Below are positions 1 to 45,900 of a stretch of DNA of 45,900 bases, piece after piece. Position numbers and translations under genes: made by a program. The notes beneath the pieces were generated by a model. That model ran no database searches and was not told the DNA's origin. It saw nothing but the letters and a program-made list of their open reading frames with translations. How positions within the stretch are numbered: position 1 is the first letter of the stretch; every line of letters begins with the position of its first letter. Source of the DNA: Gammaproteobacteria bacterium (GTDB lineage Bacteria; Pseudomonadota; Gammaproteobacteria; SG8-11). The stretch covers positions 1 to 45,900 of the forward strand of contig JAADIM010000123.1 of NCBI GenBank assembly GCA_013151345.1. Direction: 5' to 3'.

Positions 1-193
1 TTTTTGCAGCTTAACAAGATGATGACTATGATCTAACTGTATATTTTCCATTTGACTATACTCTAACTCTTAAATATTATTTTCAGCTAACAGTGGTTTA
101 GACAGTTGCCATATTTTACAGGTTTATTTTGCATCTGTATAAATCATTTAAATTTGCACATACTAGTACTAATATAAGCACTAGTTCTGACGT

Positions 194-1028
194 GTGACTA
201 ATTTACCGATTAGCTTAAAAAGAGATGACTTAATGGATTTACAGTCTATTGAAATTGAACGATTTTGGGATAAATATATAAAAATAACAAAAGGTTATAA
301 AGTTTCTGCTGGTGATGTTCGGTGGTGCGTCAGGCGGGTCGAAATCTATATTAAGGCACACCAGGGACTACGATTGGCACAACATTCGGACCGCACACTA
401 GAAAAATACCTTAAAGATTTAGACTGCAATGACAGCATTCCAGATTGGAAATTTACACAAACAGTTTTGGCGTTAAAAATTCTATTTGTTGAGATGGTTA
501 AACCAGCGTGGATTGCGAACTTTCCTTGGGATTTTTGGCTACATTCAGCTGCGCGCTTGCCACCCAATCATGCGACAATCGCGCGCGCGGGATGTGGCAT
601 CGACTGGCGGTAATATCAATATAAAGAACGAAGTTGAAAAACCTGATTTAGCAACTCGGACGACTGGATTGGGTATTAAAGTCAAAAAGTTGTTTCCATC
701 ACATTTCTCTCGGCTGGTAATTGAGATTCGCAACAAGCACTATTCTATCCGGACCGAACACGCTTATGAAAATTGGTTGGTTCGTTATATTGCTTTTAAC
801 GCTATGCAAGAACCTGCCATGCTTGATGAAAAAGCGGTAGTTGCCTTTTTGGAGCATTTAGTTATTGATCGTGGTGTATCAAGTAGTACGCAAAGCCAGG
901 CTTTATGTGCGATTGTATTTTTTTATAAATATGTTATTAAAAAAGAATTGGGTGAATTTGGGCTGTTTTTACATTCGAAGAAACCGCGTCGTCTACCTGT
1001 TGTGCTTTCTCAACAAGAAATTAAATAG
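194..1028 (+). pseudogene. Degraded integron-integrase-like tyrosine recombinase: N-terminal part only, frameshifted, catalytic domain missing
   Basis: ORFs 194..613 and 486..1028 lie in different frames. The second encodes an IntI-like SAM domain (HYSIRTEHAYENWLVRYIAFN...VSSSTQSQALCAIVFFYKYV...KKPRRLPVVLSQQEIK) and stops before any R-H-R-Y catalytic residues. Confidence 0.75.
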
Positions 1029-1050
1029 AAGAAATAGCGAAGAAATAGAA

Positions 1051-1106
1051 GAAATAGGGTCAGACTCGAAAAGAAATAAATTTTAATTCGAGTCTGACTC
1101 TATTTC
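1051..1106. repeat. REP-like 20-bp inverted repeat (gaaatagGgtcagactcgaa / ttcgagtctgactctatttc)
   Basis: Arms 1051-1070 and 1087-1106 are complementary with one mismatch and a 16-nt spacer, directly after the truncated integrase. Confidence 0.85.
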
Positions 1107-1172
1107 TTTTGAGCGAAGCACTTAGTACGTAGCGAGTAAGAATGCGAGTGGGCGTGCTTTTTAAATTTAGCA

Positions 1173-1775
1173 CTAGTCAAGATCAATATCAGGATGGTCC
1201 TTAATTCCGTAAGCTTCTTCCATCACCTTCTTATAGAAGGCCAATGGAGGCATCTTCATCTTCGCTCTTAGTTTGTCTACTATTTTTTTATCTTCAATCG
1301 GTTTGAAAATAATTTCATTATTTTCGACAGCTACTTGAGTGCCATAAGTTTGCTTTTTTCCCCGAGCTAATAATACACGGTCTGTCAATAACGCTAGTTG
1401 TTGGCCAGAGATCCCTTCATTTCGTTCATACGACTTTCCCAAATTTGACAACATAGACTCTTGGAAATTAAGGTCAAGAGAATGTTGCACAATAATAAAA
1501 GCTGCTGACACCCCTTCTACACCTACTAATTCTTTAGTAGGCCATCCGTTACCTGCAACTATGTCCTTTATTTTTTTTGTATTTCTGTCATCAATTTTAT
1601 GTGCTTTATCTAAAAGCGCTTGCGGGACTTTCCCGGCCCCAAATTTCATAATATTTTTTCTTATTTCTTGATCTTCAAATTCCATAGCTAATAATTTTTT
1701 TTGAAGTTCAACATTAATTTCAGCTAAAGCGGAGTGTGATAACAATAAAGAAAAGAAAATCAATAACATACGCAC
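1173..1775 (-). CDS. Exported DUF6624-like protein
   Basis: Signal peptide MRMLLIFFSLLLSHSALA; NGWPTKELVGVEGVSAAFIIVQHSLDLNFQ resembles the DUF6624 core. Confidence 0.7.
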   Translation of the reverse strand: MRMLLIFFSLLLSHSALAEINVELQKKLLAMEFEDQEIRKNIMKFGAGKVPQALLDKAHKIDDRNTKKIKDIVAGNGWPTKELVGVEGVSAAFIIVQHSLDLNFQESMLSNLGKSYERNEGISGQQLALLTDRVLLARGKKQTYGTQVAVENNEIIFKPIEDKKIVDKLRAKMKMPPLAFYKKVMEEAYGIKDHPDIDLD

Positions 1776-2005
1776 TAATTCGCCTCCTTAGTAAAATTAG
1801 TAGAGTAGAACCTCAGTACACGTGAACCCATTTGGTAAATTTAACCTGTCGATGCAAAAACCCAATATTTCGACCCGCAGACGCACACTGCTTTCTAAGT
1901 CTTCACAAGGAATTATTGAAATACAAGATTCAACGCTCATTCTTTTTCTCATAGATGTATTACACCCGGGTCCACTGCCCAGTGAAACCCAATGTCTAGT
2001 TTAGA

Positions 2006-2518
2006 TTAGCCCATGTAAAGCTCATTTACAAAATTTCCATCGACCTTCAATGATCCTTTTCTTACACCCTCAATTTCAAACCCAACCTTTTCATATAGGG
2101 CTATCGCTCTTTGATTGGTTTCCATTGCGGTGAGCTCAATGCGATAAAAGCAATTGGCTTTTGCCCATACACACATGGTTTGCATTAATTGTGTACCAAT
2201 AGATTTTCCCCAATGCGAGGCCAACACACCCATAGCGATATGAATCGTATGACGTTCACGGTTTGCCGTGCCACTTGTGCCGCCGAGAAATCCAAGCAAT
2301 TTTTCACCCTCGTTAGCCACGAATAAAACCCGGGAATTTGATTGTGCAAACTCTTCGATTAACTTCGCCTGTCTTTCAATTGTTGTTTTTCTTTCGCCTG
2401 GTTCCATGAGCATAAACCGGGTTTCCCGATCCAATGTGGTGAACAAATTAACCAGTTCAGCTTCATCACCTGCTTTTGCTTCCCGAATTTTCATGAATTT
2501 CTCTATAGCCATCAACAC
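2006..2518 (-). CDS. GNAT-family N-acetyltransferase
   Basis: IREAKAGDEAELVNLF...IAMGVLASHWGKSIGTQLMQTMCVWAKAN...ELTAMETNQRAIALYEKVGFEIEGVRKG; RimI/RimJ-type fold motifs. Confidence 0.9.
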   Translation of the reverse strand: MLMAIEKFMKIREAKAGDEAELVNLFTTLDRETRFMLMEPGERKTTIERQAKLIEEFAQSNSRVLFVANEGEKLLGFLGGTSGTANRERHTIHIAMGVLASHWGKSIGTQLMQTMCVWAKANCFYRIELTAMETNQRAIALYEKVGFEIEGVRKGSLKVDGNFVNELYMG

Positions 2519-2528
2519 AATAAAACAA

Positions 2529-4142
2529 TTAACGCACCATAGTTATCGAGACATCATCTATATACCAACCTTCTTTCACACCCGCTTTATCGGGTGGCTG
2601 ATACAAATAAAAACCTAATCGAATCACCTTGTTTGCATAATTTGTTAACCCTGAGGCAGACAATTTCCATTGACGAGTATATCCAGATTGAACCAATAAC
2701 GTTTTCCAGTCGCTCCAAACACCGGGGGATGTCTCAACAGAAATCTGCAATTTGACCAGATCATGCAGATGCAACGCATACCAATGAAAAAATTTAAACT
2801 GTATTCTTTTGTTATCACCAAGTTCCGGTATTGTAATCGCGGGACTAATTAAGCGACTTTCAATATAATCAGAATATTGTCCAGACAAAACCGTGCCTGC
2901 ACAATGTATACTGTTATAACAACTCCCGCCCGACCCCGCTACCGGCGTACCGATTTCCCACTGGCCATTGTCGACCCACCAGCCATTGTACCCATTTTCA
3001 AAACCATACGAAAAAACGACGGTCTCACTGCTATCAGCTTCTTTATCATTGCCCTCATTCTTGCCCGGCGGGCGAACCAGATTATTAGCGACAAGAGTGC
3101 TGACATCTGCATTCCCATTATCTTGCACCACAACATCAACTAAACTACTGGGAGATAAATCGCCACTGTCCTGTTGTGAAACAGGGGAATTTTCCTGTAT
3201 TGGAATAACACTCTTTTCTTGCGAACTTGCCAGTTCACTTTCCTGCTGCACTTGGTTCGTAACAAACACAATATTGTCTTGCGCGACCAATGAGACGCCG
3301 CCTTTTACGCCTTTAAACCATACATTTACATATACTTCCGTACCTGTCGAATAGTTTCGCTTAAAATCATAGCTAACTATGCCTTTATAGTGTTTATTTG
3401 TGCTTATTGTTTTCCACCCCCAATCACTTTTAGATTGCAATGCAGCCAACGCTTGCTCCTTATTGTCGCTATCATTGATATAATAGGCACTAACACCCTC
3501 GTGATCTTTAGCGGAAATATTTAAGGTTACCGTTTTCGAATTTGTTTCCAGTGCACCGCCATCAATAAAATTCGCGGCTGTTGTATTTTTTGGCGGGCGA
3601 CTACTACCAATAGGCACTGCGTTAGTTTGACTTGGCTTAACATCGACTAATGTTTGAGATTGCGATGCAGAGAATAATGAAACAGGAATGTCTATTTTAC
3701 CGCCATCATAAATAATAGCGATCTTTGCTTTCCTTTTGCCCGGCGATAAATTGCTTCGATTAATTTTTACATTAATATTATGCGGTGTTTTTGAAGCGAC
3801 GCCCTTTGTATCTGACAGTGTAATCCACGGCTTATTCACGCTCATCGACCACAACACCGTCTTGGCATTTTTGCTCGCTATACTGAATTGCGCTATTGAT
3901 TGGCTACTACCAAAATCAATAGCGCTGGGTGTCACGGCTAAATCACTTGGAGGACTTTTTTCGCCACATGAAACACACGCCAGTATCAATACCAGCAGTA
4001 GCGCAATTTTCGCATGAAAAAAATTGCGCCTGTTGCATCGATAGTCAATTAAATAACCAAATAAATTGCTAACCAGCTTTTTTACTGGCGCTGCCGTCAG
4101 GGTTGTCGTGTTGATGTGCATTGATAAATGATATCGCATCAC
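2529..4142 (-). CDS. Putative exported modular (lipo)protein with BACON-like N-terminal domain and C-terminal jelly-roll-like domain
   Basis: Hydrophobic segment IALLLVLILACVSCGEK; BACON-like VLWSMSVNKPWITLSDTKGVASKTPHNINVKINRSNLSPGKRKAKI; C-terminal FSYGFENGYNGW...GWYIDDVSI. The true start may be downstream of 4142. Confidence 0.65.
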   Translation of the reverse strand: MMRYHLSMHINTTTLTAAPVKKLVSNLFGYLIDYRCNRRNFFHAKIALLLVLILACVSCGEKSPPSDLAVTPSAIDFGSSQSIAQFSIASKNAKTVLWSMSVNKPWITLSDTKGVASKTPHNINVKINRSNLSPGKRKAKIAIIYDGGKIDIPVSLFSASQSQTLVDVKPSQTNAVPIGSSRPPKNTTAANFIDGGALETNSKTVTLNISAKDHEGVSAYYINDSDNKEQALAALQSKSDWGWKTISTNKHYKGIVSYDFKRNYSTGTEVYVNVWFKGVKGGVSLVAQDNIVFVTNQVQQESELASSQEKSVIPIQENSPVSQQDSGDLSPSSLVDVVVQDNGNADVSTLVANNLVRPPGKNEGNDKEADSSETVVFSYGFENGYNGWWVDNGQWEIGTPVAGSGGSCYNSIHCAGTVLSGQYSDYIESRLISPAITIPELGDNKRIQFKFFHWYALHLHDLVKLQISVETSPGVWSDWKTLLVQSGYTRQWKLSASGLTNYANKVIRLGFYLYQPPDKAGVKEGWYIDDVSITMVR

Positions 4143-4392
4143 TAACCGCCTTTTGAACAGCTAATTCCATTTGCGCTCGCTCTGTTGGTGTTATGTAAAA
4201 AGATGCATCTATCGGGTGTCTTATATAACGGGATGGAAGTTGATTGAGGGCAACACAGGCGATATCGGCAGTATAACCTTCGTCGCTCATTTCTTGTACT
4301 TGCGGTTCATTTTCTAGCTGAGAAAACACCATATTCTCATAATAATTACTCACTAGTTCACTCATAATAATACTTACCTCATTTATTGTCAT
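4069..4392 (-). CDS. ComFB family protein
   Basis: MSELVSNYYENMVFSQLENEPQVQ...DIACVALNQLPSRYIRHPIDASFYITPTERAQMELAVQKAVSDAISFI matches the ComFB domain pattern. Confidence 0.8.
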   Translation of the reverse strand: MTINEVSIIMSELVSNYYENMVFSQLENEPQVQEMSDEGYTADIACVALNQLPSRYIRHPIDASFYITPTERAQMELAVQKAVSDAISFINAHQHDNPDGSASKKAG

Positions 4393-4570
4393 TTATTGCA
4401 AAAAATATAAAAAAAGGTATAGAAAAATGCTCTTTATACATTTAAATTAATAATAGCACTTAAAAGAAAAGAGGCATTAGCAGCAATACAAGCAACTTGA
4501 TTTACCAATACGCTTATTTTAACAGTCCATTGTTGTAACAGTGCATTGTTTTACCAGTAGATTATTTTTG

Positions 4571-5734
4571 CTAATCACCAGGTAAAAATAATTCCAGCAA
4601 ATCATTTAAATACCGTCGTCCACTTTCTGTCGGCCGAACGCGCGTTAAATCCCAATCAATTAGCCCTTTTATTTTCGCTTCTTTTAATTGCTTTTCCACA
4701 ATAAAAATAGGTAACCCTGTATGCACACTAAAAACCTGGGTTTCAAACCCATTGGTCAAACGCAGTGCATTCAGCAAAAACTCAAAGCCTGCATCTTGTC
4801 GTGTTAATTTTTTTTTGCCGCCAATTTGCTCATTTACAGCCACCTTGTTTATGTAGTCCTGGGGTTGTTTAACTTTCCAATATCGATGAATACTTTGCTC
4901 GCTGGCATTCGTTATTTTCGCGTGTGCGCCCGCGCCAATACCGAGGTAATCGCCGAATTGCCAATAATTAAGATTATGGCGGCATTGCATGTCTTGGCGA
5001 GCGTATGCGGATACTTCATATTGCTGATACCGGTTTTCTTGAAGCAATGCCTGGCACGTTTGCTGATTACGATAGATTGATTCGTCTTCAGGCAGACTGG
5101 GCGGATTTTTATGAAAATAAGTATTCGGTTCGACGGTTAATTGATAATACGATATATGTGTTGGGTTTAAATCAATGGCCGTGTTGATGTCATTTATAGC
5201 TGAATCCGGTGTTTGAGCCGGCAAACCGAACATTAAATCTATATTCACATTATCAAAATTTGCTTTATATGCGGTCTCAATCGCAGAAACCGACTCACTG
5301 GCATTATGTATTCGCCCAAGACGTTGCAGACAATTATCATCAAAACTTTGCACACCAATAGAAATTCGATTTATACCCAAAGAACGTAATTCATCAAACT
5401 TACTTTGTTCAACCGAGCCAGGGTTAGCTTCCAGGGTAATTTCTATATCCGGATTGATGGGTAATCGCGCGCGTATTGATGATAGCAAACTATTTAAAGA
5501 TTCAGGTGATATCAAGCTTGGCGTACCACCACCAATAAATATACTGCTGATTCGTCTCCCCCATATTAATGGCAAATCATTTTCCAAGTCTTTGACTAGC
5601 GATTCAATGTACGCGGCTTCCGGAATAGCGTTTTTAACTTCGTGTGAATTGAAGTCACAATAGGGACACTTGCGAACACACCAGGGAAAATGAATGTAGA
5701 GGCTTAGCGGTGGTAGTGTTGAGAAATTAAACAT
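4571..5734 (-). CDS. hemW: Radical SAM heme chaperone HemW (oxygen-independent coproporphyrinogen oxidase-like)
   Basis: LYIHFPWCVRKCPYCDFNSHE radical SAM motif; IFIGGGTPSLI; INRISIGVQSFDDNCLQRLGR. Confidence 0.93.
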   Translation of the reverse strand: MFNFSTLPPLSLYIHFPWCVRKCPYCDFNSHEVKNAIPEAAYIESLVKDLENDLPLIWGRRISSIFIGGGTPSLISPESLNSLLSSIRARLPINPDIEITLEANPGSVEQSKFDELRSLGINRISIGVQSFDDNCLQRLGRIHNASESVSAIETAYKANFDNVNIDLMFGLPAQTPDSAINDINTAIDLNPTHISYYQLTVEPNTYFHKNPPSLPEDESIYRNQQTCQALLQENRYQQYEVSAYARQDMQCRHNLNYWQFGDYLGIGAGAHAKITNASEQSIHRYWKVKQPQDYINKVAVNEQIGGKKKLTRQDAGFEFLLNALRLTNGFETQVFSVHTGLPIFIVEKQLKEAKIKGLIDWDLTRVRPTESGRRYLNDLLELFLPGD

Positions 5735-5865
5735 AACTAATTCGAAAAATACTTATTTTAAGGTGTATTCTAGGCACCGATGATGTTTCTTATGGTTTGG
5801 TTTGTTCTACGCTGCTGGCGCATAAACCGCGCTCTCGATAACTGTTCCTGCGTTATTTTGATAGC

Positions 5866-7527
5866 CTAATCGCGATGTTCTGGCCATGAAAAAATCAAAA
5901 TAAAAGCACCTAAACCACCTAACATAAATGTGAGTAGCGGCGCACTCCCTAGCGCGATCATTTTTCCATTATCCAACCCATATAACATAAACGCAGATAT
6001 TATAAATGCTGACGCAGTTACGGCACGAAAAGTACGTCGACTTGAGCGCCGTATTTCATACTGGGTTTTACGTAGTTCATCAATTTTTTCTCTGGTAATT
6101 TCTTCGTTTTCTTTCTGCGCCTGAAGGTAATCATAAAGTAATCCCGGTATTTCCGGTAATTTTTCTGCCCACATGGGTGCGTTTTTGGTGACCGATTTAA
6201 TAATTGAACGCACTCCAAATTGTTCATCCGCCCAACGTTCAAGAAAAGGTTTTGCGGTTTTCCATAAATCCAGATCCGGATAGAGTTGCCGCCCCAAACC
6301 CTCGATGTTTAATAATGTCTTCTGCAACAAAACCAGTTGCGGCTGCACTTCCATATTGAAACGTCGCGCCGTTTGAAACAAACGAATCAACAAATGTCCA
6401 AATGAAATATCTTTTAGTGGTCGCTCAAAAATGGGCTCGCAGACAGTTCTTATCGCCGATTCAAAATCACTCACTCGCGTATCTTTCGGCACCCAACCTG
6501 ATTCAACATGTAACTCTGCAACACGACGATAATCGCGTTTAAAAAACGCTAGAAAATTTTCTGCCAGATAACGCTGATCTTCGACATTCAACGCACCCAT
6601 GATACCAAAATCAATCGCGATATATTTTCCTTCCGGAGAAACAAAAATATTTCCGGGATGCATATCCGCATGAAAAAAATTATGCTGAAATACTTGCGTA
6701 AAAAATATTTCAACACCGTGTTCAGATAACTTTTGCAAATCGATGCCTTGCGCTCTTAGCGTATCGATATCGCTTATTGGCGTACCAGATATCCGCTCCA
6801 TCACCATGACATTCTGTCGTATATGCGGCCAGTACACTTCGGGCACATAAAGTAACGAAGATCCTTCAAAATTGCGTTTTAGCTGCGAAGCAGATGCAGC
6901 TTCACGTGCCAAGTCTAGCTCATCGATGATAGTTTGCTCGTAATCTTCAACAACTTCTAAAGGTCGCAACCGCTTGCCTTCGCGCCAATAGCGTTGAGCA
7001 AGCTCTGCAATAAAATAAAGAAGACCGATATCACGACGAATTGCTTTCTCAATACCGGGACGCACTACTTTTACGATAACTCGAGTACCATCGAGTAATG
7101 TTGCGGCGTGTACTTGTGCGATAGAGGCCGAGGCCAAAGGCGATTCATCAAAATTCAAAAAAACTTCGTTAACCGATTTGCCGTAGGCTTTCTCCACAAT
7201 TGCACGCGCCTCCTTGCCAGGGAACGGTGGCACTTGATCCTGTAACAATGCCAGCTCTTTGGCAATATCGTCAGGTATTAAATCGCGGCGCGTAGATAAA
7301 ATCTGCCCAAACTTAACAAAGATGGGACCAAGATCTTCTAATGCACGACGAATACGTTCGCCGCGCGGCGCTTTATTTGAACGCAGAACATTCCAGGGGA
7401 GAAAATAAAAAATGAAACGAATAGGCCGAAAAAAATGAGTTGCCAAAATAATCTCATCAAGGCCGTGTCTCACTAGAACGCGGTTTATCGCAATAATGCG
7501 AAAAATTTTCATCCCTGTTCTTTTCAT
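5866..7527 (-). CDS. ubiB: Ubiquinone biosynthesis kinase-like protein UbiB
   Basis: [61 protein letters not shown]; two C-terminal TM segments. Confidence 0.95.
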
Positions 7528-8189
7528 AGCCGATGTCCTGGCTTAAGTCCTGGTTGATGATTTTCTGGTTGTTTAGATACACTCAGCAAACGCTTAACGC
7601 GCGCTTCCAAACGATCGACATCTGATCGAATTAAATCGACATTTGATAAAAATTGTTCGACCTCTTCGCACCTGGGTAATTGTTGTGATTCTTCCTGAAG
7701 ATATTCAGCAACATCCAGCTCCAACGTTTCAGCCGTCTTTTTGCTCCAACTCTTACCCGCACGTGCGAGATTACCGACCTGGTGGGCAATAACATCGCCG
7801 GTGATTTTTGATAACTGTTCTTCCAGGTCAATTTCAATTTGATTAAGAATTTGTTTCAGTGCCTGGCCTAACTCAACATCGCCTTTTATTTCCACATCAC
7901 CAGAGAACAGGATATTCTCTGAATCCTGAGACTCTTTTGCCAACGCCATATTTATTAGTGAAACCGGAGTACCAATTAACCAGGTATCGATGTTTTCTGG
8001 CACATCCTTAATAACCATGACACCCTCTGGCTTAACTTTTATATAAAAAGTAACATCAAATCCATTCAACTGTACCGCAACAGTTTTATCGCTATAGTTA
8101 GCCAGTCGTGTCAGCGCAACAGGATCAAGTTTCAGATATTGATTAATTGCTTTTTCAACTACGGTAAGTAACACAGTTGGGACATTCAT
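7524..8189 (-). CDS. ubiJ: Ubiquinone biosynthesis accessory protein UbiJ (SCP2 domain)
   Basis: SCP2-like N-terminal domain, coiled C-terminus, located between ubiE and ubiB. Confidence 0.85.
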
Positions 8190-8327
8190 AACTCATCCGG
8201 GAAAAATATTATTATCTAAGCTGCAACTATTATAACGTCGAACGGAGCTTCAGCAAACTCCGCACAGGGGTTCCTTGCGTCACCCGACACCTACAAAAAC
8301 GATGTTTTTCAGCAGACGTTACCGATT

Positions 8328-9095
8328 TTAGTATTTATATCCTTTATGCAGTGCGACAACACCGCCACTCATGTTGAAATATTCGCAACTTTCAAAACAT
8401 GCTTCTTTCATCATAGCAAGCAGCGTACCTTGATCTGGATGCCTTTTTATTGACTCAACAAGATATTGGTAACTTTGTTCATCGCCAGTAATTAATTTAC
8501 CGATCTTGGGTATGACATTAAAGGAATAAGCTTCATAAACAGTCGCAAGTACTGGAATGGTTACTTTGGAAAACTCTAGCACCAAAAGCTTACCACCCGG
8601 TTTTAATACACGATAGATTGATCGTAGCGCTTTATCTTTATCAGTGACATTGCGCAATCCAAACGCAATAGTGACACAATCAAAGGTATTATTCTCAAAA
8701 GGCAGGCACTCGGCATTTACTTGCGCATATTCGACATTGCCTACAAAACCTTTGTCGATCAATCGCCTTCGACCAACTTGCAACATGGCATCATTAATAT
8801 CTGCTAAAACAACCTTGCCTGTGTCGCCAACAAGGCTTGCGAATTTTTCTGCTAGATCGCCAGTGCCACCCGCTAAGTCCAAAACATGTTGCCCAGATTT
8901 TACAGAAGACAGATCTATAGTGAATTTTTTCCACAATCGATGAGCACCCAACGACATAAGATCGTTCATCAAATCGTATTTGCCAGCGACAGACTGAAAA
9001 ACCTCTTTTACTTTATGAATTTTTTCGCCCAGTGGTACCTGCTGATAACCGAAGTGTGTTGATTGGCCCTTTGTCTTAGACATGGTCTGCGGCAT
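8328..9095 (-). CDS. ubiE: Demethylmenaquinone/2-polyprenyl-6-methoxybenzoquinol methyltransferase UbiE
   Basis: [55 protein letters not shown]. Confidence 0.96.
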
Positions 9096-9104
9096 CTTGA
9101 ATAG

Positions 9105-9464
9105 TTATTTTCTTTTGTGGCCTGCTTGTTCCATTCTTTGCAGATATTCTTTCCATAATGTTTCTTTATTTATACCGAGGTCATACAAGGTATCCCAGGA
9201 ATAAATCCCGGTATTATGGTTGTCGTCAAAGTGAAGTTGGATTGCGTAATTGCCCACAGGTTCGATTTCCTTAATATTCACATCTTGCTTACCAATCTGC
9301 AGCACTTCCTGCCCGGGTCCATGCCCACGTACCTCTGCCGATGGAGAATAGACTCGTAAGTATTCACAAGGCAGTTCAAAACGATTGCCATCATCGAATG
9401 CAATTTCCAGAGTGCGTGACTTTTGGTGGAGGTTAATTTCTGTTGGTTTAGGCGTTTTGCTCAA
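9105..9464 (-). CDS. DUF971 (gamma-butyrobetaine hydroxylase N-terminal-like) protein
   Basis: FELPCEYLRVYSPSAEVRGHGPGQEVLQIGKQDVNIKEIEPVGNYAIQLHFDDNHNTGIYSWDTLYDLG. Confidence 0.9.
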   Translation of the reverse strand: MSKTPKPTEINLHQKSRTLEIAFDDGNRFELPCEYLRVYSPSAEVRGHGPGQEVLQIGKQDVNIKEIEPVGNYAIQLHFDDNHNTGIYSWDTLYDLGINKETLWKEYLQRMEQAGHKRK

Positions 9465-9559
9465 TGGCTTGTCCTGATATGGGTTGTGTGCTGCAAATGT
9501 AATGCATAAGTTTCAATTTTTGACTTGCATCTTATTAACTTGTTTACAGATATTCTAAT

Positions 9560-9612
9560 AAAACATAGCTTTATAAAACAGAGCTTTATAAAACGTAGCT
9601 TTATAAAATATA
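9560..9612. repeat. 15-bp degenerate tandem repeat (aaaacatagctttat), about 3.5 units
   Basis: Units 9560-9574, 9575-9589 and 9590-9604, plus a partial unit running into the hslU 3' end. Confidence 0.85.
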
Positions 9613-10974
9613 GCGACTCAAATCTTCATCTTTCACAAGCTCGTTTAAATGATCGTCAACATAGCTTGCATCAACTTCGATGCTCTCATTGTTGCGATCA
9701 GCCGCTTCGAATGAAAGCGTTTCTAATAAACGCTCCATCACAGTGTACAAACGTCTGGCACCGATGTTTTCGGTTGATTCGTTAACTTGCCAGGCGACTT
9801 GCGCAATACGTGAAATACCATTTTCGGAAAAGCTTAACGTCACCCCTTCAGTAGCGAGCAATGCAGAATACTGTTGCGTTAATGACGCATCGGGTTCTGT
9901 TAGAATGCGAACGAAATCGTCTACGGTCAACGAACGCAGCTCTACCCGGATAGGTAGACGGCCTTGCAATTCAGGAATTAGGTCAGAGGGTTTGGCCAGG
10001 TGAAATGCACCGGATGCTATGAACAGGATATGATCCGTTTTTACAATGCCGTATTTGGTTGATACCGAGCAGCCTTCAACGAGCGGCAACAAATCACGTT
10101 GCACACCTTCACGCGACACATCCGCCCCGGACGTTTCTGAACGTTTACAAATCTTGTCCATTTCATCCAGAAAAACAATTCCATTTTGCTCAACATTTAC
10201 GATTGAACGGCTTTTGATTTCGTCTTCGTTGACTAGTTTTGTAGCTTCTTCCTCGATCAACAGTTTAAACGCTTGTTTTATTTTCAATTTTCGGGTTTTA
10301 GTACGCCCACTGCCCAGGTTCTGGAACATACCCTGCAATTGATTCGTCATTTCCTCCATACCGGGCGGCGCCATTATTTCTACACCGATAGCCGCTGTAT
10401 TGAGTTCAACTTCAATTTCCCTGTCGTCCAATTTGCCTTCACGGAGCATTTTTCGGAATTTTTGCCGAGTAGTTGACACGTCTTCTTTTTCTACATTATT
10501 ATCGCCAGTGTTTTTTTCCTCTGCGTTAAAACCGAACCCAGCCGATCTCGCTGGTGGTATTAATATATCTAGGATGCGCTCTTCTGCGAACTGCTCAGCC
10601 TGCAAATGTACTTTTTTAACCTCACGTTCTCTTGTTAGCTTAATTGAGATATCTGCAAGATCGCGTACAATCGAATCAACGTCACGACCAACATAACCCA
10701 CTTCAGTAAACTTTGTTGCTTCCACTTTAATAAAGGGTGAGTCAGCTAACTTGGCCAAGCGGCGTGCAATTTCGGTTTTACCAACGCCGGTGGGGCCGAT
10801 CATTAGGATATTTTTTGGGGTAATTTCATTTCGCAGTTCTTCATCAACCATACTGCGGCGCCAACGATTACGTAGTGCGATGGCGACGGCTCTTTTTGCA
10901 TTTTCCTGTCCAATAATATGCTTGTCCAATTCCTGAACAATTTCTCGCGGTGTCATGGGTGTCGTATCTGTCAT
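9601..10974 (-). CDS. hslU: ATP-dependent protease ATPase subunit HslU
   Basis: [34 protein letters not shown]; Walker [19 protein letters not shown]-terminus EDLSRYIL. Confidence 0.97.
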
Positions 10975-10980
10975 GGTCTA

Positions 10981-11526
10981 TTATTCTTCAATTTCCAATT
11001 CTTCTATCGTAAGATTATGGTTGGTATATATACAAATATCGGCGGCGATATTTAAGCTTTTTTCAACAATCGTGCGCGCATCTAATTGCGTCTCGGCCAA
11101 CATGGCCATGGCAGCCGATTTAGCATATTGACCACCTGAACCTATTGCGATTAAACCTTCTTCAGGCTCAATGACATCGCCATTTCCTGAAATGATAAGC
11201 GAGGCTTTTGTATCCGCGACGGTGAGCAAGGCTTCCAATCGTCGCAATGACCTTTCTGTTCGCCAGTCTTTAGCTAATTCAACTGCTGCACGGGTAAGGT
11301 TTCCCGAGTATTTTTCGAGCTTACCTTCAAAACGTTCAAATAAAGTAAATGCATCTGCCGTCGCACCGGCAAAACCAGCGATGACTTTTTCATTATATAA
11401 ACGCCGAACTTTACGTGCATTGCCCTTCATAATGGTATCACCCATTGAAACCTGGCCGTCGCCACCGATGACGACTTTATTGCCACGCCGTACCGATAAT
11501 ATTGTTGTACCCCTGAAATCGTTCAA
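10981..11526 (-). CDS. hslV: ATP-dependent protease subunit HslV
   Basis: [40 protein letters not shown]; HslV peptidase signature. Confidence 0.97.
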
Positions 11527-11598
11527 AAGTTAACTTCCTAATTTTGTTGCAAAAAAAAACATATTATTTACCATATTGCCTGCATCGCTATGCTAACT

Positions 11599-11650
11599 AT
11601 ATGCATTGCTTATATGCATTGCTTATATGCATTGCTTATATGCGTTACTT
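11599..11650. repeat. 13-bp tandem repeat (atatgcattgctt) x4
   Basis: Three perfect units and one with two mismatches between hslV and xerC. Confidence 0.9.
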
Positions 11651-11786
11651 ACTGGCATAGCATCGAGCTGAGATTGTACACCATCCCAACAACTTATAAA
11701 GCAAACCCGCCCGCAGGGTGCAAAGGGTGCAAAAGCTGAAATGCGGGCAAAACTACAAAATTCAAGGTGAAATAACCTGACCCGCA

Positions 11787-11887
11787 ATGACATTCCTCGC
11801 AATAGTCCCGCTATTACTCGTCATGTCGCCTTGCCATGAAATGAATAGGGCACACTCTTAACACCTAGATCTCAAACGCTACGGGTA
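11787..11887 (-). repeat. Partial copy of MITE-like family A, one terminus present
   Basis: Reverse complement tacccgtagcgtttgagatctaggtgttaagagtg...catttcatggcaaggcgacatgacgagtaatagcgggactat matches the copies at 45815 and 35986. Confidence 0.8.
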
Positions 11888-11934
11888 TAGCCTTGATGAC
11901 GCACAGCAAAATCCGGGTTGTTATTTGCGCTTAG

Positions 11935-12834
11935 CTATTTACGTCTAGCTCTGGGGTGGGCTTTGTCGTAAATTCGGGCAAGGTGTTGAAAATCCAAATG
12001 TGTGTATATTTGAGTGGTAAAAATATCCGCATGCCCAAGCAATTCTTGTACTGCTCTCAAATCGCCACTTGATTCCAACAAATGACTCGCAAAAGAGTGG
12101 CGAAGTTTATGTGGATAGACATTGCTATCCAGTCCCTGCTTCACTCCCCATTCTTTCATTCGGATCTCTACAGCACGTCGCGAAATACGCGCACCGCGTT
12201 TACTCACAAAGAGTGCGGGTTCATCCATTAGTACCATGTTGCCCCTGGCATGCATCCAGTCGATAATCGCTTCTTTTGCAAATTTACCGACGGGCACAAT
12301 ACGTGTTTTTGCCCCCTTACCTGTTACACGCACCTCGGCTTGCGCTAAATCAATATCACCCAAATCCACGGACACAAGTTCCGCCAAGCGCAATCCAGAA
12401 GAATACATTAATTCGATCATGGCTTTATCACGTATCGATAACAAATCGTCTGCCGGAATATTTAGCAGCTTTGGAACCTGATCAACATCCAGAGTCTGTG
12501 GTAACTTCCGCGCGGTTTTCGGCGCGCTAACACTCACGGCCGGACTTTTGTTGACGACGTTCTCTCGCTCCAGGAACTTAAAAAACGACCGTAAAGTAGA
12601 TAGCTCGCGTTGCAAACTTCGACCACTTAATCCTCCTCGATGCCGCTGGCTAATATATGCGCGCACATCGTGTACATTCAAATCTTTCCACGCGGCAATT
12701 TGCTTATTTCGGCAAAAGACGACAACCTTGTTCAGATCTCTGGCATAGTTACTTACTGTATGGCCTGACAATCGACGCTCAGCTTGCAGATAATTAATAA
12801 ACTGACTTACCCACTCAATTTCGTTTGTATCCAT
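11935..12834 (-). CDS. xerC: Tyrosine recombinase XerC
   Basis: WVSQFINYLQAERRLSGHTVSNYARDL; ELMYSSGLRLAELVSVDLGDID; PHKLRHSFASHLLESSGDLRAVQELLGHADIFTTQIYTHLDFQHL. Start set at MDTNEIEW; the ORF track start at 12981 looks too far upstream. Confidence 0.94.
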   Translation of the reverse strand: MDTNEIEWVSQFINYLQAERRLSGHTVSNYARDLNKVVVFCRNKQIAAWKDLNVHDVRAYISQRHRGGLSGRSLQRELSTLRSFFKFLERENVVNKSPAVSVSAPKTARKLPQTLDVDQVPKLLNIPADDLLSIRDKAMIELMYSSGLRLAELVSVDLGDIDLAQAEVRVTGKGAKTRIVPVGKFAKEAIIDWMHARGNMVLMDEPALFVSKRGARISRRAVEIRMKEWGVKQGLDSNVYPHKLRHSFASHLLESSGDLRAVQELLGHADIFTTQIYTHLDFQHLARIYDKAHPRARRK

Positions 12835-13000
12835 TATACTTGGCTTCTTATTCTTTCTTGTCAGCAAGAGTAATTTGAGGGTACAACTACGACATGGCTT
12901 CGCACTTAGATCGGCACAACTTACGATCGGAACAACATAGACCGGAACAACAAGAGCGGAACTTAAACAAAAGCATAGCAAACGTTACTTAAAACACCAC

Positions 13001-13720
13001 TTATAAACGCGCTTTCAATGAACAGCTAATTAACTCCGCTAAATTTTTCAAAAATTCGGTGCCCTTCCCCGCGTGGAAGCGCTGTACATCGTAACTTCCG
13101 ATACATAACAAACCAAAACAAGAGCCACTCACCAATGGCAATAGCGCCGCCGATCTAACGTCTGTCTTCACGTCACCAAAAAGGGTTTTTGTAAGCTCTG
13201 GTTTAAATTGCCCGCATACAGGCTTCCTATCACTAATAATTTGACCTATATCTTTAAATTCAGGGTCACGGTTGTCTATAAACGAATCGAACAGCCCTGA
13301 TGGCAGTTGAGAAGGATCAATAACAGCATCGTCACCCGTGCCCACGAAAAAAAGAAAATTACTTTCATCGACCTTATAATCTAATTTTAGCCTGGCACGC
13401 GACACGCCCAATACAGCTTCAATTGATTCCGCCTGATACAACGCTATTGTGAGTTTATGTAATTGCTTGTTTAACCTATCATTTTCTTTTGCTATCTGTA
13501 CAAGTTCCTGAAGCTGTCTTTTAAGTTGTTTTTTCTGCTCGCGAAGAATAGACACTTGCCGCTCTACCAAAGAAACCGCCGGACCACTGTCATGAGGTAT
13601 CACAAGATCAGAAAGCAATTGCCCGTGTGTTTGGAAAAAATCAGTATTATTCGCCAGGTATTGTTTAACATCGTGTTCTGAAATCGTTTGTTTTTTAATA
13701 CTTTGTAATAATGTAGTCAT
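13001..13720 (-). CDS. DUF484 family protein (GAF-like), xerC neighbour
   Basis: DVKQYLANNTDFFQTHGQLLSDLVIPHDSGPAVSLVERQVSILREQKKQL; position between dapF and xerC. Confidence 0.92.
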   Translation of the reverse strand: MTTLLQSIKKQTISEHDVKQYLANNTDFFQTHGQLLSDLVIPHDSGPAVSLVERQVSILREQKKQLKRQLQELVQIAKENDRLNKQLHKLTIALYQAESIEAVLGVSRARLKLDYKVDESNFLFFVGTGDDAVIDPSQLPSGLFDSFIDNRDPEFKDIGQIISDRKPVCGQFKPELTKTLFGDVKTDVRSAALLPLVSGSCFGLLCIGSYDVQRFHAGKGTEFLKNLAELISCSLKARL

Positions 13721-14547
13721 AATTCAATATTTCCTTCAAAAACCGTTTGTGCTGGACCGGTCATTAACACAGCCCCCCCATTGCCATTCCATTGTATCGA
13801 AAGACGTCCTCCTTTCAAATCCACTTCAACTCGTTCATCTAATAAATTACGCACTCGACCATAGGCGACAGCAGCACATGCGCCTGTTCCACAAGCCATC
13901 GTCTCACCAGAACCTCGTTCATACACTCGTAATTTAATATGACAACGACTTACGATTTCCATAAATCCAGCATTGATACCTTCGGGAAAAGATGAGTGGG
14001 TCGCCAACGACTTACCTGTCGTTGCAACAGGCGCATTGTCTACATCATCTACAATAACAACAGCATGCGGGTTTCCCATAGACACAATTCCAATCTCTAT
14101 GGGCTGCTCATCCGCTTTAAGTATATAACGTTCCTGCGTTTTGTCAGTAATCATTGGCAAATCTTCCGGTTCAAATCGAGGGACACCCATATTTACCGTG
14201 AATAGCTCACCTGATTGAAGCATTAATTCGATTACTCCCGAATTTGTTGCAACTTTGACAGTCTTTTTTGTGGTCAATGCCTTGTCCATAACAAAACGCG
14301 CCAGACAACGCGCGCCATTTCCGCATTGTTCCACCTCCCCACCGTCGGCATTGAATATTCGATAAAAAAAATCGGTGTCAGACGAACGCGGCGACTCAAT
14401 AAGTAAAATTTGATCACAACCGACACCAAAACGTCGATCAGCAATAAATTTTATATTTTCACGATCCAGGTTTACAACTTGAGTAATACCATCGATAACG
14501 ACGAAGTCATTACCTAATCCATGCATTTTTGTAAATTTTAAATTCAT
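13717..14547 (-). CDS. dapF: Diaminopimelate epimerase
   Basis: MHGLGNDFVVID; NADGGEVEQCGNGARCLARF; ERGSGETMACGTGACAAVAYG. Confidence 0.97.
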   Translation of the reverse strand: MNLKFTKMHGLGNDFVVIDGITQVVNLDRENIKFIADRRFGVGCDQILLIESPRSSDTDFFYRIFNADGGEVEQCGNGARCLARFVMDKALTTKKTVKVATNSGVIELMLQSGELFTVNMGVPRFEPEDLPMITDKTQERYILKADEQPIEIGIVSMGNPHAVVIVDDVDNAPVATTGKSLATHSSFPEGINAGFMEIVSRCHIKLRVYERGSGETMACGTGACAAVAYGRVRNLLDERVEVDLKGGRLSIQWNGNGGAVLMTGPAQTVFEGNIEL

Positions 14548-14793
14548 ATTGTCTTGGTTTAAATATTCATATCTATTGTGTCGAGACTATAATTGGCACT
14601 ATATCAGCACTATGTCAGCACTATAAGTAAGCTTTTCGATACGGATACTAATTGTGTAGGTACTAACGACGACTAACTAGTAGGCACTAGAATGTAAGCG
14701 GCGACGTCGGCCAGTATTAAAGACATATCACAAAATTTTGTCAATTTGTAATTATGCCAGAAATTGGAATGAGAAGCCTATTAGATCAATGCT

Positions 14794-15702
14794 TTATTTT
14801 ATCAACGAAAGGGGTTGAATAATCTTTGTCGTAGATTCAGGTTGAAGCGTTACGTGCTCAACGCCAAATCGCGTCTTTAACATGCCAGACTGTTGATCCA
14901 GTATCTGCTGCCATTTCCCCAACTCATCAACAACGATGTGTGCCGACAGCGCAATTCGCCCACTCGACAGTGTCCAGATGTGCAAATCATGAACTGAATT
15001 TACGTCTTCTATTGCGGCCATAGCATTGCCAACTTCTTGCAAATCAATATGTAAGGGGACACCCTCCATTATGACATGCAGTACCTCACGCAATAAATGC
15101 AGACTTGAATAAAGAATCAGAGCGCAGATCACAAGAGAAAGGATAGGATCTATCGGGGTCCAACCAGTGAAATGAATCACTGTCCCTGCGATCAACGCAG
15201 CAACCGATCCCAATAAGTCACCTAACACATGCAGCAACGCTCCGCGAGTATTAAGAGTCTGGTGCCCACTACTCACCACGAAAGCAACCAGCAAATTAAT
15301 AACCAAACCCACCGCAGCAACCCACATCACTGTACTACCAATAACAGGTTGAGGGGACTGAAACCTATCCACAGCCGCTACAACAATACCGACAACAATG
15401 ACAATCATAAACAAACTATTGACCAATGCAGCAATAACCTCTGCCCGGCCGTAGCCATAAGAATGTTGGTCTGTGGGCGGCTTCATGGCAATCCAGGCGG
15501 CAAAAGAAGCCAAACCCAACGCGGTTGCATCGGAAACCATATGCGCTGCATCTCCAAGCAATGCCAAGGATCCTGACAACCACCCCGCAACTGCTTCAAC
15601 ACCCGCAAAAGACAGCGTCAAAACTAGCGCCCAGATTAATGACCGGCTTGGAGAAGCCGCGCTGTGTGAGTGAGAATGGGAGTGGTGCGCGTGGTTATGC
15701 AT
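14794..15702 (-). CDS. Cation diffusion facilitator (CDF, Zn2+/Co2+/Cd2+) transporter
   Basis: His-rich N-terminus MHNHAHHSHSHSHS; GSLALLGDAAHMVSDA; C-terminal HDLHIWTLSSG. Start taken at the internal Met before the His stretch. Confidence 0.93.
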   Translation of the reverse strand: MHNHAHHSHSHSHSAASPSRSLIWALVLTLSFAGVEAVAGWLSGSLALLGDAAHMVSDATALGLASFAAWIAMKPPTDQHSYGYGRAEVIAALVNSLFMIVIVVGIVVAAVDRFQSPQPVIGSTVMWVAAVGLVINLLVAFVVSSGHQTLNTRGALLHVLGDLLGSVAALIAGTVIHFTGWTPIDPILSLVICALILYSSLHLLREVLHVIMEGVPLHIDLQEVGNAMAAIEDVNSVHDLHIWTLSSGRIALSAHIVVDELGKWQQILDQQSGMLKTRFGVEHVTLQPESTTKIIQPLSLIK

Positions 15703-15740
15703 AATGTAATAATAGAGCAATAATAGCGTAATATTTGTAT

Positions 15741-16220
15741 CTAGAACGTTGAGGACCACGTCCCCGACTTGCCGCCTTCTTTTCTTAATAAACGGATACC
15801 ACCCATCGCCATACCACGATCCACGGATTTACACATATCGTATATAGTCAACAATGCAATTTGCACCGCCATAAGCGCTTCCATTTCGACACCTGTTTTA
15901 CCAACCGTCTGTACAGTTGCGACGCAAGAAACCCGATTTTTTTCTTCGTCCGTCTCAAAACTTACTACAGCACTATCTATTAAAATTGAATGGCAAAGTG
16001 GCACCAATTCAGACGTTTTCTTCACCGCCATTATTCCGGCAATTCGTGCCACACCGAGCACATCCCCTTTTTTATGATTGCCTTCTATTATCAAAGACAA
16101 CGTCTCGACCTGCATAGTAATATAACCGCATGCTTCAGCGATACGACGGGTCTCTTGTTTATCACCCACATCAACCATGTGGGCCTCACCAGAGGCGCTA
16201 AAATGGGTTAATTTCGCCAT
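15741..16220 (-). CDS. moaC: Cyclic pyranopterin monophosphate synthase MoaC
   Basis: [63 protein letters not shown]. Confidence 0.96.
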
Positions 16221-16328
16221 ACATTTACCTTCATACCTGCATTTGCTCACTCGTTCGCTGAGTGTGTTCCATTACACTGCCTAAACGACTACCATACACT
16301 AAGTCACCTAATCAGATAATACAGAAAT

Positions 16329-16562
16329 ATGACCATTACAGTTAAATACTTCGCTAGCTTGAGAGAAGAATTCGGACGGGCGCAAGATGAAATAAGTGGC
16401 GCAACGGTAAAGACAGTCGCCGATGTTTGGAAAGAGGTTGCAAATGGGCAACCACTAAAACCAAATGTTCTTATGGCGGTAAATTTAGAATATGTCGACG
16501 CCAACCATATTGTAAACCAAGGCGATGAGGTCGCTTTTTTTCCACCTGTTACCGGAGGTTAA
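16329..16562 (+). CDS. moaD: Molybdopterin synthase sulfur carrier subunit MoaD
   Basis: Ubiquitin-like small protein ending in GDEVAFFPPVTGG (C-terminal GG). Confidence 0.92.
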   Translation: MTITVKYFASLREEFGRAQDEISGATVKTVADVWKEVANGQPLKPNVLMAVNLEYVDANHIVNQGDEVAFFPPVTGG

Positions 16563-16688
16563 TCGCTAGTACTCCGTAAAACTGGTGCTTACTTCGGAAG
16601 ATATTTAGAAAAACAGCTAAGCATAAAAACCGGGCGTTTAAAGCACGCTAGAACCACTTGTTAAATAAATATTCAATTAGGCCTTGAC

Positions 16689-17507
16689 TTACCAACCCCA
16701 AATAACACCCTCAAGTAAATCCTCAAGTCCTGTGTAGACAGCTTGTTTCGCAGGCTCAACAAAATATTTTTCTTTTTTGCTGAAACGACCAAACAACTTA
16801 TCTGCAGACTCGGCACCCTTTGCTGTTGTTAACACGTACGCAACTAATTCACGCGTTTTACTATCGAGCTTACTACTGACAGTAACGGTTTGATTGGGTA
16901 ACGAGCGACTTTTATAAATAATTTTGACCGATTTTTTTTCCGCGTCCGTCAATTTTTTATAGATATTGTCACGCACAATAGCGGCCCTGCATCGTTGATT
17001 TTTAAACGCCCGATAGACACCTTTAAATCCACCTTTGATTTCATAAATTTCCGGCTGAACTACCGGATTATCGTAAAGCGAATAAACCGTCACTGTGCCC
17101 AAATTTGGTGACGCCAGACCACATATTTTGTATCGCACAAGATCGCGTAAATCATTGATTTTATCGTCGTCCTTACGGACGAGAATATCAAAATCCAACG
17201 AACCCGGTAACATCGCAACCGGGCTGTGTTTAAGGTGTTTTATACGCCATGCCGCAAAATGGGGGCCATCAAATATAATGTCATATTTTCCTTTACGCAT
17301 ATTGACTGAATACTGAATCCAGTCAGAAGGATGCTCGTATTTTACCTTCTGGCCCAATGATTCACTTAAATACTCAACAATCGGACCATACATTTGTTCA
17401 CCCTCTGCAAGTGACTCCCTAGGTGGAGCTGAAAACGTCAAATCCGCTTGCGTAGCGGAAGAATAGCTAACAACAGCAAACAACAATATACTAGCTAAAG
17501 ATTTCAT
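16689..17507 (-). CDS. PhnD-like phosphate/phosphonate-type ABC substrate-binding protein, solitary
   Basis: Signal peptide; LTFSAPPRESLAEGEQMYGPIVEYLSESLGQKVKYEHPSDWIQYSVNMRKGKYDIIFDGPHFAAWR. No permease or ATPase gene adjacent. Confidence 0.8.
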   Translation of the reverse strand: MKSLASILLFAVVSYSSATQADLTFSAPPRESLAEGEQMYGPIVEYLSESLGQKVKYEHPSDWIQYSVNMRKGKYDIIFDGPHFAAWRIKHLKHSPVAMLPGSLDFDILVRKDDDKINDLRDLVRYKICGLASPNLGTVTVYSLYDNPVVQPEIYEIKGGFKGVYRAFKNQRCRAAIVRDNIYKKLTDAEKKSVKIIYKSRSLPNQTVTVSSKLDSKTRELVAYVLTTAKGAESADKLFGRFSKKEKYFVEPAKQAVYTGLEDLLEGVIWGW

Positions 17508-18053
17508 ATTATTAAGTCCCTTTATATTTACGGCAATTGATTTTGGAATCCCCACCTCACTCTCCGCGAGGCAATCGTACTGCGTGTCTTTTTAACTACA
17601 CTTTTATTATTTTTTAGTACTTTTTAATTATTATTAAGTAGCTTTACTTCTTCTAATTCTAAGCTGCAGATGCACTTTCCTGTTCTGCGCGAAACCAAAT
17701 TCCCATTGGGTAAGCGGCTATCGGATAAATGCTTGAGCAATCCACAGTTAAAACAACCAATAGACAGGATCGTATTTATTATTAATATATTTTGTGAATA
17801 AATTGACAATCAATTTTAACAAACACCACTCGCAAATCCAATACAATCTATATTGTAACGCATGTCTAAAAATAATGGGCGATAATAAATCGTTGCTACT
17901 TTAAGGCAATTGAAATATGGTCTAACAACAATTTCGACATATAATGTGTTTATTGACGTAACAGCAATTTCAATCAAGAAACCTGGTTCAACCAATAACC
18001 TAAGCCTGTTCATCTATATACTATAAGGCTTATAACTATTTGGAGCCTGTCAA

Positions 18054-20054
18054 ATGGAAACAACCTATCTACCCCCTGCTTTAGGCATCTTAGGTCTCGT
18101 CGTCGCATTCATCATCTATGGTCGCATTAAAGCCATGCCCGCTGGTGAAGGGCTAATACTGGAAATAGCGGAAGCCATTCATCTAGGTGCTATGGTTTTC
18201 ATGAAACGAGAATATTCCATTCTCGTCCCGTTTGCTGCCGTGTTAGCTGTTTTGCTCTATGTATTCCTCGGCGCCCAAACAACGATCGCATTTGTCGCTG
18301 GCGCATTCTGTTCTGGCATTGCTGGTTATATCGGCATGTTCACCGCAACAAAGGCAAATGTACGCACAACAACCGCAGCGCATACACAGGGAGCCGCGGC
18401 TGCATTAACCACCGCTTTTTTTGGTGGCTCTGTAATGGGGTTAACTATTGCAGCCGTCGGATTACTCGGATTAGGCACCTTATATATGTTTTTTGGTGGC
18501 GACCCCGAAACCGCCCATGCCATTCACGGCTTCGGCATGGGTGCGTCAGTTGTCGCTTTATTTTCTCGTGTTGGCGGCGGCATTTTTACTAAAAGTGCTG
18601 ATGTGGGTGCCGACCTGGTCGGTAAAATTGAAGCGGGCATTCCTGAAGATGACCCACGCAACCCGGGTGTGATTGCGGATAACGTCGGCGATAACGTTGG
18701 TGATGTCGCAGGTATGGGCTCAGATATTTTTGAGTCCTATTGTGGCTCAATCATCGCCACCATCGCCATCGCATCCACGGTAGGCGCGGCCGCTATCGCC
18801 ACATTGGGAGAACGCAGTGACTTGATGTTTTTACCTTTAGGCCTGGCTTCCGTCGGCCTTATCTGCTCTATACTCGGCATTTTGCTGGTTGTCGTATTTT
18901 CTGCAAAAACACCCGAAGTCGCACTAAGAATAGGCACTATAGGTGCAGCGGTGTTATTTATTACCTCCTCATACTTTGTAATTACCATCATTGGTATCAG
19001 CGTAAATGTCTGGGGCGCAGTGGTGGTCGGCGCAGTGGGTGGCATCATTATTGGCCTAGTGACTGAATATTACACCGCCGGCAAACCAATACGCGATCTC
19101 GCCAAAGCGGGGGAAACAGGTCCTGCAACCGTTATGATCAGTGGTCTTGCGCTAGGCATGCAATCTGTTGTGGTCCCGGTTCTTACTATATGCGCTATCA
19201 TATTCATATCAGACCAACTTGTTGGTCTTTATGGCGTGGGTATCGCGGCGGTCGGTATGTTGGCAACGGTGGGTATCACTATGGCCATCGATGCTTACGG
19301 CCCGGTAGCCGATAATGCAGGTGGCATTGCTGAAATGGCTGGACTGGGCGAGGACACCCGTAAGATTACCGATTCGCTCGACGAACTCGGCAATACAACA
19401 GCGGCAATTGGCAAAGGCTTTGCGATCGGCGCAGCGGCATTGGCAGCGTTAGCGATTATTACCGCGTTCGTTGAAACTGTTTCCGCCCATAACGCGGATT
19501 TTTCCCTGGCACTCAATCACCCTCCAGTACTGGTCGGTTTATTTATTGGTGGCATATTTCCTTTTCTTGTCGCTTCTCTTACCATGACCGCAGTTGGCGA
19601 CGCTGCATTTGAAATGATCCAGGAAATTCGCCGTCAATTCCGCGAGATACCCGGATTGCTAGAAGGCACTGCAAAGCCGGATAATGCACGTTGCATTGAT
19701 ATCGCCACCCGGGCAGCACTGAAAAAAATGGTATTGCCCGGCGTACTCGCTGTTTCAGCCCCGGTGGTCGTCGGATTCGGTATTAGCGCATCGGCGTTGG
19801 GCGGCATGTTAGGTGGCGCACTATTGGGTTGTGTATTATTAGCAATCACTATGGCTAACGCCGGCGGCGCCTGGGACAATGCGAAAAAGTATGTGGAAAA
19901 AGGCAACCTCGGCGGCAAGGGGTCAGACACGCATACTGCAGTGGTAGTAGGTGATACCGTAGGCGACCCCTTCAAGGATACATCAGGCCCCTCTATGAAT
20001 ATTCTTATTAATGTAATGGCGATTGTAAGTTTGGTTATTGCGCCTCTTCTTTGA
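18054..20054 (+). CDS. hppA: Membrane-bound ion-pumping pyrophosphatase, K+-dependent type
   Basis: [65 protein letters not shown] (Ala/Gly signature); [32 protein letters not shown]. Confidence 0.97.
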
Positions 20055-20065
20055 AGAAACATCAT

Positions 20066-20137
20066 TTCACCGCAAAGACGCAAAGAAACAATCTTTTAAA
20101 TTATAAACCTTTGCGTACTTCGCGTCTTTGCGGTGAA
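20066..20137. terminator. Inverted repeat between convergent hppA and pfp, candidate bidirectional terminator/repeat
   Basis: ttcaccgcaaagacgc (20066-20081) and gcgtctttgcggtgaa (20122-20137) form a perfect 16-bp dyad. Confidence 0.7.
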
Positions 20138-20144
20138 TTCATAC

Positions 20145-21407
20145 TTAAATCGTAAACTCATCTTTCAGCTTCTTCGGCACTGCAACGTTCTTCAGCACCA
20201 CATACTGCGGTAAACCATTTTTATACGGCGGATAATCTTCGCCTTTGATTAACGGCAGTAGATAAGTGCGACAACGTTCTGTGATACCCATACCATCTTT
20301 GCTAATGTAATTCCTTGGCATCATTTTCTCTACATTGGCAACCGCTGACAGTTTTGCGACACCCACTGTCCATTTATAAGGTTTATCTGATTTGCGAACA
20401 ATCGTAGGCATAACAGCATTTTGCCCTTTCAACGCCAGCTGAACGGCCGCCTTACCTAATGCATAGGCTTGTTCAACATCTGTTTTAGACGCAATATGCC
20501 GCGCCGCGCGCTGCAAATAGTCCGCTACCGCCCAATGATATTTATACCCCAGTTCATCTTTAATAAGTTGCGCGACAACCGGCGCCACGCCACCCAACTG
20601 GGCGTGACCAAAGGAGTCTTTGCCACCCGCTTCAGCGAGAAACTGACCTTCAGGGTTCTTGATACCTTCAGACACAACTATTGCGCAGTAGCCATATTTT
20701 TTAACACATTCATCAACCCGGTTTAAAAAAGCCAGCCGATCAAACGTAATCTCTGGAAACAAAATAATATGTGGCGCGTCACCCTCATTCTCAGCCGCCA
20801 GGCCACCTGCCGCTGCAATCCAGCCTGCATGACGGCCCATCACTTCCATGACGAATATCTTTGTGGACGTTTTAGCCATTGAGGCCACATCAAACGCTGC
20901 TTCTCTAATTGAAACAGCGACATATTTAGCAACAGAACCAAATCCCGGGCAATTATCGGTAATAGGTAAATCATTATCGACTGTTTTGGGTATACCCACA
21001 CACGTTATGGGATAACCCAATTTCGCCCCTATTTGGGAAACCTTATTCGATGTGTCTTGAGAATCACCACCGCCATTGTAAAAAAAATAACCAATGTCGT
21101 GGGCCTTGAATACTTCTATCAAACGCTCATATTGAGCCCTGTTTTCTTCTAGCCCTTTCAATTTATATCGACACGAACCAAATGCACCGGAAGGCGTATG
21201 GCGTAACGCGGCAATTGATTTTGCGGATTCCTTACTGGTATCAATCAAGTCTTCAGTTAAAGCCCCAATAATGCCATTTCGGCCAGCATATACTTTTCCA
21301 ATCTTATTCTTATGTTTTCGCGCAGTCTCGATAACCCCACACGCCGACGCATTTATTACGGCGGTAACACCCCCAGACTGGGCATAAAAAGCATTTCTCT
21401 TAGTCAT
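20145..21407 (-). CDS. pfp: Pyrophosphate-dependent 6-phosphofructokinase
   Basis: YNGGGDSQDTSNKVS; PKTVDNDLPITDNCPGFGSVAKY; VMEVMGRHAGWIAAAGGLA. Confidence 0.93.
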   Translation of the reverse strand: MTKRNAFYAQSGGVTAVINASACGVIETARKHKNKIGKVYAGRNGIIGALTEDLIDTSKESAKSIAALRHTPSGAFGSCRYKLKGLEENRAQYERLIEVFKAHDIGYFFYNGGGDSQDTSNKVSQIGAKLGYPITCVGIPKTVDNDLPITDNCPGFGSVAKYVAVSIREAAFDVASMAKTSTKIFVMEVMGRHAGWIAAAGGLAAENEGDAPHIILFPEITFDRLAFLNRVDECVKKYGYCAIVVSEGIKNPEGQFLAEAGGKDSFGHAQLGGVAPVVAQLIKDELGYKYHWAVADYLQRAARHIASKTDVEQAYALGKAAVQLALKGQNAVMPTIVRKSDKPYKWTVGVAKLSAVANVEKMMPRNYISKDGMGITERCRTYLLPLIKGEDYPPYKNGLPQYVVLKNVAVPKKLKDEFTI

Positions 21408-21433
21408 TAAGAACTCCTCCCTTCAACAAATTT

Positions 21434-21493
21434 TTCAAGAACCATGTGTTCCAGAACCATGCATTCAAAAATAATATATTCCAGAACAATTAT
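21434..21493. repeat. 15-bp degenerate tandem repeat (ttccagaaccatgca-like) x4
   Basis: ttcaagaaccatgtg / ttccagaaccatgca / ttcaaaaataatata / ttccagaacaattat upstream of pfp. Confidence 0.7.
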
Positions 21494-22104
21494 TTATACA
21501 TAAAAAATATTAATACATCACAAAAAACCAAAGTATGTCTTCACTCGAATATCTTCGTGCAGTCTAGTGTAACGAAAACCTCCAGCCATCCTGTTGTATC
21601 ATTGATGTTTGCAACAAGATAAGGCTATTATGTTGCCGGACTACAAACTAAGATTTTTAACAACAAAAAGCAAAACAAAAACCAAAATTTTCTAACACAA
21701 GTGATATAGCTGTACTAATATTGATTAAACATCGCATCGAGTGTGATAATTAGCTTTTTATCAGGGCTGTAAGCTAATCATATAGTTGCGAATTAGAATA
21801 AAGAGTTAGTAATAACAGATAATAACGGTCACAGGCATTAAAAAATTATTTGGCGTAAACAATCTTTGTCATCGGATCAATAAACGATTGATAGATTCTG
21901 ATTGACAAATTCTGATCGATAAACGTTCAATATTTTTGGCAACTCAAATTACCAATTCATTGATATTTAGCTATTATCAATGCTATATGCCTTTTACGTG
22001 ATAAAAGTACATGATATAAGAAGGGGTGGCGTTTATGCCGTTTAAAGCTAACGCCAAAAAACACAAACAAAATAAAGTGATTACGATATGAGTGAGGAAA
22101 CAAT

Positions 22105-23322
22105 ATGAGAATCGTACTACTCGGCGCACCAGGCTCAGGCAAAGGAACCCAGGCAAAACGTCTGGTTGAAAAATATAATGTGCCTCAAATTTCGACGGGC
22201 GATTTACTGCGGGCTGCAGTACAAGAGAATACTGAATTAGGCATACAAGCTAAAGCAGCTATCGATGCAGGACAATTTGTTTCAGACTCCATCGTACTTG
22301 CAATGATAGAAGAACGCTTAAAAAGCGCCGATACAGATAGCGGCTTCATTCTAGATGGCTTCCCTCGCAACCTCCTCCAGGCAGAAGAACTCAATACAAT
22401 GCTGGACGAGTTGAACAAACCAATGCAGGCTGCTATTTTGATCGCGGTTGATTTCGATGTCATTATTGAAAGAACAACCGGACGTCGTACCTGTGAGTCT
22501 TGCGGACAATTGTATAATATTTATACTAACCCGTCAAAACTAGAAGACCAGTGTGATCACTGTGGCGGCAATCTACATCATCGCTCAGATGATAATGAAG
22601 AAACGATTAGCAACCGCCTAAGAATTTACGAAGCCCAAACCACACCTCTTATAGCCTATTACAGAAACAAGAACATGCTTCGAACAGTCCAGGGAGTTGG
22701 CGACGTATCGGAAATATTTGATGAGCTGTGTAATGTCGTTGATGAATTACCGGAAGAAGCCATTGAAACCATGTTTACTGCGCCCGACGTGGATCTACCT
22801 GATACACCAAGGCCGGTATACCAGGAACCAGATGACGATGACGACGACGATGTGGTAGCAGCAGAAACAGAAGATGAAGAAGATGAAGAGAATGAAGAGA
22901 ATGAAGAAGAGATAAAAGAGGAAGTATCTACACCTGCGCCCGTTAAGAAGAAAACAACTAAAAAGGCGGCTAAGAAAAAGACAGCCAAGAAAACAGCAGC
23001 TAAAAAGACGACCTCAAAGAAAACAGCTAAAAAGTCGGCGGTCAAAAAGAAAGCAGTCAAGAAAAAGACTAAAAAAGCCACTACGAAAAAAGCGGTTAAG
23101 AAAAAAGCGATAAAGAAGAAAGTCGCCAAGAAAAAGGCAGCCAAAAAGACGAACAAGAAAAAAGTGACTAAGAAGAAAGCAGCTAAAAAAACCACTACGA
23201 AAAAAACGACTAAGAAAAAAGCAGCGAAGAAAAAAGTAGCAAAGAAGAAAGCGGCTAAGAAAAAAGTGACTAAAAAGAAAACCAAGAAAAAAGCAGCTAA
23301 AAAGACAATCAAAAAGCGCTAA
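22105..23322 (+). CDS. adk: Adenylate kinase with Cys4 zinc-type LID, acidic linker and Lys/Ala/Thr-rich histone-H1-like C-terminal tail
   Basis: MRIVLLGAPGSGKGTQAKRL; GFILDGFPR; CESC...CDHC LID; then DDDDDDDVVAAETEDEEDEENEENEEE and VKKKTTKKAAKKKTAKK...KKAAKKTIKKR in one uninterrupted frame. Confidence 0.95.
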   Translation: MRIVLLGAPGSGKGTQAKRLVEKYNVPQISTGDLLRAAVQENTELGIQAKAAIDAGQFVSDSIVLAMIEERLKSADTDSGFILDGFPRNLLQAEELNTMLDELNKPMQAAILIAVDFDVIIERTTGRRTCESCGQLYNIYTNPSKLEDQCDHCGGNLHHRSDDNEETISNRLRIYEAQTTPLIAYYRNKNMLRTVQGVGDVSEIFDELCNVVDELPEEAIETMFTAPDVDLPDTPRPVYQEPDDDDDDDVVAAETEDEEDEENEENEEEIKEEVSTPAPVKKKTTKKAAKKKTAKKTAAKKTTSKKTAKKSAVKKKAVKKKTKKATTKKAVKKKAIKKKVAKKKAAKKTNKKKVTKKKAAKKTTTKKTTKKKAAKKKVAKKKAAKKKVTKKKTKKKAAKKTIKKR

Positions 23323-23331
23323 ACTTCTATT

Positions 23332-23364
23332 TATATCCCCTGACTACATCATTCAGGGGATATA
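23332..23364. terminator. Stem-loop downstream of adk
   Basis: tatatcccctga / tcaggggatata perfect 12-bp stem, 9-nt loop. Confidence 0.65.
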
Positions 23365-23467
23365 ACTTCTGCTTCTATCCAATTAGCGAGACTACACAGG
23401 AATTCACTCCATTTCCTGTACTGCGACGAGCATGTCATTTATCATGGCATGTACTTTGTAGTACTGA

Positions 23468-24502
<1,035 letters not shown>

Positions 24503-24589
24503 TAAACAAGAAAACAAAACTTGTATATTAAAATTACTTACTTTCAAACCTAGCCGCTCGGCCAAAATATTATAGAGAACGATGGGCAA

Positions 24590-25264
24590 ATGAAAAATTA
24601 TATAGGAAGTTTATTTGGTATCTCTCCGGTTCGGCCACTTCAAAAACACATGGCCAGCGTTCAAGAATGTATTTTAGTCCTTCCCGATTTTTTTCAAGCA
24701 GTGATAAATCAAGATTGGAAAGAAGCGACTATGCTTCAAAAAAAAATTCGCAATCTGGAACAGGAAGCAGACAAACTCAAAAAAGATCTAAGGTCACATC
24801 TGCCTAAAAGTTTATTTTTACCCGTATCCCGTCGGGATTTACTTGAAGTACTTACCATGCAAGACAAAATCGCCAATAAAGCAAAAGATATTGCAGGACT
24901 TATACTCGGTCGTAAAATGATTTTCCCTGAGGAAATCAGCGCGAAATTCCTGGCATTTGTGGCGCGTTGCATTGATGCATCCGGACAGGCGCAACAAGCA
25001 ATAAACGAATTAGATGAACTTGTTGAAACGGGTTTCAGTGGTGGCGAAATTAAAGCAGTACAATCCATGCTTTCCAAACTGGACAAAATAGAAAATGACA
25101 CTGACAAAATTCAGGTTGGTATCCGCGCCTCATTATTTAAAATCGAACAAAATCTTCCCCCAGTTGAAGTAATATTCCTATATACAATCATTGACTGGAC
25201 TGGAGAACTTGCTGATATATCGCAACGAGTGGGCAGCCGCCTGCAACTTATGCTGGCACGTTAA
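24590..25264 (+). CDS. DUF47/PhoU-like phosphate transport regulator
   Basis: SLFGISPVRPLQKHMASVQECILVLPDFFQAVINQDWKEA...KIRNLEQEADKLKKDLRSHLPKSLFLPVSRRDLLEVLTMQDKIANKAKDIAGL. Confidence 0.93.
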   Translation: MKNYIGSLFGISPVRPLQKHMASVQECILVLPDFFQAVINQDWKEATMLQKKIRNLEQEADKLKKDLRSHLPKSLFLPVSRRDLLEVLTMQDKIANKAKDIAGLILGRKMIFPEEISAKFLAFVARCIDASGQAQQAINELDELVETGFSGGEIKAVQSMLSKLDKIENDTDKIQVGIRASLFKIEQNLPPVEVIFLYTIIDWTGELADISQRVGSRLQLMLAR

Positions 25265-25317
25265 TTATTGCTTAAAGCGAAAAGCTGAAAAAAACTAAAA
25301 AAAGCGAGAAATCTGTA

Positions 25318-26571
25318 ATGGAGTTTGGAACAACTTTTATTATTCTTGCCTGTGCCTTTGGTTTATTCATGGCATGGGGTGTGGGTGCGAACGATGTCGC
25401 TAATGCAATGGGCACTTCAGTTGGCTCAAAAGCAGTTACGATAAAACAAGCCATCATTATCGCCACCGTTTTTGAATTCGCGGGCGCCTATCTCGCAGGC
25501 GGCCAGGTCACTTCTACTATCCGCAAAGGCATATTGGACATGGATATGCTCTCCGGGTCGCCCGAGTTGATCATCTATGGCATGTTGTCATCACTGTTAG
25601 CCGCGGGCATTTGGTTAGTCATCGCATCGCGCGCTGGTTGGCCGGTTTCAACCACGCATTCCATAGTCGGTGCAATCGTTGGATTTGCCGCAGTTGGCAT
25701 AGGGTTTGAAGCAGTAAAGTGGGCGGAAGTAGGCACCATCGCGATGAGCTGGGTAGTCTCTCCGTTGCTAGCAGGCGCGATTTCCTTTGCGCTATTCAAA
25801 AGTGTACAAAACTTAATTATCAACACAGACAATCCCATTAAGAATGCGAAACGCTACGTGCCCTTTTACATTTTTATGGTCGGTTTTATTATCGCGCTTG
25901 TAACTATGTATAAAGGCTTAAAGCACGTTGGACTGGAACTTAACGGAATAGAAAAATTCAGCATTTCTTTTTTTATCGGCTTTATCATTATGCTTGGTGG
26001 TATTTACTCAATTAAAAAATTAAAGCTCGACCCCAATGCAGATAAAGAATTTCATTACACAAATGTTGAGCGCATTTTTAGTGTACTCATGGTCGTGACT
26101 GCCTGTGCTATGGCATTCGCTCACGGCTCAAACGATGTCGCCAATGCAGTTGGCCCGATGGCAGCAGTTATAAGCATAGTGGGAAGCAATGGTTCAATTG
26201 AATCTAAAGCGCCTATGCCTCCCTGGATACTTTTGATAGGCGGCATTGGCATTGTCGTCGGATTGCTAACTTACGGTCACAAAGTGATCGCCACCATTGG
26301 CACTGGAATAACACAACTAACACCAAGTAGTGGATTTGCTGCGACGTTGGCCGCAGCCGGCACGGTTGTTGTTGCCTCTGGTACAGGATTACCGATATCA
26401 ACAACGCATACATTAGTGGGCGCCGTTCTTGGTGTCGGACTGGCACGCGGTCTTGGTGCATTAAATATGAATATCGTCCGCACTATTTTTCTGTCCTGGA
26501 TAATCACGCTACCTGCCGGTGCAATTTTATCAATAATTTTTTTCTTCACGCTAAAAAGCATATTTAGTTAA
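25318..26571 (+). CDS. pit: Inorganic phosphate transporter, PiT family
   Basis: GVGANDVANAMGTSVGSKAVTIKQA; GWPVSTTHSIVGAIVGF; FAHGSNDVANAVGPMAAV; GLPISTTHTLVGAVLGVGLARG. Confidence 0.95.
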   Translation: MEFGTTFIILACAFGLFMAWGVGANDVANAMGTSVGSKAVTIKQAIIIATVFEFAGAYLAGGQVTSTIRKGILDMDMLSGSPELIIYGMLSSLLAAGIWLVIASRAGWPVSTTHSIVGAIVGFAAVGIGFEAVKWAEVGTIAMSWVVSPLLAGAISFALFKSVQNLIINTDNPIKNAKRYVPFYIFMVGFIIALVTMYKGLKHVGLELNGIEKFSISFFIGFIIMLGGIYSIKKLKLDPNADKEFHYTNVERIFSVLMVVTACAMAFAHGSNDVANAVGPMAAVISIVGSNGSIESKAPMPPWILLIGGIGIVVGLLTYGHKVIATIGTGITQLTPSSGFAATLAAAGTVVVASGTGLPISTTHTLVGAVLGVGLARGLGALNMNIVRTIFLSWIITLPAGAILSIIFFFTLKSIFS

Positions 26572-26591
26572 CCCGGAGCAAATCGGTGTTG

Positions 26592-26690
26592 GGATGGCTA
26601 GTACACTGCGACCCACAGGGATGTGAGGAGGTACGGCTCCATAACAGAGGTAGAATTGCGTCGGGAGCAGCAATTGAGAATTATAAAATC
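26592..26690 (+). repeat. Dispersed intergenic repeat, copy 1
   Basis: gggatggctagtacac...gaggtagaattgcgtcgggagcagcaattgagaa is similar to 30564-30650 gggatgactagtatac...gaggtagaatcgcgccgggagcggcgatcgagag. Confidence 0.7.
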
Positions 26691-26801
26691 CACGCTACTG
26701 AAATTCGTTTCTTCGGATCTGTCAATAAATAGCTTACGTCTTGTTTCTATCCTAAACACGTAGATCTAGCAATATCAACACTGGAGCTTTAGACTGACAG
26801 T

Positions 26802-27650
26802 ATGTCTTCATTATTCGACTTCGAAAATAAAACTGATCGCTACACGGTAATGGGTAATCCTATCAACCATAGCAAGTCACCGCTTATTCATACATTATTT
26901 TCCGAACAAACCAAGCAAAACATCGAATATACCGCTACCCAGGTTGATCCAGGCGGCTTTGAACAAGCCGTTGGGAATTTTCAGGCGAGTGGTGGCAAAG
27001 GGTTAAATATCACCGTTCCTTTTAAACAAGAAGCCTGGCATCTGTCAAATGAGCGCAGCGCACGTGCAGAAATTGCAGGCGCTGTTAATACTATTTTGTT
27101 CAAATCAGGTGGCATAATCTATGGAGACAACACTGACGGTATCGGCCTGGTAAAAGATATACGTGAAAATCATAATGGTACATTTGAAAATCAACGTGTT
27201 TTAATTCTGGGTGCCGGCGGTGCAGTACGAGGCGTACTGTTGCCTATACTTGAACAAAAACCAAAACAAATTATCATTGCTAACCGCACAACAGATAAAG
27301 CAAAAGCACTCGCAAAACTTTATGGCAATGCTGGTGACATTAGGGGCAGCAGCTATCAGGACGTTAATGGATTACAATTTGATTTAATTATTAACGGCAC
27401 TTCTGCCAGTCTTAATGCACAATTACCTCCGCTACCAAATAATATACTTGCAGATAACGCCTGGTGCTACGACATGATGTATGCAAAAGAACCCAGCTTG
27501 TTTTTGCATTGGGCCATACAACAAAAGGCGGTTAAAGCTATCGATGGCTTAGGTATGCTGGTCGAACAAGCTGCTGAATCATTTTATCTATGGCGGGGTA
27601 AACGTCCGGACACGACAGCTGTTATTGAAAAGCTGAGGATAGAAATGTAG
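26802..27650 (+). CDS. aroE: Shikimate dehydrogenase
   Basis: YTVMGNPINHSKSPLIHTLFSEQT; GLNITVPFKQEAW; GAVNTILF; GDNTDGIGLVKDI; VLILGAGGAVRGVL. Confidence 0.96.
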   Translation: MSSLFDFENKTDRYTVMGNPINHSKSPLIHTLFSEQTKQNIEYTATQVDPGGFEQAVGNFQASGGKGLNITVPFKQEAWHLSNERSARAEIAGAVNTILFKSGGIIYGDNTDGIGLVKDIRENHNGTFENQRVLILGAGGAVRGVLLPILEQKPKQIIIANRTTDKAKALAKLYGNAGDIRGSSYQDVNGLQFDLIINGTSASLNAQLPPLPNNILADNAWCYDMMYAKEPSLFLHWAIQQKAVKAIDGLGMLVEQAAESFYLWRGKRPDTTAVIEKLRIEM

Positions 27651-27752
27651 GGTGCCGGTGCCCTGTTAATAATTACTACTTACAACGCTACTACTTACAA
27701 AGCTGCGCGAGTTATTTAAAAGCAGTACGAAGCAAAAGCATGTTGAAACTAT

Positions 27753-28214
27753 TCACCACTTATACTCCCCCCAAAAGTACTCGTCTGCCCCCCCCCTTGT
27801 ACCCCTTACTCCCCAAAAGTACTCGTCTGTGCCTCTGCGTTCGATTAATCGACGTTCTTCATCACGCCAAGGACTCTCGCGCCATTCCACATCCCGGCGA
27901 TCGTTAACATAGGCGCGATGCCTATACTCTCTTACGACAAGATCACTACCTTTAAAATTTACATTATCCAACATATCGATGGCAACGCTGGCTATTTTTT
28001 TTGAACGAAACTCGATATGTCCATAATTCAACACGCCCCCCCGCCACTCTTTTTGAAATACACGGAAAGAGGTATTCGTCTTGTCCAAGTTGCCTTTGCT
28101 GATAAGCTTCTCATAAACTTTATCAAATACATTTTTCCGCAACGTATTTTTAAACAACGCCCTCAGATCCGACGCATCAATATCGCTCGGAAGATTTCCG
28201 ACAAAAATTTCCAA
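27753..28214 (-). CDS. RRM-type RNA-binding protein with Arg-rich C-terminus and duplicated GxDEYFWG motif
   Basis: MEIFVGNLPSDIDASDLRALF (RNP2-like); YGHIEFRSKKIASVAIDMLDNVNFKGSDLVVREYRHR; C-terminal RGTDEYFWGVRGTRGGADEYFWG. Confidence 0.82.
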   Translation of the reverse strand: MEIFVGNLPSDIDASDLRALFKNTLRKNVFDKVYEKLISKGNLDKTNTSFRVFQKEWRGGVLNYGHIEFRSKKIASVAIDMLDNVNFKGSDLVVREYRHRAYVNDRRDVEWRESPWRDEERRLIERRGTDEYFWGVRGTRGGADEYFWGEYKW

Positions 28215-28371
28215 TGTACCATCCTCAAAATTGTTGCACTAACTTCTTATTCTTGTTTTATGTTTATTTGTACGCTAATAAGCTTAGCAAGACAATACAT
28301 TTAATTTATGAGGCCATAGATATAATTTATGAACTAATTGCCCACATTAACAACACTCTAATCACTTATCC

Positions 28372-28905
28372 TTAAGTAAAAGTAATATATTGATTTTTTA
28401 ATGAAACATAATGCGTTGCAGAATATTCGATCCAAGCAAACTCTTCTTCGGTGAGCTCCCTGGATTTTCTAACTGGATGACCTATCCACAAAAAACCACT
28501 TTCCAGCACCTTACCCATTGGCACTAGACTCCCTGCGCCTAATAATACATTAGATTCAATAACAGCACCGTCCATGACAATAGCACCCATGCCAATCAGA
28601 CATTGATCTTTTATGGTACAGCCATGCAATACGGCTTTATGGCCTACGGTTACACTATCGCCAATGTGTAATGCATAACCCTCCGGAATAGTGTCGTGTC
28701 GATGGGTAACATGCAGTATCGAACCGTCCTGGATGTTTGTATTCGCACCGATGACAATCGAATTTACATCACCACGCACCACCGACATCGGCCAAATTGA
28801 ACTGTGCTCTCCAACGGCAACATCACCAATTACTACAGCTGTTTCATCGATGTAGACATGGTCCGCGATTCTTGGTTCAGCGTTTTGGTAAGACCTGATA
28901 TTCAT
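28372..28905 (-). CDS. Gamma-carbonic-anhydrase-like hexapeptide-repeat protein
   Basis: VVIGDVAVGEHSSIWPMSVVRGDVNSIVIGANTNIQDGSILHVTHRHD; GHKAVLHGCTI; GMGAIVMDGAVI. Confidence 0.93.
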   Translation of the reverse strand: MNIRSYQNAEPRIADHVYIDETAVVIGDVAVGEHSSIWPMSVVRGDVNSIVIGANTNIQDGSILHVTHRHDTIPEGYALHIGDSVTVGHKAVLHGCTIKDQCLIGMGAIVMDGAVIESNVLLGAGSLVPMGKVLESGFLWIGHPVRKSRELTEEEFAWIEYSATHYVSLKNQYITFT

Positions 28906-28968
28906 TATCTATCCTGAAAAATGCAATCCCGCAATTGCCCGAATAAAGAGCCACATTAAAAGCATGGA

Positions 28969-30333
28969 CTAACGCAAGGTCACCAGCTCTTCTGCGCTGG
29001 TTGGGTGTATCGCAACAGTATTGTCAAAATCGGCCTTTGTCGCACCCATTTTTATTGCGACGGCAAACCCTTGCAACATTTCATCCGCACCTTGGCCAAT
29101 AATATGACAACCGACAATTTTTTCTTTGGCTCCCACTGTCACCAGTTTCATTACGGTTTTCTGCTTATGGTCGGTGAGCGCATAATACATATTGGTAAAT
29201 TGTGTCGAGTAAACTTTAACAGCATCACCATGCAACTCTCGCGCTTCTTCTTCTGTTAAGCCTATTGTACCAATAGGTGGGTGACTAAACACAACAGTGG
29301 GTATGTTGTCATAATCCAGATGCCTTTCAGGCTGGTTATTAAAAAGCCGATCAGACAATCGACGCCCAGCCGCAATCGCAACAGGTGTTAACGCCGCTTG
29401 CCCTGTTACATCACCAATCGCGTAAATTCCAGATACGTTGGTATTTTGAAACTTATCGACCGGGATAAAACCGGATTTATCCATTGCAACGCCCGCTTTA
29501 TCCAACCCTAAATCGAGAGTATTCGGCGCACGACCGGTTGCCCAAATAACGGTATCAAAGTCTTTTAACTCATGACCACCCTGGCAAGAGATATTCAATT
29601 TGCCGGAGTCAGTTTTTGAAATACTGGAAATTGATATACTGGGTAATACGTTAACACCGTTATTAGCCATTTCTTCCATCAACGCATCTCTAACCGAAGT
29701 ATCAAGCTGTGCTAGAAAATGCTGCCGACGCAATAACAAATCAACATCCGTTCCCAATGTATTCAATACACCGGCTAATTCAACCGCAATGTAACCACCA
29801 CCTACTACAGCAACACGCTTGGGTTGTTCGGTTAAAGCAAAAAAACCATCTGAAGTCATCCCAAGGTCTGCACCCTTTATTTCAGGTACGATTGGAAAAC
29901 CACCTGGTGCAATCACCAGATGATCTGCGGTGAACTGCTGGCCATTTACTTCAACACTATTCTTGCTAAAAGAACGACCAAGCAAACGTGCCGTGCCACT
30001 GATTTCATCGATATCGGAGTCTTTTAAATAGGTGTGGTACCAGTTATTAATACCGGCGATATACTTCTCTCTAGCCTTAACAAGCGTATCCCAACTGAAA
30101 TTTTTTACATCTACATCAAACCCGTAATTTGACGCAATGCTCAAAGTGTGCGCAACATGAGCACCAAACCACATTACCTTTTTGGGAACACAACCCACGT
30201 TGACACAAGTCCCGCCCATTTTGCCTTGCTCTATTAGAGCGCATTTTGCACCGTATTTCGCTGCGCGTTCAACAGCAGAAATACCGCCGCTTCCACCACC
30301 AATGGCGATTAAATCATAATGTTTTGTCATCAC
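28969..30333 (-). CDS. gor: Glutathione-disulfide reductase
   Basis: [109 protein letters not shown]. Confidence 0.95.
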
Positions 30334-30563
30334 TCACTTCCTAAGACCATAAAATAATAGAGTGTACGCCAATGAAATAATTGGTGTAACCCTTCTGTAG
30401 CCAACATTTATTAGACGTTCAAACGGCGGGGTGTGTTTCACACCAACTATTTTTTGTGAACCCACAACGATAAACACAACAAAAGTAATGAATTTAAGTG
30501 ATCAGACTTGAATGGATTCTGAATGCGGGTTTTAATGCTTCTCTTTTAATACAAACTTTGTAG

Positions 30564-30710
30564 GCTGGGATGACTAGTATACGGACGTACGTAGCGTCGA
30601 CTCCACGGATGGAGGAGGTAGAATCGCGCCGGGAGCGGCGATCGAGAGCAATGCATGAGGGCAGGACGCAGTTATCGAGGAGCAATTGCCGGGCGTTGCG
30701 AACCACAACC
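30564..30710 (+). repeat. Dispersed intergenic repeat, copy 2, upstream of gltA
   Basis: Similarity to 26592-26690; contains gcaggacgcagttatcgaggagc. Confidence 0.7.
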
Positions 30711-30762
30711 TACTCTTTAGAGATCTTTCCCGATAATAATAAGCTGTGAACTGGAGAATAAT

Positions 30763-32052
30763 ATGGCAGAAGATACGATCACTATAAGAGATGATGCCAC
30801 CGGCAAGGAAATCAAACTTCCTGTGGTCCGAGGCTCAATGGGCCCTGCGGGCTTTGACATCAGAACATTGCAAAACGAACTGGGTTATTTCACTTACGAC
30901 CCTGGCTTTATATCAACTGCAAGTTGTCAAAGTGGTATCACATACATAGATGGTGATGATGGCATGTTGCTGTACCGTGGTTATCCAATAGAGCAATTGG
31001 CGAAACACAGTAACTATCTAGAAGTCTGTTATCTACTGCTTTATGGTGAATTACCCAACCCCAGTGAAATGGCGCATTTTCAATCCGTCATTATTGATCA
31101 TACAATGATCCACGAGGGGTTGCGGCGTTTTTATTCCGGCTTCAGACATGACGCCCATCCGATGGCCATTATGGTTGGCGTAGTGGGTGCGCTGTCTGCG
31201 TTCTACCATGATTCAACTGACATCACTGATCCTCTACACCGTGAAATATCCGCCCATCGATTAATCGCAAAAATGCCGTCAATTGCGGCAGACAGTTATA
31301 AATATTCCATCGGTCAACCGTTTATTTATCCGCTGAATGAGCTCGGTTATGTCGAAAACTTTATGCGCATGATGTTTGCCGTGCCAACAACAAATTACCA
31401 AGTTCACCCTTCTTGTGTTAAGGCGCTAGAACTCATTCTGATACTGCATGCGGATCATGAACAAAATGCCAGTACCTCGACCGTGCGTCTGGCAAGCAGC
31501 TCTGGCGCAAACCCATTTGCCAGTGTAGCAGCAGGCATTGCTTCTCTTTGGGGGCCCGCACATGGCGGTGCCAATGAAGAAGTCATCAAAATGCTGGAAG
31601 AAATAAATGATCCGAAAGAAATAGCAAAATTTGTTAAGCGCGCAAAAGACAAAAATGACCCGTATCGATTGATGGGGTTCGGTCACCGGATTTATAAAAA
31701 CCATGATCCAAGAGCTGTCATAATCAGACAAATGTGCCATGATTTGCTTAAGGACCTGGATACAGTTAACCAACCGTTATTTGAAACCGCGCTTGAGCTG
31801 GAAAAAATCGCACTCGAAGATGACTACTTTATTGAACGCAAGCTTTACCCAAATGTAGACTTTTATTCTGGCATTATCCTCAAAGCCATTGGCATCCCGC
31901 TAAATATGTTCACGGTTATATTCGCTATGGCCAGAACTGTTGGCTGGATCGCACAATGGATGGAAATGATGGAAGACAAGGAACAACGCATCGGCAGACC
32001 AAGACAAGTCTATACTGGGCAACCACAACGTAAACATCCAGCAGAAAAATAA
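30763..32052 (+). CDS. gltA: Citrate synthase (type II)
   Basis: [65 protein letters not shown]. Confidence 0.97.
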
Positions 32053-32055
32053 TGT

Positions 32056-32088
32056 TAGGTCGGACTGCGCTAACCCAAGTCCGACCTA
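32056..32088. terminator. Stem-loop downstream of gltA
   Basis: taggtcggact / agtccgaccta perfect 11-bp stem, 11-nt loop. Confidence 0.65.
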
Positions 32089-32408
32089 CATTCGATACAC
32101 ACAACAAGCTAAGACAATCCCATACACCCTATCCGTTAAATTATTTCAAGGTTAAATACTCAGTCTTTGTCGGCATGGCTTATCAGTAGCTTTATTTGCA
32201 GCTTTTTCCGTCACAACACCGTCATTACCTGAACTTACTTACATAATACACGTTTATAATACAATTTATTTTTACTCACCCGTTGACCATTAAAAATTAA
32301 ATTAACCCTAGACGATTTTTATATTGGACAAAGCAACTAAATGATCCTAAATTTGTATGAGTAATTTAAATAATTCTTGATTAATAATGCAGTCTTTAAG
32401 GGGCGTGT

Positions 32409-33182
32409 ATGTCGGGTGTTAAGCTAATTCACACTAAATTGATCTACTATTTCCATCATATCCCTAAATTCAATGTGCAAATAATCAGTACTAAAGTAAT
32501 AAATAGTAATAACAGCACCAACAAAACTAGAGAAAAACATAACTCACTGTCATTTATTTTGGTCATATTCCTGATTCTGCTTTTTTCTCCTATTACTCAC
32601 GCCAGCCAGTCCAGCAACGATAAAATTCTTCAAGGTAAAAAAATTATTAACCAATCCTGTATTTATTGCCATCAAGAAGATGCCATAGGCAAACCAGGGG
32701 TTGCACCCTCACTAACCAACAAAGAATTTCTGTCTATCGCATCTGATAAATTTCTTACAGCGACAATACGAGAAGGGCGTCCCGGTACGGGTATGCCACC
32801 GTTTGCCCACTTGGCAGATAAGATCGATTCGGTAGTGGCCTATTTACGTTCTAAAAGCAAACTACCGTCACGCGCCAAAGAAATTGACCAACAAGCGAAA
32901 GCCAAAGGTGACGCGCTACACGGCAAACATTTGTTTGACAAAATATGTGCAGGTTGCCATGGCAAAAACGGGGATGGTTATAGCGCCGGAGGAACGGGAA
33001 CAGCCATTGGCAAAGTCGGTTTTCTAAGCCATGCATCAGATGGCTTTATGCGTACCACAATCAAGGAAGGACGCTCCAATACGCGCATGCGAAGCTTTCA
33101 GGGTCCTGCTGGCCTCGCCAACTTATCAGACCAAGAGATCGACAATATTATCGCTTACTTGCGAACGGTACCAAGTAAGTAG
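32409..33182 (+). CDS. Diheme c-type cytochrome
   Basis: Two CxxCH motifs (CIYCH, CAGCH), exported; true start uncertain. Confidence 0.88.
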   Translation: MSGVKLIHTKLIYYFHHIPKFNVQIISTKVINSNNSTNKTREKHNSLSFILVIFLILLFSPITHASQSSNDKILQGKKIINQSCIYCHQEDAIGKPGVAPSLTNKEFLSIASDKFLTATIREGRPGTGMPPFAHLADKIDSVVAYLRSKSKLPSRAKEIDQQAKAKGDALHGKHLFDKICAGCHGKNGDGYSAGGTGTAIGKVGFLSHASDGFMRTTIKEGRSNTRMRSFQGPAGLANLSDQEIDNIIAYLRTVPSK

Positions 33183-33217
33183 ATAGCGAACTTTTATATA
33201 TTACGGAGGCACCACTG

Positions 33218-35914
33218 ATGAAGCGGTCTACTATTCATAAGAGAATGAACCGCCGGGAATTTATCAAAACCAGCGGATATATTACCGGCTCTGCCGCAGG
33301 CTTAGGCCTGTATTTATCTGACAATCCTGAACTCGAAGCCGCGCCGCAAGAAATAAAAGACTCCGAAGTAGACGCCCAGGTACTTGCCGCTTGCCCATAT
33401 TGTGGCGTGGGTTGCGGTACGATTATTCAAGTTAGGAATCGAAAAATCGTGTCAATGCGCCCCGACAAGGACCACCCCACCAACTACGGGCTGCAGTGCA
33501 TAAAAGGGATGACCGCCGCCGAACCCATTTATGTTGACCGCATGGAGGGTGATAGTTATGTGCGCAAGGATGTTTGGGACGAATGGGAGAAACCCAATCA
33601 TGGTGATTTAGATTACGTCAGTAAAACCAAAGGCTCTTTTGATGAAAAGCATTTCGTACGTGTACCTTATGAAGAAGCGTCCGACATGGTGTCGCACAAA
33701 ATAGCGCATCTCGCAAAAAAATATGGCGGCAACTCAATCGCACTTTATGGTTCCGGCCAACTTACTGTTGAAGGACAGTATCTTGAAAACCTATTTATGA
33801 AAGGTGTTTTGGGCTCAAATACAATAGAAGCCAATGCACGTATGTGTATGACATCCGCCGTTACCGGTTATTTTGCGACATTAGGTTCTGATACCCCTCC
33901 ATTGGCTTACGAAGACATTGAACTCTCTGACATGGTGATGCACTTCGGACACAATGCACGCGAATCACATCCCATTATCTATTGGCGCATAGCCGACCAT
34001 AAAAAGAAAAAAGACATCTCGACAGTGGTTGTTGATCCTCGCTACACAGGCACCAGCAAGGGTTACGATGACATTAATTCCAAAAACCAGGTACACATAC
34101 CCATCCTCAACGGCGATATAAGTTTTCTAAATGCGATTGCCCATGTATTACTTAAAGAACATAAAGACGTTATCGACTGGGAGTTTATGAAAAAGCACAC
34201 CACCGGGTGGGAAAATTATACCCAAGGTGTACTGGCACGCTACAGCCCAGAACAAGTCCAGGACCGAATGGGAGGCAAAAATCACGACGTCTCACCCGCG
34301 CTTATTCGACGTGTCGCAGGCATGTATGCTGATGCTACGCGTAAACGCTTAGCCAGAGGCAAAGATGGTCACGGCGGGGTCATCATCATGTGGGGAATCG
34401 GTTATAATCAGCATATACACGGGCAACATAATGTTATCTCCATCATTAACCTGCTCACTATGACCGGCGACCTGGCAAAACCCGGTTGTGGCCCCTTTTC
34501 CATGACTGGCCAACCTAATGCTATGGGTGAACGTTTCACTGGCGGCCTCACTGGACGATTACCCTTTAATCAACCCTTAAAAAATGACACTCATCGACTC
34601 AAAATGGCAAAAGCCTGGCGCGTACCGGAAAAAAATCTAAAACAGGCAATGAATTCCGAAAATCCGGGATACGCAGTCGGCATGATGGAGCGCGCATTGA
34701 AAGATGAAGTAAAAGCCATGTTTTTTGTTTATGCTACGCACATTGATTTACCTGATCTACACAATCTTGTTCGACCTGCGATTTCCAAAACATTTAATGT
34801 TGTCCAGGAAATTTACCGACACGCACCCAATAATCTGTATGCTGACGTCATTTTCCCTGCGGCCACCTGGGGTGAAGTTCAGGGCGTTTACATCAATTCG
34901 GAACGCCGGATCTATGTCGTTGATAAAGCCGCTAACCCGCCACTCGGTTGCCGCCCGGATATGGACATGGTCATCGACAAAGGCCGGGAGATTGCTAACT
35001 TGTTAGGCATGGACGGTGATAAGATTTTTCCATGGAAACGCTTGCCTAATGGCGACTACGATTCGGAAGAAATTTTTCGTGAAATTATCATGGCCTCCAA
35101 AGACACCGACACTGATTTGACCGGTATTCTTGCCGTCGAGGAAAAAGACAACATCAGCCCTTATCAACAAATACGCAACTTACGTGGCATTCAATGGCCG
35201 GCACCGACGTATATGTTAGCGAAAACCGGCGGTGCGACCCGGCGATATATGGCGCAAGAAGGAATATGGGAAAACCGCCCCTACGGTTATTTTCGCACCA
35301 ATGATGGAAAAGCACATATTAAACTGTGCGAGCAGGATTATTCGCAACGTAAAGAGATTACCAAACAGCTAATGGAATTTGGTGCCGTCGCAGGTAAATA
35401 TACTATCGATAATATACCTTTGTTAAAAAAAGCACGGGATATGGCGCTTACCCCGGATTTACCAGATGAAGAACACCGAAACAAGGCCTGGGCAAAGATT
35501 CCAAAAGACAAATATCCGTATTGGTTAGGACTAGGGGTTGTCTATGAACATTTCCATACGGCTAAATCAAACCGCAGTCCAACGACGCAACGCCTAGTGC
35601 CGGAAATGTATGTCGAAATGCACCCGGATGACGCAGCCGATTTAAAAATAATAGATGGCGACATAGTAAAACTTATCACTAGACGCGGTTCGTTTGAGGC
35701 ACGCGCTTCAGTGGGCACCAATACATTAATCAAACCCGCACGCAATAACGTACCCCGAGGGTATATGTTTAGCCCTTGGAATTTATCAGTGGCGGATAGT
35801 GCGGACCCGGCAAAAAACAAATGGCTGGTCAATGGCACATCATCTCGTATTTGGGATGTAGTCTCTGGTCAAGTAGATTTTAAGAAACTTGCCGTTCGAA
35901 TCGAAAAGGTTTAG
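33218..35914 (+). CDS. NapA-family periplasmic molybdopterin oxidoreductase (substrate unproven)
   Basis: Tat motif MNRREFIKTSGYITGSAAG; 4Fe-4S CPYCGVGC...GLQCIKG; putative Mo-ligand Cys in NARMCMTSAVTGY; GDLAKPGCGPFSMTGQPNAMG; C-terminal DFKKLAVRIEKV. Confidence 0.93.
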   Translation: MKRSTIHKRMNRREFIKTSGYITGSAAGLGLYLSDNPELEAAPQEIKDSEVDAQVLAACPYCGVGCGTIIQVRNRKIVSMRPDKDHPTNYGLQCIKGMTAAEPIYVDRMEGDSYVRKDVWDEWEKPNHGDLDYVSKTKGSFDEKHFVRVPYEEASDMVSHKIAHLAKKYGGNSIALYGSGQLTVEGQYLENLFMKGVLGSNTIEANARMCMTSAVTGYFATLGSDTPPLAYEDIELSDMVMHFGHNARESHPIIYWRIADHKKKKDISTVVVDPRYTGTSKGYDDINSKNQVHIPILNGDISFLNAIAHVLLKEHKDVIDWEFMKKHTTGWENYTQGVLARYSPEQVQDRMGGKNHDVSPALIRRVAGMYADATRKRLARGKDGHGGVIIMWGIGYNQHIHGQHNVISIINLLTMTGDLAKPGCGPFSMTGQPNAMGERFTGGLTGRLPFNQPLKNDTHRLKMAKAWRVPEKNLKQAMNSENPGYAVGMMERALKDEVKAMFFVYATHIDLPDLHNLVRPAISKTFNVVQEIYRHAPNNLYADVIFPAATWGEVQGVYINSERRIYVVDKAANPPLGCRPDMDMVIDKGREIANLLGMDGDKIFPWKRLPNGDYDSEEIFREIIMASKDTDTDLTGILAVEEKDNISPYQQIRNLRGIQWPAPTYMLAKTGGATRRYMAQEGIWENRPYGYFRTNDGKAHIKLCEQDYSQRKEITKQLMEFGAVAGKYTIDNIPLLKKARDMALTPDLPDEEHRNKAWAKIPKDKYPYWLGLGVVYEHFHTAKSNRSPTTQRLVPEMYVEMHPDDAADLKIIDGDIVKLITRRGSFEARASVGTNTLIKPARNNVPRGYMFSPWNLSVADSADPAKNKWLVNGTSSRIWDVVSGQVDFKKLAVRIEKV

Positions 35915-35985
35915 CAAACATTTAGCAAACAAAGGCAAATATATTATATAGCATCTAATACATTGTAACTATTACACGGTGGCTA

Positions 35986-36147
35986 TACCCGTGGCGTTTG
36001 GGATTTAGGTGTAAATGTGCGTCCTATTTATTTCATGGCAAGGCGAAATGACGAGTAATAGTCGCTCTATTTATTGCGAGGAATTTCAACGCAGCCATGG
36101 AATAAAGAGGGCGTGCAGTTACACCTAAATCTCAATCGCTACGGGTA
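35986..36147. mobile_element. MITE-like element family A, apparently complete 162-bp copy with terminal inverted repeats
   Basis: tacccgtggcgtttgggatttaggtgtaa at the left end and ttacacctaaatctcaatcgctacgggta at the right end; internal imperfect palindrome around atttcatggc...gccatggaat. Confidence 0.82.
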
Positions 36148-36202
36148 CATTACATAATAGCTATAACATAGTAGCTATAATCTAGTAGCGAGGAGCAAAA
36201 TA

Positions 36203-36790
36203 ATGGACCGTCGAGTTTTCTGGAAAGTTTTATCTGGTAGCGGATTAGCAGCGCTTATCGCCAAAACCGGTTTCGCAGCAAATACCCGCACAACATCACG
36301 CTTTTTACGTCCACCCGGCGCGCTTGCCGAAGATGATTTTCTGGATCACTGCATTCGCTGTGGAAAATGTGGCGAAAGTTGTCCAAACGAAACTATCAAA
36401 TTTTTTAATTTTGAAAATGGTTTATCGTCCTTAAATACACCCTATATCGTTCCGCGCGAAAAACCGTGCATCTTATGTATGAAGTGTGGGGAAGTGTGCC
36501 CTACTGGCGCGATTAAAAATATATTGCATGATGCAGAAACGATAATGAACAACGTGAAAATGGGCAAGGCTGTTATCAACAAGGATCTATGCTTGTCCTA
36601 CCAGGGAAAAAGCTGTGGTGTATGTTATCGCGCCTGCCCGCTTCCAGATGTCGCGATGACTGTTGGCTATATGGAACAACCTACAATGACTGATGCCTGT
36701 GTCGGCTGCGGTATCTGTGAACGAGCATGTATACAAATGCCACAAGCGATCAAAGTTCTACCTACTACTACGCAGCGAGCCCACTCTTGA
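36203..36790 (+). CDS. NapG/MauM-like ferredoxin-type protein (about four 4Fe-4S clusters)
   Basis: Tat-like MDRRVFWKVLSGSG; CIRCGKCGESCP, CILCMKCGEVCP, CGVCYRACP, CVGCGICERAC. Confidence 0.92.
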   Translation: MDRRVFWKVLSGSGLAALIAKTGFAANTRTTSRFLRPPGALAEDDFLDHCIRCGKCGESCPNETIKFFNFENGLSSLNTPYIVPREKPCILCMKCGEVCPTGAIKNILHDAETIMNNVKMGKAVINKDLCLSYQGKSCGVCYRACPLPDVAMTVGYMEQPTMTDACVGCGICERACIQMPQAIKVLPTTTQRAHS

Positions 36791-37839
36791 ATTCAGTAAC
36801 ATCGACGGCTAACAAAGATTTAGCTGAAAAACACATTGCCTGGCAGCGGCAATTGAACAAGCTACGTTGGCTCGCTCTGACAACGGTTTTTTCTATACTT
36901 ATATTACTGCCATTTCTGCATTTATACCAAACTTATCTGGCGGCCCATGCATATGAAATATTATCGCCCAATGAAAAAATAATTTTCAATGTGACGCAAA
37001 GCCTTACCTCTCCTTTTACTGCATCACCGGAATCCGATCTCGATAACTTTAAGGGGACTACATGGTCAGGTACATTGTTCGGTATGCAGCTAAGCGACCC
37101 TTTGGCGGTTCTCACTAACATATCAGCGAGCTTTACCTTTAACACCTCTTTTATGATGACGGCACTCATTCCGGTTTTATTAACCTTGACGCTAGGACGC
37201 TTTTTTTGCGGCTGGATTTGCCCGGCTACTTTTATATACGAACTCAATGATAACCTTGGCACCTGGTTACATAACTCTTTGTTACAGAACTCTTTGTTAC
37301 AAAAAATAGGCCTGCCAATTGGCCAACTTCGTTTCAACCAGAGACTAAAGTATCTTATCCTGGCGATCTGCATTATAGTCACTGCAATAGCAGGTACAAC
37401 GTTAGTAAGCAACGTTTACCCGCCCGCTGTCATCGGACGTGAAATTTATTATTTGATTGTAGTCGGCGGTTTTGGCATTGGCGCCACGTTTATATTAATA
37501 ACGATGCTATTCGATTTATTCATCGCCCGGCGCGGCTTTTGTCGCTACTTATGCCCAGGTGGCGCGCTTTATTCACTGTTAGGTCGTTATCGTATATTAC
37601 GTATAAAGCGAGATGTGACTCACTGTACCGACTGCGTCAGATGTAATGCTGCATGTCAGTTTGGCCTTGACCCCATGCAAGATAATTTTGGCCAGGAATG
37701 CAATAACTGCACTGCTTGTATTACAACATGCCCCACTGATGCATTGTCATTTACAATTAATGTAAAAGATGTACAGTTCCAAGGAGCAGGACACTTAGGA
37801 CATCAACACCAAAAACAGCAAGGCGGGAGACTACCATGA
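36727..37839 (+). CDS. NapH-like membrane 4Fe-4S protein
   Basis: TM segments with FFCGWICPATFIYEL and RGFCRYLCPGGALYSLLGR; CTDCVRCNAAC and CNNCTACITTCP. The true start may be downstream of 36727. Confidence 0.9.
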   Translation: MYTNATSDQSSTYYYAASPLLNSVTSTANKDLAEKHIAWQRQLNKLRWLALTTVFSILILLPFLHLYQTYLAAHAYEILSPNEKIIFNVTQSLTSPFTASPESDLDNFKGTTWSGTLFGMQLSDPLAVLTNISASFTFNTSFMMTALIPVLLTLTLGRFFCGWICPATFIYELNDNLGTWLHNSLLQNSLLQKIGLPIGQLRFNQRLKYLILAICIIVTAIAGTTLVSNVYPPAVIGREIYYLIVVGGFGIGATFILITMLFDLFIARRGFCRYLCPGGALYSLLGRYRILRIKRDVTHCTDCVRCNAACQFGLDPMQDNFGQECNNCTACITTCPTDALSFTINVKDVQFQGAGHLGHQHQKQQGGRLP

Positions 37840-38450
37840 GGTTAATCAATTCAGGTTCCTTTGCTATCTATTTTGTAGGTATGTTAATGACCACTCAAGT
37901 TTTTGCTCATCACGTGCTCGGGCGGCCTTCTTATAGCTTAAACGAAGATTCCAACACACCACCAAGAATACAAATTGAGCTTCTAGTCGGCGACTACAGC
38001 ATTAACTATATGGCTTTTCCCGCATTCCCGAAACCAAACGAACAAGGTCGAATTAATTTCTATGCATCGCGAATCGATAATGGTAAATCTTATTCTGGCG
38101 AAGTCACCTTTAAAATCAAAAATGATAGTTGGTTTTCATCCAAAACTGAAACGCTAGGTACGCAAACAGCAGACGATCATGTATACCACCAAAGCTTTAT
38201 GTTCAAGGAAGGAGGTGACTACATTATCAGCGCAGAGTTTCAGGACAACAACACACCGTACAAAATCGATTTTCCATTGCGCGTAGGCGCACCAGCAACA
38301 ATTGGCCCATTTGGCCTCACTGCCGGCTTTATAATTGTAATCTTGTTGATAGCAAGCACTCTGCAACAGAAAAAATTACAAAGATTAAGAACCAAACGAC
38401 ACCACGCGGATAACAGCGATGTGGATAATTTAGGAAGCAGTTTAAATTAA
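37836..38450 (+). CDS. Exported FixH/CopC-like beta-sandwich protein with C-terminal TM anchor, function unknown
   Basis: Signal peptide ending TTQVFA followed by HHVLGRPSYSL; beta-rich domain; C-terminal TM LTAGFIIVILLIASTL. Confidence 0.65.
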   Translation: MRLINSGSFAIYFVGMLMTTQVFAHHVLGRPSYSLNEDSNTPPRIQIELLVGDYSINYMAFPAFPKPNEQGRINFYASRIDNGKSYSGEVTFKIKNDSWFSSKTETLGTQTADDHVYHQSFMFKEGGDYIISAEFQDNNTPYKIDFPLRVGAPATIGPFGLTAGFIIVILLIASTLQQKKLQRLRTKRHHADNSDVDNLGSSLN

Positions 38451-38467
38451 ATCGAAAATATATTTCT

Positions 38468-38788
38468 ATGAGGCACAAATGCATGAACAATTTATTAAAT
38501 TATCTGTTAATAATGTCAATGACTCTTTTACTGTCACCCGCACTGGCAGGCGATATTGAAAAGGGAAAAACAAAATCTGAATTGTGCGTTGGTTGCCATG
38601 GAGAAAATGGAATCAGTGTCAGTCCGATTATCCCTAATCTTGCAGGACAAAAGGAAGCATATCTCGTAAATTCACTAAAGGACTTTAAATCAGGCGCAAG
38701 AAAAAATGGTATGATGTCTCCTGTTGCCGCGACAATTAGTGACGACGACATTAACGATATAGCCGCCTATTTTTCCAGTCTGAAATAG
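38468..38788 (+). CDS. Class I monoheme cytochrome c (c553/c4-like)
   Basis: Signal peptide; GDIEKGKTKSELCVGCHGENGISVSPIIPNLAGQKEAYL; start could be the internal Met at 38483. Confidence 0.92.
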   Translation: MRHKCMNNLLNYLLIMSMTLLLSPALAGDIEKGKTKSELCVGCHGENGISVSPIIPNLAGQKEAYLVNSLKDFKSGARKNGMMSPVAATISDDDINDIAAYFSSLK

Positions 38789-38820
38789 CGATATATTCTA
38801 AATAATAAAGGTGAAAACAC

Positions 38821-39360
38821 ATGGCTGATGATGAAAATCCTCCAATAGACGAAAACCGCAGGGACTTTATTTTAAACACAACAACCAGCGTTGTTGCCGG
38901 TGCCGGTATCGCAACCGCTTGTTGGCCATTTATCAGCAGCATGAACCCGAGTTCGGATGTACTTTCAAAAGCGACCAGCGAAGCCAGCTTGAAAGGCATA
39001 GAGCCAGGTGAGATGAAAACAGTACCCTGGCAAGGTAAACCGGTTTTTATTTTACACCGCACAAAAAAACAGATCACATCAATGGAAACATCTGATGGGG
39101 GAAAAGACCCGCAGGCAGATGCAGAACGCGTGCAAAACCCGGATTGGTTAGTTCTTGTCGGAATATGTACTCACCTTGGCTGCGTACCAGCGCGCAAAAA
39201 AGAGGGTTGGTTTTGTCCCTGCCACGGCAGTGTTTACGATAATAGCGGTCGAGTATTAACGGGGCCAGCACCACGCAATCTCGAACTGCCCCCGTACGAA
39301 TTTGTTTCATCCGAAAAAATCATAATTGGTAAGACTGAGAAACCTCCGATTAAGTCATGA
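38821..39360 (+). CDS. petA: Ubiquinol-cytochrome c reductase iron-sulfur (Rieske) subunit
   Basis: N-terminal [65 protein letters not shown]. Confidence 0.96.
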
Positions 39361-39395
39361 ACCAGAGTTTCTCTACCTAACAAAAGGAAAGCGTT

Positions 39396-40670
39396 ATGAA
39401 ACATGTCATTGGTTGGATTGATAGACGTTTCCCACTAACAGCGTTTGTCAAACATGAACTCACTGAGTATCCAACGCCACGCAATTTGAGCTTTTGGTGG
39501 AATTTTGGTTCACTCGCTGGCATTGTATTAGTAATACAAATTATCACCGGTATTTTTTTGGCCATGCACTATAAGCCGGATGCTTCACTGGCATTCGATT
39601 CTGTCGAACACATTATGCGCGAGGTTAACTATGGCTGGTTGATTCGTTTTATGCACTCGACCGGTGCATCTGCTTTTTTTGCTATGATTTTCATTCACAT
39701 GGCAAGAACGCTTTATTACGGCTCGTATCGTGCTCCCCGGGAACTAATGTGGTGGACCGGACAAGTCTTGTTGTTATTACTGATGGCGACAGCATTTATG
39801 GGTTACTTATTACCTTGGGGACAAATGTCTTATTGGGGCGCACAGGTTATCACCAGTTTATTTGGTGCCGTGCCTTTCCTTGGCGATGAAATGGTGATTT
39901 GGTTGCGTGGTGATTTCACGGTTGGCAATGCGACTCTAACGCGATTTTTTGCACTTCATTATTTACTCCCCTTTATTATCGTTGCTGCTGTCATCATTCA
40001 TTTAGTTGCGCTGCATGCGGTTCGTAGCAGTAATCCATCCGGTATAAATCTGAAAGATAAGAACAATATACCGTTTCACCCTTATTTCACCGTAAAAGAT
40101 CTTTTTGGTATTAGTGTATTTTTTACCGTTTATAGTTATTTTGTCTTTTTTAATCCTAACCTGTTAATTGAAGCAGATAATTATATCCCCGCCAATCCTA
40201 TGCAAACACCGGCTCATATTGTACCTGAATGGTATTTTCTGCCGTTTTACGCCATATTGCGTGCTGTGCCTGATTTAGTCGGCGGCGTGATAGCAATGGC
40301 TCTTTCCGTGATGATCTTTGCCGCGATGCCCTATCTGGACAGATCAAAAATACCCGGTGGTGCTCGCTATCGACCTATCTTTCGCATCATGTTTTATCTC
40401 TTTATGCTTGATATATTGGTCCTAGGTTATGTCGGCGCGCATCCACCGGAAGGTTTTTTGGTCCCTTTGGGCCAGATAGCAACTTTCTTTTATTTTGCCG
40501 CATTTGCATTCTTACGATTTTTCTCAAAATGGGAAGATAAATGGCTCTTCAACAGAGGCCTACCCGCAGAAGTCCAGGCGATGCTTTCCAGCGAACAGGC
40601 ACAAAAGACTGATCGGCGACATCACAAAAAGGATCGCAGAGAAACCCCGGGAGATAACCACAATGATTAA
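39396..40670 (+). CDS. petB: Cytochrome b subunit of bc1 complex
   Basis: [45 protein letters not shown]; Qo-site PEWY in [16 protein letters not shown]. Confidence 0.97.
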
Positions 40671-41358
40671 GCAAGTCGTATTAGTTTGCTTAATATTATC
40701 GACAGCATGTTTTAACATTTTCTTGGCAACAATAATTTTTGTAACAACAAGTTTTGCAACAACGAATAACCACCCGCTGGAGAATATTGTTTTCTCGCAG
40801 GATCCAGCTAGTCTGCAGCGAGGCGCAATGATATATTACGACGTCTGCCGCATTTGCCACAGTATGAAATACATAAGATATAAAACATTACAAGAAATCG
40901 GCCTTAGTAATAAACAAATAGATACACTTCGTGGTGACAAACCGGAAAACTCAACACCGGAAAAAACCACTTCCGACCACATGCTAAGCACATTGTATGG
41001 CCAGGTTCCGCCCGATTTGTCCTTAATGGCCAAAGCCCGTAAACACGGCCCCCAATATATCTATACATTACTCACGTCATACACTGAAAATGAAGGTAAA
41101 TATGAAAATCCGGTGTTCCCGGGAATAAAAATGCCCGACGCAATGAACATTGCTGTTGCAATAAATGAGTCCAGCAAAGAGGAGATCAAAAACCAGGCCA
41201 AAGATGTAACAGAATTTCTGCTCTGGGCTTCTGATCCGCGTGCTTCAATACGAAAAAAAATAGGACTATATGTTATAATTTATTTTAGCATACTCAGCAT
41301 ATTACTTTATTTCGTCATGAAACGTGTATGGAGCAGACTGGATAATGTAGAAAGCTAA
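40663..41358 (+). CDS. petC: Cytochrome c1 subunit of bc1 complex
   Basis: Start ATG at 40663 overlaps the cytochrome b stop; [22 protein letters not shown]-terminal TM anchor. Confidence 0.95.
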
Positions 41359-41523
41359 AACAAAAAATCACTACCGTTTATGATAAAATTTTTTGATGGC
41401 ATTTTTATGTTATTACACTTATCCTAAATAAATCAGTGATCCCCTCGTTTTTTTTATCCGTCTCTGCACCCTGTTTATTATTGGCTGTGGGGGTTTGTCT
41501 TTTTCATTTATTTGCTTAACCAA

Positions 41524-42366
41524 CTACTCGGCTGTTAAGCCGATGATTTTTTCATAGTCAGAGTGAGCCAACTTAAACACTTGCGGGTAATCATTTCGAC
41601 TCACAGAATAGTCACCACCTTCTTTAAAGAATCGATAATCAAAATTCTTACCAACCGCTTTGACCTTGAGTTGATAATCAATGTTGTCCGTTTTTTTGTC
41701 CACCGCTTCGCTGATCATTAATCCTAAATTAATCAGTTGGATCGTAGCGAGGGTGCCTAAGGTGCTGAAGATAGCGTGTTTTTCCATTTTTTAAGGCGAT
41801 CGCGTAGTGTAGTCATTCTACGAGTGAGTCATAAAAACTGGAAAAACGCGTTAGATTCAGTGCATTAGGTGCCAGCAATAGATCCAACTGATTTATTTAG
41901 GTTAATGACTCTATTGCCGCGAGCATTTTGTCAGCCTCATCCTTGACGACTTCTGATTCTTCCTTTGATATTGTCCACTCATCGCCCTGCTTGTTTAAAA
42001 CAAAATCAGGTCCCTCCAGACTCGTAACATCACTATCTGGTCGAACCAATGCGTGATCAAGCCAGTTATTGCTAACAACAGGATAATCGTGACTACTAAG
42101 CTTAACGCTATAGACCTCCTGCTTATCGTCTCTACTTACATGCAGTTGACAAAAACCCGGTGAGGTGCCGAAATAAAGCTTTTCCAACGTGTCATCACCA
42201 CTTGCCAGCGTTATGCGGCTCTGGTATTTATCTTCACTGACTTCAAAACGTTCTCGACTACTGGCCGTTGTTGCCACCGGCCAGCCACTACGAGTGCTCA
42301 CCAGTTTATTCAGAGCCTGCTCCACTTTATTTTGGTCTGCGGAAAATTGATAGTAATCTGGCAACA
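41524..42366 (-). pseudogene. DUF4340 protein remnant: N-terminally truncated and split by a 179-bp element
   Basis: ORFs 41897..42364 (LPDYYQFSADQNKVEQALNKLVSTRSGWPVATTASSRERFEV...LYFGTSPGFCQLHVSR...NNWLDHALV) and 41524..41787 (DYRFFKEGGDYSVSRNDYPQVFKLAHSDYEKIIG) join in frame once the element is removed. Confidence 0.85.
41723..41901. mobile_element. MITE-like element family B, 179 bp, inside the DUF4340 gene with 5-bp TTAAT target duplication
   Basis: cctaaattaatcagttggatc...gatccaactgatttatttagg terminal inverted repeats; flanking ttaat at 41718-41722 and 41902-41906. Confidence 0.9.
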
Positions 42367-42522
42367 GCCATCGACTTTACCTATTGGGCACCAGACACAG
42401 TGGGATTTAATCTGCGCCCTTGCGATACTGGTGATAAAATCGATAAAATTGTTTTCATTTCCGATTCAGGTATATTTACCCAGCCCGTTCCTGATGAATA
42501 AAAAATACTATCCAGGGAAGCT

Positions 42523-43179
42523 TTGATTATGTGCAAGCTACTATTGATTATCTCGGTAATCACAATCACCAACTGTAGTTATCTTCGGGACTGGCGCTAC
42601 TTGCCACAATCTGACAATGATAAAAAGGAAATCTATGTGGTCAGTCACGGCTGGCATACAGGGATAGTTGTCTCCTCAAAAAATATTTCACCAGAATTGT
42701 CTTTTTTATTTCCATATTTTGATCGCGGAGAGTATTTTGAAATTGGATGGGGTGATAAAGGTTTTTATCAGGCAAGCGAAATCACAGGCGATCTTGTCAT
42801 AAAAGCGTTGTTATGGCCTACTCCAAGCGTTATGCATGTTGTCTCTCTAAATAATTCGCCCGAAAAAGTTTTCCCGCACAGCAACGTGATAAGGGTGACT
42901 ATTTCCGAAACCGGCCACAAAAAACTGAACAAAATCATATTAAATTCATTTAAAAAAAATGAAAATGGTAATGCCATTAAAACGGACAAAGGATTATATG
43001 GTGACAGTATGTTTTTCATGGGAGAAAGCTATTTTTTTATGACCAACACCTGTAATACCTGGACGTCTGAGATGTTGTACAGTGCCGGTTTGCCGATGAG
43101 CACCTTTCTCACGTTGACCGCCAGTAGCGTTATACGGCAAGTTGAAAACGCGACTCAAAAAAACAACTACACACCTTAA
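42523..43179 (+). CDS. DUF2459/TIGR02117-like protein
   Basis: IYVVSHGWHTGIVVSSKNI...YFEIGWGDKGFYQA...NTCNTWTSEMLYSAGLPMS. Confidence 0.85.
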   Translation: MIMCKLLLIISVITITNCSYLRDWRYLPQSDNDKKEIYVVSHGWHTGIVVSSKNISPELSFLFPYFDRGEYFEIGWGDKGFYQASEITGDLVIKALLWPTPSVMHVVSLNNSPEKVFPHSNVIRVTISETGHKKLNKIILNSFKKNENGNAIKTDKGLYGDSMFFMGESYFFMTNTCNTWTSEMLYSAGLPMSTFLTLTASSVIRQVENATQKNNYTP

Positions 43180-43331
43180 TGATGTAGGCCTAGCTACGGA
43201 TTAACTACAGCACTAAACTGTGAAAAGTCAAAAGACAAGACTTGCCAGCAGTTCTTGCCCACGGCGAAGATAAATGCCGTCGGTACGTTCCCGGCATGAA
43301 ACTGATGATTTTAGCGTAATTAGGTTCGCAT

Positions 43332-44216
43332 CTATTGCTCACAACAAAAACCACTCTGTTTTAGCTGCTCGCGAAAAGCGGGGACAAAATAACACACTCC
43401 CTCCAGCACACCAGCCGAATAATTACCGTTCATATGGGCGTTGTTACCCGTGGCCAGATAGAGCGCTTGATGCGTGCCATTTCTCTGCGTCAAGCGTAGC
43501 GCAGATTCTCTTACATCCTCAGCCGCATTGGCGACCAGCACCGACGGAATAGCACTGCCCAATACGGGCAGGTCATTGCCGCTATCACCCGCAAAGACCA
43601 CCTCATCCCGCAACAGACCCAATTGCTGGCGAAGAAAGTCTATGGCGTGCAATTTGGTGGCATTTTCTGGCAGCACATCCAATAGCCCAATGTCTTTGGG
43701 TTCATCCACGCTCCATACCAGGCTGGCCTGCACGCCAACCTCTTTCACACGCTGAGCCATCAGGGATAACAAATCGGCCTGCTTTACATGCAAAGAGACA
43801 TAATAGCTCAGTTTGTGGGTGTTTTGTTTGCCAGACTCCTGTGGCTGAAGATCAGAGATATCATCAAACAACGCTTTTATTTGCCCATGGCTTTTGCCAT
43901 TCCAGTCTTTTTCAATCACATTCTCCCAAGCCTGAAGTAGTTGCCACTGCTGGTCTACTATACGATAGATTTTGGTACCGACATCAGTGATGGCGTAGCG
44001 CGGCCAGGGCAGGCTGTAGTTCTTTATGGCTTGTTTAACCAGTTGCTGATGGCGACCTGTCACATAAACAAGGGTTACTTGCGGCTGACTGCAGAATTCT
44101 GCAAATTGTTTACGCGCCTGCGAATGTTCCGATTGCGCGCCATTGGGGATGACCGTTCTATCCATATCGGCACATAACAGCAGTTGTGGCTCACGCATAG
44201 GTTTAGGTTCACTCAT
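43332..44216 (-). CDS. HAD-superfamily IIB hydrolase, sucrose-phosphate-phosphatase-like
   Basis: QLLLCADMDRTVIP; VYVTGRHQQLV; VFAGDSGNDLPVLGSAIPSVLVANA. Confidence 0.87.
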   Translation of the reverse strand: MSEPKPMREPQLLLCADMDRTVIPNGAQSEHSQARKQFAEFCSQPQVTLVYVTGRHQQLVKQAIKNYSLPWPRYAITDVGTKIYRIVDQQWQLLQAWENVIEKDWNGKSHGQIKALFDDISDLQPQESGKQNTHKLSYYVSLHVKQADLLSLMAQRVKEVGVQASLVWSVDEPKDIGLLDVLPENATKLHAIDFLRQQLGLLRDEVVFAGDSGNDLPVLGSAIPSVLVANAAEDVRESALRLTQRNGTHQALYLATGNNAHMNGNYSAGVLEGVCYFVPAFREQLKQSGFCCEQ

Positions 44217-44854
44217 TGGGCATCTTCGCATTCATTAAAACCTTTACCAAATTTTTCATCAAACTTTTCCTCTTTAAACTCTTCTTAATATTAAACAAGG
44301 TGCCATACACATGGCGTAGCGTGCTCATCCTTTGGACGAACTTGGTAAAGGCGAAATAATTCAATAACATCAAATATTTAGCGTAACTTCGAAGCGATCA
44401 ACTGATGAATTTACGCCTATCCAATGCCCTGGGCAATCTATTAATATCAGTCACGTTGGCGCGTTTACCACGAATGATATTTAACCAATAAAATTGGAGT
44501 AGCCGCCATCGCATCGTTCATGAATCTAAGCGCAGCACTTAAAATTACTCATAAGCCTAGCGTAAGCGCAGTGAGTTAATCTCACTATGTACGAACTATA
44601 CGATTTGTCGGCATAATATAGCGCGTTAAAACACGGTGTGGCTATGGTCTCGGTCAGGCGGTTTTTCCAGGCCTGAGCATATACCCACTTTTTTAATGGA
44701 TAAATACCCAATAGACAGGTATTTTTTTCCTCCCTTTGAAATATAAAGTACAAATCCAACATAAAGTTACGGAATTAGTCTCATTTTTGCTATTATGCGC
44801 TCGACGCCTGTCACCTTAGGGTGCAAATAAAACTTAATAAATAGGAGATATCAC

Positions 44855-45076
44855 ATGTCGACTTTGAAACTACTGCGCTTCGCGCTCATCCTGGCGGCAA
44901 TCGGCACGCTAACAGCCTGCGATCGGGACAACGGACCAAAAGATGCGGACAAAGAAATGGAACAATCCGGCGAAATGGCCAAGGATCAGTTAGAAGAGAC
45001 CAAGAGCGGATTAATGGATGAGGCCAGCGAGATGGATCAATCAACCGAAGAGGCCAAGAAAAAGCTAGAAGAATAG
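44855..45076 (+). CDS. Small putative lipoprotein, acidic/lysine-rich helical
   Basis: Lipobox ILAAIGTLTAC; good ribosome-binding site (aggag) upstream. Confidence 0.7.
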   Translation: MSTLKLLRFALILAAIGTLTACDRDNGPKDADKEMEQSGEMAKDQLEETKSGLMDEASEMDQSTEEAKKKLEE

Positions 45077-45523
45077 ACCAACAACTAGGCACACACGCAT
45101 TGTGCACCGATTAGCACCCCAGTACACGGATTTTCGTGATCAATCCGCAGTGAAGGTGCATTATGCTGTTTTGGGCTTGGGCGTTTTTTTTCATCGCGAT
45201 CATCGCAGGTGTCGTGAGATTTACTAGCGCAGTAGGCGCTGGTGCGACGGGTATTGCCAGAGGCCCTGACACCCACCCCTCGATGCAGACTTCATCGAGA
45301 ATATACGTGAGTGGCATCTTAATGTGCTGCAAACAGATAAATTAAGTGTGGTGATCATGTTAAATTCATCAGTTGAAATTTCCGTTCCTCGATAACTGCT
45401 CCGGCGCAAATTAACGTCAACATTGAAATCAAAGGAATCAGTGGCGCTCTTGCCGATAACGTCCGTCTGTTTCTAAGCATCGAACAACAAAAAACGCATA
45501 GCGCACTGAGTGAAACTTCAGAC

Positions 45524-45814
45524 TTACTGATTTTTATCAATCAACTTCACTAACCTATCTAAATGTGCCGCCGTACCATACCTTCTGGACTTTGTGCCTT
45601 CGTTGGCATTTGTGTCATCCAAAAAGGCTACTTGCTCATTATAAATCAGCTTAGTGCCATTTTCGAACGGTTGAAACTCAACCGAAGCCAGTGAGACAGA
45701 ATGGTGGTTGGCGTTGATATGCATGTCATAGGCATAAACGATACGTTCGTTAACAGAAATATAATGGAAATGGGCGGTATATACGGCTACCGTGTGCGGT
45801 CCTTTGGTAATATA
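45524..45814 (-). pseudogene. SRPBCC/AHSA1-like domain, C-terminal part only, 5' end interrupted by MITE family A
   Basis: Minus-strand frame reads KGPHTVAVYTAHFHYISVNERIVYAYDMHINANHHSVSLASVEFQPFENGTKLIYNEQVAFLDD...; upstream the frame enters the repeat and meets a stop. Confidence 0.75.
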
Positions 45815-45900
45815 TACCCGTAGCGTTTGAGATTTAGGTGTTAAGAGTGCGCTCTATTCATTTCATGGCAAGGCGACATGACGAGTAATAGCGGGACTAT
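45815..45900 (+). mobile_element. MITE-like family A copy, cut by window end
   Basis: tacccgtagcgtttgagatttaggtgttaagagtgcgctctattcatttcatggcaaggcgacatgacgagtaatagcgggactat. Confidence 0.82.

Follow-up and report, generated by a model that had tools for sequence, protein, structure and literature searches.

The adenylate kinase (Adk) gene of a gammaproteobacterial contig encodes an enzyme that continues into a long, lysine-rich tail resembling that of histone H1. This fusion is real, conserved, and convergently evolved, and the Adk is most likely anchored to the nucleoid, judging from the other proteins that carry such tails. The gene lies within the 45,900-nucleotide stretch of DNA that was analysed as a whole, hereafter the window, and occupies an uninterrupted frame of 405 codons at 22105-23322 on the plus strand. 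Its parts are as follows.

22105..22746 (+): Adk core, residues 1-214, from Pfam PF00406 and PF05191 and NCBIfam NF001380
22747..22830 (+): linker, residues 215-242, with low AlphaFold2 confidence from residue 223
22831..22932 (+): acidic block, residues 243-276, from residue counts
22945..23319 (+): H1-like Lys/Ala/Thr/Val tail, residues 281-405, from composition, repeats, and AlphaFold2
23320-23322 (+): stop codon

The original prediction, made from the letters of the DNA, had placed an acidic block and a K/A/T/V tail after an Adk core at 22105-23322, and its coordinates and description are correct. Its complete Adk core (to about residue 215) running on in one frame is borne out by the frame itself and by the Pfam and NCBIfam matches.

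Residues 1-214 are a complete zinc-lid Adk whose activity is predicted from its residues. The protein matches the Pfam models ADK (PF00406; E 1.5e-53, 181 bits, cut-off 26.8) and ADK_lid (PF05191; 7.6e-13, 48.5 bits, cut-off 26.6), and residues 1-214 match the NCBIfam Adk equivalog NF001380 at 289 bits (cut-off 251). The closest PDB structures to the core are also Adks, for example 5g3y, 1p3j, 1s3g, and 1zin. As in other zinc-lid bacterial Adks (PF00406 with PF05191; NF001380), the whole core is present, with its P-loop (GAPGSGKGT), AMP-binding residues (T31, R36, D84, R88), and Cys4 zinc-type lid (C130, C133, C150, C153), along with R123, R160, and R171. The NF001380 model has 216 positions, to which the window protein adds a 190-residue extension. 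AlphaFold2 models the core confidently, with block mean pLDDT values of 78-93, mostly 80-93. The catalytic and substrate-binding residues are intact, and the 22 columns inspected are identical across 28 tailed Adks that are the sole copy in their genomes, the window protein included. One Adk was found in a genome of the same genus (the genus-mate) and one in the window's genome, which is 68.5% complete and could hide a second in its missing part.

The 125 residues of the tail comprise 69 K, 23 A, 20 T, and 7 V with zero D/E, giving a net charge of +70. Outside the gene, no open stretch of 125 residues in any of the six frames of the window contains more than 17 lysines, and the lysine-repeat DNA pattern occurs eight times in the window's genome as opposed to zero times for a reversed control. 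The pLDDT is below 50 over practically all of residues 223-405, which are predicted to be disordered. The segment is H1-like in being long, disordered by prediction, K/A-rich, and D/E-poor; no H1-like Pfam model matched the protein. The composition and charge resemble those of chlamydial Hc1/Hc2 and the C-terminal domain of eukaryotic linker histones, a likeness of composition only, and the window protein differs from these in having no globular winged-helix domain. Internally the tail consists of imperfect in-frame repeats, with mismatches of 55/64/117 by codon position. Elsewhere in the window, at 9558-9614 and 11598-11658, there are short tandem repeats, 15-base ATAAAACATAGCTTT and 13-base TATATGCATTGCT.

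Between core and tail, the acidic block carries D/E at 22 of its 34 positions for a net charge of -21. The most acidic 30-residue stretch has 21 D/E in the window protein, 10 in the genus-mate, and 6-7 in the family, with a median of 6 across 114 tailed proteins. The highest value outside the window is 13, and two of the cases at that value lie in apparently frameshifted tails. A block this strong is particular to the window's genome and not to the architecture. Its proposed role as an autoinhibitory counter-charge belonging to the architecture is not upheld by these counts, and the block is ruled out as a conserved architectural part.

The tail itself is widely shared. The genus-mate, whose core is 85% identical to that of the window protein, is tailed; so are the Adks of three members of the family and some 110 further ones from Gammaproteobacteria, their tails spanning 61-325 residues. 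Close relatives ending at about residue 220 would have spoken against the fusion, and the genus-mate and family members instead bear out its conservation. Tailed Adks occur in a Sedimenticola, a Sulfuricaulis, Chromatiaceae and Thiotrichaceae MAGs, and the symbionts of Lamellibrachia and Lucinoma. Untailed Adks occur in Ectothiorhodospira, Thioalkalivibrio, Halothiobacillus, Woeseiaceae, Steroidobacteraceae, and Nitrospirae relatives; untailed relatives end at ~214-227 with almost nothing intermediate. Tail length is bimodal, with 53 sequences below 10 residues, 114 over 60, and only two between, one of 13 residues and one of 34 (L035) that runs off its contig. Sampling 387 genomes evenly across the class gave roughly 80 whose Adk open frame spans at least 300 residues; this is an upper bound, as upstream codons are counted in the frame and the Adk of one of these genomes (G240) turned out to have no tail. 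Tail state changes five times on the core tree compared to 36.8 times in shuffles, hence the tail is old, shared by one principal group with a small number of independent gains or losses besides.

Because repeats of this kind are difficult to assemble, an assembly or frameshift artefact that fused adk to an unrelated lysine-rich gene had a fair prior, although no supporting evidence for this was found. The same fusion recurs in the genus-mate, in family members, and at more than 100 other loci, including the single-contig genomes G023, G041, G130, G133, and G140. Assembly error, which the original prediction had named as a possible undoing of the tail, is rejected on this recurrence in independent genomes and is scarcely credible.

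Composition is kept across relatives while the sequence drifts. The pooled extension of the 114 tailed proteins is 35% K, 23% A, 8% V, 7% T, and 6% P with D+E below 5%, and its median net charge is +57.5. In L013/L048, L120, L150, L219, and L221 the K-rich part is followed by a mixed-charge, helical-looking end; these non-H1-like segments (L013, L120, L150, L219, and L221) count against the reading of the tail as an H1-like anchor.

The combination of Adk with a K/A tail is already recorded in a curated family, PRK13808 (NF010381), whose long Adks are likewise followed by a Lys/Ala-rich tail, of ~90-115 residues (L151-L157). This is a different, shorter Adk subfamily. The window protein scores 171.8 bits against its cut-off of 426 and its membership is rejected; the genomes of the window's class all fall short of that cut-off. 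PRK13808 Adks with K/A tails were found in one family, and, going by the membership of this model, its carriers are presumably Alphaproteobacteria. Their fusion is taken as independent of the gammaproteobacterial one and convergent with it. The expectation that the fusion is not a standard Adk architecture thus holds only in part, as it is widespread in a portion of the Gammaproteobacteria and has this curated, convergent counterpart. No relevant account of a lysine-rich or H1-like-tailed adenylate kinase was found in the open-licence literature.

A subset of tailed Adks appears to have lost catalysis. Twelve strict catalytic columns are intact in all 28 sole-copy tailed Adks. In genomes with a second Adk, 12 of 47 tailed copies have lost P-loop or substrate-binding residues and kept the tail (L018, L215, L016, L122, L025, L130, L125, L228, L229, L218, L220, L233). 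The residues lost are K13, G14, and T15 of the P-loop and R36, D84, and R88 of the substrate sites. The difference from the sole copies (12/47 vs. 0/28) gives a Fisher p of 0.0026 when shared ancestry is ignored, and the single and double Adk calls are limited by genome completeness. On the tree, degradation requires seven changes, at least four of them forced by well-supported branches, with the exact placement unsure on long branches. The 15 second Adks examined are untailed, intact, and 213-217 residues long; D163E is normal among them and no copy was scored as degraded on D163E alone. The 12 degraded copies are candidate tailed pseudo-adenylate-kinases, always found in genomes with a second Adk. 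As the tail is kept in these copies, it seems to be of use even where, judged from the residues, catalysis is gone. That it outlasts active-site residues in several lineages points to another role, most probably at the chromosome.

These observations also bear on whether the tail is a functionless, low-complexity extension grown by neutral slippage. The tails are indeed repetitive and variable in length, and in a small number of copies (L034/L137, L122, and perhaps L148) the frame seems to have shifted within the lysine repeat, giving for example QEKGGEEKG in place of a KK-rich stretch. Such copies could reflect slippage, phase variation, or assembly error, comparable to the rearrangement-prone repeat of AlgP. 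However, neutral growth sits poorly with tails that are kept long across many families, are bimodal in length, outlast lost catalytic residues, and were gained independently in Alphaproteobacteria. Internal-repeat mismatches in 112 tails number 6838/7380/9438 by codon position, an overall third-position excess that is modest, and in none of the 112 is the best repeat out of frame. The third-position excess and in-frame repeats favour selection on protein composition over neutral repeat growth, which is accordingly very improbable.

Other carriers of the tail type were sought with a KKxxKKxxKK DNA-pattern scan of the window's genome and ten relatives. Convincing carriers other than Adk were found in three of the 11 genomes (G000, G001, and G042), a sample rather than a census as the strict pattern misses many proline-containing tails, including the Adk tails of six scanned genomes. 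In the window's genome the pattern matches Adk, topoisomerase I, and a further protein in which the lysine-rich part is no more than a short patch. The genus-mate has a tailed topoisomerase I and a free 103-residue H1-like protein. G042 has a tailed HU (PF00216), DksA (PF21157), a ParB_N-like protein with a Pfam score just below the cut-off, and a free H1-like protein. The DksA (L212, contig G042:C121, minus strand, frame from 1176 of the reverse complement) bears a ~120-residue Lys/Ala/Thr tail at its N-terminus, which scores slightly under the cut-off of Pfam HC2 (Chlamydia H1-like). The lysine-repeat tail of the HU-family DNA-binding protein (L210:1559-2083) is also N-terminal. The small free H1-like proteins (L213 on G001:C171 and L209 on G042:C34) consist almost wholly of KKKxA repeats, and that of L213 has no Pfam match. 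Nearly all of the carriers found act on DNA or RNA polymerase, which lends indirect support to the tethering to nucleic acid that was originally proposed.

Similar tails have been studied in other systems. AlgP (AlgR3) and PhaF of Pseudomonas likewise have a disordered, H1-like Lys/Ala/Pro tail at the C-terminus, but their N-terminal parts are unrelated to Adk and their repeats are KPAA as opposed to KKKAA/KKTV here. These tails bind DNA, or are thought to, and position granules (PMC9239181, PMC3574117). HupB/MDP1 and the lysine-repeat TopA of Actinobacteria similarly combine a nucleoid-associated protein or enzyme with a C-terminal lysine-repeat tail. The HupB tail is reported to be indispensable (PMC5676037) and the TopA repeats to give processivity (PMC7398561). 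The carrier here differs in that it balances nucleotides and is not known to act on DNA. The tail is best read as a nucleic-acid anchor, because its type is shared with TopA, HU, DksA, ParB-like, and free H1-like proteins, and because DNA roles have been published for the tails of HupB, TopA, AlgP, and PhaF.

Since disordered, lysine-rich tails of other systems bind RNA, this one might likewise bind RNA, ribosomes, or RNA polymerase and not DNA, placing Adk where nucleotide turnover is high, and the DksA of G042 bears the same tail type. The carriers found are, however, mostly DNA proteins (TopA, HU, ParB-like, and free H1-like), and we consider this rather unlikely as the main explanation. 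A polycation would bind RNA, ribosomes, or polyphosphate (polyP) too, which counts against reading the tail as a DNA anchor.

The surroundings of the gene point to pyrophosphate (PPi) metabolism. The annotated neighbours are:

18054..20054 (+): H+-translocating pyrophosphatase (H+-PPase), Pfam PF03030, a conserved neighbour
20145..21407 (-): phosphofructokinase family, Pfam PF00365, a conserved divergent neighbour of adk
23483..24502 (+): hemB, delta-aminolevulinic acid dehydratase, Pfam PF00490, a frequent downstream neighbour

PhoU-like and Pit genes also lie near adk on the hemB side. The stretch from 18054 to 24502 corresponds to a conserved pyrophosphate cluster of H+-PPase, phosphofructokinase, soluble pyrophosphatase (Ppa) in many relatives, adk, and often hemB. 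The pairing of adk with phosphofructokinase and H+-PPase, or with Ppa (PF00719), is widespread among both tailed and untailed members. The phosphofructokinase is taken as PPi-dependent because of its conserved pairing with pyrophosphatases, and Adk is the adenylate partner of what looks like a PPi-using metabolism. As tailed and untailed Adks occupy the same locus, the idea that the tail marks a separate gene lineage is rejected; it was appended to an orthologue already in place and does not denote a new gene.

The phosphate and PPi genes flanking adk also suit an alternative in which the tail targets Adk to polyP, recycling polyP-derived phosphate with polyphosphate kinase (PPK; polyP + AMP) and positioned on granules in an AlgP-like manner. 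The H1-like C-terminal domain of AlgP is needed for polyP granule spacing (PMC9239181), and PPK1 or PPK2 is present in 29 of 40 near-complete tailed genomes. The other 11 lack both, and PPK is missing from the annotated common neighbour clusters. PolyP, one of the ligands originally proposed, is disfavoured as a general or universal ligand by these 11 genomes, and polyP targeting is an unlikely account of the tail.

Taken together, we think it fairly probable that the window protein is an active zinc-lid Adk made nucleoid-bound by a disordered, polycationic H1-like tail. The tail would bind DNA electrostatically, in the manner established or supposed for the Lys/Ala tails of HupB, AlgP, PhaF, and TopA, and hold a large part of the cell's Adk on the chromosome. 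There the enzyme would rebalance AMP, ADP, and ATP, in bacteria with a PPi-based metabolism, and may add to DNA compaction. In cells that also have a second, free Adk, catalysis may be lost from the tailed one, which may then remain as a nucleoid protein whose head has the Adk fold. A bolder version, possible but doubtful, is that the main Adk of this clade is a chromosome-bound enzyme-cum-histone that repeatedly becomes a dead nucleoid pseudoenzyme when a second Adk is available, and may sense AMP/ATP and signal energy state to chromosome structure.

Should the tail indeed hold Adk on DNA, adenylate energy charge would be physically linked to the nucleoid, and a core-metabolism enzyme linked in this way is not described in the open-licence papers searched. 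Repeated active-site decay with a kept tail provides a natural separation-of-function series in which the role of the tail can be studied apart from catalysis. More broadly, the H1-like tail of Gammaproteobacteria is a module that can move between proteins, found on Adk, TopA, HU, and DksA, and this helps in finding new nucleoid proteins.
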